Origin: Liolophura sinensis
Lineage: Eukaryota; Mollusca; Polyplacophora; Chitonida; Chitonidae
Assembly: GCF_032854445.1 (NCBI RefSeq)
Contig: NC_088301.1
Coordinates: 43,457,116 to 43,521,115, forward strand
DNA: 64,000 nt
Direction: 5' to 3'
Below are positions 1 through 64,000 of the stretch, in pieces. Made by a program: the position numbers and the translations under genes. How positions within the stretch are numbered: position 1 is the stretch's first letter; the number at the start of each line of letters is the position of its first letter. The notes under the pieces are model-generated. The model saw nothing but the letters and a program-made list of their open reading frames with translations. It was not told where the DNA came from and ran no database searches.

Positions 1-1770
1 AAAGTTAACCTTACACATATGGAAATGCTGTTACATACCATGATGTCAAGGAGATATCAGTGTACAGCAAGCATTTGAGTATATATCTCTAAAGACTAAT
101 ATAAACAAATGTGAAAAAGTCTGACTGTAATATATATACAACATACATGTTTACCGGTATTTGTACATACATGTATGTGTGAAAAACCCATGTGTAAATG
201 TAAAAATAATTTTTTTTTCACACATATGTACAAAACGTTTCCAAGTTTCAAAAGGATTACGCATACGTCTAGGCATAAAATAATTTTCCATATGTACAAT
301 AAATATTTATTTTAACCATACAAAAAAATTGGACATATGCATAAATGTAATTTTTTGGCATGTATATATAAATGAGAGAATAAATACAAAATGGCTTGTC
401 ATATTCGTGAGTTCCATGTATGGTAGTGTATATGTGCAGCTAGAAGATTAAGGTAAATGTATATTCCAAATTCCTGCTATTCTGAGTTGCTATAAATCAT
501 GTCGCCTGACCCGATGGCATATGTTTAAAACTAACTGAAAACCTTTTTACTTTGGCAAATATGATGTTCTAAGGCCTCTCCTGTGATTGTATAAAGCTGT
601 GAAGGTTTTTGTTATGAAAATAATTCACTATTTTTTTTTTTTCAATATTAAAAACTTTCCACTGAGTTACACTGCTATTTTACACTGAGTTTAGACATAA
701 AATGTAACGTTTCGTGTGACAATGTCAAGCACAACAGTAGTCGAGGGCCAAGGCAGGACTGCCATAACCTGAATGTAATGACGATCTAAACGCATGAGTG
801 GTATACATCTGGTATTAACAGGTTACTAACGTGTGAATTTAACATAAATCTAAATAAAATAATAGAATAGTCTAACACAATCATCAGAAAATATTTTACC
901 CTGTTTAATCTGGGGGAGCAGGTTGTTACAAGTGGTTAAGGTTTTTGCCTAAATCTGTAACCCTTTACCTTTTTTTCAGTGGAATTTATACATACAATTA
1001 TTATAAAAATGATGATAAAAATGGTTTGTTTGTGTCACTTAAGATGTATGTTTCATGACACTGTGCAAATTATTTTTGTACACCCTGCACCTCTCTGAGA
1101 ATATTTCATAATACTGGTCGCAGAGATAGATGAAAAGGTTGACGAAATAGGGTAATCACGTGGACATAAGTAGTTTCAAAACCAGTCCATGACAGAACTT
1201 GTAGATTCCTTTGTTTTTGATTCTCAATATTTGTGAGGCCTGAGTGACAATAAGGTATTGATGGTGCTTCTGTTGCCACTAGCAAAGTCTAAATGTTTGT
1301 TGAAGACCACTGGTCTTCCACTAGTAGAGTGTGTATACTGTATGTATGTTACATGTGGGACAGCTCATCAATAGTTTGCCAAAGGTCAGTGATTTATGAA
1401 AAAACCCTGGCGCTCTGGTGTCCTCCACCCATGAAGCTGTCCTCAAAATTGTGTACGTGAAAAATTCTTGAGTATGGTGTTAAGGTGTTAAACAAAAACG
1501 TTAAATTTGATTAGATGAAATCAGTGAAGTCCATCTTTAAATTGCAACATGCACAAATGTTTTGCCCCTTGGCCTTCTAGTGCTAAATTAAATGATAACT
1601 TCATTATCTAAAGAAAGTAATGACTATTCACACTGTGTTACAGAACATCTTACACATGTATCTTATACAGAAAATACCTTACCCTGAGACAATAATTTAC
1701 AGGTGAATATGAAATCATCTTGTATACAGCATATAGCACCAGACAAATAAATAAATAAATAAATGTGAAG
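1..1770. other. Non-coding stretch, no gene recognised
   Basis: AT-rich sequence with no open frame that looks coding and no paired splice sites. It lies downstream (3') of the unrecognised minus-strand gene whose last exon appears to end at 1771, so part may be its 3' UTR. About 1376-1500 resembles a decayed piece of the plus-oriented SINE family found elsewhere here: a stretch about a flowering 'cctccacc' core is followed by 'attcttgagtatggtgtt'. An ATAAATAA tract lies at 1745-1763. Confidence 0.5.
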
Positions 1771-1881
1771 TTAATATTTACAGCCGCAGCCTCTGCCCTT
1801 CCTGCCCAAAAGAGTCTGCTTTAGTGGCGCCATGGCCAATTTTTCCTGTTTAAGAATGTGGTATCCCAATTGTAAAAGGGA
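1771..1881 (-). CDS. Probable last coding exon of an unrecognised gene
   Basis: On the minus strand an open frame ends in TAA at 1773-1771 and encodes a C-terminus rich in K, L and Q that finishes in the basic, cysteine-bearing tail GRKGRGCGCKY. A possible acceptor is at 1882/1883 (CTTCAAG before TCC, phase 0); another lies at 1892 (CTGAG). The phase-0 choice joins in frame to the exon ending at 2372. I do not recognise the protein. The frame is supported by its amphipathic, non-repetitive composition and clean stop, but the acceptor has only a modest pyrimidine tract. It would belong to the gene that starts at 5013, with exons missing between. Confidence 0.4.
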   Translation of the reverse strand, partial: SLLQLGYHILKQEKLAMAPLKQTLLGRKGRGCGCKY

Positions 1882-2371
1882 CTTGAAGTAACTCAGACAC
1901 ACACATACATATAAACATGCATACATTTACAGACAAGATGCTTGTCCTAGGTACAAGAACAGACTGTCAACTTCTGTAAGTCTGCTATGGTGATGGACTG
2001 AGCAGAAGTTCCTTTAATAGTAAGGAAAATGAAAAATACTCCAGTAACACAGTTGGATGAAAATGCTTCACCAAGGTAGAGTTGTTAAAGAAAAATATTT
2101 TGGCAAGTTAACCAGTGATGTTGACAGGTACATTTACTGTGTCTCAGTGCAAAAAAAATCTGAAAGGACATGCTGAATTCACTATCAATGTGTCCACGGG
2201 AGGCAACAATACAGGTACTCCCTATGCTTGTTAACAAGAGATCATTATTGAAATCATAGAATAAACAAACAGGTCCTTGATGTAAAAATATATATATAAT
2301 CCACGCTCCAGCAGGGTCATATCTTGGTACGCTTTATTCTGTGTCAGTGTTATTTAATGTTGTTGACTTAC

Positions 2372-2444
2372 AAAACTTGCAATCTTTGCTCCGTCAACAA
2401 CAATACTTCCCATTTGTGGAGATTTACCGAGTAGTTTTGGAGCC
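2372..2444 (-). CDS. Internal exon of the same unrecognised gene
   Basis: A 73-nt minus-strand exon bounded by a good acceptor (TGTGCTTTAG at the 2445 side) and a good donor (GTAAGTC from 2371). It begins with the last base of a split codon and ends in phase 0. It reads APKLLGKSPQMGSIVV followed by DGAKIASF. The splice sites and the protein-like composition support it. The family is not recognised, and the exon that should precede it with a matching phase was not found with confidence. One candidate is an open stretch at about 4760-4880 minus, but its phase does not fit. Confidence 0.45.
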
Positions 2445-3727
2445 CTAAAGCACACAACAAATGACCAGAGAAAAACTAAAGAATCCAGAGAAAATATTAT
2501 GACAACAAGACCTGGAAATTTTTTAATCTTGACAAAACCGTGCAAATAAAATGTTTTTGGTTGAACACTGAGGAATGTGATAACTCACATGCAAACTAGC
2601 CCTAAACATTTATATGTATTTATTTCTTTTTTATTTATTTTATAAATAAAAGGCTGTTTTCGAGAAATATTTCGACATGCAAAAATTGAATAATGGTATG
2701 CTACATCCTGTGAATCCTCATCTCAAATTTGAAGAAAAAATTTTTCAGATCTTTAACTTTTTTTCTTGATACAGCCTTGACAAGGCATCTTTCAGGAGCA
2801 AAAGAGATCCTGTGTTCATGGTTTCAGTCATCACCTATCCAAATAATTATGGTACCATGTAATGTGTTACTCTGGACCCGCTTATTCCCGGGTGCCTACT
2901 CCTTTGGCCACCTGTGGGTCCTGAGAACTCACTTAAACATAAAACTATCAATATCATGACCACTGGTTGACGATTTGAGGAGTCAGCACATTTGTGATAA
3001 ACTGAACTTAAGGACATTCTGACGAAAGCAAAATCTGACACCTGTATCCTATTCAGACCTTTGTTCAAGTTCTCACACGAGAAGGATCAATTTCTTCCTC
3101 TGAAGTTATATCCCTTTTTAACAACATTATAATACAGTAGTTGATAATCCCATGGAGAAACTGTGAAGAGGTAATTTTTTTTCAGTCTAAACATCTCCTA
3201 TTAGACACATCAACTAGGCACAAAATCAACTAAGCAATATACAAACCCATATCCCAAACAATAGATCTGAGACTACTAAATTTAGAAAATCTCATATTTA
3301 ACACTTAACAAGCAAGAACACAACTTAGCAAATTTAAAATAAAATATTTCTATACAATAAATGAAAATTTTTCTGTATTACACCAGTGTTTCTACAGTTC
3401 AGGTTTGGCTATATATATCAGTAATGCTTATTACAGATGACTGTCAGATTAAATTCCAAGGACCAATTATATTCAAATTCCACCGATTTCATCTTAGAGC
3501 TAGTCATGCATGCTTGTAAAGTAATGGCTGTTGTGGGTTCAGTCTCAACTGTTGATATGCTGTCTGATCATAAAATTCACAGATTTCACATTAAAATTTG
3601 CCGATCATAACTGCTTATCTCAAAAATAAAGGTCAAAGCCAGGTGAACTTTGATTAATAATTGGTTTCAGATTACATCAAATCCTAAAAACTTGAAATAA
3701 TATTAGAACTAACTAGTCTCGTATACT

Positions 3728-3978
3728 GATTTATTTATTTATTTGATTGATGTTTTACACTGTACTCGAGGATATTTTAATTATACGATGGCTGCCAGGC
3801 ATTATGGTGGGAGGAAACCAGCAGAACCTAGGGGAAGCCTATGACCATCTGCAAGTTGCTGCCAGCTCTTCCCGCATACGGCTGGAGAGGACTTGAACTC
3901 ACAGCGACTACACTGGTGAGAGGTTCCTGGGTCATTGTGCTGCATTGGCAAGATAACCCCATTGGCTACTGAGGCCCT
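3728..3978 (-). mobile_element. tRNA-derived SINE, family A, near full length
   Basis: Minus-oriented. The tRNA-like head, with a degraded A box and the B-box-like GAGTTCAAGTCC, lies near 3890-3978. The body includes the diagnostic 'attatggtgggaggaaacc' block, and the ATAAATAAA tail lies at 3728-3750. About ten copies of this family occur in the window. The head shows derivation from a tRNA; it is not a functional tRNA gene. Confidence 0.8.
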
Positions 3979-4308
3979 TGATTTTAAATGGGCCGACTAC
4001 TGACCAGAACCGCAGCATGCTGTAAGGCTCATCACAATATCTGCGGCCGTTCTAGTCAGAAAATTTGTACTAACATGATGAATGGCTGCTCAAAGCTGTG
4101 TCTAATATGGAAAGGCTTGAAACAGGAAAATATGCAGCTTCTAAATTTGAGGATGCTACATTATTTGTTGCTGCCCCAAGATATTCAGTGTGAAAAGCAG
4201 ATTGTGAAAGCAGATTCTTCAATAAACTGATTTTATATCCCTACCAAAACAACCACACCAGCAACCTATGCTTTACAACTCTCAACTCTTTCACGCAAAA
4301 TATTCCAG

Positions 4309-4670
4309 TACCGGCCCTGATAGCACAGTTTGTAGAGCATACGCTTCGGTAGCAATAGATCCAGGGTCAGTCCTGGGTCGAGTCACACCTTAAAGGCCTT
4401 AGAAGAGGAAATTGTAACTTCCTCGCTTGGCGTTCAGCGTAAAAGGGATAGTGCAATGACTGGTTGACCCGTATCAGTATAATGGCTCGGGCGGGCAGCT
4501 TACTTGCCTTTGGTAAGGCGTCTCAGTGAAGCAGCACTAGATAAAAGAGCGGTGTAAATCCGTTTTGCAACAAGGAGGCACATTACATGCACTCCAAGGA
4601 CTGTGTTGTCGTCATATGACTGAAGAATTGTTTAGTACGACATTAAACTCCAAGCACTCACTCAATCACT
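4309..4670 (+). mobile_element. tRNA-derived SINE, family B, with target-site duplication
   Basis: Plus-oriented, full-length element. The head carries tRNA-like A- and B-box sequence (tagcacagtttgtagagc; ggtcgagtc), then a body with 'aacttcctcgcttggcgttc', then a CACTCA-type simple tail. It is flanked by a perfect 13-bp direct repeat, caaaatattccag, at 4296-4308 and 4671-4683. The intact duplication argues for a fairly recent insertion. It sits in an apparent intron of the minus-strand gene. Confidence 0.9.
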
Positions 4671-4983
4671 CAAAATATTCCAGCCACACTCTTTCACAAG
4701 TTTTAGTTCAGGGATAAATAGGCCTATCTTGAACAAACAATAAAATGACACTGATAAAAATACACCTGAGTGTTGAATGTAACAGAAATGGTCTTGCAGA
4801 AACACCCTTGGAGAGTTACTGTGGTTATGTCCCTGACAGTCTATGGTTTTTAAGTCTTCACTTGATGCTGTACATAGAGTACATGTCAGCAATAATCAGA
4901 ACGGGGGTCGTGCACTGATGCGGTCTGGACGAAAGCGAGGTCACAACTATCACATAAACAAAGGTTGAATTCCAGCTACTTAC

Positions 4984-5013
4984 CGAGAGCATTCCAGAGT
5001 CGCTGTCCGTCAT
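4984..5013 (-). CDS. First coding exon of the unrecognised minus-strand gene
   Basis: ATG at 5013-5011 on the minus strand opens the ten codons MTDSDSGMLS, followed at once by a consensus donor (GTAAGTAG from 4983). The exon ends in phase 0. It lies 311 bp from the ATG of the dynamin-like gene on the other strand, with a compact promoter between them. The serine/aspartate-rich start gives no family clue. Support rests on the start-plus-donor pair and the head-to-head position. Confidence 0.5.
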
Positions 5014-5186
5014 AGTTTTGGTTATTTTTTAACACAGACTGAGCGATTCTCAAGAAACGATTGAATGCAATATGCATTGCAACATTTGGCAAGAAGTGTC
5101 CCAAACATCTTCTGCAACTTCTTCGATTCCATTCAGTGGCACAGATGCGAGAAGAACGTCAATGATTTACGCGCTTTTTTTTTAAA

Positions 5187-5278
5187 TGACGTCACTTATT
5201 GACGTTTATTGGACCTATTCGTCTGACCCGGAAGTGAAACCCTTCAACTTGACCGCGGTGCAGCGGTTTCGCCATTTT
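5187..5278. promoter_or_regulatory. Compact bidirectional promoter with CRE, ETS and YY1-like sites
   Basis: Between the two divergent start codons lie a perfect CRE palindrome TGACGTCA (5187-5194), a second half site TGACG about 15 bp on, an ETS/GABP-type core CCCGGAAGTG (5227-5236) and a YY1-like GCCATTTT (5271-5278). There is no TATA box. CRE, ETS and YY1 sites in a TATA-less divergent promoter are typical of broadly expressed genes, including mitochondrial ones. This fits the dynamin-related gene to the right. Confidence 0.6.
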
Positions 5279-5324
5279 CACCCTCAGTTGGTTATTCCTG
5301 CCGCTGGATTTGATCTGGATAACA

Positions 5325-5425
5325 ATGGAAGGTCTAATCCCAGTGATAAATAAATTGCAGGATGTTTTCAATACGATAGGCACGGAACAAATTCAGCTTC
5401 ACAAATTGTTGTCATCGGAACACAG
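5325..5425 (+). CDS. DNM1L: Drp1-like exon 1
   Basis: Starts at ATG 5325 and runs to the donor GTAAC at 5426. The first 25 codons read in frame. After CTT (5397-5399) one C seems to be missing (CTTCAC where CTTCCAC restores the family sequence), so the rest of the G1 approach, IVVIGTQ in the family, is read out of frame. With that base the exon is 102 nt and ends in phase 0, as exon 2 requires. Confidence 0.75.
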
Positions 5426-7310
5426 GTAACTTCTCTAAATAATCTTTCGGCTTTGGGTTAAATAATTTATTTCCTGCGTGCAACAACAACACATATGGTT
5501 GAGCTCGAATAAAAACAAATTATTCTTTTTTTTCATTCGTCATAGATAGTGGAAAAAATGTTAAGACTTCAGGGACATATATTAATAGTGGTATGCCTAA
5601 TATTTTTATGATCAAATGTGTATTTACCTTGCTACTAGGGTTTAATTAACCACAGCATCCTCCCGTTCACAGCAATCTACTAGATAACCTGAGTACCGGA
5701 GTCTGACTAGTACGTTGAGAAATACTTTGATACATCATATTCGTGGGTGCTCAGCCATTAGTTAGCTAAGTGGTGAAGAATGGATCTTGGCGCCAGTAAG
5801 CACTCCACTTACCACTTAACTCACAACATCTCCCCTTCCCATTATCACACACATTTTGGTAATGGCAGTGCAGTAAAGTATCACTTCTAGGGATAAAGAA
5901 TCAAAAGGCAGTGTGGTATCCTCATATTTTGAAGATGCTCACCATGTAATAAACAGGTGAATACAAGTTTGGACTGCAAATGTACAATACAGAGATCCTA
6001 GCTAAGCTTTTGTCATTATGCGTATACATTATATGTAATGGAGGTACTGTACTTCATGACGTTTAAAGGCCAGTGCACATAAGCTTTTGGTGTATTGTCC
6101 ATAGCTGCTCTCTAAGGATATAAAATGGGTGATAGTTGTATACTAGAAACCTGTTCCTTGTCTTCAGTGCTTTTAATGGCTGCATGTCTCAGATGGTTAA
6201 AGTTACTTTGACTGTCAAAAGTGATCAATTCTGATCTGTTAGACCCAAGGATCATATACACTTCTGGTAAGGGTTACAAATTCGAACATCTCCACTAAAC
6301 TATAATAGTGTTCCTAGGCTTTAACTCTGGGCCAATTTGTCATAAGATTTAATCCTGTTTTTATCTTTTAACTAAAGTATCATTTACTTTGTATTAGTAG
6401 GACTCTGGTATTTAAGATTTAAGCCTGGCTTAACTTTAATTCACTTTTGAACAACTGGCCACTGGAGATTAGGCACTAAAATGTACTTATGCTTATCGAT
6501 GCCTTATTTGTTATTATTGGCTACACCTGTGGTCAATGATTTTCTCAAATTGTAATTTCTTTTACATTTTACTTCCAAAAACCACCGATTCCCATATGTA
6601 TCTTTTGGAGGGGTGCTATTTCTTTAAGGTGTATAAACTAGCTCAAATCTAGCTGTATAACTGAAGTTATGGTCTGAAGTAGGGAAGTTTACTTGACTGT
6701 CAGGTACCTGGTAAAGGACGGCTATGTTTGCATATGCTTAAACATTGATTTATTTGACTTGCATTCAGTAAATTGTATTTATTAAATACAGGCAGTAGTC
6801 AAGACAGGTATAGCTTTATACCAGAGCCTTGTGGTACAGAATCTGAAAGCAACATGTGAAACTGAAAATATATGTACATAGGGTAGCAAAAATTAGGTAA
6901 ACAGAAACAGAAAATGTTTTTTATTGTAGAATAGTAAGAATTCTGACTCGTGGTTCTTTGCTGGGTGACAGTGAAACAACTTACCTGCTGCAAGTATTGG
7001 AACATAGCCAAATATGAACAGTCTTGTATCTAAGCCGATTAAAGCATGCCATAAAATTTGCAATGATAAAATTGCTCGCAGGTCAAATAATCATTAAGTA
7101 TTTTCTTCTACCTTATCTTATACTTGGAACCTGTCTTGAAATTCTGTAATGGCTGTTGGAAATTGTAATCAGTACCTGTATGTACAGGTAAAAGGATAAT
7201 TTCTTTATTATTTTTCTTATTTTAATTTACATTTTAGTGTCAGATCTTGCAAAGGAAGAGTAGGAATACTTTAATTTGAACAGTGTAATATGTACACCTT
7301 TGTTTTGCAG
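5426..7310 (+). other. Intron 1 of the Drp1-like gene
   Basis: About 1.9 kb of AT-rich intron with no convincing exon, repeat or open frame. The short minus-strand open frame at 6799-7011 has no splice or start support. Confidence 0.6.
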
Positions 7311-7459
7311 AGTTCTGGAAAAAGTTCAGTGCTTGAGAGTTTAGTTGGGCGAGGACTTTTTGCCCCGCGGCACTGGCATCGTCACAAGGCGACCACTTGT
7401 TTTACAACTTGTGCACATCTCAAAGGATTGACAAGGACTCCAGAAAACAACGTTGGAGG
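7311..7459 (+). CDS. DNM1L: Drp1-like exon 2 (P-loop and switch I)
   Basis: Acceptor TGTTTTGCAG ends at 7310; donor GTAAAAAAG starts at 7460. It opens SSGKSSVLESLVGRG, the rest of the P-loop. An extra T in the run at about 7357-7361 moves the frame. The shifted frame then reads RGTGIVTRRPLVLQLVH as expected. A second change near 7428 (GATTGAC for GATGAC) and a third near 7443 (one A short) follow. The exon ends in phase 1, matching exon 3. Confidence 0.7.
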
Positions 7460-8242
7460 GTAAAAAAGGTGGCCACCTTCACTTTTTAGCCTGCTCACTG
7501 TTTGTTGCTGAAAAATGGAGTGGCTTTCTGTCTTTTTTTTTTTTTTTTTTTGTCTGTACAAAAATCTGCTGATATTGAGCTTTTTAAAATAATTGCATTG
7601 ATTTTTAATTGATTTTGTTTTGGAAGTTTATTTTGCTATTATTTGTTGAACCTATATGTATTAGTTTAGCTTACTGTTATGAAGTAAGATATATAGTGAT
7701 GAAAGAATTTTACAAGGACACACCTGCTAATATTGCCATTGGCATCTTTCCCATATAATGGAAGTCGTGAGAAAGTCGAAGAAGCTTGATATTTGAGTAG
7801 CATTGCGATTTTTATTTCAGACCTTTCTGTTCTTTGTTTTTTTTATCTGGCTTTGCACCATTGTGAAACTGTTTGTATTTAGTTTGTTAATTGGATATGT
7901 GTTTGTTATGTTGTATGAGTGTCACTGTTGTCTCTTGACCAGTGAGGTCATGGGCTTGATTCGATGCCTTGCCGGTTTCTGTAGAAATAAGTTGTGGGGT
8001 TTGGCGTTATGTGTCCTTGTCAAATTCCAGCACGGAGACAAACAGGATTTGTAGGTTTTTTGGAGTGGCAGGGGGTTTCTGGCTATGCCAGACTCCATCC
8101 ATGCATAAACCTAACCACAGTCCTACAACTGATACAAATAAAATAAGTAATGCATAAAGCATCATTGAAGGGAAATAACACACCTTCCTACTCTACCTAG
8201 CTGTACAGCCTCCTATTGTATAAGCCATTCGGTATCTTATGA

Positions 8243-8604
8243 GTGAGTGAGTGAGTGCTTGGGGTTTAACGTCGTACTCAACAATTTTCAGTCATACGAC
8301 GACGAAGGAATCATTAGGTGCATGCACGTGTAATGTGCCTCCTTGTTGCAGGACGGATTTCCACCGCTCTTTTATTTAGTGCTGCATCACTGAGACGACT
8401 TACCAAAGGCAAGTAAGCCGCCCCGCCAGAGCCATTATACTGATACGGGTCAACCAGTCGTTGCACTATCCCCTTCATGCTGAACGCCAAGCGAGGAAGT
8501 TACAACTTCCTCTTTTAAAGTCTTAGGTGTGACTCGACCAAGGATTGATCCTGGATCTACCAGTTCCGAAGCGGACGCTCTACCAACTGTGCTATCCGGG
8601 CCAG
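8243..8604 (-). mobile_element. tRNA-derived SINE, family B, with target-site duplication
   Basis: Minus-oriented copy of the element at 4309, with the GAGTGAGTG-type tail at 8243-8260 and the tRNA-like head ending at 8604 (GCCCGGATAGCACAGTTGG on the minus strand). A perfect 14-bp duplication, tcggtatcttatga, is at 8229-8242 and 8605-8618. It lies in intron 2 of the Drp1-like gene, in the opposite orientation to the gene. Confidence 0.9.
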
Positions 8605-8783
8605 TCGGTATCTTATGATGTGAGATTTTATTGCATTGTAATATAACAACTACATGTATATGTCAAATTAACTGTTTGGGATAATGACAACTGAGATTTA
8701 CATGTACATACTAACATTAACAACAGGCTGCATTAGTGCACTGTGTAGATGAAAATCAGCATTTGGATGTTCTCGTATTACAG

Positions 8784-8905
8784 AGACTGTTCAAGCAGAG
8801 AATGGGCAAAGTTTTTACACACCAAGAGCAAAAATATACACAGACTTTGACGAGGTCCGAAAGGAGATTGAAAATGAGACTGAGCGAATGTCTGGAACAA
8901 ACAAG
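8784..8905 (+). CDS. DNM1L: Drp1-like exon 3
   Basis: Acceptor TTACAG ends at 8783; donor GTACTT begins at 8906. Two compensating one-base changes (a G short near 8800, an extra A in the run near 8830) bracket the segment related to [11 protein letters not shown]. Outside that segment the frame gives [20 protein letters not shown], very close to the family. The exon ends in phase 0. Confidence 0.7.
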
Positions 8906-9150
8906 GTACTTGAAGTCAATGTTCATTTTATGATTAAATATGTTAACTTTTACTTTAAGAAATTTTATCAGGATATCAAGCATAATCTCGATTTTCCAGT
9001 TTTCTTTCGTGTGACAAGCAGACCTCAATTTTCTCTGGTAACCTTTGCGTTGTTCAAGATTTCTGTACAAAAATTTACTAGTGGTGATTATGATTTGAAA
9101 GGCGAAAGAGCTGTGCATGCGATGTGAGGAATATGCATACCACTAAGGTC

Positions 9151-9273
9151 AGGGGCTCGTTTCACAAAACACTATGTTCACACAAGTACCATGGTGACAT
9201 AATACCTACAATACTGGTCGCCATGGAAATTAAATGCATGTAATGTTACGTGTGCTTTGTGAAATGGACCCCT
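9151..9273. mobile_element. Short palindromic MITE-like element
   Basis: A 123-bp element with imperfect terminal inverted repeats of about 18 bp: AGGGGCTCGTTTCACAAA at the left, and the reverse complement of AGGGGTCCATTTCACAAA at the right. It has no coding capacity. Non-autonomous palindromes with TTTCACAAA ends are common in marine invertebrate genomes. No clear target duplication was seen. It is in intron 3 of the Drp1-like gene. Confidence 0.6.
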
Positions 9274-9418
9274 CCTTTATCCATAAAACTGACTGCCAAT
9301 GTGTAAATTTTTAAAATTCCTGAACAGCAATTAAATAAATAAAACTTTCAATCAATTAGTGAAATCTGCGCATTGGTTTGAAAATGACAGTTCATAGCAA
9401 CTACCATTTTTGTTTCAG

Positions 9419-9668
9419 GGGATTTGTTATGAATCTATTAACCTAAAGATATTTTCCCCAAAAGTAGTCAACTTGACGTTGGTTGACTTGCCAGGAATAA
9501 CAAAAGTGCCAGTCGGTGACCAGCCACCAGACATCGAACATCAGATCCGAGAGATGTGTCTACGCTTCATCAGTAACCCGAACTCCATAATCCTGGCCGT
9601 TTCTCCAGCCAATGCTGACTTTGCTACATCAGAGTCTCTCAAACTTGCAAAAGATTGTGATCCAGATG
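9419..9668 (+). CDS. DNM1L: Drp1-like exon 4 (switch II, DLPG)
   Basis: Acceptor TTTGTTTCAG ends at 9418; donor GTATG starts at 9669. The 250-nt exon is fully open and strongly conserved: [19 protein letters not shown], then [10 protein letters not shown], then [17 protein letters not shown], ending CDPDG at a split codon, as at the family's usual exon border. It contains the G3 motif. Nothing in it is damaged, unlike exons 1-3. Confidence 0.85.
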
Positions 9669-10306
9669 GTATGATTCAGGATTTAAAGTTTGAGCAGGGT
9701 TTTTGTTGGTTGTTTATTTTATAGTCAGCTGTTGAAGATAACTGCTTGCATCACCAGATGTTGGGCTCACAGGGTTTCTCTTAAAAGCGTACTCTTCAGA
9801 CCAGGATGTGCAAACTAGGATGTGCAAAACGTAGTGCATGGTTAGCCATATTAGAGAATGTTTTTTGATGTAGACAGGTTATTTTATAGTTTCTGTAATG
9901 TTCATACGTGCCCCTACCTGAACACCTACACCATTCACCTGTCTCATGAATTTCATTTTCAAGTTCCTTAATAGATTTATACTTTATAGGTAAAATTTAT
10001 TGAGGATTTAGGGTGATACAAATTGTGATGATCATGTGCTTAACTATACCATACTAAAGCTGGGTATTTAGTGAACTAAAGAAGATGATCACTGGGTCAA
10101 ATGTTTCTCTTACAGTGTCAATTCTGTGCAAAGGTAGTACTTGGTAATTACATGTCGGCTAGGAGCATCCTGATAGATGTGAGCTATAACTGAAGAAGAA
10201 TAATAGGTAGTAAGTAAAATGAGAAGAATGCTTTAAACCTTATTATGCAATGTACATTGTGCAGGTCGCAGGAACTCTGGCTGTGATCACAAGTTAGACC
10301 TGATGG

Positions 10307-10506
10307 NNNNNNNNNNNNNNNNNNNNNNNNNNNNNNNNNNNNNNNNNNNNNNNNNNNNNNNNNNNNNNNNNNNNNNNNNNNNNNNNNNNNNNNNNNNNNN
10401 NNNNNNNNNNNNNNNNNNNNNNNNNNNNNNNNNNNNNNNNNNNNNNNNNNNNNNNNNNNNNNNNNNNNNNNNNNNNNNNNNNNNNNNNNNNNNNNNNNNN
10501 NNNNNN
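10307..10506. other. Assembly gap (200 N)
   Basis: Exactly 200 N, probably a placeholder of unknown true size. The Drp1-like gene is open at its left side, and no continuation appears on its right. The join may therefore hide missing exons or be wrong. Confidence 0.95.
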
Positions 10507-10662
10507 CGTACTCAGGAATATTTCACTTATCCGACGGCGGTCAGCATTATGACGGGAGGAAATCGGGGGAAACACAGCCCGTGGAAAACCCACGACCATC
10601 CGTATAGGTTTATGCCAGAGCTTCTCACGTACGGCCAGAGAGCAAGTCAGTATGAGATGCCA
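10507..10662 (-). mobile_element. SINE family A, partial, cut by the gap
   Basis: Begins at the gap edge with 'cgtactcaggaatatttcac' and runs through the 'cagcattatgacgggagg' core to a degraded head. Its tail end is lost in the gap. A repeat at a gap edge suggests repeat-driven assembly breakage. Confidence 0.75.
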
Positions 10663-13301
10663 TGGTATATAAGTGAAAATTTTTTTAGTATTTGTTAGGT
10701 AGTTACAAATAAATAAATAAACACGTAAAGCAATCCTTAGGCCTTGTTCAGAAAAGGTTATAAATTCTCTCACAAAGAAGACCCGTGTATTTTAATTTTC
10801 ACATAAGCAGGTAGCTCATTTAATATACTGTCACTGGAAGACAAATTACTCAAAACAAAAATCAGTATGTCAGTAATCATATATTTAAAAAAAAATCACA
10901 AGTGGCATCGTCCTCAGCATACATAGTTTGACAACTAATTACTTGCCTCCATAACTATTCTGCCGAGAACTGAATTAAACCCAGCCGTGAACTGAATTAA
11001 GTGCCTATATCCGAGAGCTGGAATGTGGAATCTTATGCCCTATTCGTCCTGCAAAGCGTCTATACTAGTATGTAACCGTTTCTCCTGTCTCGGGACCTGG
11101 CAGGCATATATATAAGTGGTCCATGCATAGCGATAGTATGGCATTTTATGTTTAGGTTAACATCATTTGCCTTCCACCGATACGGCATACACCAGGGCGT
11201 CACATAGTCCGTCACTTAATCGCCAAAGGTCGATGGTTTACTCTGGGCAACCCGGTTTCTTCCACGCGGACAACTGGCCGCCGTCGAAATTCTCTTGATA
11301 AATTACAATTTCTATTACCGAAACAGCCGTTAATGCACCAAAATAATAAAAATAATAATAATACGCCAAATATAAGGAAGTATCCCAGAAAATGTTAACA
11401 ATGCATGGTCATCAGGTTTGTAGCTGGATAATCAAATTCAAAACTGTTATGCCATCTCTTTGTGGCACGCTATGATTGCAACGTGTATTTACATTTTTTA
11501 GGTTGGAAACGAGCTGAGAGGCATATATCTACATAACACCCCGATGTTGTACAATATGGACACATTCATGCATCAGTAGATCCTCCATGAATCTCGTTTA
11601 CAAATATCCACATCGTCTACCAGCTCATTTTCCACATATTTATCCACAAATCTATACAATCAATTTTTCGATGTGTTTTTCGATTCATTAATTATTCCAA
11701 TTAATGAATATCAAGCAAAACTCAGTGGTAAGCTACTCTCAAAATGTTTCTACAGGATATGCTTGAAATATTGTCACTTGCTTATATACATAAACCTTGT
11801 CTCCGTTTCACGAATCTCGACCCAAGTTCAGTAAACATGCATTTAGAGTTTTTTTTTTTAGTCTAACGGCATATAGTCTGACGTGGATTATCCCTCGAAA
11901 AACGTATTCACGAAACGTAATACGCAGGTGCTGCGTAAACGAAACATTTTTGTTTAAACTCCCTCCCCCTCCCCCCACAAAAAGAAACCTTCTTGAAACC
12001 ATGCATTTTGTGGCCCTCTATTATCCACAACAAAACCATGAACAAGTATAAGAGTAGGCTACATGGATATAGAGTATTTTGATAATAACTGTGTCAATAA
12101 ATTTCGCTAGAAGAAAGTTCTTTAGAAGTTGAAGATTTACAGTATACTATATCCAATTTTAAGCTATAAAAAACAATGTATTTCCATTATATAAAAACCA
12201 ACCATACAAATCTATACAGAGAATTTTCTGAATTTATGTAGGCTACATGTCTATATTTTTGTAATTTTTTAGGTCGTTATCTTGAGAGATGTCAAAGCCA
12301 ATCTCAAAGAGACATATCGATACACGCATATTGCACATTAGAATGCCAAATTAGGACCCTAATTAGCACCGATATAAATATAAGCGATAAAACAAGCAAA
12401 AATATTGAAACAAAACAGTTAATGGGTCTTTATATCGTTGTATCGTATCACGTTTCATCATTTATAACTATAATTTTAATTTGTTTCTTTTTACACATCT
12501 TATGAAACAAACCCATTGTATTTCTGTATTCGGTCACCCAGTAGGCCTATAAAAGGGCGCCTACATTTGCCAAAATTTTAATATAATTTAAAAGGTCTGA
12601 TTTCGATATATATATGTAGGCCTATCAAAGTGTAATGCTCGACATTAATTTCTTTATACAACAACTGTATACACTAAAGTTTATCCACAGCACTGCATGA
12701 CAGAATGTGCGAGAAAAGTTTTCTTTTGGTAGTCAGTATGTCAGCATTAACCATTTTCAACAATTACAATGTGAGACAAAGCAATACTGGTGTTAGGGAA
12801 AGCCAACATTCACCTACATAAACTAGATCAGCACTGCAAGCTTTCATCCCGCGCATGATTCAGTTGAGGGTTTCCAGTCACATTTTTTAGCCAAACGTTT
12901 CATAAACAATAACAAGTTACAGTGCTTATAGCATTGTGCAAAATACCGCACTGTTTAACAAAAGCAGACCTATATAGCCCGCTTTCCCTGCATTTGTCAG
13001 GACAGTTTGGCAAATCAAACACGTCGACTTTGGTTTGTGTTAACTGAGCAAATATATCATTCATAATTAAGTCCGTATTTCATGATCACACTGTAGTTTT
13101 CTGTCTTCTATTTGTGGCATCTGCCTTCACAAGATTTGGAATTATCGGGCGCCTCGTAAAACTTCTCATTAAGCATATGCGTCAAATTTAGTATTTATCA
13201 GTTTTATGTTGCAAGATTTCCTCTAAAACACAAAGAATTTGATCAAACTTTAATGCATCCACATTTCCATAGAACTTTTTGTGAATAATAAACACGAGGG
13301 A
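10663..13301. other. Non-coding stretch, no gene recognised
   Basis: AT-rich sequence searched on both strands for the missing Drp1 exons and for other genes; none was found. A SINE-like fragment (plus-oriented, 'cccggtttcttccacgcgg' onward) lies at about 11220-11320. The short frames near 11800-12050 are unsupported. Confidence 0.5.
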
Positions 13302-13470
13302 TTTATTTATTTGTTTGATTGGTGTTTTACGCCGTACTCAAGATTATTTGACTTATACCTCGGCGGCCAGCATTACTGTGGAAACCAGAAAGAGACCAAG
13401 GGAAACCCACGACCATCCGCAGGTTGCTGAGAGGCCTTCCTACGTACGGCCGGAGAGGAAGCCCTGCAGC
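13302..13470 (-). mobile_element. SINE family A, truncated
   Basis: Minus-oriented copy with a TTTATTTATTTG-type tail end at 13302. The core 'gttttacgccgtactcaag' and the 'cccacgaccatccgcagg' block are clear. The tRNA-like head is missing or rearranged. Confidence 0.8.
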
Positions 13471-14242
13471 ATGACACGTGGGATTTATGATGAATGTGTA
13501 TCTTTCAATGATCTTATCTTTCGATTACGTTTAACACTGAGTTGTCTTCCTTGCATTTTGGAATTTACACATTTTATATAGTGAGTAAATGTATATATGG
13601 AAGAGTTTCATATTTAGATTTATTGGGCATATTACTTACCGTGGTAAAGATTAAGATATTTCAGAAATCAATAAATTTTGATGTTTCGGAGAGATTGTAT
13701 CATTAAGTCCTGTGAAACCAATATATGTTAGCTTCTCGGTTTGCTAAGTGCCGTATATATTACGAACAAATAAGTTCGTACAAAATTCGCTGTCTATATC
13801 GATACCTATATTTCACTATAAGATATGTTTTTTTTATTAAATTCTTACCTGAATGTATGTCTGGTACACGTGGAGGCATACCAGTGTTGATAAAGGGTAC
13901 AAGTGTCAAAGCATTAGTCTGCATATGTAATGATTCATATGACTAACATTTGCTTATTAAAGAATTATAGTCCAATTTACTAAAATATAATGTGTTCTAA
14001 TCATATTTACTATAATATGAATTAAGTTAGAATTAATTCAAGTGTTAGGTGCTACAGTGCAGTTATATGTCCCAAAATTATAATAATCTTATCATATCGA
14101 GCGCTTTAAGTTAGTCACCGAAAAAGTTGATGCAGTCAGCATGCAGTTAAATACATTTGTCTGTAATAACAAGATCTACATGTACCTCAACGCTTGTGTT
14201 GTTAGAGTATTCACCTGATCGCCACTACATTGCAAGTCGTCG

Positions 14243-14583
14243 ATTGGGTCGCGTCAGTCTGGTTGAGCCAATGAAATGTTTTCACCGGGCCTGTCAAACC
14301 CCTGGAGATAGTCGGTCGTATTGGCAAATAGATTTTACAGTTTGTTTGTGTTTTGTCGTCCGATACATCAACTTTTACTGGCCTGTGGATGTTTGTCACC
14401 GACATTCCACTCAGAGCTCGAGAAACTGTTTTACACTGAAATGTCTTCTTACCCTGTATGCAAATTTGAGCGCTAAATCGGAGTGTCATTTTAAGCCTTG
14501 TACTTTGACAAATGTCAGCGCCAAGTAGCTAGCTTCGTCGAATTAGGAAAAATCGTAGGTGTTATCAGAAGTGTACTTATAAA
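14243..14583 (+). promoter_or_regulatory. Possible promoter elements of FoxQ2-like gene 1
   Basis: An inverted CCAAT box (ATTGG, 14243-14247), a direct CCAAT (14268-14272) and a TATA-like TATAAA (14578-14583) precede the start codon at 14617. The TATA element is only about 34 bp from the ATG, so if used it would give a leader of a few bases. An upstream 5' exon is an alternative. All elements are short, so this is tentative. Confidence 0.3.
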
Positions 14584-14616
14584 GTTAAAACTTCAAAAAA
14601 AAACCCTCAGAGAAGG

Positions 14617-15894
14617 ATGCAGAGCATGAAGTTGGGTTCTAACTGTACGCCCGGCCGCCAACCATCAGCGGGTGGGGGGACCTTGCCGCTCCACCATCAC
14701 ATCCCATCAAACGAGACGGCAACCATTTCCAGTGTCAGCCTTCCGGTACACATGAACAACGGGTACTGCAGACGCATGCCTTCCTATCCATCAGAATCTA
14801 ACAACCTACATCTACAGAACCGACTCTTTTGTGAGGACCAAACGAACAGGTCTTTCTATCGTGGCGGTTGTGCAATTTACTCTTCGGATAATGTGGAGGT
14901 CGGCGCAAAGCAGGCCTCCTTGCAGCAACCGTTTATCAACATCTCTGTTGATCCTGTCAAAGAGAACAGGTGGTTAGAGAAAGAAGTCTCTAACAGCAAA
15001 GATGGTCTCTACCCTATCAAGAACTCTAACACCGACGCTTACATGCTCCAAATGCCCCTTAGTCGCCGTACAGAGGAAGCTGCCAGTAATCTCGAACAGG
15101 CTGTCAACGGCACCATATCATCTGATCAGGAGTTAACAAAGCAAATCCCCACAAAAGACAAGAATGGTTTGGCCATCACTCATTCAGAGAAAATCGGTGA
15201 AGTCTTAACGATAGAACATAGGGACGATGGACGCAGCTTAGTGGATGTGAAACCCACATTGTCTTACATCGGACTGATAGCCAAGGCGATAATGGAAAGT
15301 CCACAAAGCCGCCTAAGTTTAGGGTCTATATATACTTGGATAGAGAGTAACTACCCATATTATAGGAACCGAGGACAAGGTTGGAGGAATTCTGTGCGAC
15401 ATAACCTTTCCCTTAACGACTGTTTCATCAAAGCGGGCAGGTGCGAGGACGGCAAAGGAAACTACTGGGCAATACACCCGGCAAACCTGCAAGACTTCCT
15501 AAGGGGGGATTTCCGCCAGAGACGACGCTCCAGACGCCGCGGAAGAAGGAAGGAAACAGATCTCGGAATGTTTCACATGGCTCCGAACGGCTACATTGGT
15601 GCCGTTGCTTCCTCCCTTCCTCCTGGAGTTGCCTTCAATTCACCGCCCCCCATCAACTCGCTGTACTCGCCCTACACCGAAGCGGAGCGGCGTGCATACA
15701 GGCTGGACGAGGCACTCCTCAGACAGAGTATGAACAATCCATTTGTGAAATGGTACAATGGGACGAACGGTAGCTATCCTGGCTCAACCCCCAACTCGTC
15801 TATGTACCCATCGTCCCTTACCCAGTGGCAAGCTTACCACGACGGTACATCGCCAACTATGTATCAGTTCGCTGGCTTTTCCACTACTAGATAG
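14617..15894 (+). CDS. foxQ2: FoxQ2-like forkhead transcription factor, paralogue 1
   Basis: A single uninterrupted exon of 425 codons plus stop. Residues 1-210 are low-complexity, rich in S, N and Q. The forkhead domain spans about 211-308: it opens KPTLSYIGLIAKAI, the recognition helix is WRNSVRHNLSLND (256-268), wing 1 follows as DGKGNYWAIHPANL, and a basic wing 2 ends RRRSRRRGRRK (302-312). GWRNSVRHNLSLNDCFIKAG and IHPANxxDFxRGDFR place it in the FoxQ2 class and not FoxL1, FoxF or FoxD. The C-terminal 113 residues are rich in S, P, Y and G, as in activation or interaction tails. No clear EH1 (Groucho-binding) motif was seen. The reading frame starts at the first ATG. FoxQ2 genes act in anterior/apical patterning, and duplication of the class in spiralians is known. 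Function here is inferred from family only. Confidence 0.88.
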   Translation: MQSMKLGSNCTPGRQPSAGGGTLPLHHHIPSNETATISSVSLPVHMNNGYCRRMPSYPSESNNLHLQNRLFCEDQTNRSFYRGGCAIYSSDNVEVGAKQASLQQPFINISVDPVKENRWLEKEVSNSKDGLYPIKNSNTDAYMLQMPLSRRTEEAASNLEQAVNGTISSDQELTKQIPTKDKNGLAITHSEKIGEVLTIEHRDDGRSLVDVKPTLSYIGLIAKAIMESPQSRLSLGSIYTWIESNYPYYRNRGQGWRNSVRHNLSLNDCFIKAGRCEDGKGNYWAIHPANLQDFLRGDFRQRRRSRRRGRRKETDLGMFHMAPNGYIGAVASSLPPGVAFNSPPPINSLYSPYTEAERRAYRLDEALLRQSMNNPFVKWYNGTNGSYPGSTPNSSMYPSSLTQWQAYHDGTSPTMYQFAGFSTTR

Positions 15895-16352
15895 TGAAAG
15901 GTAGGAGTAGGTACGGCTAAATCGTCTAACAGCGCACCGATGCCCACGTCTCAGTGTTATCCAATGCAGTATCATGTGTATGAACTCTCTTTTGAATTTG
16001 AATATTGATTCTGGATTCTGTCTCAGGGAAGACCCTTCATAAAATGACGACCAGCAAAAATGAAAACGTAAAAAGTGACGGTTTCACTTTTTTTCAGTAA
16101 GATTTAAAAAACATGCATGCGTCACCACAAACACAACCTAAGGCATGTGCATTATAGGAAAATATTAATTTTGAAACGATGTGTATACATATATCCAAAA
16201 GTTTCGCATCGGTTCACAGCGTTTTATTAACATTCTTATCAGCTTCGAATACTTATACTGTTGATTTATTTTACAGGTGTACGCGTACCTGCAGACTAAT
16301 AGTCATAACGTATATAAAACACACTTCGCTGTCATGCACACTGAGACAACTA

Positions 16353-16358
16353 AATAAA
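16353..16358 (+). terminator. Candidate polyadenylation signal of FoxQ2-like gene 1
   Basis: AATAAA about 460 nt past the stop codon at 15894, the first good match on this strand. Cleavage is not visible from sequence alone. Confidence 0.35.
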
Positions 16359-17510
16359 TGCTCAGACGTTTCAGCCTCTTTCATTTTCTTTAGATTCAAG
16401 TAGCCAAAGGTTTGATTTCCATTAATTTAAAAAGTGCATCAAATAGAAACATACCTTTGTCAAGGTGTATTTAAAGCCATCATATCAAAATTTCGGACCT
16501 CATGCACATTCACTCACAGACGCATGAAGTTAGTAAATATTCTTCGACTAGTGTCATACGTATGTTGTGTGATATTATTTCAGTCATTGCTTATACAGGA
16601 ATGTCTCTTTTTGTCAAATTGTCTATAAAATGAGATATAACGAATCAATTTAAGAAGTGAGAATACTTATACAAAATATTCTTGATACGATTATGGTTAA
16701 CAAAGTTGTCTGATGTTGCTTTGTCAAATAAATGAAACCCTTTTGTTGAAGTTGTGTTTAAAGAAAACTAAATTATCTAAATTATTTATGTTAAGTGCCT
16801 CAGAGTTGCTTTCATGGCGCACTTTCACAGCACTACGGCAACTTCTGGCTTTGATAGTTGGCGTATATTCATCCAAACACGTGAGAAACACGTGATTCTC
16901 TTAGACTCTTTGTTTCTATACATTAAATTAAAGTGAATAATTTGAATCTTATTGTTCTGTTCAGTGAGACCCATCATTCCTCCACTGAAGTAAAGCTTCT
17001 AAGCATGTTAGAGTTACTTGCATTTAAATTTATTATTAGCTGATGTTGTACTACAGAAAAAAACACGATGAAAGATAAAACAAGCGCTCGGGCTTGTTTA
17101 AGGTGATCACAGTTTTGAATTAGTTTTATATTTGTTTTACCTCTTCGGTGACAAACGGACTTTATGTATCACAGTTGTATATTTACTAAATGTCATCTGT
17201 GTTGCAGTTACTTGCCAAAATTGGCAGACATGCTATATAAATAATTTATGTTAAACAATGTGCCTGGTTTGCTACGTGGTCCTAAGGTTATTACTTGACG
17301 TGAATAAATTGACACCAGTTTAGGGACATGTGTACTTACATTTGAACTGACCACGTAGCCCGATATACACAACAGTTTATGACCCATATTGTTTGGCTTC
17401 TCCATGCAAATGCATTGTATTAACCTATGCATACATGAAGCGGCTGGTATTTATATAGACCGTACATTTTGATAGTTTTAACTTAAGCATTATTCATGAA
17501 TTAACATTCA

Positions 17511-17607
17511 TTTATTAATTCATTTATTTATTTGATTGGTGTTTTACGAATAACTGAAGAATATTTAACTTATACCACGGTGGGACGAAACAGAGGGAAA
17601 CCCGAAT
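17511..17607 (-). mobile_element. SINE family A fragment
   Basis: Minus-oriented tail half: TTTATTTATTTGATTGG, then 'ttatacca' and 'gagggaaacccg'. The head is absent. Confidence 0.7.
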
Positions 17608-17940
17608 GAAATATACATAAAGGAAGAATACACATATCGTAATAAAACAATTAACAATGTAATGAATCTGATGCTGTTAAGAACCATGAGTTAAATTTAA
17701 GAAGATAAACGTATATTGGCAAACAATGTTCCACAATAGCAATTAACTGATGCTTACACGTCGCTGGAATGTTGTCCACTTTCTGCATATTGCCACAGCA
17801 TGGCAACGGCATGTGTTCAGCGTTTGAGTTATGAACAGAAATGTACACCAAGTTACTAAGTCATTTAAGCCTTAGTTTAACAAAAACAAGCAGCCTTGTG
17901 AACCAAGTTAACACAAATGAACGATATTGTGATAAATGAA

Positions 17941-18310
17941 TTACACCCACTGAGGCAATGCACAAACTTTAGGTGTCATGCTTGCACTCTCCGTTGCTTC
18001 TGCATTAAATATCCAAGCTCCATAACGGATATTCGTATACCAGTCGCCTTCAATAATCGCGAAGCCAATTTTTAAAACAGCGTCCAACACAAACATATGT
18101 AAAAAGTATATAGGTGAAAGCGTTGTATGTGGAGAGAAGTCAACGGGGTTTTCAATGTTCCCGGAAAGACGCAAACGATGTTCTAGGCGCGTAAATTTAA
18201 CATGCTCAGTCTTACAGGTGTTCACATTCAACTTGGCTGTCCTAGTCAACACGGCGGAAATACATCAAGTGGTCACGGTTTAAGCGAAATTAGATAGAAC
18301 CATGAAGCCG
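17941..18310 (-). pseudogene. Repeated membrane-exon family, copy A
   Basis: Minus-strand open frame related to copy B (19.5-20.5 kb). Both share R-x-EH-x-LRLS, then EN, a hydrophobic stretch (YFLHMFVLDAVLKIGFAII here) and Y-x(3)-I-x(2)-G. A YAG before AACAT matches copy B's acceptor. Upstream sequence (18275-18310) matches the 5' block of the other copies (CTTAAACCG, then CGTGTTGA), but TATA is degraded to CTATCTAA and the apparent intron is too short. Probably an old, damaged copy. No known family is assigned. A CD20-like (MS4A) four-span exon is conceivable from the GFAII...YGAWIF pattern but is weak. Confidence 0.5.
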
Positions 18311-18978
18311 ATCGAGCGAGAGCCTCTCAATCAGTAATCACCCTGAAAGCCCATTTTGTACACGACTGTCTGTTTCGACGCCTAAACTGACACACATAAT
18401 TCTTGTAGTACATGTAATAACGTTAATTGATTTAAAGCTTCTTGGAGAAGGAACAATTGATAACACATTTGATTTTTGAAAATTTTAAAACAGGTATTCG
18501 GTTTTGCAAATAAAATGCATAAATTTGATATCCCATATCGTCACTTTGTTAGTTTTCAATATCTTTGACAACCGTAATTAAAAAATCCATCAGTAGAATA
18601 AAGTTTCCATAATCATGCTCGTTTTTCACAGCATGTTATAGCACGTCTTATAAGTCCTGAATATAGTATACATTTCTCTTTTTTATCAGCACTGCAGACT
18701 GTTGGCATCCAAGCGTAATTACAAACATGAACTATGATTACAATACATAGTGTTGGTTGTTATACATTTTATAAATCGTGGAATCTCGATATAGAGGTAT
18801 AACTCCATTGAAGCGAAAAAGGCAGGAAATTTATAAATTCCCTTTACGCGCTCTCACTGTTTGCTTATGGGCCTTGATGACAATGAGCGGTCGACGGCTC
18901 TAGTTTTGCCGTTTGCACAGTTTGTTGAAGACCATGCGTTTCCCACCAATATGGTCTGCATATCTGTACGTCACATGT

Positions 18979-19068
18979 GTAGGAAAGTTACTTTGCCAGT
19001 GGTTGGTGGTTTACCCTTGGTTCTCCGGCATCGTATATTTCACACTTTTCTAGCTTGGCATTAAATAA
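18979..19068 (+). repeat. SINE-like fragment
   Basis: 'gttggtggtttacccttgg' followed by 'ctccggcatcgtatatttcac' resembles the plus-oriented body of a SINE related to family A. Heavily diverged. Confidence 0.35.
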
Positions 19069-19509
19069 CAGTAAAAAATAACTATAAAGTAAAATAAATA
19101 AATTCATGAATTAAAGAGAAATATATTTATTCGTAGCAATCCTACAATCAGTAGTTTGTTCCAGATATTATCCCACTTCCAAGAAGATGTCGATCATTGA
19201 GTGATGCTTATGAGGTGCCATTTGTCATCGAACGATTGCAAGTATTACAGTGCTAGAATATAAAATGTATTGATTTCCATTTGTCATACGTGCATACTTT
19301 CCAGACAATTTCCTGGTACAAGCTGAACAGCCTGGTGAGTACACTGTGCTGTAATATAGTCTCTTCAGATAATGCGCCACAAACTCTAGAGTGTGTACAA
19401 GTAAGTTATTCGAAGGGGAATAGGATGTAATCTGTTCAGTCTGGCACCAACATTGAAGCTGATCTGAATTAACACATATGTGGTATTATATTCATCGTGT
19501 TTGGTATAT

Positions 19510-20306
19510 ATGATGACAACACGGCATTTTGAGTAATACTAGACCAGTGACGTCTGATAAACTGCAATCAATATCACTGTTTTTTTTGTTTTTGTTTTTA
19601 CTTAATTCTGCTTAAGCCATCGTCCTAGGGGGCGTGTTAATTGCTACTACTTATACATTTACATGAACAGTTAGAATAAAACCGTGACTGAGGGAAAATG
19701 ACAATTTTCACCGCTCACGTGTGACCATTTGCCAGCTATCACACTGTCATCGCTGCTCTTGTTTTACTCTCTATGCTGTCCGTCTTAATTATATTTTAGA
19801 TCAAAAACTTACTACATTTAAAGAACAATTTAAAGCGCCACCAAGATGAGAAGGAAATGTCCCGTACAGATGCAATGATACGCATAAAAGATTACAGCAT
19901 TTACAGTAAAACCAGTGCGGCGACGACACCGTGACAGCCACCGGTGAAATACGACCTCTTGTAAGTTTACCTCAGATAGGATTTATTCTAAACTATATGT
20001 TAATACTTAAAGGGTAACAACTTACGCCCCGCTTAGAACAATGGCTGAAGCAGAATTATAGGTAAAAAAGGGCATTCTTATCAGTTTACCTAAGCGAGAA
20101 TTTATGCGTCGAAACAGACATTTGTATACCAGCCGTCAAACAATAAGGACGTTCCAGGTCAATAATCGCAAGGCCAATTCCCAACACGACGCATAACACA
20201 AACCACCAAAGAACTAAGAAAGTATATAAAGTACAATAATAGGACTGAATCATGCAGAGAAGCGGTGAACAGTTTTCAGTGATGGTGGAAAGACGCAAGG
20301 TATGTT
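19510..20306 (-). pseudogene. Repeated membrane-exon family, copy B (most complete)
   Basis: Three minus-strand exon-like blocks in order. Exon 2 (20306-20090) has an acceptor CGCTCAG before AACATACC and a donor GTAAAC. Its first ATG (20253) opens MIQSYYCTLY, then the hydrophobic span FLVLWWFVLCVVLGIGLAII, then DLERPYCLTAGIQ. Read through, it makes a 55-residue product that stops in the intron. Exon 3 (about 19990-19820) matches blocks at 32.9 and 33.5 kb but has in-frame stops here. Exon 4 (from about 19566 down) has acceptor TTGCAG and reads FIRRHWSSITQNAVLSS, conserved in the 32.7-kb copy. I see no known family. The structure suggests a small multi-pass membrane protein, with this copy broken in exon 3. 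Confidence 0.5.
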
Positions 20307-20382
20307 CTGAGCGACTGAGTGAAGTCAGTATTCAAATCGTGTACCATGCTGGAATATAAGTTGTCGATAACAAAACACCTAC

Positions 20383-20477
20383 CTCAGTTGCGCTTTGATT
20401 GGAATTGTTTAACGTGGTGATCTAATTCAACACGATGAATATACACGCCTCAGCGCCGGGTTAAGCGGAATTATATA
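20383..20477 (-). promoter_or_regulatory. TATA promoter and 5' exon of copy B
   Basis: On the minus strand TATATAA (20477-20471) is followed about 30 bp on by GCGTGTATATTCATCGTG, then a non-coding 5' exon ending at 20383 with the donor GAG|GTAGGTG. The TATA-to-'CATCGTGTTGAAT' block recurs, diverged, at about 18.3, 27.95, 28.37, 30.1 and 31.95 kb. This argues that it is a real promoter unit copied with the exons. Confidence 0.5.
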
Positions 20478-21300
20478 CACTCATGAAGGAAAACGTCAGA
20501 GATTCTGGACGCTTTGTCCATATTATTTACAAGAAAAGTATTTACCCACTGAAAAAATTAAGAAACTTGGAGTGAAGGCGTTTGATGGAATAACCTTGAC
20601 ACACTAGTTTTAACAGCAATAACTTGTGACTTTAATTTAAATCGTCACACAATATACAGGATCTAGCAAATGCTACAAGTTTATGGATGCTACAAGTTTA
20701 TGGATTTTGGTGCAAATGCACACAAAGTATAGCAACCTTGAGACAAGGACATGTACATAAATGGTACCTGGACATATAAACGATATGAAGACAACATTTT
20801 GAAAAAAAAGGTATGATCTTCTGGCTTTATGTTATCGATCAGACCACATTTATGTATACAGGCCAAGGAACAAAATCGAGACCACTGTTTGTGGACCCCA
20901 ATTCATCTGCAAACTCTTGCTTTTCATTCAATTTTGCCTATTGTACAATATTAACGTATTGTACTTGTACATACTCTATTTCTGATGCAATAATTATATA
21001 AACCATGGCGTTAAACAACAATCAAACAAACAAGTAAAAAAAAAATAAAATAAATATTTGTTTATGCTTTGCACACGTGTACACTGTCTTAATATCTTGT
21101 TTCAATACTGGTATTTTCTCTTCCATACATGCATGTGTTGAAAATAAAAGGTTCAGCTTCTTGTTTGCATTTGTTATTATCTGACCGTGCGCCGCGCCAG
21201 GCCAAGTTCATATGGTTCGTTTTCAATACTAGAGACTAAGTTTGTAAGCAATAGTCCATATTAAAGTATAAAATACGGAAGACTACTCCATGGAAAGTGT

Positions 21301-21383
21301 GTATGTATGGGGTTTAACGTCGTTCTTAAAAATGTTTCGGTCATATGACGCGGAGGAGTCATTAGGCGACCATGGAGAGTACA
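21301..21383 (-). mobile_element. SINE family B fragment
   Basis: 'ggggtttaacgtcgttctt', then 'cggtcatatgacgcggagga' and 'gtcattaggcgacc' match the tail-proximal part of the element at 8243. The head is lost. Confidence 0.75.
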
Positions 21384-21831
21384 ACACCACTTCGGTAATT
21401 TGATGTCTTTATATGTCTGTCCGTTTTACTTTATTTTTGTACATAAAAAACGAAAACATCGTTAATGTAATCTCAAACAGAATGTAAATTTTGAATTATG
21501 CACTTTCATTTAACTCTTTGCAGCTATATGACTTTGTTGAGGGCAAGTGGACATGATTGAGCATTATTATGGCTTGTGAAGGCTACCGAAGCCTCTACCC
21601 AAGTAACACGGGATGACAGAACTCTATCATGGGGAGAAATCTAACAGGCACCTCTCTGGCTCGCAACACAGCTTTCAGTCTGGAACCACATGTCAGGAAG
21701 ACTGACATGTTGAATTAACACACGCACTCAGTCACGATGTTGTAATAATCGGCCCGTCGCGTGGCGCGTACACGTTCATAGCTTGTCAATTACAACTGCG
21801 GATATCCTGCCTTGATTCAAATGTAGTGAGC

Positions 21832-21929
21832 TATAAAAGGCCTTTCTGTTGTTATTAGACTAAATCCTCCATCATTGTTACTCGTCTGTTTCCAAACAAA
21901 ACGCATTTGTCATATTTGTATCTTGAAAG
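21832..21929 (+). promoter_or_regulatory. Plus-strand TATA promoter with a candidate first exon
   Basis: TATAAAAG (21832-21839) is followed, about 30 bp on, by an ATG-free stretch ending in the donor-like AAAG|GTAGTG at 21930. No downstream coding exon could be linked to it. It may start a non-coding RNA or a plus-oriented member of the neighbouring repeated family. Confidence 0.3.
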
Positions 21930-22629
21930 GTAGTGTTATGTGTTTTTGTTTCCTTACACAATATGTGATTTCTTACACAAAAATGTTTACATTTACCGAT
22001 GCTAAAATTCTTCCACGGAGACACACTGTAGGCTTATAAGTGACACCGTGTAAAAATCATTAAACACACGGTCGTCAACATATGCTTAAGCGCAATTTCT
22101 CAAGCGAAATAATAGCCGAAGATTACCAGTAAAACTAAAGCACTCTGTAACATGTTGGAAAATTTTGGAATCCCAACCAAAACGGCAATAATTACTGTTC
22201 TTTGAAACCATAACATTTGTGTGGAAACCAGGCAAGGGTATAGTCACAGCATCGCATCATCACACCCTCGCTCAAGGCCTCTTGAACATGGCCCAGGGCG
22301 TTCAAGCCACATTGACGGCCATGCTGCGATTCTGTCCTTTTCTACAACCGTAAATTACACAGGTGTATATGCAAACCAAAGCTCTGTAATATGCGACAGA
22401 CAAGGAATCAACAATGGGGGATGGAAATGTTTAAGATATGTAGTTGCAAAAGTTACTACAAATCGTACACCATCATGATATCCAGTTTGAACTGGAATAA
22501 AAACTCAAAGGGCCCTTTCTGACCGCGTTGAAAAACGGGTTTTCAGGACAGCTCACGTGACATTGATGAGTGAGACCTTGGAAGTGCATACATGTACATA
22601 TGTATTTCGCTGGCTGGAATTCCAACATC

Positions 22630-22870
22630 TATGAGCATCGGAACACACATTGACATGTCCATCGTCAACCTTAATGGACCTTCCAGATCAATAATTTATC
22701 ACATAACGGACATCCTTCAATACAAGCCACCAAAGAACTAACAAAGTATACGTGAAATTAAGAGTTGCTTCGGTTTCTTTATTCCAGGTCCTTGTCTGCG
22801 CATAGAGATATCACATATGTAAAGTCGGAACAGATTTCAATGGTGCCAGAAAGACACTGTTTGGTTTGCT
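22630..22870 (-). pseudogene. Repeated membrane-exon family, remnant J
   Basis: Exon-2 related sequence: 'ccttccagatcaataattta', then 'caagccaccaaagaactaac' and 'aagtatac', align to 20150-20230 of copy B, and 'gatttcaatggtgccagaaa' aligns to its start. On the minus strand stops interrupt the frame (YTLLVLWWLVLKDV, then a stop nearby). Decayed. Confidence 0.5.
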
Positions 22871-23059
22871 GTATATTGGCAAAAATTACATTTTCCCACC
22901 GAACGTATTCCAGTTGACATACACAATGATGCCACCATTTCCTGTTGGTGTCCTACACCCGAGTATATTCACCATAAACTTAACGACCATCGAATATAAA
23001 TAAACAGAGTTTTTGCGGAAGGAGTCAACACTTCAGTTAGATTACAATACCAGCATACA

Positions 23060-23216
23060 TATTTATTTATTTATTTGTATGGTGTTTTACGCCGTACTCC
23101 AGAACATTTTACTTATACGACGACTCCCAGCATTAGGGTAGAGCCCGGGGTAGGGGGACCCGCGACCAGCGACAGGTTGCTGACAAACTTTACCACGTGC
23201 AACTAGAGACGAAGCC
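23060..23216 (-). mobile_element. SINE family A, truncated
   Basis: Minus-oriented tail and core: TATTTATTTATTTG, 'gttttacgccgtactccag', 'cccgcgaccagcgacaggtt'. The head is missing. Confidence 0.75.
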
Positions 23217-23879
23217 ACAAATGAATGTCATTGATGGATAGTTAATCCGTTACAGCACATTAGGATTGCTCTGTAGCTCAATCACGAATTACATAATTAG
23301 TCTTCTCATGCTCTATTTTGTTTGTTCTCAAAACCTCTGCATCATTTAAAACAGTTACTACGTAAGGGTACACACATACGTATGTGACTGTATATACACC
23401 AGAAGTCCTTCTTTTGCTGCTAGTGTTTGGATAAAAACAATAATAGTCATTTCCCGCCAAAGTTACAAGCACGATGAACATTATACGTCTCCTAAAACGA
23501 ACGAAAGTAAATACATTTTCTTCACCATGTGGGTAACATTCGTGTTGTGTAGCCTGAATGAATTTGCCCAGCAGGTTATGAAGACGTGACAAAAAAGAGC
23601 AATATAACATGTATACTAACAGATACAATATTACGGAACACTAACAATAGTTTACAACTATGAAGATAATTTGCTGTATCCGTCTGAAATAACCTGTTGA
23701 AAAATACCTTCAGATCGGTATACAAGATCATTGGAAATGCATCCATCATACGCAGGTACCAAAACTAAAATGCTGAATACGTTTATGATTAATTCTATCA
23801 CGATCGCAATAGTATGCTACTGTATATTTACTCAGACAGCATAATGTTGTTTTGACCATTGCATAGTAGTATTGTAGGT

Positions 23880-24025
23880 TGAGTATGTCTCTATGAGTGC
23901 TGATTGAATATCTGAAAGCCTGACTTGATTACGCTAGAGTGTGTCGGGTGAGTGTGCCGATTGAATATGTCTGAAATCGTCGGTTGAATATGTCTAAGAG
24001 CAGATGATGAATGTGTCTCATACAG
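23880..24025. repeat. Imperfect short tandem repeat
   Basis: Loose repeats of a 20-30 bp unit containing TTGAATATGTCTGAAA-like words (for example near 23906, 23962 and 23985). No coding frame runs through it. Confidence 0.4.
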
Positions 24026-24285
24026 AGATTTTTTGTTTAACTGAAACAAACATGATTATTTGGCATTTGTCGTAAATAACTATATAGAATAGCTTATTGG
24101 TCTAATGTAGCAAGGCATTCGAAATTCGAAAAGTTGAGTCCCAGTAAGAAATATCATTTAAATCAACTTCATACATTTAGACGTAACAGTAGCGACCAGC
24201 ATCGAAAGAGATCCATAAATATCTGTTTCTACAGCAGAGTAAACTTGTATTTATGTTTGTGTAAATTGATGAGCTGCAGATCTAT

Positions 24286-24370
24286 GCGTCGAAACAGACA
24301 TTCGTATACCAGCGGTCAACCAGGACGTTGCAGGTCAATAATCGCAAGGCCAAAACGCAAAGACCACTGA
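24286..24370 (-). pseudogene. Repeated membrane-exon family, remnant I
   Basis: About 85 bp nearly identical to the 3' half of copy B exon 2: 'gcgtcgaaacagacattcgt', 'ataccagcggtcaa' and 'ggtcaataatcgcaaggcca'. The high identity suggests a more recent copy than the others, but only this piece is present. Confidence 0.6.
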
Positions 24371-24546
24371 AAACAGAATAAACATATAAACCTTCACTTT
24401 TGGAATAAATTTTAAAGCCCATATAAATGCATTCATATTTAAATTCATGGCCATATTTTATTATTGAATGTGGAACGTATTTACCTAAAAGGTTTTAAAA
24501 AACCACAAGTATTTTAGTTTTCATTTGTGTGTCTGATGGCGACTTC

Positions 24547-24715
24547 TTTATTTATTTGACTGGTGTTTAACGCCGTGTTCAAGAATATTTCACTTATACG
24601 ACGATGACCACCATTATGATGGGAGGAAACCGGACAGAGAACCCATGACCACGCATCCGCAGATTATGATTTGTTTATTTATTTGATTGGTATTTAACAC
24701 CGTACTCACGCAGAT
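24547..24715 (-). mobile_element. Two overlapping SINE family A fragments
   Basis: A truncated minus-oriented copy (24547-24665) stops after 'catccgcagattatga'. A second tail (24668-24708, 'tttatttatttgattggtat') follows and ends in a repeat of 'cgcagattatga'. The 12-bp word flanking the second tail looks like a target duplication from a nested insertion. Confidence 0.7.
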
Positions 24716-26007
24716 TATGAGGTCGATTACTTAATTGTATATGTTTCCGGGCAATCCATCTTTCCCCAACCATGTGGAACATACATGTATATTGGTCTTC
24801 ATGTTATAGGTGAAAAAAATTGGAATATTGCGTTGAACAATAACCAGTCGATAAATAAAGCAATCATTGCATGTTGCCCTTTTTTAAAAATCCATCTTAA
24901 ACTAGGGATGAGTGAGCTCAACCACCTTTCAAATCGGTCGAGGTGCTGCCTGTCCTCTGGGTCTAATCCAGTATATGTTTGCTTGGTACAATCTGCTCGT
25001 GGACTTTAGTACTACGTTGGCTATAAGAGGTTTTTACATTCCGGCGGAGGTTTGCTGGAGACTGAATCTTAATTTTCAACCCCGTACTCAGGGGTGTTTA
25101 TAAGCGCCGAATAATTGACTCTCTTTTGATCAAAGGATTTATATAAATAGTTGAGTAAGACCAAGTGGGCAGGGAAAATGTCAAGTAGATCGTAACGGTA
25201 AATGATATCTATTTATCAATTTGCCCTTGTAGTCTGGCGCACGTACTCAGGCTAAGGGCGTGTACCTGTCTACTCGTACATATATCGTCCAGACATCTGA
25301 TGACAAGCACAAACCAGTTTTCTTTGCAATAGTTGCAATGATAAAAAAAACCATTCAAAATAAAAAAAGTAATTAATACTTTGGGCACAATTAAGATTTA
25401 CACATCTTTGGACTAACCTTAAATTTTAAAAAAGAAATAAATTGTCAAATTCTTTTACTAACGGGCAGCCATTGGCATGCCTCCCTAGGGCAGGGAGAAA
25501 GCAAGAGGCGCCATATAGTGGTTTGTTTGGCAGCAAACTCGACCAAACATTCGTATAAACCCCTCATTTACCAACATTTCAGAGACACCATTGACAGATT
25601 GCCTATCCTTGATACTGTTTTCATGACCAATTGCAATCTCCTCAAGTCTGGGAGGCCTCTTCTTTGTTCCTCACGACTATACTATGGCTACCATTTACTG
25701 GCATGGACTACCTTATATCTCAAGACAAACATCTTGTAAGTCTTTGTTTATTTGCCATGTGTATCTTATACAAGCCCCCAGTTGTGTGGCAACCCCAACA
25801 ACTTAGCTGTTAAAGAGAACACAATTCTGGTAGCCAATCAGCGTATAATAAGGACAAACAAATCAAGAACAATCTTGTATAAAACACGCTTGCAGAGGTC
25901 CTCCCAATGTCCGTGTTTTCTGCTTTGAATCAGTCCTAAAACAAAAGATTATTAATTGCTTAATAAGCGTTTCTTTTGGTTTTGTAATAAAGTTTGCGGT
26001 ATTAAAA

Positions 26008-26252
26008 ATATTTATTTATTTATTTATTTATTTGACTGGTGTTTTACGCCGTACTCACTCAGAATATTTCACTTATACGACGGCGGCAAGCATTATGGTG
26101 GGAGGAAACCGGGCACAGCCGAGGAAAAACCCACGACCATCCGCAGGTTGCCAGCATGAGCTGGACTTAACTCACAGCGACCGCATTGGTGAGAGGCTTC
26201 TGGGTCATTACGATGCGCTAGTGTGCTAAAAAAGTGAACCACGGAGGCCCCT
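26008..26252 (-). mobile_element. SINE family A, full-length copy
   Basis: The best copy in the window. The (TTTA)n tail is at 26008-26033. The body has 'gttttacgccgtactcactc' and 'attatggtgggaggaaaccg', and the tRNA-like head ends at 26252. On the minus strand GGGGCCTCCGTGG, an A-box region, then GGTCGCTGTGAGTTAAGTCC (B-box-like) can be read. Confidence 0.85.
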
Positions 26253-27654
26253 CCAGCTCGACTATTCGTGCCTTTTATGTCTAAGATAACACTGCACGGT
26301 TCCAAAAAAATTGACTATTCCACCCTTTAAGAAAATGTGCCATCTATATATTATTTACCGCACAGAAAATGTATAAGTATAAAACCCTGAATTATATGTC
26401 GGTAAGTAACTTATCGACAAACCGAAACATAACCTCTCTGACATCCGTAAGCATAATGTTCATAAAAATCCAGGATCACCTTTGGAAATAAGTGAGAGGA
26501 TTTATAGTTTGATATATACGTGGAAGATCGGTAAATCAGAAAACAAAAGTTGGAAAAGTTTTGTCAGTGAATTTTATGGCTTTGCTCAGCATGAATTGGA
26601 CGGTAGTAAGTCAAATATGTTTCATGTACGTAGGCATACACCGAACGTTGAGTTTGCGGGTTCAACCTTGCAGGTTCTTCCACCGTGACCTCCTCGTATG
26701 GGAGAGTCTTCAGGGCGGTGTAGAATTAAATTAATCAAACCAAAGCATCTCAGCTGAAAATGTTATTGTTATTATTGTATGAACTTACGTTTGGTAGCTA
26801 AAGGCGTACAGCACAGGTCCTCCAAGCAGTGGACCTACAACAATTGATCGCGAAAAGTGGCATAAAAAAAAGCCCAGGCACATATTTTTATATTCGGCTG
26901 TTTATGATTTATAGTGAACTAGGACATAGGTCACAAGACTTTAAATGTGGTGAATGCTTCGTCAAATCTATTTTGATCTTGACAAAAAATATCAAAGTTG
27001 ACAAAAATTCTTTCATTAAAAGTCTGTAACAGTACCACATCGTCTCGCGTTTTTCTCTGTCGCAACCAAAATTCCGTAAAGGAACAATTGACAATACAGC
27101 AACAATAATGTAAAGTAACAGCTACAAGGAATGTGCGCAACTCGATGCTAAGTCAGTTCTGTAAACATACAGCATGTTCTTGTATATGTACAGTGTTTTT
27201 TTTAGATCACCAATAAATCAATTTCAGCGATCTGTATATACAGAGAGTTGGAAATGAACCCGAGGTGGCAATGGCGCAAGACTATGGTGGCGAGTACACG
27301 CTTTCTATCGTCCATGCTGTCAACGATTTGGTATCATTTGGTAATGATTCTTTGGTATTCGGATGTATTAAATGAACAAGGCACGTTTTCTTAAGATGAC
27401 ACACTATGTATAGCTTTCGGGATCTAATGAGTAACCTCAGAAAAATTCTTTTAACGGAAAAAGTGGCAGCTTACGGGATTAATATACAGCCACCATTTTA
27501 AATACGTGATTTCTTGTTGTATTCTGTAGAATACAGTTATTTTAGAAATAGTTTAAGGCTTTAGAAAAGGAAATACACTACATAAAGAAATCAGGTAACC
27601 TTGACGCTATAGATGTATTCAAAAGTTAGGCGTCATAGCATTCATAATAATACT

Positions 27655-27995
27655 AATATTCGCATACTAGTTATCATGGATTTTGGTAATAATCACATGA
27701 CCAATTTCCAAAGCAACGTTCAACACAAACTATCAGAAAACCAAAATAGTAGGTTAGAAATTAGGTGGAGCCACGTAGAGATAAGCAATCCACACAGTTT
27801 TGACGATACCAGAAAGTAAACTTCATTGTTATCTATATCCTGAACCATGACATATAACATACATGTCGTTGATTAATTTAATGTATCTTAGTTGCGCTTT
27901 GATTGCTACTATTCATATAGCTCCATTCAACAGGATGCATTACTAACCCCTAACACAGGGTTAAGCCTTATTAGACACAATTATGAAGCTAAACA
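27655..27995 (-). pseudogene. Repeated membrane-exon family, copy D
   Basis: Exon-2 related block (27655-27810; 'gcaacgttcaacacaaacta' and neighbours) plus the 5' block (27895-27995), which on the minus strand reads CTTAACCCTGTGTTAGGGG then CATCCTGTTGAATGG. Minus-frame stops occur in the exon (after SDSLC). Decayed. Confidence 0.5.
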
Positions 27996-28080
27996 TCCGA
28001 GATTCAGGAGACTGTGTCTTTATATATTTACTCAAAAGAGAATTGCGCTCATTGTAAAATTTAAAAAACTTAAGGAAAAA

Positions 28081-28400
28081 GTTATGCCGCGGAACCAACC
28101 GTCGACCAAAATGGATGTTCCAGGTCAATACTGGTGCGGATAATTCCCAAAACGTCGTTTAACACAAACTACCAAAGACAATATATGAAGTACGAAATTA
28201 GGAGTAAATTATGCAAAGAGAAGCAGTCAACGTTTTTCAATGATGCTGGCAAGATGCACGGTACGCTCTAGGCGAATGAGTGAAATCAGTATTCAAATCG
28301 TGCTTGTATATAAGTTATCGATAATATAATATGTATCTCAGTTGCGTAACACGATGAATATATTGCCCCTAGCCCCGGGTTAAGAGTTAGACAAATTATG
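28081..28400 (-). pseudogene. Repeated membrane-exon family, copy C
   Basis: Closely parallels copy B over exon 2 (28085-28275) and the 5' block (28330-28400: CTTAACCCGGGGC, then ATATTCATCGTGTT). The acceptor differs from copy B, the ATG is followed directly by a stop (GCATAA) and the TATA box is lost, so it is probably dead. Confidence 0.55.
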
Positions 28401-28412
28401 AAGCAGGGTTAC

Positions 28413-28667
28413 TCACAAGAGAGTTGAACTCATAGTAAAACAAATGCTATAAATGCACACGCCATATGCACAGTCCTCTGGTTTAGTGCTGTCCAAGTAA
28501 GGGTAATTCTCAACGACAAAATTGAAACTTTCCCTCTTGTCGTAAAGTTTACGAGAGAGGAAACCGTTCGGGTCTTTGTACAGTTCTTGGTTCAGATAAG
28601 ATGTACCATCTGGAGAGTCTGTGGTTTCTTTCAAATCTATCGAAGGTGGATATATATATCTTTTCAC
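28413..28667 (-). CDS. Possible exon, unrecognised, Cys-rich end
   Basis: An 84-codon open frame without an ATG of its own. It reads SPDGTSYLNQELYKDPNG in the middle and ends in the short hydrophobic CAYGVCIYSICFTM before the stop. Composition looks protein-like (varied, many charged and aromatic residues). It sits just downstream of the open frame at 29018-29239 on the same strand and could be its next exon. Splice borders are not clear and no family is recognised. Confidence 0.3.
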   Translation of the reverse strand: MKRYIYPPSIDLKETTDSPDGTSYLNQELYKDPNGFLSRKLYDKRESFNFVVENYPYLDSTKPEDCAYGVCIYSICFTMSSTLL

Positions 28668-29017
28668 CAGGAAAATATCGAACCTGGTAAGGATTATACT
28701 CTTTAGTAATTAATGTCCAAGACGATAATTTTTGGCGTAAAAAACAAGACAGGATTTCTACATATAGACTTCAGACATATAGAAAACTATCAAGAGTGGT
28801 AGAGATTACGCTGTTTTAATAATTTCATACACAATCGTATTCATACGAGAATAGATTCTGCCAAAAGAGGGGCACAATTTGTACTCCCTATTCACATTCC
28901 CTATATCCAATGTTTCGCGGCATTACACGTGTGTACATGTTTCTCCCGGCGGGTACCCAGACGGTAGACTGAAGAAGACCTTGAAATTAACGCAGCGGTG
29001 ATGTGTGTTTGTCAACA

Positions 29018-29239
29018 CTACAACAGATAATGATCAAATTCTTTCAACTGATCTCCACTAGGAATCGTGGTATAAAGAGTATAGAGATCCCTATTGTAGA
29101 TGTCCACCATTTTAACCAAATACTGAAACGCAATTATAATTGCGATAAAAATTGTATGAAAAACACTAAAGGAAAACACTAACGTGAAGTATACATCAAA
29201 TGAAAGTCCACTTAACCCTGTCCACAAAAATAGCTTCAT
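29018..29239 (-). CDS. Possible membrane-protein exon H
   Basis: ATG at 29239. It encodes MKLFLWTGLSGLSFDVYF, then a strongly hydrophobic span of about 25 residues (FSFSVFHTIFIAIIIAFQYLV), then DIYNRDLYTLYTTI and a hydrophilic end with a stop. The span and the Y-rich loop are arranged as in copies A and B, so it may be a diverged, still open member. Its ATG lies 37 bp from that of an open frame on the other strand. Confidence 0.35.
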   Translation of the reverse strand: MKLFLWTGLSGLSFDVYFTLVFSFSVFHTIFIAIIIAFQYLVKMVDIYNRDLYTLYTTIPSGDQLKEFDHYLL

Positions 29240-29275
29240 TTATTTTTATTTTTCAAATTTTTTCAAACAAGTAAA

Positions 29276-29497
29276 ATGCATTTCAAAGTTTTAATTTTCG
29301 GTGGCCTTCATTTCATTATTCTAAGTGCATTTAAATACTTATCTATACATGTATTCGCGGACTGGACCTTGAAACGAACTATTTCCAGCAAAAAATATGG
29401 ATGTGACGTCACTGATACCCTCTGGGTCACTATATTTTATTCCGTTGGAAAAATTCTAAAAAAAATAAATCGAACTGTTTTCTTGGACTTTGTTTAA
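29276..29497 (+). CDS. Possible small membrane protein, plus strand
   Basis: A 73-codon frame from ATG 29276 to a TAA. It has a hydrophobic start (KVLIFGGLHFIILSAFKYLSI), a W-containing loop, then KYGCDVTDTLWVTIFYSVGK and a basic end. Hydrophobic span, loop, then G/W-containing second span recalls CD20-like (MS4A) exons, but this is a loose resemblance. No promoter or splice evidence. Confidence 0.3.
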   Translation: MHFKVLIFGGLHFIILSAFKYLSIHVFADWTLKRTISSKKYGCDVTDTLWVTIFYSVGKILKKINRTVFLDFV

Positions 29498-29944
29498 TGG
29501 TCTTTCATCTGATATATACTTCATTTTTTGCTTTCTTTGCCTTAAAAAAAACCCAACAGACATAATCAAACACAGAATATTATTGTGAATAACGAGCAAT
29601 GGCTACAAGTGATGTATACAAGTGATGGATATACCATATGTCATATCCGCAAAAAGCGCTCTCAAATTGATAATGAAAAAAAATTGCTACCTAACACCCA
29701 AATTACTAATTTGCTGTTATATGGTAAAACGGTTTACATTGTTCATGGTTTACGAGTTTGCTCCTCGACTTATGGCTGCAGCATTGTGGTTCATGGATAT
29801 ATATAACCACAAAATTAAATAAAACAGCTTCGAACTGTACAATGCATTGAAGAAAAACTTATTATATTATTATATAATAAACATGTTTGTATTTGATATA
29901 AAACTGTGGTTATTCTAAGTAATCATAATTGGTTAAGAATCGGA

Positions 29945-30125
29945 AAACCAACTTCCAAAGCAACGTTCAATGCAAACCGCCAAAAAAGTAAGATTTAGAC
30001 AGTAATCGTGTACCATGAAGTTCACATAATGCAACTCTTCGTGTACCCAATGTGGCGGCATTATTCAACACGGCTCAAATATGTCCGGGCACTTATAGCT
30101 CCGGGCGTTGCTAGCATCAAGACTT
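29945..30125 (-). pseudogene. Repeated membrane-exon family, copy E
   Basis: On the minus strand a TATA-like GCTATAAGTG (about 30104-30095) is followed by GAGCCGTGTTGAATAATGCC, the family's 5' block. Exon-2 related sequence ('ccaaagcaacgttcaatgca') then lies at 29950-29990. No open frame remains across it. Confidence 0.45.
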
Positions 30126-30725
30126 TGCGAACCTTATATCAGCCTGGAATCGGACCCTTCACGTGCACACCTGCGTTATGCTTACGAAGGCTTGGATTTT
30201 ATTTTTGTAATAGTCAGTTATCTTAATTGTCTTGGAACACTCGATGCCCTTTTGTTATACGTCTGAATTTTTAAATCTTTTCCTCGAACTCACAGTTTGG
30301 CGAAAGGAACGGTGTAGAAGAAAAAAACGTCAGCTTGCACAAATTGTTTTCGGACAAGAATGAGCATTAAGTTTTATTTAATTTACTCTACTTTTATCAA
30401 TGATGCAGAAAATCAAAATTGTTCCAATCAAATTTGGCGCTTAAAAATGGATTAATTAACGTCCTGTGGGCGTCATTGAATATAGATGTTTTTTATGTGT
30501 CAAAACAGCAAGGCGGTTCTTCTTAGTAAAGATCAAACGATTTAAATGATCCACGTAAACGATTGGTTTAAGCTTTCAATGTAAATGTTTGTGGCTAAAA
30601 TTATCTTTACCGAATGCCGTAAGTGTGTTTGGTTGAGTTTGGTGCGAGCGGCTGGCCAAACCACGGAAGTTTAATGTCCGCCCCACGAATTTCCACATAC
30701 ATTCTCCGTGAAGTCGCTGTATAGT

Positions 30726-30950
30726 CTGAAGTTTACCTGACGGATCGTGTTAAATTCCTGAAGCCCAGAGGTTCACTCAGCCTGAGACAAACACGATCAT
30801 TAACCCCGCTGAAGAGGATCGTATCTCCTGAAGTCTGCTTGGCCCGCCCGTCGCCTCCTTTCCACGCTTGATACAATGCAAATAAATATTCCTGGGCCAA
30901 GCCACACAGAGTCCATGCCAAGAAAGGAACGCTACGTAAGACCAATGGTA
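30726..30950 (-). CDS. Possible family exon G
   Basis: A relatively GC-rich minus-strand exon. The acceptor may be TTACGTAG at about 30935, and the donor is GTCAG|GTAAACTTC at 30737, matching copy B's TTAG|GTAAACT. The open frame reads FLAWTLCGLAQEYLFALYQAW, then KGGDGRAKQTSGDTILFSG, ending R across the donor as in copy B. If real it is a diverged, intact member. The relation to the family rests mainly on the donor and the layout. Confidence 0.35.
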
Positions 30951-31859
30951 ATTAAAGAGGCTGTACGGGAGATTTTTGGTTGAAAAAATCATGTTCGTTA
31001 ATAAGTCAAATTTTCTATATTTACCAGAATTAACTCAAATTATTGCTTTTCAGTATATATCTCACTCGTACACCTACAACTGAGCGTTAATTTGATTCGT
31101 TACGATGCTACCCGCTTTATAAATTGTAGGAACTTTATTAACGACTTTGAAGGGTAACGTGGTATACATGCATGAATTCGCGCGAAATGTTATTTTATGA
31201 AAGGAACCCTAATTATTACTAATCTAAAATAATAGTAAAAAAATTCTATTTCATTGCCAAAAATCTCGGGTATATCTCCTTTTAAATGCAAAATTTTAAT
31301 AACCAGCAGCATCCATGAACACATTCAGGGAATATTTATCATTAAACTCATAACATATACGACTGACTTATATCTGTTTGGGACATATCTCCTCAAATTC
31401 ACTAATAAAGACTTTATATAAGCACTTATGACAATTGCTACATCATGTGCTCTTGTCTAAAGCAAGTGTGCAGCTAAGATATATTCACCTGCGTAGCAGT
31501 CATAGTTTAGCGTGAGAACTGTTAGGGAAGCGCTAAACAATACAATCACCGTGACCTTGCTATCAGAGTAGATTGCCTGGTAATACACTAATGATAACAA
31601 CAGCAGTCTCACCATAAATTATATAATCAAATATGGACGATATTTGTTCAACAAATACTGTTTAATACATCCGATTATAGTTTATCTTTAATCCAATATT
31701 TTGTGTAACAAGTCTGAAGAAATATTCGCAGGGAAATGTAAACGTAAGTGTGGCCTGGTTACTTGTATGTAAACTCTTATATGCAACAAAAATAATAAAT
31801 TAAGTCGTTACACACTTTAAATTACATACTTTTTATAGCACCGTTTCTAATTTAAAAAA

Positions 31860-31990
31860 CGATATCCTTCCAACACGACAATACCATTAAAATGCATTGA
31901 CTTCAGATCACGATATATGCCTTTAAAATACGATGCTTTTATTCAACACGATGGATTTATATCAGCGAACAGTTAGAACAACATCTGCTA
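31860..31990 (-). pseudogene. Repeated family 5' block, copy F
   Basis: The minus strand reads GATATAAATCCATCGTGTTG followed by AATAAAAGC, matching the TATA-to-leader block of copies B, C and E. Exon 2 is not recognisable next to it. Confidence 0.4.
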
Positions 31991-32029
31991 TGCCTGGCCT
32001 CTTGCATTCTTTATGTGTGATTGTATATT

Positions 32030-33020
32030 AAATGCGTGTGATGACAACAAAGTGTAATTCTTGAACAGTGACATCTTATAAATTCCAGGCAATATCATTG
32101 CATTTTTTTGACCTGATTATGCTTAAGTCATGCCAGTTGCGGGGGGGGGGAGGGGGGGCTGGTAATTTGCTCCTATTTAACCAATTTAACGAACGGTAAG
32201 AGCCTTTAGTTGGCTCATTGGTCAGCCCACTGCCCAAGATTAATTGTCACATAGTTTTGAGTTAAATAAAGAAATGACCTCTGCAGACTGAGAAAAAGAA
32301 GTCCAACTTCGTCCCCTCAATAATGTTGATATTTTATCATGTGCATTTTATGTACGAGACTTTCCAAAGAGGGGTGAGAGTTTCTGCGCCTCTTCTATAT
32401 ATTATGTATTGTCTTTTTGCCTACCTTGGACACAATCAAGGAGAGATTTTTATCTCTTAGGGACATTTGTTTGCATTTTCCTTCATTCTGTACAACTCAT
32501 GTTTTAAGAAGAATTAGATAAACTCATATTTCCAAGAATCACTGAGCAATATACAGGAACTGTGAAACAGTAGGCTGGATCTTCGGAGCTCCAAGTTTCA
32601 AGTGGGGCTTTCAGGACTTACACATGCATGTATGGTGTATTTGTATGGCGGCCGGTTGTTATAATGTGATGACAACACAGCATTTTGAGTCATTCTAGAA
32701 CAGTGACGTCTAATAAATTGCAACTAACATCAGTGCAATATTTATTTTAAGTATTATTTCATTTCATCGTCAACCGCAAAATTCAAAATTCATGTCAAGA
32801 AAGAAAGTAATTGTAAACAGCATTGGATATACAAAAGACATCAGCATGGAGTACAAAACAAAGACGACAGTATGACAATAGGTACATGGTGAGATGTAAT
32901 CGGTGAAGTCAGGCCTCTTGTCAACTTGCCTCTCTTAGGGTTTTCTTATTTAAACTGTAAATGTATAAAAACTTAAACAATAGTAAATGGTACGCCCCTT
33001 AGCACCTTAGCTTAAGAAGA
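32030..33020 (-). pseudogene. Repeated family exons 3 and 4 (two sets)
   Basis: An exon-3 related open stretch lies at about 32920-32770 (RPDFTDYISPCTYCHTVV, then FVLYSMLMSFVYPMLF, hydrophobic, uninterrupted here but with stops in copy B). Exon-4 related sequence at about 32720-32610 reads FIRRHCSRMTQNAVLSS, the same frame as copy B with most differences at third codon positions, though the acceptor AG is lost (TTGCAA). A further exon-4 piece at 32105-32035 has a 7-nt deletion. Mixed preservation: perhaps a recently dead gene, or one spliced differently. Confidence 0.45.
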
Positions 33021-33469
33021 ATTAGATAAAAAAAAAATTGCGGTGATGTTAAATGCAACTAATTAGGTGTTTATGGCCTAAATGTTCCCAAAAAGTTGTG
33101 TTGTCATCACATTTAATGAACATTTACATCAACTCAGTGCAAAGCGATCAGGAATCGGAAGTGCTCAATTTACTAACAGAATGTCTGTTTTTGATGCCTA
33201 GGTTTGGTGGAGACTAACTCAGAGCAAGATTGCCCATATTTGTAGACACCTGGGAGTAAATGTAGTGCATAGTGGGCTTAATTTATCGAATACACTGCAA
33301 ATGGCTGGGTACTCTGACATCAGCTGTTTTCTTAGTACTCATAAAGAGGAGAAAATGTATTATTTGAGTAATCTTTTAACACGCATATAATCACACATTG
33401 AAAGCTGTGATTATCTGGACTGAAAAATGTCTCTTGTGGCGTCAGAATATTTTAACATGAGATGTATGG

Positions 33470-33545
33470 TTAAAGGCCATCAGCATCGAACCGGTGAAAT
33501 ACGGCTTCTTGTGAATCCACCTCATGTAGAAAAAAGCCTCATGTG
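33470..33545 (-). pseudogene. Repeated family exon 3 remnant
   Basis: The minus strand reads KKPYFTGSMLMAF then drifts to a stop. 'ccggtgaaatacggcttctt' matches 19942-19961 of copy B. Confidence 0.45.
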
Positions 33546-34219
33546 TACAATTAACAGATTTGAAAGCATTTAACTTCCTTGATTAAAATCTGAAAGAATA
33601 AATCTGAAAATACGGTTGCATATTGTTTCCATGCAGTTCTCGTTCTGATGACTCAAGCTTCATATTTTCATACATATATTATTTAATTTTACTAGTTCTG
33701 GCGTTCAGTGTCTTTCTTATTGGTCAACCGTAAAATGCGGTGATCCCACAGTCTCCTCCAAATGAAAATGTGTAGCAGAATTGTACAAGTCCTTTCCTTC
33801 GTGTAACTTGAACTACTAAATAATTTCACGTTGGATATCATTTGTGGATAAGCGTGGAGTAAGTCACCAAAATTACAGTTGACATTTAAATTAGACTAGA
33901 AAATGACTACGCAATAATAAAAAAAAAAACAGATGACGTGACGAAACAATCTTGCCATAAATTAGATCAATACGCAATATCCCAAATGTGTGGGTGCGCA
34001 TGCATAGTTTTCACTTTAAACCAGCCCCCCCCCCCCCCCACCCGAATCAGCCCAAAAAGCAATATTTACATTAACCAGCTGCTTTCAAAATCATAAATAT
34101 TATTTTGTATGATAAATTTAATGTCTTCATTAATGTTATGCATGTCTATACCTTGTGTACAATATGTATGTAAAGAACCTAACAAAAGAGAACCGAAAAC
34201 ATTTGTACAATTATAAATT

Positions 34220-34332
<113 letters not shown>

Positions 34333-35066
34333 GTATATAAAAGTTTCCTGACAGTAACGTCGGTAACCTGTTCGACTTTAAAAGATAGTTAGCTGGGAAC
34401 GGTTTAAAAGAGTTGTGGCGAAACAGTAATACGTGCATCGATGTTTAAATATGTTACAGTCTGTAGCTTTCGTTCTGCCTATCCATTTTGTAAAGATCCA
34501 TCTCCTTCACTCTTTGACGCATATACTACTATATATGTTTGTGGTGTTAGTGCTCTTGTAAAAACGAGATTCCCTGATGGGAGGATATAGTAAAATAGTT
34601 ATTGACATATATCATTGTGCTCTATTATATCTCCACAGACCACATGGAGACGCCTCTTGAGAGGGTATGGATATTAATAATACATTAAATTTAGTTCAAC
34701 ATGTCTCCATGTTTTTCAGGCGCAGCTATAGCAACAGGTTGCCGTCGTTTTCTTCCACACAACGTGGGACCTCGTTAGCGATCACCTGGAGATGAAGTCA
34801 TGTTGGATTTTACTTTATCATAATATTGCAACTACTATGAAGGCATTTGGAACATGTTCTTATCTGTACTAGATACTCCACTATTTACAAACGCTAACAA
34901 AAATTTGTTTACCTTGGAATTAATGAAATTTGATTATCTTATCTGAGTGACAGGGGTTGACAGCCCGGTGTTGACTTGAAATCAAGATTGTCACTTTTCT
35001 TATTACTAAAACAACGAGCGTCCTTAAGCAAATTCCCATCAACAATGCATGCGATCTTTCTTACAG

Positions 35067-35113
35067 GTTACACCGACGCTAAGGATACTTCAGCGCTTTG
35101 ACATATCATCCAG
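35067..35113 (+). other. Candidate 5' leader exon of FoxQ2-like gene 2
   Basis: A 47-nt segment between a strong acceptor (TTTCTTACAG, ends 35066) and a strong donor (GTAAGATA, starts 35114). It could splice to an acceptor such as GCCAACAG at 35540, ahead of the start codon at 35901. No upstream exon was identified. Confidence 0.4.
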
Positions 35114-35557
35114 GTAAGATAAATTATAGTTTCATTTCAATAATTCCACGATAGTGATGATAGGCTGTTAATCTAGCTTTGCATGGACTTGATATTTTTG
35201 CGATTATAGCTAAGCGTTCGTGTATCTTGTCGGTCACTTAGCTCCCACCCTAGTGGACAATTGAGGCATGTGGCGATTGACTGGTCCTCAGAGTCGGGGT
35301 GGAGAAGCGGCGTGTTCCGCCGCACCGTCGGCTCCCCCTAACGTTTGGTCAGGGCGGGTGCGTCTCGCGTCCACTGGTGTTTGCTTGAACGTACCACTTA
35401 ACGCGTATCACTACCCTTCACACACCACCTCGACATTCCTTACGCCCGAAGACAATGTTATCTATCAGACAGAAACGATACTTAGACAAATCATTTCGTT
35501 GACGATTTCTGTTCGAAGCCTGTCACCGTTTCGCCAACAGTAGATTTGAGGAGGGGA

Positions 35558-35588
35558 CCAATCACTCCGCTGCAGCGACAGCGATTGG
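35558..35588 (+). promoter_or_regulatory. Paired CCAAT boxes upstream of FoxQ2-like gene 2
   Basis: CCAAT at 35558-35562 and its reverse ATTGG at 35584-35588 lie in a locally GC-rich stretch (35265-35660), about 320 bp before the ATG. They may be promoter elements. If the leader exon above is used, they would instead be transcribed. Confidence 0.35.
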
Positions 35589-35900
35589 TCAAAGACGACC
35601 GCAAAACTTCTCAGCAAATAGTCAACGGCCATGTTATGAAAATGTTGATGGCAAACCCCGCCTACAACTGTCAGGACGCTTGACTCTAGAAGAATGAAGG
35701 GGTTTCGCTAATTGATAAGATAAGCAGCTAGTACTAGACAAACTGGCTACCGGGCCGAGTTGACACTCGCGTCGAACTATGATCGGCGAGGGGATTATAA
35801 CCAGCTTGTGTCCCTGGCCCCGTGTATTACATGGACCCTGCGGCAGGTGGAGCGACGTTCGTCAGAGTGCCCGGTGGGTCAGCTCGGCTTTCAGTCTGCC

Positions 35901-36980
35901 ATGCGAATGGAGGACTCTCACCCGATAGCGAGACACGGGTTCGAATACAGGAAGTCACCAGTGCAGGACACAAGAACTGCCCACCCTTACAATTTCTTCA
36001 ACGGACCCTTCGAGGAGGCATGCCACAATGATGGATCCGTAATCAGACGAATGTACACAGTCCAGCAACGTGGACAACATGCAAGTCTCTGCGTGCAGTC
36101 GTCGTCGTACTGCACACCCTCCGTGGAGTGTCTTGCGGGTGAGACAGAGAACGTTCAATCACGGGAAACCGAACAGGAATCTGAAGTGGACCGAAGAGTT
36201 ATCACCCCGGACAGCACCGACATGGTCTCAGATGCCCAGACCAAGGCCACAGCTACCAGCGCTGGTTCCGCATCATCAGATCCAAAGGAAGGCCCGGAGA
36301 CGAAGCCTCCCATGTCTTACATCGGACTTATATCGAAGGCGATATTGCAGTCGCCGGACAGACGAATGAACCTGGGTTCCATTTACACCTGGATGGAGAT
36401 GAACTTCCCGTACTTCCGACAGAACAGTCGCGGGTGGCGTAACAGTGTCCGACACAACCTTTCCCTGAACGACTGCTTTATCAAAGCCGGCAGGTGCGAG
36501 GACGGCAAGGGGAATTACTGGACGATACATCCGGAAAATTTGGACGACTTCATTCGAGGAGACTTTCGCTTAAGACGACGTTCCCGACGTCGTGGACGTA
36601 AAGGTGACAACGCAAGGCCTGACGTGCTGGTCAAACCGACGTACCAGCCTCCTCATTCGGCGGCTGGGCAGCTATATGTACCCGCTTCCATGACCGGGGC
36701 CGTCTCATTTCCGGCAGGCCAGCAATATCTCCTGCAGGACCCTTCACCGTCCTACCCTCAAGCTTACAACGCACCGTACACCATGTACGATTCCAACCCC
36801 GCCCAACACGGACCTCCAATACCCCCATACGGTACGTGGACGCACCCCCAAGGCGGGGATCAATGTGTGGACCTTATAGTGCCTTCCGGGGGGCACAATT
36901 ACAGCCACAACCCCCCTCATTTGTACGGGTACACGAACTATTCTTACCCGGCTTACGGTTATCAACCCGGGCAGTGGTAA
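35901..36980 (+). CDS. foxQ2: FoxQ2-like forkhead transcription factor, paralogue 2
   Basis: Single-exon frame of 359 codons plus stop from the first in-frame ATG (35901, G at -3). The frame stays open upstream to 35724 but has no ATG there, so a longer product would need a spliced leader. The forkhead domain is at about residues 134-228: KPPMSYIGLISKAI, helix WRNSVRHNLSLND, wing DGKGNYWTIHPENL, basic RRRSRRRGRK. By hand count about 77 of 101 residues match paralogue 1, and 30 consecutive residues from helix 3 into wing 1 are identical. The long tail is rich in P, Y and G. Same strand as paralogue 1, about 20 kb away and also intronless, so it is probably a tandem duplicate. Flanking protein regions share little, which points to an old duplication or different roles. 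Confidence 0.88.
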   Translation: MRMEDSHPIARHGFEYRKSPVQDTRTAHPYNFFNGPFEEACHNDGSVIRRMYTVQQRGQHASLCVQSSSYCTPSVECLAGETENVQSRETEQESEVDRRVITPDSTDMVSDAQTKATATSAGSASSDPKEGPETKPPMSYIGLISKAILQSPDRRMNLGSIYTWMEMNFPYFRQNSRGWRNSVRHNLSLNDCFIKAGRCEDGKGNYWTIHPENLDDFIRGDFRLRRRSRRRGRKGDNARPDVLVKPTYQPPHSAAGQLYVPASMTGAVSFPAGQQYLLQDPSPSYPQAYNAPYTMYDSNPAQHGPPIPPYGTWTHPQGGDQCVDLIVPSGGHNYSHNPPHLYGYTNYSYPAYGYQPGQW

Positions 36981-37463
36981 AGGCGCCAGAATCCACTTTA
37001 TGGTCAGCACATCATGATCTGAACAGCCTGTGTATATCACGGAGAATTTGTAACATTCTGTAGCAACGAATGATGTCCAGGGGTCTTATTTGTGTATTTC
37101 TGATAATGCTTTTCAAAAAATCATCATTGCACTCTTCGGACAGTACTGTTGGGCAGTAAGCATTTTATAGGATTCTAGAAAATTTTACCATCAAAAGTAG
37201 ATAATGTCTAAAAAAAAATGATAATATTTTTTTTAAAACACTATTACAGCATCAGGTATAAGAATCTTGTACACACACTGGAACGTTTTATTGCTAAATT
37301 ATTCTGGAAACATTCTTCATTTAATTGTAATTGTACAAATTTTTCGGAGGCATGCATGAATTGTGAAACTGGAAAGTATGGATGGTTCTAAGTTTAGTTA
37401 ATTTTTAGTGAAATATTATGGATGATATAATAATATCTGCTAAAATATGATGACATGAATTGT

Positions 37464-37469
37464 AATAAA
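37464..37469 (+). terminator. Candidate polyadenylation signal of FoxQ2-like gene 2
   Basis: AATAAA about 480 nt past the stop codon. Another occurs at 37826-37831. Confidence 0.35.
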
Positions 37470-37499
37470 ACGCGTGGTTATTTGTTATTTTATCATGCT

Positions 37500-40240
37500 A
37501 TGCCAATTTTTATTTCTGACGCATTGAAGTCAAGTGCCGCAACCCTATCTCACGTGCATATGTATAAATTATGTTCAAGGTCATGTGTTTTTCTGAGTGG
37601 AAAACGCTTCGTTTCAATTCATCTATGAACTTTGAAACACTGGATATCTCCATGGTCGCCATAAAATGCATGGTATGGACACGACTCTAATATAGTAAAA
37701 CAGTAACGAACGCATTTTCTAAGAAGTGTAATACATTACAATGAAAGTCTATACGCATGAATGACGCATCTTGTAGTACTTTTGTTTCACGATATATGTA
37801 TTAATTTGTTGTCGTTTTACATTCGAATAAATATCGATGTGTTTCTTTCGTTCATGTGAAATGAATGAAATGTAACTATGCCTCCTGTTTAATTGAAAGA
37901 GGAATCACTTTTGATAGATATGAACAAAGTTCTCAAGCAAAACGGGCGGCGCATATGTTTGACGACTAAATGAGGGACAGTGACCAGTTTTTGAATAGCA
38001 TGTATGCAAGGATATATTGCTTTGCACACATGCCGTTGTGTAGCTCGCGATGTAAGCAAGATGTGTATCACAGGTACTCAGTTTGGTACACAGTAAAAGT
38101 GTAGCCACAAATGCAATGTATGCAAAGTACACAGTAATGTTCCTTGCCAAATTTGCTACAATTATGCGTGCCTGTGGTACATATGTTTTTATGGGCATTT
38201 TTGTACACAATTGCTTTTAGAGAGTGGGCCAAGCAATTCATGGTATATGTATATACCACTGAACTGCAACTCCTTCTGCATGTTTTGAATGTCTTAAAAA
38301 ACATCATAATTTTTAGAACATGTGTTATTCATATTTTTTGATAATATCTGAAAATTCAAACAAATCATATATATGTTATTTACAGGAATTGGCCATTGAA
38401 AAGAAGTACATGGTATCATAATATACCAAGGTAGCGTTAACAGTTTCTTGTGGGAAACAAAAGTTTACAGAAATATTATAATTAATTATATAAAAATCAT
38501 CATAGAAAAAAATCCTGCCTATAGAAATGTATAGAGATGGTCTCTTTTATACATTTTAAGCTCGAGCCAACAAATAGACCTAGGTATGCTTTGTGTATAC
38601 TATTATAGCATTCATCTATATTTTATATATACGACGCGAGGTAATGTTCAACTTAATAGATATCTTCATACAGGATCTGTGTGAATGTGAGAAATCGCAT
38701 ATGTTTAATATGTAAATCTCAGGGATTTGTCTGAATAAATGTTCACTTTTTATTTCTACTATGTCAATATATTTGGGTTTTACTATTGAACATATTATAA
38801 GATATATACTAAGGATTATTAAAGTTTGTTGATTTCTTTTTCAGCCTCATATGCATATGTATACTGACCGTGAAATATTCGAAACTTATTCACAATGTCA
38901 CTATTCAGTGTAGACGAAATCATGCAAGTACCGGACTCAATGGTAATTTCTGACTCTGCATGTGGTGATTATTTGCATCACTCTCAGTATACATTTTCTT
39001 TAGCCGGTTGTTCATACTAAACGTTCTATGACTTACTACTAGTTTATACCACCAGAATATTTCCAGACGAGGATAGTTTACAACAGTCGAAGCAATCGTA
39101 TTTTGCGTATGTATATATATATATATATATATTATCCATTACAGTATGTATACAAATATACTTTAGTCTAAGCCATGCGACTTTTTCTTTGCCATTACGT
39201 TAAACTTCAGATTTAGTTACGCTTAATTAGAAAAGAATTGGTAATTTGTATGTGGTATTCAATTGAACTATCACATACATTAATGAATACCAATAATATA
39301 GGTGATAATTTGTGTTGCATTTCAGGAAACTTTAGTGCACAAAAATGAACCCCTATCCGGCAATTAGCATCATTTATTTTTTGTCAAATTATCTGTTTCT
39401 CACAGCTTTTTGTTTAACTTGGACAGATTACTACTATATATGGTCCAGTTAGAATAAAATATTACATTGATTGATCAATTTATTCATTCACCAATATACC
39501 ATCTACAAAGGTATCCAAATTAATAAATCAATACTTTTTACGAAGGTAAAATCAAGCTCGCTAAATACGACATGCTGGATATCAGGTATAGCTCTGAGAT
39601 TAGTTGGCCATGCATGTTCAAACTTTCACATTAAATAATTAGTAGTCTTAGGACAGGTTTCGAGATACTCCAATAGCTCACCACAGCTATTTGAAAATAT
39701 ATACGAAATCTAATCATGTTGCAAAAGAGTCGAGATTTTGTTGGAAATGATTGTGTTGGTAATTGGATTATTGTACATCTGGGATTAAAGAGGTGTAACG
39801 TATCCTTTTTTGAGTATCCATGTGCAAGACTTAATATATGGATATCTAACTCGTGCAAGTAGCTATATATCTGGATAAGATCTATTGCTCAAAAGATGTC
39901 ACACATGAATACAGGAACAAAACTTACAAAATGTTACAAAGGTAAGTACTGCACTGATGATATGGTGTTAATTCAGACGTCTTGCACTTGCATACTTAAT
40001 TACATGTGGACAATACAAAAGGAATTAATTCATGCTAAGACCCGCACAATTCTAAAGGCTCCACGTGTATTACCCCGAGTTGATATAGAGAGAAACTGAC
40101 AATTGCAAGATCAACTTCCATAAATTCTGCCTGTATTAAGCAAGGTGTCATATTTCTAAAACCCCTTGATAAGCAGCATACATTTCCCTCAGACCATCAA
40201 CATTGACAAAATTAACTAAAGCCATATACCTTTAAATATG
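37500..40240. other. Non-coding stretch, no gene recognised
   Basis: AT-rich sequence with several short open frames on both strands, the longest about 100 codons on the minus strand near 37905-38210. It has one hydrophobic stretch but no start, splice or homology support. A short TA repeat is at about 39110-39130. Confidence 0.45.
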
Positions 40241-40242
40241 TT

Positions 40243-40342
40243 TATTTGATTTATTTATTTGATTTGTTTTAGCAGTACTCAAGACTATTTTACTTATAGG
40301 CCTATATGACGGCGGCCACCTACGGTGGAAGGAAACCGGGCC
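40243..40342 (-). mobile_element. SINE family A fragment
   Basis: Minus-oriented tail and core: TTTATTTATTTGATTTG, 'acggcggccacctacggtgg', 'aaggaaaccgggcc'. Confidence 0.7.
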
Positions 40343-41093
40343 TTTAATTATGCATGGTATATATAATACATATATTGTATATGTAATATCCACTCAGTTC
40401 ACCCCAATTGTGTTCCTAATACTCACAGTTTGTCAATACATTGTAGGGTACACATTCCTAATGAATTATTTTCTGTTTTAAACCAAGTAAACATACAGCA
40501 TATAACAATAGAGTATATTTTATTCAAGATTTTATTGTTTTTATTGTGACTGCTGATCATAGAGGTTGCATTAATACTGCGTCAAGCTCGCCCACTTCCT
40601 ATACTGTGAAAAAGGCTCATTCACAAAGAGATGTTCGACCTTGTGATTGTATGGACACAAGTAATCGGTAGATATACATTTAAATTATGTTCAAGAGTTT
40701 TTGGACAAGGTGATTTGTTGCGTAACATGCAGCTGGAGTTTCTGTACATGCGAAGGTATATTTAATAACCCAGACTGATGAATTGAATCCTCCTATGGAA
40801 AAATATCATGTAATATAGCAAGATAAGAAACTGTGTAGCTTGTCATGATGATCTTTCATATACTATATGGGTTATGGGTTATCTTAATGGCCAAAAGCTT
40901 TATAAAACAGTTATATACTTCAGCATACTAGTTTTTAAGCCTTATGATATATGTCTACATATGTCAGTTCGCGTTTACACTGCAACGCATACAGCGTATA
41001 CAGCATATAAACCAAGTTATCTACCGACATGTTACGCACTTCAGATACTGTGTGGTCGAAGACATCCAGGTACATGCTCTTCAACAAACGCTA

Positions 41094-41196
41094 CAATACG
41101 CCCGGCTTCCTCCTACCATAACGCTGGCCGCCGTCGTGTAAGTGAAATATTCTTGAGTGTGGCGTAAAACACCATTCAACTAAATAATTAAATAAC
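41094..41196 (+). mobile_element. SINE family A, plus-oriented fragment
   Basis: 'cggcttcctcctaccataac', 'gctggccgccgtcgtgtaag' and 'gtggcgtaaaacaccattc', then an AAATAATTAAATAA tail. Opposite in orientation to most copies. Confidence 0.75.
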
Positions 41197-41289
41197 AATG
41201 CGCAAACAGCAATGCGCATGGGCTTTGTAAGCGATGCCCAAGAAAGAGCGAGTGCATAGAGATCACAAAACTGCTTATGCATGTTCAAG

Positions 41290-41516
41290 GACGGGAGAAT
41301 ACCATGTTGCCATATACAACGTGTCTGTATGAATACTTATACGACCCTCTGGTGCTTCTTGCGGTGGTGTTTGATTTGAACATTACATATGCTAAATAGA
41401 ATTCACCAGTTTGATATTTGGCATTAAATTTTATGGAGATCAGCTGAATTGCAACGGTGTCATTCCGGCGTAGCAGTGTCAAGGCTTGTGCATCGGCATA
41501 CTGGGCTAATTGCATA
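41290..41516 (-). CDS. Possible terminal exon, unrecognised
   Basis: Minus-strand open frame reading MQLAQYADAQALTLLRRN, then DTVAIQLISIKF, then GEFYLAYVMF and a basic end with a stop. Alternating hydrophobic residues suggest beta strands, loosely like the end of a C1q/TNF jelly-roll. A possible acceptor (TTCACAATGGGGAG) precedes it. No partner exon was found. Confidence 0.25.
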
Positions 41517-43962
41517 AACGCAAACTCCCCATTGTGAAGAAAGGTTGTTCATTACTTTTATAATGCACATACCTGAATCTACCGGTATATTTACATTTTC
41601 TCACTGAATAGTCATTTGAGTGAGTTGCTGGTTGCAGTTCTTTCAACATAATAAATTTGTGAATATCCCTAAAATAAAAACATTCACCTGGTCACTTCAG
41701 TGTTTCGATAAAGAAATATAATATTTGTTAGTGGCTGAAATACTATATGCGCATACCGCAGCCTGTCAGATCATTGCTTATTTTTACTCATATCATCGTT
41801 GGTTGCTTCTGGTTTATAACACGCATACATTGTAAAGTGCTGTATTATATACAATCAAGACCTTTTTCTTAAGCTTTTCAAATCGTAGACAATTACTGGT
41901 GTATATATATGTGTGATTATTTTAGCCATGGTTCAGCAATTACATAATTATGAAGATGATTGTTACTTAAAAGGCATATGAGTTATTGCTAGCGATTTAA
42001 GAATAAGAGTTTGTTTAAACTCTTTGCAGACAAAAACATACATTACTTTTGCATTCATACGATAGTTTAATATCACAATTATACAAGGTGAGGGCTCAAG
42101 TTCATTTTTGTAATTTACCTCTACACATCTATAAGACCTTTTAATTTCCAAAATTCAGAAACACATTTAGATAAGGAAATACAAATACAAGAATGCATTG
42201 TTTCACACAAATTTAACTCAAAAATGGTCAGCATTTCGGAATGTATAGAACGTTAACACTAAAGTATATAAGTCTGGTAGCTATAAATGCTGCCTATTTG
42301 ATGTGGCAAATCCAGTCTTTGATTTTTGTTTCGTGATTGCTCCCAGTAATGTGAACTATAATATTCATTTTATAGTCTTCAATTTAATAAAAAAAAATAA
42401 GAAGAAAAAAAAAACATCATAAAACAAAACAAATTAAATTCACTTCAAAATCATAAAACTCCTTTCCACGACATTTATATACACCATCCTCCCCATATAT
42501 ACCGGTATAAATATATGCTCGACTGTTCAACACAGGCCTTCTTATAAATTAAGGCAGGATATTCATGTAAAGTGAAGCTTAGATTTTTAGTAATACATGT
42601 ATCAGGAGTAAAGTTGTGAAATGTATAAATCAATAGATGTATATAGGGATATAATTTGTGATGCTTAACATGCCCCGGACGTAAAATGAGATACATGTAC
42701 ATCACAACCGTGAAGCGGAAATTCAAAGATCCAAAAGTTCGATCAATATCTTACAACAAGAGCGTTGTACTGGCTGTAAACGTGCAAGCTTACAAACAAA
42801 AGTCTACTATAAGTTAGCATAAGGAGATTCAGTAATGCAACCCAAGATGCGATTTACCTCCCCTCCTTTATGGATCGCCCTGCTTTTGGCACGAATAACA
42901 TTTGTAAGGCATGTAATGACAAGTGAGGATTCAAGGGTTACTTTTTTAAAAGCCATTTTATAAGAACAATTATAAATCTTTTAGTAGTTTTAATTTGTAA
43001 TTGCAAAAGTAAGTAGTCTACATACAATGAAAATTTATATCACAAAATCGGAATATTGCATTCGAAACATTCGTAAATTAGCATAACTAGTAATTCCAGA
43101 CTCCTGATGTCTAATAAATTTTTTTCCTTATTCTCCATAGATCACGATCCTAACGGACATATAAGTTTCTATTATTTAGGCATTATTAACAGAATAATAA
43201 TCAAAATGACATATATTAAGCCGTATTTCAACGGTTGAGTGTGACTGTCGTCGCTGCTCTTTATGTCTACTCTCTAAGTACATGTATTTTACAGTCTTTT
43301 AAGCAAGACAATTTCCTTTCCGCTGCAAAATACATCAAAGTGAAAATCTGTTAAGTGACAAGAACCGCTGCCATCGCGTATATCAAGCTGACACATACAA
43401 TGCAGGTGGTTTGTAAATTCTCTGCATATGTTTTCTTTTTTGTGTGTCTCGGATGTCGGCGGCCATCTGTATAGACTCGAACATACAGTGTAGGCTTTCG
43501 CCTTAGATGACAAAGATAACCGAAAAAAAAGAAAGTACACGCTTATGATAGATGGTATCTGCCAGTTGAGGACATTTCTTTAACACGTATACATGTTTTG
43601 GTTGTCGAGATAAACTGGTGTTTTAAGAAGTGCAACTGAGATATTTTACAGAAGACTAAAAAGATTTAAGCAACGCTAGCTACACCTTATGAATGTATAT
43701 AAAAAACGACGGTAATGATTAATTCCAATTCAAAATGACATTACCTCGATAAATTAAAAAGAAAAAAAATATGTGCCCACAACATTTATGTCTGTTTTTT
43801 ATTTTCATGATTTTTTAAAAAAAATTTATGTATTAATAGCCTTACAGATACTTTAGCCCTTGTCAAAATTGTATCTTCTGTAGTTTGGGATATAATGGAA
43901 AAACTTTGTATGTGAAATACATGTATGAAAAATTGTTAAGTGCGATGTATAATACAACCACC

Positions 43963-44068
43963 ACATACATACATACATACATACATACATACATACATAC
44001 ATACATGCATACATACATACATACATACATACATACATACATACATACATACATACATACATACATAC
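43963..44068. repeat. (ACAT)n microsatellite
   Basis: Tetranucleotide array with one internal ATGC interruption near 44006. The CMYV and HTYI repeat frames across it are artefacts. Confidence 0.95.
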
Positions 44069-44225
44069 GCACCCATGCGCCCATACACACATACACGCAT
44101 ACATGTGAATGCCAATTGATCATGAGATTTTTTTGTATACCTATAAAACTGACCGCCATGGTATATGTGAAAAATTCTCATAAGTAAAACACATAAATTT
44201 CAGGTTTCATATACCCAATATGGTT

Positions 44226-44475
44226 CTGTGGCCTTTACAATTCTCTCTAATTCGTTAGCGTGTCCGCGCAGTTCAATGATCCATGGAGCCTCTCACCATT
44301 GCGATCGCTGCAAGTTCAAGTGCAGCACATGCTGACTTCCTCTCGTGGGTTTCCCCCAGGTTCTGCCCGGTTTCCTCTCATCACAATGCTTGGTAGCCGT
44401 AGTAAAGACCCCTAACTGAAATATTCTTGAGTACGAGGTAAAACACCAATCAAAATAAATCAAATAATTAATCAG
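44226..44475 (+). mobile_element. SINE family A, plus-oriented, near full length
   Basis: A degraded tRNA-like head (TTAGCGTGTCCGCGCAGTTC; B-box-like GCAAGTTCAAGTGC), then 'gcccggtttcctctcatcac', then 'gaggtaaaacaccaatcaaa' and an AATAAATCAAATAATTAAT tail. Confidence 0.8.
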
Positions 44476-46852
44476 GAATAATTAAATATGCAAAGACCCA
44501 TTCAGTTTTTCAACTTTAATCTTAAACTACATAAAAGAGAACCTGGAAACAAAATTTCATAAAACTGGGACAATATTTAGAGAAGATATTGCACTGAAAC
44601 CAACGACCAATGAGATCTTCAGGAAAGAACCAGGCTACTTTTCGAACCTGAGCTGAGTTTTCTGTTGCAACTCTTATTGAATTAACTTACAACTAATGAA
44701 ATAAATGTTTCAATAAAGCTTTACAAATGTAACAATTGATCTGTTTGTATTGTTTTTAACTTTATTTATTAGTCCAAAACCGGTCCGGAGTCTTTGCATT
44801 CTATTTAACAGGATATCAGTCCGTCAGCCCATCACAAAGGTTTTCCAAAACTTATGAGAAAACGGTTCATCGCACTGGAATAAAATTTTTCGTACGTAGA
44901 TTCATCATCACAAGCTACATATCAAGTTCGAGTTTCGAACACCCACATTCTCACTGAACAAAATATGGCCTGTTTTGTCCACAGAGTTTTCTGGACAGAT
45001 CATATTGAATAGGCCTGCTCTGAATTACCTCCCTTGATACACGACAGCGCCTATGAGGCGTGAAACTACGAGAGGTGGAAACTTACGTTTTAAAACATGC
45101 AATACGTAGGTTATGTCACTATAATGACAAATATGTTCTGGGCAACAGAATGTGAAAAAACATGATATCAGCCCTTGAGATGAGCTGAAATGGCGACGGA
45201 TCTTAAATGAAGTGTATGTTTCTCGGTTGAAGAGTTCCCCGAAGCTGTTTATAGTATTTAATTAGGGCCAGGGTTTGAAAATTACCTCCGGATTGATTTT
45301 AAAAAACACATAACTAGTAGACCTATCCTGGACTTTCCAACTAAGTTTACACAATTAAAATTTGTGCTAACGCTTCGTTTTCAACTAACTTATATTCCAC
45401 TTGAACTCCAAAACTTGCCATTAGCCATTATTCGAGGTCCCACCTAACCACAGCTTACTCCTAAAAAGCATCTTTTAAACGAGAGAGGGATAACAGTTAA
45501 GAGAGTTAATTCGGGAGTTATTGTCGTATTGATCCCTTTGATCGAATAAGCTACCAATGATTGGGCGGTTGGGCAGGTTTGAAGGAAAATTCAATATTAT
45601 GTCAAACTTCAAATAGAAAAGATTAGGCTGAAACAAAGATACTTGAACAAACTCAAAGTCATGAGATAGCACAGCTGGGCTACAATCTCATCCTCACAAC
45701 AACCTCCACATTTAACTAAAAACCAACCAACCCAAACAACCACCCAGCCAACCAAAAATCCACACACCAACATTAACACCAAACCCACGTCTGTCCTGTC
45801 CATGTTAATTAATACAAAAAAGTTGCAAAGATGCGAAATTACATCCGCAGGAAAAAGTCCTAAATTTATCATGATTCTTTCAATAAGACACTTTATGTTC
45901 ATGACAGAATTTGAATTGGTCTTACTGAAATGCATATTTCAGTAAACGTATCAAAGGTAACCCCTATATACAGAAATATTTTTTCAGTAATTGTTGGAAT
46001 TGCAACGCCTGTTGAAATAATTATTGCATTAAGCGTTACTATGTGAACAATTATGTCAAGAGTGGTATACTTTATTTCGGTCTTGCAGCAGGTCTCATAT
46101 AAACAATATAACCATTGAGATTTATGTTGTTCTTCTTCCTCTGATTAGTTTTCAAGAAACGAGCAAACCAGACCCACACATGCACCCATGCACACAGTTA
46201 CCCATTCACCGCAAAATCTGTAAATTGCTGCCGCTTCTTCAACATAATTCATACTTTTCATATTACATGCAGTTTGCACCTCGCTACAGTAGTAATAATG
46301 TAGGATTTCTGGGCGTTCACGAGTGTATCAAAAGGAAATTCGACTAAGGCGCCCCTCTCCTGGACCAATAGTCCTTGATCAAAGAATGAACGAATGATTA
46401 TGGCCTAACGCTGCCTTGAACCAAGAGGCCGCTTACATGCTGCGGCTTTAAGTGAGGAGGTTTGTCAGGTAGCTGGAGAAGAGTGATGGTTTCCCCGAGT
46501 TTCCTCCATGCCATAATTCACAGATTCTCTGGGAGTTATCTGTCGAAAAACGAGCCATTCGCAAGAATTCTGTGGTCAAATTTAGCCTACTGGATTGAAC
46601 TAATTAACGAACTTCATTGATCACCTGTTCATAAATAGGCCTGCAGACACTGATGACGATTAACCAGCTGTGTACATGTATATTATATTTGTTTGGACAT
46701 TCTTTTCTTTGTTAAAGGTTTTTATATCGTATATTTAATTCCCCGTGATATTATTCTCAGTTATTATCATAATATATAATATAAACTGTAGCTTTAGCTA
46801 AACGATCTGAATCTCAACGATTAGGTGATTATAATTTATTTTCACCTGGTAG

Positions 46853-47027
46853 CCTTCTCATTGACATCAACTTTGCCAGTTAATTGCTGTAGCACGTAAC
46901 TATGACTAAAACTATCGGATCTATATACTAGATGAATATTTTTTTCCAGATGATATATAACACCTTGCCTAATTTTAGCTGCAAGGTATGTACAATGATA
47001 AGCACCATGTGAATGACTACCCGTCAT
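46853..47027 (-). CDS. Possible exon, unrecognised
   Basis: Minus-strand open frame with a plausible acceptor (CATACCTTGCAG) and a donor (ACCAG|GTGAAAA). It reads AKIRQGVIYHLEKNIHLVY, then SYVLQQLTGKVDVNEKATR. Protein-like composition, but phases do not join it to its neighbours. Confidence 0.25.
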
Positions 47028-47874
47028 ATTTCACGGGGCAAGAGCAAATAAATTTGAAGTAGTGTGAAGCATAATTTAAGGTGCTCTGTATATGGGATGG
47101 GACTGAGTAGAGACTGCAATATGCCAATTACCTCCATTCGGTCGTAACGATCATTTCGGTCAGCTGCAACACATGTGGGATAGCCGTCTTTTCATGTAGG
47201 CTAGAGCATTCAGTGACCCAGTCACAGGCGTACTAGCGCAGCCCAATGACTCTGGATAACTCTCCCCAATGCTATTCCTTGCACGTTGACAAAATGAACA
47301 TACAATCATGGTTTGTGAAAAATGATAACGCGTTCCTTAAGATGGTTTATGAAATTTATGTTCACTCATATAATTTTATTGTGAGGGCCCACCTCCATGC
47401 ATGCTTTTTGTTGGATGTGATCCGAATGATAGTTTTCCTAGTGTAGTAAAGTGAAACTCCTTTCGGAACATCCCGAGATTTCATTTGCATATCTTCGCTT
47501 AATTGGGTAAGAAAAATATCTACAATTACAATTGAATATATTGAAGGAATGAAAAGCCTCTAGGTGTAAAAGACCAAAGTAACGCACTACTTTCAGGAAT
47601 ATTTTATACTCTACAGAAACGGGGTTGACTCATTGCAGACTTATAAGCCAAAATTTAAAACCTTGCCAAAATGCTTAGTTTGTGGGACTGCATGGATATT
47701 CAAATTTTGACACATTTGCATGTCCTAAGATAATATTACTGAGTTTGTCAAATTTTATTTTCTAGGATACAAAAATTAGTTTTGACATGAGTCAGAAAAT
47801 ACTTTCTGTATATAGACTTTCCATAACAGAAACCACAAACAGTCTTGAAACTTAAACATAACAGTGTGGATATA

Positions 47875-48108
47875 TTATTTGTATATATACGGGTTCACTA
47901 AATCTCTTCTGAGGGAGAATAATTTGCTGCTGTATCCCGAAGTGGTCAATATACTTACGACAGAATTCATGATCACAGCTACTATAATTTGATATGACAA
48001 CAGCGTCGTGATTTTATTCGAAATTTTGCTCCAGTCTATTGTAAGAATATAAACAACAAAATAACATGCAATAGCGATGTTTTGTAGATAAATCATACCG
48101 GACTGCAT
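47875..48108 (-). CDS. Possible membrane-protein exon related to the repeated family
   Basis: From ATG 48108 it encodes MQSGMIYLQNIAIACYFVV, then TIDWSKISNKITTLLSYQI, then a second hydrophobic stretch. A perfect donor (GTC|GTAAGTATA) lies in frame. WSKISNKITTLLSY loosely matches WSSITQNAVLSSY of copy B exon 4 at 19.5 kb, so this may be a distant family member outside the main cluster. Confidence 0.3.
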   Translation of the reverse strand: MQSGMIYLQNIAIACYFVVYILTIDWSKISNKITTLLSYQIIVAVIMNSVVSILTTSGYSSKLFSLRRDLVNPYIYK

Positions 48109-48109
48109 A

Positions 48110-51100
48110 GATCTTTATGTTGCTTATATATTCTTTTCAAGAAAACATTTAATGCATGGTGAGAATTTTTGTAACTGCAGGCCTACACATGTTGATTATA
48201 TGTTACTGGGTAAGAATTACGCTTGTGGGTATGATATTGAACGGTCGCGTCACTCTTCAAGTCAAGAATATATTAGGCCTACATGGACATATTATATATT
48301 TAAATATATATTGAAACTGAGCATACAAATATAACAGCAGCAGGCTTATATGATGATTAATATATAAGGCTTTACAACATTAAGTTTGATACAAAACTAA
48401 AGTTAAACCTGGCATAAGGCGTATTGCTGAGCGGGAAATAAATGAAATCTCCGTTATACGGAGGAATATGTGCATGGCTCCATTCATCATCAGCTGGCTT
48501 GGAAATCTTCTTGTTTAAAAAAAAATAAAAATGCGTATGACATTTGTTGTATCTATATACATGTCTGTAATGTATGTTCTGTAGCATGCAGCAATGTTTT
48601 TCATATCATTGACTCTGTTATAGTACTCGTAAAAAAAAAAGAAATTGGTAATTAAAACCACTGATTTTCTGGGACTTTTCAAGGTTAAACCCTTGACTTT
48701 TCTGGAACATTTAATCTTGTTCCCTCCTGTTCGCTCTTCCGGTAGAGCAATTAACACCTGTGCCATCGCCATGTTGGATTGGGAATTGTTTCTAACCTTT
48801 AATAGTTCTACAGATTTCTAAATCCAGCCATGCCGACTGAACATTTCACCTCACTGACGGATATTTAGACAGACGAAACTGTTAAACCTTTACTTACGTT
48901 GGATTTTTCCTTTTCCAAAGAAAACAAATATTCCACACAAATTTTCATGACTTCAGGAGAGAATCAGGGCATCTAGAACCCATAGTTACATGTCCATTTA
49001 CCTGACCACTGTCTAACACCAAACACTCAGCAATGTATGACTGGACGGAGGAAAGTGGATTTCCTGGAGAAAACCATGCACTGCGATCTTCGCCAGGTAC
49101 CTAAATTAAACAACCTAAATTATAGCCACAGTCCAACCAAAAAGTGCATGGGTTAGAGTCTGTAGGGGAATCTTATTCTCGTTGCAGCGTGAACAGAGTC
49201 AAATGAAACATCCTCATTATACAGTTTATATTTTACATTAACCAAGCTGTCACATCTGTTACATCGTAAACCAGTTTTCAGACAAAGCCAATTCATGAAC
49301 TGTAAGTTTTAATAAAAAAAATAAACATGAAATTCGAACCGCTTGATATCCTTTCTGGAGCAGAGTTTCACTTCGAAGTTACCGAAAGGGTTAGGGAGAC
49401 TGAAATGACTGCACTGAAGATAATCCTTGGGTTAGATTGGCTAATTTAAGCCCCCTCTGTGGATTGCTGGAATACATACTAAAATCATCCAGGTATGAAA
49501 CTGGACTACATTGTCCTCATATGTGTCCTATAAATAACAACACAACATCGGCGGATAAATTTTTGACGATTTTTATTGTCCCCAATACACTACTGCCTAC
49601 AATTCTGCTGGGGAAATCCCCAAGAAATACATTGTAGAATGACTGTGGAAGATAGCCCATGTTAAAAATACTCAACGCATGGGCAGATGTGGGTTTTCAG
49701 TCTGATGGTTTTAATTTTGTACACTAGGGGTATTCAAATTTGGCTAAGTCCCCCAATGGTGACAATCACATCCGAAACACGGGTGATAACTTTAACCGTG
49801 TTCCTGAGTGACAATCAACAAGGGTTAACGTAACCTTGACCTAATTACAACCATATAACCTTGACCTGAATAAAATATCCCGGTCTACGATATGCAGTGT
49901 CCTTCACCCTTAAGTAGCAATACAGGGTCAGTACATGGATTCATCAGCCAAGGTACAAACTATACATGAATGGTCCATTTGTTAAAATAGAGATCGCTAA
50001 CAGACAAAAAATTATATATATAATTTATATATATATATATATAGATAAATATAAGCACGGGCTACACTTTTCTACTAGCTAATGTCTAGCAATATTTCAT
50101 CATAATGTACACAGGTTCCTCCTAAAATGCAAAGTTCAATGTTATTGTAAAGGGTTGACATTGTAATTATGCATTTATACCCGACAGACGGATGATCATC
50201 CGTCAATCTAACAAGGGAGCTAACTCAGTTAAAGATGTGACTAGCACAAGGCCGGGGCTCCAGGATTTTAGTTTCATCAAAGATAGCATTCAGTTCTCTC
50301 AAACTCCTCACATATACATTCTGTTTTTGGTCCAAAATTAAATAACACGTAACATTCACATTTTTAACACCTCTGATGAATTGTAGAAGTTGCTAGTTTA
50401 GAAGCACGTATAAGAAAGCACATGATCACCTGCACAACTGATCACCAGAGATGATAACGAACAGACTACAAGTAACTGGTGACACCACAGGTTTCACAGG
50501 TAAATGACTTTTTTTTTGGTATTGCCCCATATAAGTGACAAGATACAATTAATAACTTTGATATCCTTCCGAATACAATGACAAAAAATGTCACATACCG
50601 TAAATAGTATATCTGGCATTTCAAAACAATTAAATTCGTCACCTAAAATGTGGAACGGTAAGGGAGAAAACTCTGTATATTATGATCACGGTTTCTATGC
50701 ATACGATGAGAGAAGGGGAATCCCTGATGTGAGAGCACCACAGCAATCAGTAAGAATGGTTGCTAATTCACTATTATGCCATCACACAAAACAATACAAG
50801 AACATCTAAAACAGAACCTCTCTGCAGCAATCTCACCTCATGTGATGAGTTGGTTGCTACAAACAACACAAGAATTACCTGGGAATGTTAAAACTAGACA
50901 ATGGTTGGCGACTGAAAAAAACAATGGTTTTGATATTTAAAGAAGCACATTAAGGAAGTACTGCTGGTAAACGTCAGACTTATACCTTATTAGACATTTC
51001 ATTCACCTTTACAAATAAATAATTCAAAGTGGGTAAAGTATTGCAGTGCATTTAAAATAACCATCTTTGGTCTTCATAAATTTTAAATTGCTGTCACAAC

Positions 51101-51800
51101 TGACCACATTTGCTTAAGTAGGCTTCAGCACCTAGCCTTAATGATCAGAACCGGGACACAAGCAAAATATTTTACACCCTTCGGAGTCAAAAGTTTTATG
51201 ACCGTTAACTGGGCAAATGAGATCTATGTGTTTTGTGGGTACACCAATGAGAACAGAATAACAGCTTGAACAACTGACTAGGCTAAAGATGTCTGTCATC
51301 TTAAAGAATTAAACAAAAGTAATTCACCAGGTGGCCAAAATTTAAATCAGTGAGAGAATACAATTCAAAGATATGAGCACTATTTTCTAGACCACAACAC
51401 CATACGTGACCTTCTGCCTGGACATTAGAAAAATAACTGTAGAATGCATGTTATCTAATACACATCATGAGGTATGGTACCGGTTGTTTGATTGTACACA
51501 TAATTGTTTTGTTTTTTTTATTCGGTTTTCTTTTTATACACGCATCACCACCTGGAAGAAATATTCACCAACTGCCTCCGATTAAAAAAAGGTATAAATG
51601 TTCTAAAATGTTTGATACAACCCTGGAGGCCTCCCAAGACCACAGTATGACAAGTTTCAACACTCTGAAAGCTGATAGAAAATTAACACTAAACAAAATG
51701 TGTAGATAAATATATCAGCTTTTCCTTTCAAATTTTTGATACAAAAAAAAAAAAATAATAATAATAACAACATCTGTTGGTCATCAAGTTCAATTCGGTT
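48110..51800. other. Non-coding stretch, no gene recognised
   Basis: AT-rich intergenic sequence between the last doubtful exon and the 3' end of FoxP. Short open frames at 49437, 50588 and 51467 lack start context, splice sites and recognisable motifs. A short TA-rich repeat lies at about 50010-50042. Confidence 0.45.
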
Positions 51801-51803
51801 CTT

Positions 51804-51809
51804 TTTATT
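51804..51809 (-). terminator. Candidate polyadenylation signal of FoxP
   Basis: TTTATT on the plus strand is AATAAA on the minus strand, about 900 nt past the FoxP stop. This implies a 3' UTR of that size. Other weaker signals lie nearer the stop. Confidence 0.3.
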
Positions 51810-52709
51810 AAAGAATTAAATTACTTCAGGTCTTTGGTCTCAATGTCATTGGGTTTTGATGACAAACAATGAGTTTTCTAACTCATGCTCAAAACTGACT
51901 TTTCTGTCAAAAAAATCATGTATATAGATAAGATCCTCTTAAAAAGTCTATACAATGTACACATTTCCTACATATATGGTTATGAAAACTAGTTCCTTAA
52001 CAAATGGCTGAAAAAGTAAAATAAAGAAAAATAGAACTAGACCTCTGGCAAAGCTGTAATATGTATATCCTCTCATGCACTCTCAGATTCACACAGAAAA
52101 TGACACAAAGAAAACACCAGGGGGCAGCACATATGGGAGGCAACTCTGTGCATGCAGCAGAAAGACACACACCTATGTCTCTCCTTCCTGAAGTGCAGGC
52201 ACCCATCTCAGGTCCTTGCCCGTTATTGCACAATCCTGGACAGAACTCGGTTTAAGGTTGATTTTGTAAAGCTTTGATTGTCGAATTTTCACCAGTGTGT
52301 CAATAACGGAGCACTTTTGCCATTATAGCCGACCACACTATATAAACAGAATAGCATAAAAAAAAAATAAATAAAAAAAAAAAAAATTTAAAATAAAATA
52401 AAACTACACAGGACATACAGCTCGAACGTTTCATTGTAAAACACAAGTCAGATCTGTAACTGGGTTTCAGCTGTAAAACGCCTGGCTTTGCTCCAGCCAG
52501 CACAAAGTCAACAACGCACTGGCTTTTTTTAAGTCCTCATGGGAGATAAGTAGTTCTGTTTATAAATTAAGTTTGCGTACACATTATCGGTACACATGAT
52601 TTGTGTTTACAGTCTCGAGTAACAGAGTCTGCTGTGTGGACAGCGACATCCACTCCTAACGTAATTAGTCAGCATACTTGTAGCATAATGTGTTCCTTCA
52701 AAGCAACTC

Positions 52710-52935
52710 TCAAATTTCTGTGGAATGTGCAACGGTTTCCGACTGGCTGCTCTCTGCTGACAGCCGTTCCTCATTGGTCAAATCTGCTCCAACAGAACTG
52801 GGTTTACTCATGTCCATGGGAACTTCTGACTCCTCCCCATTTGTAAACTCCTCCTCCTCCTCCTCTAAGGGTTCCACCCCGTCTAACCCAGCGCTCTCTC
52901 CTTCCTGCTTCACTGACAGCATAATTTCTTCTTCC
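52710..52935 (-). CDS. foxP: FoxP last coding exon (acidic C-terminus)
   Basis: 226 nt with acceptor TTTTGTAG and stop TGA at 52712-52710. It encodes [11 protein letters not shown] (a possible SUMO-type VKQE site), a run of six Glu from GAG repeats, and [10 protein letters not shown]. Acidic C-termini are usual in FoxP. Confidence 0.9.
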
Positions 52936-55900
52936 CTACAAAAGCCAACAAAAAATTTGACTGTCAATAGGTACACAGAGCATCAACATATGGAACATGA
53001 CCCCTCATGTTATTATACTTTACACCTGACCTCCACACATGCGGTACATGTTGAGATAGCACCCGTAACATTTATCTTAATACTGATTTCAATAAACATG
53101 AATCAGGAATATTTTAATTTGTATTAAGGCGATCATTAGATCTAATAAAATCAGGTCAACTTGTTTTATTTTTTTTTTCAGGGATTACAAGTATTTCATT
53201 TTTTGTCCACTGCAAAAGTCCAGACAGCCGCATGTTATCTGCAGCAAACAACTTTTTAATGACAGCCTAATTAATATGCACAAAAGGCATCAATGAAAAA
53301 ACACCAATTTTTGGACAAAACCTGGCATCAGTCCATGAAACGCTTTTTACAATAAAAACCTTCACATTGTTACCAGACGATGATGCCAGTACTTGGGGTA
53401 TCATGTAAGCAATTCATATACTTTCAAATTAGAAAATTTAAAAAACATCAGAAATAATGATGAGTTTCACATGCATACCTTGCCATTTCTGGTGAATTTT
53501 GGCTTTCTGAAAGATTTGTCTCCCCTTGTGGACTGGGGTGACCTTTCATGGAGAGATCTTCTGCTGTGTCCAGATTCGTCGTCTCGAAGTGCGAGTTGTT
53601 GATGAGGGGAAGGTTTGCATCAGACAGCGCCGCCTGCGACAGAGATAGCTGTGTGAAATGACACAGGAATTTTATTACAAAAGTACAGATACAGACGTGA
53701 TAAGGTTCATGCAGCACAAATATCTGATAAATTTATCCGATACCCTCAAAATTTTAATTTCTGAATTCCACGACTTTCAAATATTCTTCAGGGCTGCATA
53801 AACCCTTATCACATGCATTTATTCACCACGATGACCCACACATTACTGGTGAAGTCATCTGCATGAGATGCCACAACACAGAGGATGAATTTAAAATCTT
53901 TTATCGCTAAGGGTAATACAAGTCCTACTGAGTCATGTGACCAGTTGAGAAATTTAGGGAACTATTTTTAATCATATTTACTTCAAGATGGGCACTGAAA
54001 AAATTTGAGCAAAAGGATTTTACTATAGACGAACAGAAAAATTGAGGAGGTGAAGGAAAAATGAGTCATGTGCCTCTGGAACATGGTGAGACAGGTGATC
54101 AGTAAATTAATGTCAACAAAGGTTGCCTAAAATTATTACCTAAGTCATATGATACAGTTTGTCTGTTTTGGCCTTTAGTGACAAAAGATTTTGAACATCT
54201 CTATTAAAACGTAAATTCTGTTGAAAGTCTCATAGCATTGTTTTGGCAATGTATGTCCGCTACCAGCTTGAGTTGTTAAAATAATGGCTGAGAAATGAGC
54301 AAATGTGAAAGTACATATCAAGTTTCAATTCAATCTGACAAACTGTTTTGGCAAAATGTTTGGAAAACTTTTAAAGTCCAAAACACCACAAAAACAGCTG
54401 GAAAAGGATTAAATCATCTGAATGTTTAACCTGATAGGTAAGACTTCATCATAAAGTCCTATGCTACACTTTTATTTTATCCTTAGTTGGCGGATACATA
54501 TTTCATACTCCTAAATCTACACAGGGTGCCAGTTTTAACAGAAATTGCCACTAAGGAGTCATGTGCGGTCATAAGCTGACCAGATACAATGACAACAGAT
54601 GTACCATGTCACAAACTGCAGACTATATCAGACAAGGGCAAATCAATATTTACATAAAGCAAACAATTCTGCACCTCTTGAATGTATTCACTTACTCTGC
54701 CAACAGCCCACTTGATAATTAATGGAACCGATCAACGGCGGGATCACAAGCCAGATTCCTTTTCCTACAGACTTGGGATCTTTAATTCATGCTTTTAACA
54801 TGCAGCTTACAGATATCCTGATCTAGACACTAATATATCAGGGAGAAATATCTATTTATAATATGGCTGTAAGCTATAAAATGGTAATGGACATCCATTT
54901 GCCAAACTATATTCATGTACATACGGTCAAGCAGGAATTCCTCATTTTAGCTCAAGCATTGAATTCTAAGATCCTAAGTGTATATCACTAAAATGGTGAT
55001 AATTTTGTATGAGCCTACAGCACAATACCTCAAAAAAATTTGGGGGGGGGGGGGGGGGGGGGGGAAATATTCAAATTTAAAAAAATTAATTGAATGAAAA
55101 GATCAATTTATTAGCAAAATTTGAACTCAATCATGCATAACTTACTCGCAAACTAGCATTGATGGTGTCTCCATACAAGGATGGCTCTTGAGATAATGAT
55201 GGAGATTTCATGGAAATGTTCCTTTAAAGAGAAAATGAAACAGTTTGTTACATGAAGCAAAAACATCAGAAATGTTCATACACAATAGAAATATTCAAAT
55301 TTCCAATTTCAAATAAAAATGCTATGCATCATTCATGATCATTGAAATGCCTTAAATGTCACTCTAACAAATAAGACACTATTACATTTTTACTACTTTG
55401 AATCATTAAGTTGACAAGTATTCTTCAAATTAAGCCAAGGATAAACAACACCTTCTATTCCTGGACACCTGGCATGTAAGCAATCAAATTTTGTCATTTC
55501 AAAAATTATATTTCAGTATCTTTCCTCAAGTGTTGCCTAGGATATTTTCATGTTCATACAACAACTACGGGAAATTCAGAGACAGCACAACCTACCTACC
55601 TACCTGATACATGCTCTTAGATGATACAGATAAATTGTACACATTTACATACTGTATGTATATGTAATGCATGCTTGGGTAAGAGTTAACTCCCTTTATC
55701 AATTTGACAGAAAACTGCAGAAAGCATTCAGTATCAATGCAATAGGTGTTACAGAGGCGAAAGTCTTTCCAGCTTGAACTGCACGAAGCAAAAGCCGTTC
55801 ATGCATTAGAGAAGGCCAATGTTGACCAATTACATATTATTATATGGTGTATTTCATCAGATGCCAAAAAACAATCAAACTGGTAATGATGGTGTGAGTA

Positions 55901-58900
55901 ATTAGCATTCAGAGAAATTCAAATGCCAACAGACATTTGTTGGTTAGGTTTAATTTTATGAAATGAAGTTGTACAGATCAAATATATCCTGCTAGAAATT
56001 ACTTTTTTTTTCCAGATGTTCGACATGAAACTACAGAGTTCTAACTACAGGGGTCTATGAGTATGAGCTAGTCTATGGCGTCTACATGGAATGGTAGCCA
56101 TGATAGCAGGCAGGGCAGGGGTCAGAGGGCAGGGGTCACAGAGAGAAAGGCTGCTTACTGTGGAGCCTCATTTTCATGATATTTTCTGGGCCGTCCTCGT
56201 GTCAAATGGCGTCGTCTTACAAACTCTAAGTCGTCTACCATCCAGAAGGAGCCGAAATCATCCTCATACCTTACAAAACATTTATGCAGCGACAGATTGG
56301 TGCGAATAGCATTCTGTGCAGCAAGAGAAAAGAGGGAGAGAAAACAAGAGGGCCCTGTGAGTAGGAAGACAACGGGAGGATCACTGACATGGGGGCACTG
56401 TCAGGGGAAACAAGCACAACTTATATAGTAAGACACAAAACTCACATACCCGCTCATTTTTTGCGGTCTCCTTTTGTAGAATTCGACTTCATCAACGGTC
56501 CATACGGCCCCCTTAACATTCTCAACTCGCATAAAACATTTGTGTAGGCTAAGGTTGTGTCTCACAGCATTCTACACAAAAGAACATAAGAACAAACACA
56601 TTTACTACTGCAATCTACTCAAACAAAACTTTAAGGAAACAAACGATCTACAACCAGGGACCGTCCATTAAAAACATGGCAACACTGGATGATGACCATG
56701 GTGAAAACATCATATCACCCCTTCCCACCTTCGTCAAAGTGACGGCTCAGTCAGACCACCCAAAATGTTTAGGTGAGTGTTCAGATTTGCCAGGCAGTGC
56801 CTGGACGGTCCCTGAAATCAAACATTTTGCTTCATTTTGGAGGGATCTAATTAATTGAAATTTCGACTTTTTTTTTTTTTTTTTTTTTTTTTGAAAATCA
56901 AAACTGAAAATGACATTTTACGGCCTGTTTGGCTTAACTGTACAATATCTCAAACAATCTTAAGACAAAAATTGCAAATAATCAGTCGAAATTTTTCTTT
57001 AGAATAACTATTTGTTTTAAACACCACATACACCACGAACCAAACATGTCACAGCACTGACAAGTTAAATTCATGATAACACCTCCAGAATAACGCAACT
57101 TCTACATCACTACCTACAAAGGTGTAATTCACTCTGATGTAATTAGTCTCCTGAGGATTGTGCAACCCAGTGCCAGACCATGCAAGCTAAATATCCAATA
57201 GTCCCCTTACCTGCAACTTTATTATGATGTGTACACAGTATGGGCTTTGTATAGTCCACAGTGTGAAGTACCATTATAGGGATTACATACATGTAAGAAG
57301 TTTGCCATAATAAACCAAAATTACCTTGTCAAGACCAATCATATAGTAAGCCTTTTTAGCAAATACAAATTATACATGTAGAATGTTTTACTGGTCTGGG
57401 TTTTTTTTCCAGATCTCGGTCAAAAGAATTTGTCTTCGTCAAAAGTGATGTTCACATTTGAGATTTCCTAAAATTTAGCTGCAGATTGCACTTGTTATTA
57501 ATTAATTAACTAGCGAGCTACAGTTTTCCTTCAGATAAAATGCTCAGAGCTAAGATCACCATGACCAATGTGGCTAAAGTGATCACAATGCTTTAATCCC
57601 TTTGCGTAAAGAACCACCTTCACAAGACAATATTTTTTCCTAACTTTCCTTGCAAATCTAGGTGCAATTTATGACGTAACAATAAACGTTACACGACAGT
57701 GAACTGAAGATGGTTCCAAGAACTAAAACCTGCTGGAAAAGTATAGTTTCAGTCCCCTTGAAGCACATCCTACAAAGCTGAACAACAAATACAGCATTCA
57801 CTACAATAAAGACCATGCAAAAACAATCATCACATACAAATATGCTTAGTAGACTCAACACAAACTTGTGGACTTAAGTGAAAATTTCAAATTCGTTCTT
57901 AAAGCTTATTTTTCGATTTGATAACGTAAAATTTTGCACCCCCCCACCCTCACATGAGTGTTATCTTAAGCCAAATGTATCCAAATTTCAACTTCCAGTA
58001 ACAAAAACTCAGCGTTTTTGAAAGATTTTAAATGTTAAGAGAAATGGCTGTGAAATAGAATAGGCTCCTGCATCTTACAGCTGTTCAATACTCTAGTACA
58101 TGTACATCTACATGTAAATGATAACAGAAGTTTCATTATGCGTATACTGGTATAAAGTCTCTCATCTTACATCATGTTTTTGGACGTTTAATTCATTTTC
58201 AAATAGTGATATGATCATAGGTACAATAGGCTCAAAAATAGGGCGCATGGGCTTCCCTAATCAAATCTAGTAACACCTCCCCCCCCCCCCAGCCCCACCT
58301 CCTATTCTCCCAATTTACTTTATTGCTCCAGAGTTTATGTACATGCATTAATAACTAAATGCAATGTTCTAAACCCTTGTCCCTCAGCAAAAGCCCTTGT
58401 CAGTCCACATCAATATTAATAAAATGCAAATCAATCACGATATGCTGTTAAGAGAGGGGTGTTTATCTTGAGTGCGAGTAGCTGGCGCAGATGATGTTGT
58501 GTACAGGCCTGACTGTAAACAAAGTTTGTAGTGCTCAATACAGGTCATTACACAGAGCAAACAAGGCCTCTTAAATCATTACCTACTGGAGACAACCACA
58601 GTGTTAGAACAAATGGTGACGACAAAACAGGCTTAACCCGCTGAAAAGTGTAGGCAATAAAAACAGACACAGACATTGGCTATCTTGTCCCCGGTAAATA
58701 TGGATTTGTGCCCATATACACTGGTTGTTAAGCTGTGTCACCAAAGTATTAGCAGATGATTCAGTTGTCATTTTCCTGTGATAAATGCTCCATTCCTTTC
58801 AGAATATAAGAGAAATCAATGATAAACTGTGGATGTTGGGTGTTCATGTCTGAAGACTGGCTTGGATATGGGCATGCAGAACTGACCTCTACTCACACCC

Positions 58901-61900
58901 ATCAAGGTCGTTATCACCCCCATCTCCCCCAAAGCCATACCAGGGAACACACCCTGGATTAGCTTGGACTAGAATGAAAATAAGTCCACTTTCATTGGCT
59001 AACAAATATCTTCATCAGCCATAAGGTATCACCTGATCTATTTCCAGTGATGCAATCACTATGCCCAGATCACATAACATGTTGTTTACTACATGTCAGT
59101 GACCTTTATATGGTTTCCTTGTCACAACGATTGCAGTCAATTCCCTGCTAATGCAGATAAAAGAGGGTTGAGACCCGCATATAAGAGCAATTCCTGCTCA
59201 GAACAACAATATATCTTCAAACCATTTATTGACCACTAAACCTGAGCTAAATGCTGCAAATGGACATGTATGGAAACATGTATTTATTGTTTTGTTTGTT
59301 TGTTATTTCTTGAACTGGAAGTGGACTTCTAAAGAGGAATTACTTTTGTGCAAGGTACTTGTGACTGACCACTGGTACAGAATTCTGAAAGGGCTGGACC
59401 TAGCCACATCTCTAGAGAATAGATGCACAAAAATCAATAGGCTATCCATAAAGAGCTGGCCTGGCCTGCAGCACTTCACAGGGAAATATCAAACTGGGCT
59501 GTGTTTACATTAACCATTAAGATAAACAACCCTCCAGGAAAAACTAGGGCTGCCAATACAAGCTGTAGTCTGGCTGGGCCCATTGTAAACAATACTCAAC
59601 AGGCCTGGGTTTTCTGAGGACAGATGGCCACTGTGTAGGGAGAGAAATTAGAAAACAGCCACAACAGTCAAGAGAAAGATTTCTGGCCCCAAAAATGTGT
59701 CGCCTTTCACACATCCTAGAGCTTGACACAGGCACCAGCCAGAGCACAGACTATGAATAGCTTTCCTATGGTCTTAAGAAAACCTGAGGAAGTACATAAC
59801 CATTGCAACATAACATATGTCCTTTGTCAGTAATTCTAAACCCAGTTGTTTGTGACATGAGCATGTGTTCTGCTCACAGAATACCTTCCATTATCGGGTT
59901 TTAATGCAGAAAATATAGCCTACATGTATCTCCACACAACAAATTAATCACTGTAGTAGCCATGGAAACCATGATTTCACAGTCCATCACCTGTCAGCCT
60001 ACCTGGTCCAGTAGACTGGAGAAGTCTTGGTCAGTGTTGATCATGAACATACAACACTGTCCATAGAAAGCACATTAACTGCAAGACGAATCAGTCATAA
60101 AACATTCATATTTTCAGACTGCAATTCTCCTGATTTTCTTTTGTTAATTAATAATTAATCGGTATCATTTCAAAGCAAGAAACAAAAATAAACGTCCATA
60201 AAAAAAAATCAATCTTATAACAATATTGAAGTATTTCTGGATAAAGATTACCGATATAGGAATTCAATGACTTACAATAATCTGTATCTGGCTCCACCTG
60301 CTGCTACCTGTACACACAATCGGATATATCAACTCTGGACAAAGGCCTTCTAGCTCACTGCTAACAGATTGGAGCTAACCATTCAAGCTTCAAACTCAAG
60401 TGGAACCAATTTCTCCACCAATTTATCTTTCACTTCAGTTTAAAACATATCGATTTGATGCATTCCCATGATGATGATAGCTTGACAAAAACAGGTAATT
60501 CACAAAGTCTGTTGTTTTCTTTGTACATTTCTCAGTGTCATGTGGAATCCTTTGGTTTCCAAATGGTTATGCTATAACAATGTACCATATACAAACAAAT
60601 ACTTTAAAGTTCAGATCATTCTTAACATCAGTGGCTAATAAGTAAGAAAAAAATCACACTATGCTGTGCACATGCACTATGTTTTCGTAAGAATGCTAAA
60701 TCAAGATGCAGCAAAACATGCAGACTGGAGACGCCTTACTATAAAAAAAAAATCCCTCTTTGACACAGTGGGTATTTGCTACATACAATGATGTAACACC
60801 AGGATAGACCTTCTTTCTAATGACACTAGATTCTTTCCCTCAAGATTATATTGCAAAAAAAAAAAAAAAAAAAAAAAATGGTGCAGGTAGATTACCATTA
60901 TTTTACAATAATGTCCCATTTTGTGACACTTTCTGCCACAAAAATCAAACAACGATTTCCAATGCCAGGGGTAAAACATCATGTAGGAGTGTGAAAGGAA
61001 ACCATGAATCAAGTGCGGATAGGCCTCATATGTACCATCTTTTCTAGGTTGAACAGATTGTACATACAATGAACACAGATTTAACAATCAACAGCATATA
61101 AATAACAACATGAATTTGAACAGGATTCTAGTGCTTTAACCCCTGTTATACTAACGTGAGTATATCATTAACCTGGTCATTCCAGGTGAGGTAAGAACTG
61201 ACAACACCTGGATTCTCAATTCCCTTAATTAACACAGCAGAGAACTTGTACAATAGTACAAGAGACAAGACTAATCCACTATTGGCCGCAGGTACGTTCA
61301 CAGTTTAACAGTTGGAATAGTCATAAAAACATTACTTAAGACACAGGTCTCAGGTGAGAACCCATAGCAATGTTATCACTGATCACATTATAAACACACA
61401 CACACATGTACATGTATAACAAATGGGGTACATGGAGAAACACAAAAAAAGAAAAACTAAAAAAAAAAATATATTACCCACAGAATATCCAAATCATTAT
61501 TCAAGAGCATTTAACCATTAGAGGCAAAAATTAAAAAATGATTAAAGAGATATATATTCTACCAGGTGTTTACATAATGGATTCATTCATGTTAAGTTTG
61601 AACAGCTTGTTTCCCCCAAACTGTCCTATACAATAAACCAAAATGTCACAATTTGTTAACAGAAAGGAATACATACATGTATTCAAATATGCATGAACAT
61701 TTATCTTTATGTTTTTTTTTTTTTACAGCTCTAACTCACCTTCCAAGTAGCTTCATTCCGCCGAAAGTAGGCAAATGTGTTTTGGAACCATTGGTAGATT
61801 TCATTCAGTGTTAGTTGTTTGTGAGGAGATTCAATTATTGCCTAGAACAAAAAAGTACATTATTCTGTACGTATTATAAGAAAAGAAAACAAACTGAAAA

Positions 61901-63680
61901 AGTATTCTTGTATACAAAATACATTCACACATAATGGTGACTTTGAAATAACAATTCCAAACACATAGCAAACTTGACAAAACATACAAAAATTCCAGAA
62001 GTCCAAGAATACAAAACCAAAATCCTCAAGCAAGTATTGTTTTGTTGACAAGGTAAACCAGCAAAGGCTGTTGACCACGTTCTTGGAGCAAACAAAATGT
62101 TACTTTTGAATGACACAGAGGTTAAACGATTTAGTCGTTCTTTCCTTTAAAGTATTATAACTAACTCAAACTAATTGTGTGAACATGTAGTGTACCACAA
62201 ATGAGAGGGGGGAGAGAGAAATTTTCTTAATAAATTTGTCCAATGCAGGCAGCCCAAAAATAATGGCTAAATAATGACATTTCTGCTTCCCATACTAAAG
62301 AGTTACTCAGAGATGTGTTTCTTACCTGTCGTATAAGCGAGGCATATGTAAAAGGTGGTCGCACATCTGTATTCTTGTAAAATTCACGATTTCGCTGAAT
62401 TTCTGAAAAATATAATGATCATTTGAAAGAATATCGGATAGCAAAGAAGCAAACAGATAAATTCATCAATTTAAACTCTAAATGTTACATTAGAAATCAA
62501 ATCTTTACTCAACGACACATTGCATTCTCAAGTTACAACACAGTGCAAATTAATATTCATAATAAGCTGAAACAAACTTTTACATATGTCAAGGTAAGCT
62601 GAGTTAATACTGCAAAGTGAGAAATAAAGATGGATGTTTACCTAGGATCTCACCTGCTGAAATGGGGAGATTGCACTTGTCAGAAACGCGCCTGCGGATA
62701 GGTCCCGCAGCGCTGGGCGACTGGAGGGAGGCTGGGTTAAGATGGGTTTGGGGGGTGGAGGGCTGGCTCGATGGAGTCATCATCAGGGGCGTCGACACTA
62801 GCGACACCGCTGATGGCGGAGACGTCGGAAGTAAACTAGCTATACCCGTCGATGCTTGCTGAGGAGAATGTTGCTGTTGATGTTGCTGCTGCTGTTGTTT
62901 TGGAAGAATTCGGATCTAAGGAACAAGTAAAAACCAGGGGTCAAAATTAACTACAAAATATCTCTGGAAATATAGGACCATTGATTCAGCTGAATATAGC
63001 ATAACACTAGTAAGCTGTTTTATCAAAAATACAAAATGATTTGTCTTTGGCTTGAATCTCAAACTGCTTTGCAAAAAAATACTTCAGTGAAAATAGGTGC
63101 GCCTTTGTACAAAATAAATGTTTGGTGTAACAATACTTGCATATAAAGTTATTAAGGTTTACAAGTTCCTTTATTAAGTACATGTAAAACCTTAAATAAT
63201 GGATGTTATTCCAACACTCTTACCGTATCAGATTTCTCTGACTGGGGTTTCATATGAAGATGCTGCATCATTGCTTGCAACCTCTCTTTTTCTTTGGATA
63301 ACTGAAATCATAGAATAAATTCCTTTGCAATCATTTTATGTTTATTTACCACAGCTAATTCCATTAAAATGTTAATATTTGTTTCTACCCTTGTACGAAA
63401 TATCACTAGTTAGTGTTAATGCTTCAACCTTTAATTTTTCACCTGTTTGCAAGGTATTTATTCTAGCATACTCTGAAGGCATTATTCTGTGTTAACTGAT
63501 AAAATTATACTTCTTGTGAAGTCCTGAATTCTCTAAGAGAGAGCAGATTAGCAGATTAGCCAAATAGGTGCCTCAGTAGTTGTCATTCTAACCTGTAATT
63601 CCAGCTGGCTGACAACTTGCATCTGCACTCTGGCCTGAGCTGTGTTACGGTCATCAAGCTGATGTTCACTGTTTAAGTGC
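52710..63680 (-). CDS. foxP: FoxP forkhead transcription factor, 3' part, ten exons seen
   Basis: Minus-strand gene entering from the right edge. Exons in transcript order: 63680-63593, 63301-63224, 62915-62654, 62402-62326, 61841-61740, then one of 56571-56450 or 56313-56159, then 55221-55146, 53633-53479 and 52935-52710 (stop TGA). All junctions have GT/AG borders and consistent phases. Exons 1-2 give the FoxP leucine zipper ([19 protein letters not shown], then [16 protein letters not shown]), which mediates dimerisation. Exon 3 is rich in Q, S and P. Exons 4-6 form the forkhead domain ([20 protein letters not shown] onward). Exons 7-9 are an acidic C-terminus. The zinc finger and N-terminal Q-rich part must lie past 64000. 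FoxP proteins are mainly transcriptional repressors, with roles in neural development and behaviour. Family and structure are certain; the expression role here is inferred. Confidence 0.95.
53479..53633 (-). CDS. foxP: FoxP exon 8
   Basis: 155 nt. It opens [17 protein letters not shown], related to the vertebrate NSLPLLSN stretch, and continues with a Ser/Glu/Asn-rich tail that ends in a split Arg codon. Confidence 0.88.
55042..55064. repeat. Poly-G tract (23 G)
   Basis: A pure G run in a FoxP intron, prone to length error in sequencing. Confidence 0.95.
55146..55221 (-). CDS. foxP: FoxP exon 7
   Basis: 76 nt. It encodes [20 protein letters not shown] then NASLR, matching the LYGDALNAAL region after the vertebrate FoxP forkhead domain. 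Confidence 0.9.
56159..56313 (-). CDS. foxP: FoxP forkhead exon 6b (alternative)
   Basis: 155 nt, acceptor CTTGCTGCACAG, donor GTAAGC. It encodes [18 protein letters not shown], then [18 protein letters not shown] and a basic [11 protein letters not shown] tail. It duplicates exon 6a but replaces the recognition-helix His with Thr (RHN to RTN) and changes wing 1. It adds an AT-hook-like GRPRK. Its phase equals that of 6a. The same kind of alternative exon is known from arthropod FoxP, from memory of that literature. Confidence 0.92.
56450..56571 (-). CDS. foxP: FoxP forkhead exon 6a (canonical)
   Basis: 122 nt, acceptor TTTTGTGTAG, donor GTATGT. It carries the canonical recognition helix and wings: [18 protein letters not shown], then [19 protein letters not shown]. 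It is followed after only 136 nt of intron by exon 6b, which encodes the same structural segment. Confidence 0.95.
56572..61739 (-). other. Large FoxP intron splitting the forkhead domain
   Basis: About 5.2 kb between exon 5 and exon 6a, with poly-T (about 56868-56892) and poly-A (about 60856-60878) runs, a C-run near 58280 and no convincing exon. The 94-codon plus frame at 59229 has no splice or motif support. It is the likely home of elements that choose between exons 6a and 6b. Confidence 0.6.
61740..61841 (-). CDS. foxP: FoxP exon: helices 1-2 of forkhead
   Basis: 102 nt, phase 0 at both ends. It encodes [19 protein letters not shown] then [15 protein letters not shown]. The alanine in FAYF is the residue family knowledge links to FoxP domain-swapped dimers. 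It splices to either of two downstream exons. Confidence 0.95.
62326..62402 (-). CDS. foxP: FoxP exon: start of forkhead domain (helix 1)
   Basis: 77 nt. It encodes [18 protein letters not shown] then TYASLIRQ, ending in phase 0. It is nearly the same as vertebrate FoxP at this point. Confidence 0.95.
62654..62915 (-). CDS. foxP: FoxP exon: Q/S/P-rich linker before the forkhead
   Basis: 262 nt, acceptor TTCCTTAG, donor GTGAG. It begins IRILPK, has a short CAG/CAA-coded glutamine and histidine run ([10 protein letters not shown]), a long Ser/Pro/Thr linker, then [15 protein letters not shown], the conserved stretch leading into the FoxP forkhead domain. Confidence 0.92.
63224..63301 (-). CDS. 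foxP: FoxP exon: second half of leucine zipper
   Basis: 78 nt, phase 0 at both ends. It encodes [19 protein letters not shown] and ends DT. The heptad positions L, L and M continue from the previous exon. Confidence 0.9.
63593..63680 (-). CDS. foxP: FoxP exon: start of leucine zipper
   Basis: 88 nt, acceptor TTTCCAG, donor GTTAGA. It encodes [20 protein letters not shown] and on to VVSQLELQ, the linker and first half of the FoxP leucine zipper. It begins with the last base of a split codon, so an upstream exon exists beyond this point. Confidence 0.9.
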
Positions 63681-64000
63681 CTGGAAAGTAATTATCACCA
63701 TTACTGATCATAACTGTTATTATTTTCATCCTCAGGGGAAATTATTTGTTCCATAAAATTAATGATAGTTTTGTCATTGCAACCCCCCATCTACATACAT
63801 GAAGACATGTAAAATAAGCATTCCAAACATTTATGAAGAACATTTATTTATCCCATTGTTAAAACCCACATGCTGCGGCACCCACCACACTGAATTAATT
63901 AAATCACAATCAACTTTTGAACAAATTCATAAAGTCCATCTAACAGACAGTCAAAGGAAAGAGCAATAATAATGTCTTAAAAGTATTACACTGTAATAGA

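Follow-up and report, generated by a model that had tools for sequence, protein, structure and literature searches.

Candidate mutually exclusive forkhead exons in FoxP of the chiton Liolophura sinensis

Santos et al., in 2011, are said to have described a pair of alternative forkhead exons in the fly and to have placed its origin at the base of Bilateria. The arrangement is thus already known, from the fly and from human FOXP1. In the fly, an alternative last exon distinguishes the forms, and there are two alternative stops, according to the portion of PMC6372147 used here; isoform B is found in about 65% of FoxP neurons (a passage of PMC7776582) and has been linked to operant self-learning, in an extract that also describes RNAi against isoform B as being without measurable knock-down (PMC4070984). 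A figure legend in a review (PMC11701043) terms exons 18 and 18b of human FOXP1 mutually exclusive; other passages of the review state that the reading frame is preserved when 18b is included and, after Gabut et al. 2011, that exon 18b takes the place of exon 18 in human embryonic stem cells. Section 15 of the same review, again after Gabut et al. 2011, gives CGATACAA as the sequence preferred by FOXP1-ES and GTAAACAA as that preferred by FOXP1. Honeybee FoxP is also described as having two isoforms affecting the forkhead domain (PMC6219247, in part), and bilaterian FoxP genes have been studied by Tsai et al. 2025, as cited in a passage of PMC12828049. Among the top-ranked literature matches, no report of alternative FoxP exons in a mollusc was recognised by its title or the start of its abstract.

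The genome of this chiton, a mollusc of the lineage Polyplacophora, was published as that of Liolophura japonica, with 632 scaffolds and a total of 609,495,693 (in part of PMC11068029); a later correction gave the species as L. sinensis (PMC12441733). The 609-Mb assembly searched here has 609,464,459 bases in 632 contigs. Within it, the stretch of 64,000 nucleotides analysed, referred to as the window (contig NC_088301.1, positions 43,457,116 to 43,521,115 of the forward strand), contains a FoxP gene with two adjacent exons, 6a and 6b, for the second half of the forkhead domain. We consider it highly probable, at roughly 0.92 and on the strength of sequence comparison, that these form a working mutually exclusive pair inherited from a bilaterian ancestor.

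The exon pair and its reading frame

The FoxP gene is encoded by the minus strand and runs leftward in the window, with exons 4, 5, 6a, 6b and 7 followed by a proposed exon 8 and a proposed last coding exon. The exon numbering is taken from the preliminary description and is provisional with regard to the upstream exons. Exon 4 (62326 to 62402) contains the start of the forkhead domain and exon 5 (61740 to 61841) its middle part, common to both forms; the downstream exon 7 (55146 to 55221), also common to both, is joined in frame by 6a and 6b. Exon 8 is proposed at 53479 to 53648, with an open frame, AG/GT borders and an EDLSMK peptide (the acceptor may alternatively be at 53633), and the last coding exon at 52710 to 52935, where an open frame behind a TGTAG acceptor ends in ...VAHSTEI and the stop codon. 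At the other end, an exon with proposed borders at 63593 and 63680 encodes the end of a zinc finger and the start of a coiled-coil. Joined to a zinc-finger exon near C7:43523025, to the right of the window, it gives a Pfam FOXP-CC match of 93.5 bits (cut-off 28.9), the join itself having been inferred from the exon borders. A Q-rich frame is present on the same strand further to the right, near C7:43533000, and may be spliced into the FoxP gene.

The gene had been described as FoxP, and structural matches bear this out. The domain assembled from exons 4, 5 and 6a has FOXP2 (2a07) as its best match among solved structures, with an E-value of 1.2e-47, and that from exons 4, 5 and 6b has FOXP4 (6xat), with 1.8e-38. 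For each form, the first seven of the 46 distinct solved sequences matched are FOXP chains (FOXP1-4), followed by other Fox classes; the match of the zinc-finger and coiled-coil piece to FOXP-CC agrees with this. With exon 7 added, the Pfam Forkhead model scores 101.6 bits for the 6a form and 91.6 bits for the 6b form. The 6b form has no match in NCBIfam, a prokaryote library.

Exon 6a, the canonical version, spans 56450 to 56571 on the minus strand (122 nt) and encodes the recognition helix and the wing region ENVKGAVW in a peptide of 40 residues. Its borders read ...TGTGTAG/AATGCTGTG ... ATGAGCGG/GTATGT. Exon 6b, the alternative version, spans 56159 to 56313 on the same strand (155 nt), with borders ...GCTGCACAG/AATGCTATT ... 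GCTCCACA/GTAAGC, and encodes a peptide of 51 residues in 51 codons with no stop among them. Both have AG/GT borders, are entered in phase 0 and are left in phase 2. Base 56571 is the first of exon 6a and base 56159 the last of exon 6b, so that the limits proposed for the pair beforehand, 56159 to 56571, are exact to the base. Borders, phases and translations likewise agree with the proposal of two adjacent minus-strand exons for the same half of the forkhead domain, and the GRPRK tail ascribed to 6b is present in its translation. Of 40 aligned positions, 21 have the same residue in the two peptides, and the codons differ for 14 of these 21. The 6b donor, GTAAG at 56154 to 56158 as read from sequence and translation, has an A at position -1, and a second CACAG is found 41 nt ahead of the 6b acceptor.

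Intron 5 contains a 160-bp element (56655 to 56814) with 33-nt terminal inverted repeats that are 73% complementary, the outer 13 nt exactly so. It ends 83 nt before exon 6a and is possibly a small non-autonomous DNA transposon.

Exon 5 ends in ...ATWK in phase 0, and the phase 2 in which both 6a and 6b end is taken up by exon 7. Phases and translations make the tandem exons interchangeable in frame: in translations of the spliced exons, the joins 5-6a-7 and 5-6b-7 are open throughout. In the join 5-6a-6b-7 the frame is shifted, with a stop 13 residues past the joint codon, while skipping both exons (5-7) leads to a stop within exon 7. As combining or omitting the two exons meets stops, they can be swapped but neither combined nor dropped without loss of the protein. 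This frame logic is the strongest evidence from sequence for mutually exclusive use of 6a and 6b, which we regard as well supported. The term "mutually exclusive", as used in the preliminary description, thus holds for the reading frame and is a prediction for the RNA.

The intron separating 6a from 6b (56314 to 56449, minus strand) is 136 nt long and has three branch-point-like YTNAY sites, whose distances from the 6a donor are 21, 49 and 92 nt. A branch point at 21 or 49 nt, if used, might sterically hinder direct splicing of 6a to 6b. No unusual RNA fold was found in this intron (z -0.21).

The 6b donor overlaps an in-frame TAA (56157 to 56155, in CCACA/GTAAGC), which would be read when the donor is not used. 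Exon 6b might then serve mainly as an alternative last exon, producing a FoxP protein without the common C-terminus in a fly-like layout; its frame does read directly into the TAA after ...ENEAPQ, and the fly, in the cited portion of PMC6372147, has such a last exon and two alternative stops. The GTAAGC donor, however, is in the exact phase required for exon 7, and in human FOXP1 inclusion of 18b preserves the frame, as a passage of the review has it (PMC11701043). We consider predominant use of 6b as a last exon unlikely, and internal use of both exons as alternatives ahead of exon 7 the preferred reading.

Relationship of exon 6b to the fly and human alternative exons

The fly and human alternative-exon sequences used for comparison were read off oligonucleotides printed in papers and cover the corresponding parts of the exons. 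Fly isoform-B primers and homology arms, as given in parts of PMC4070984 and PMC7776582, encode 17 contiguous residues and the peptide WMVDDN. All 17 residues are identical in chiton 6b, with different codons at 12 of the 17 positions, and 13 of the 17 are found in 6a; the WMVDDN fragment matches 6b at five of six positions and 6a at three of six. The fly isoform-A primers printed in these parts encode AATWKN and AVWTVD. A guide against human FOXP1 exon 18b, in the section of PMC8189919 that prints it, encodes DEFGSF, which differs from the DDFGSF of 6b at one of six positions and agrees with 6a at one of six, a comparison limited to these six residues. Between DEFGSF and DDFGSF, three of the six codons are silently changed and one conservatively. 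As far as these fragments extend, exon 6b most likely corresponds, in a mollusc, to exon 8 of fly FoxP and exon 18b of human FOXP1.

The order of the exons is shared with Drosophila FoxP, where the canonical exon (7) comes first and the alternative exon (8) second. In the fragments of fly sequence, as in the chiton, the splice point follows ...ATWK and the alternative exon encodes the 17-residue and WMVDD peptides. In contrast, the fly alternative exon is described as a last exon with a stop of its own, whereas the chiton 6a and 6b donors are both in frame with the common exon 7. In this respect the chiton gene resembles vertebrate FOXP1, where exons 18 and 18b are a frame-keeping swap of part of the forkhead domain.

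When the 6b protein was searched against the genome, eight matches were obtained at E<=10: 6b itself, 6a (58% identity, E 1.6e-7) and six weak ones, which coincide with other forkhead genes of a genome-wide Pfam scan. A DNA search with the exon pair found the pair itself alone, in a search that scores the best candidates only. An assembly duplicate, or a second FoxP gene containing the pair, was rejected because a single place was found by these best-candidate searches. The exon-by-exon Pfam scan (E<=0.001) includes 6a, at 29.7 bits, and does not include 6b, which suggests that 6b, taken by itself, is too short for that model or diverges too far from it.

Absence from the scan could also be read as a sign of decay, 6b being the remnant of an exon that was duplicated long ago and has no function in the chiton. 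Decay of this kind is very improbable given 51 stop-free codons, borders and phase that are intact, and all 17 fly residues retained over 12 changed codons; on the last two of these grounds 6b was rejected as a pseudo-exon. Tandem exon duplications have arisen independently in many genes, but it is likewise very improbable that the chiton lineage duplicated the exon separately and came to resemble the fly and human pattern by convergence, as 6b is nearer to the alternative exons of fly and human (17/17, 5/6 and 5/6) than 6a is (13/17, 3/6 and 1/6). An inherited pair remains the reading we adopt.

The Pfam scan lists 71 forkhead matches genome-wide. Several fall in clusters with equal or near-equal scores (G000:C6:23103435-23176712, G000:C8:46575249-46635027 and G000:C8:53135487-53165832), which suggests recent tandem copies. 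The window itself contains two further forkhead genes on the plus strand, at 14533 to 15894 and 35724 to 36980, each with the whole forkhead in one open frame; a sequence motif suggests that they are FoxQ2-like. Proximity of FoxQ2-like genes to FoxP would thereby be seen in a mollusc as well. FoxQ2III is close to FoxP in amphioxus, lamprey and skate, according to part of PMC12828049.

Elsewhere in the assembly, a contig of 108,685 bases (G000:C99) has seven COX1 matches, one of them shorter, at a spacing of about 15.5 kb, and probably represents copies of the mitochondrial genome joined head to tail in the assembly. An M-C-Y-W-Q-G-E tRNA cluster is present in the mitochondrial contig (15,209 bases), whose gene order is presumably the ancestral mollusc order.

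Predicted DNA-binding differences and regulation

Aligned to human FOXP2, with residue numbers of that protein anchored on the known R553, exon 6a shares 32 of 35 residues and exon 6b shares 21 of 35. Just two residues differ in the recognition helix (helix 3) of 6b, V552I and H554T, and Asn550 and Arg553 are kept; the His-to-Thr change proposed for this helix is thus located at position 554. The wing region is where 6b changes most, with V565Y, N567D, V568D, K569F, A571S, V572F and T574M, and these seven substitutions substantiate the different wing that had been proposed. Over the first 35 residues, the net charge is +3 in 6a and 0 in 6b, to which the extra tail of 6b adds +2.

In the helix of FOXP2, Asn550 and His554 are the residues that read the bases. 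Loss of the histidine, together with a less basic domain half, suggests that the site preference of the 6b form is altered or its affinity lower; the two forms should therefore differ in one or the other, which is a fair inference from the substitutions. His554 is placed among the interacting residues in the relevant part of a docking paper (PMC9362936). By analogy with human FOXP1-ES, the likely function of the pair is to provide two proteins with unlike DNA preferences.

On the preferred reading, splicing of exon 5 to 6a would produce the canonical DNA-binding domain, and splicing of exon 5 to 6b a domain in which threonine stands where FOXP2 has His554, the wing differs and the tail, with GRPRK, is longer. 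Either exon would then be spliced to exon 7. Transcripts that include both exons, or lack both, would meet an early stop and give no full-length protein. The two proteins, alike outside this half of the forkhead domain, would be expected to have the same partners and different preferred DNA sites, as reported for human FOXP1 and FOXP1-ES. From the sequence we infer transcription of both 6a and 6b, their exclusion in the cell, the differing DNA choice and the age of the pair.

In human cells, a screen identified MBNL1 as the main repressor of 18b (PMC8189919, in the section cited), and MBNL binds introns of the human FOXP1 pre-mRNA (an eLife paper, PMC4978528, in part). In the chiton, MBNL-type YGCY motifs are frequent around 6b relative to same-strand windows (8 against a mean of 2.6, a count reached by 1.5% of windows), as are PTB-type TCTT (2.0%) and NOVA-type YCAY (4.1%). 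Compared with dinucleotide shuffles, the YGCY counts are unremarkable: three in the 136-nt intron (mean 2.6, P 0.54) and five in the 150 nt downstream of 6b (mean 3.9, P 0.30). Control by MBNL through local YGCY sites was therefore dropped, as base composition, in these shuffles, explains the count. Human 18b is thus under MBNL1 control in cells, whereas chiton 6b is without motif support for such a switch.

Age and layout of the pair

The preliminary description, which knew alternative forkhead exons from arthropod FoxP, had dated the pair to the early protostomes; the 18/18b pair of human FOXP1, with its 6b-type DEFGSF, points to an older origin. A human pair with a 6b-type wing makes an origin before the protostome-deuterostome split most likely, and the sequence comparisons indicate that the pair probably predates this split. 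A single duplication ahead of it would be the simplest reading.

The ancestral bilaterian layout may have been kept in the chiton, with both exons internal and one common C-terminus, the last-exon layout of the fly being derived. As the chiton is on the protostome side and has a vertebrate-like layout, a common C-terminus is the better guess for the ancestor, but this proposal is based on three animals and we consider the odds for and against it to be even. The TAA overlapping the 6b donor indicates how such a change could come about: failure of a single splice site would make an internal exon a last exon.

With the chiton, a mollusc would join the animals able to make two DNA-reading domains from one FoxP gene, and the exon pair offers a concrete case of the FoxP switch in a spiralian. 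The fly and human sequences on either side of it support a switch that may be as old as Bilateria.
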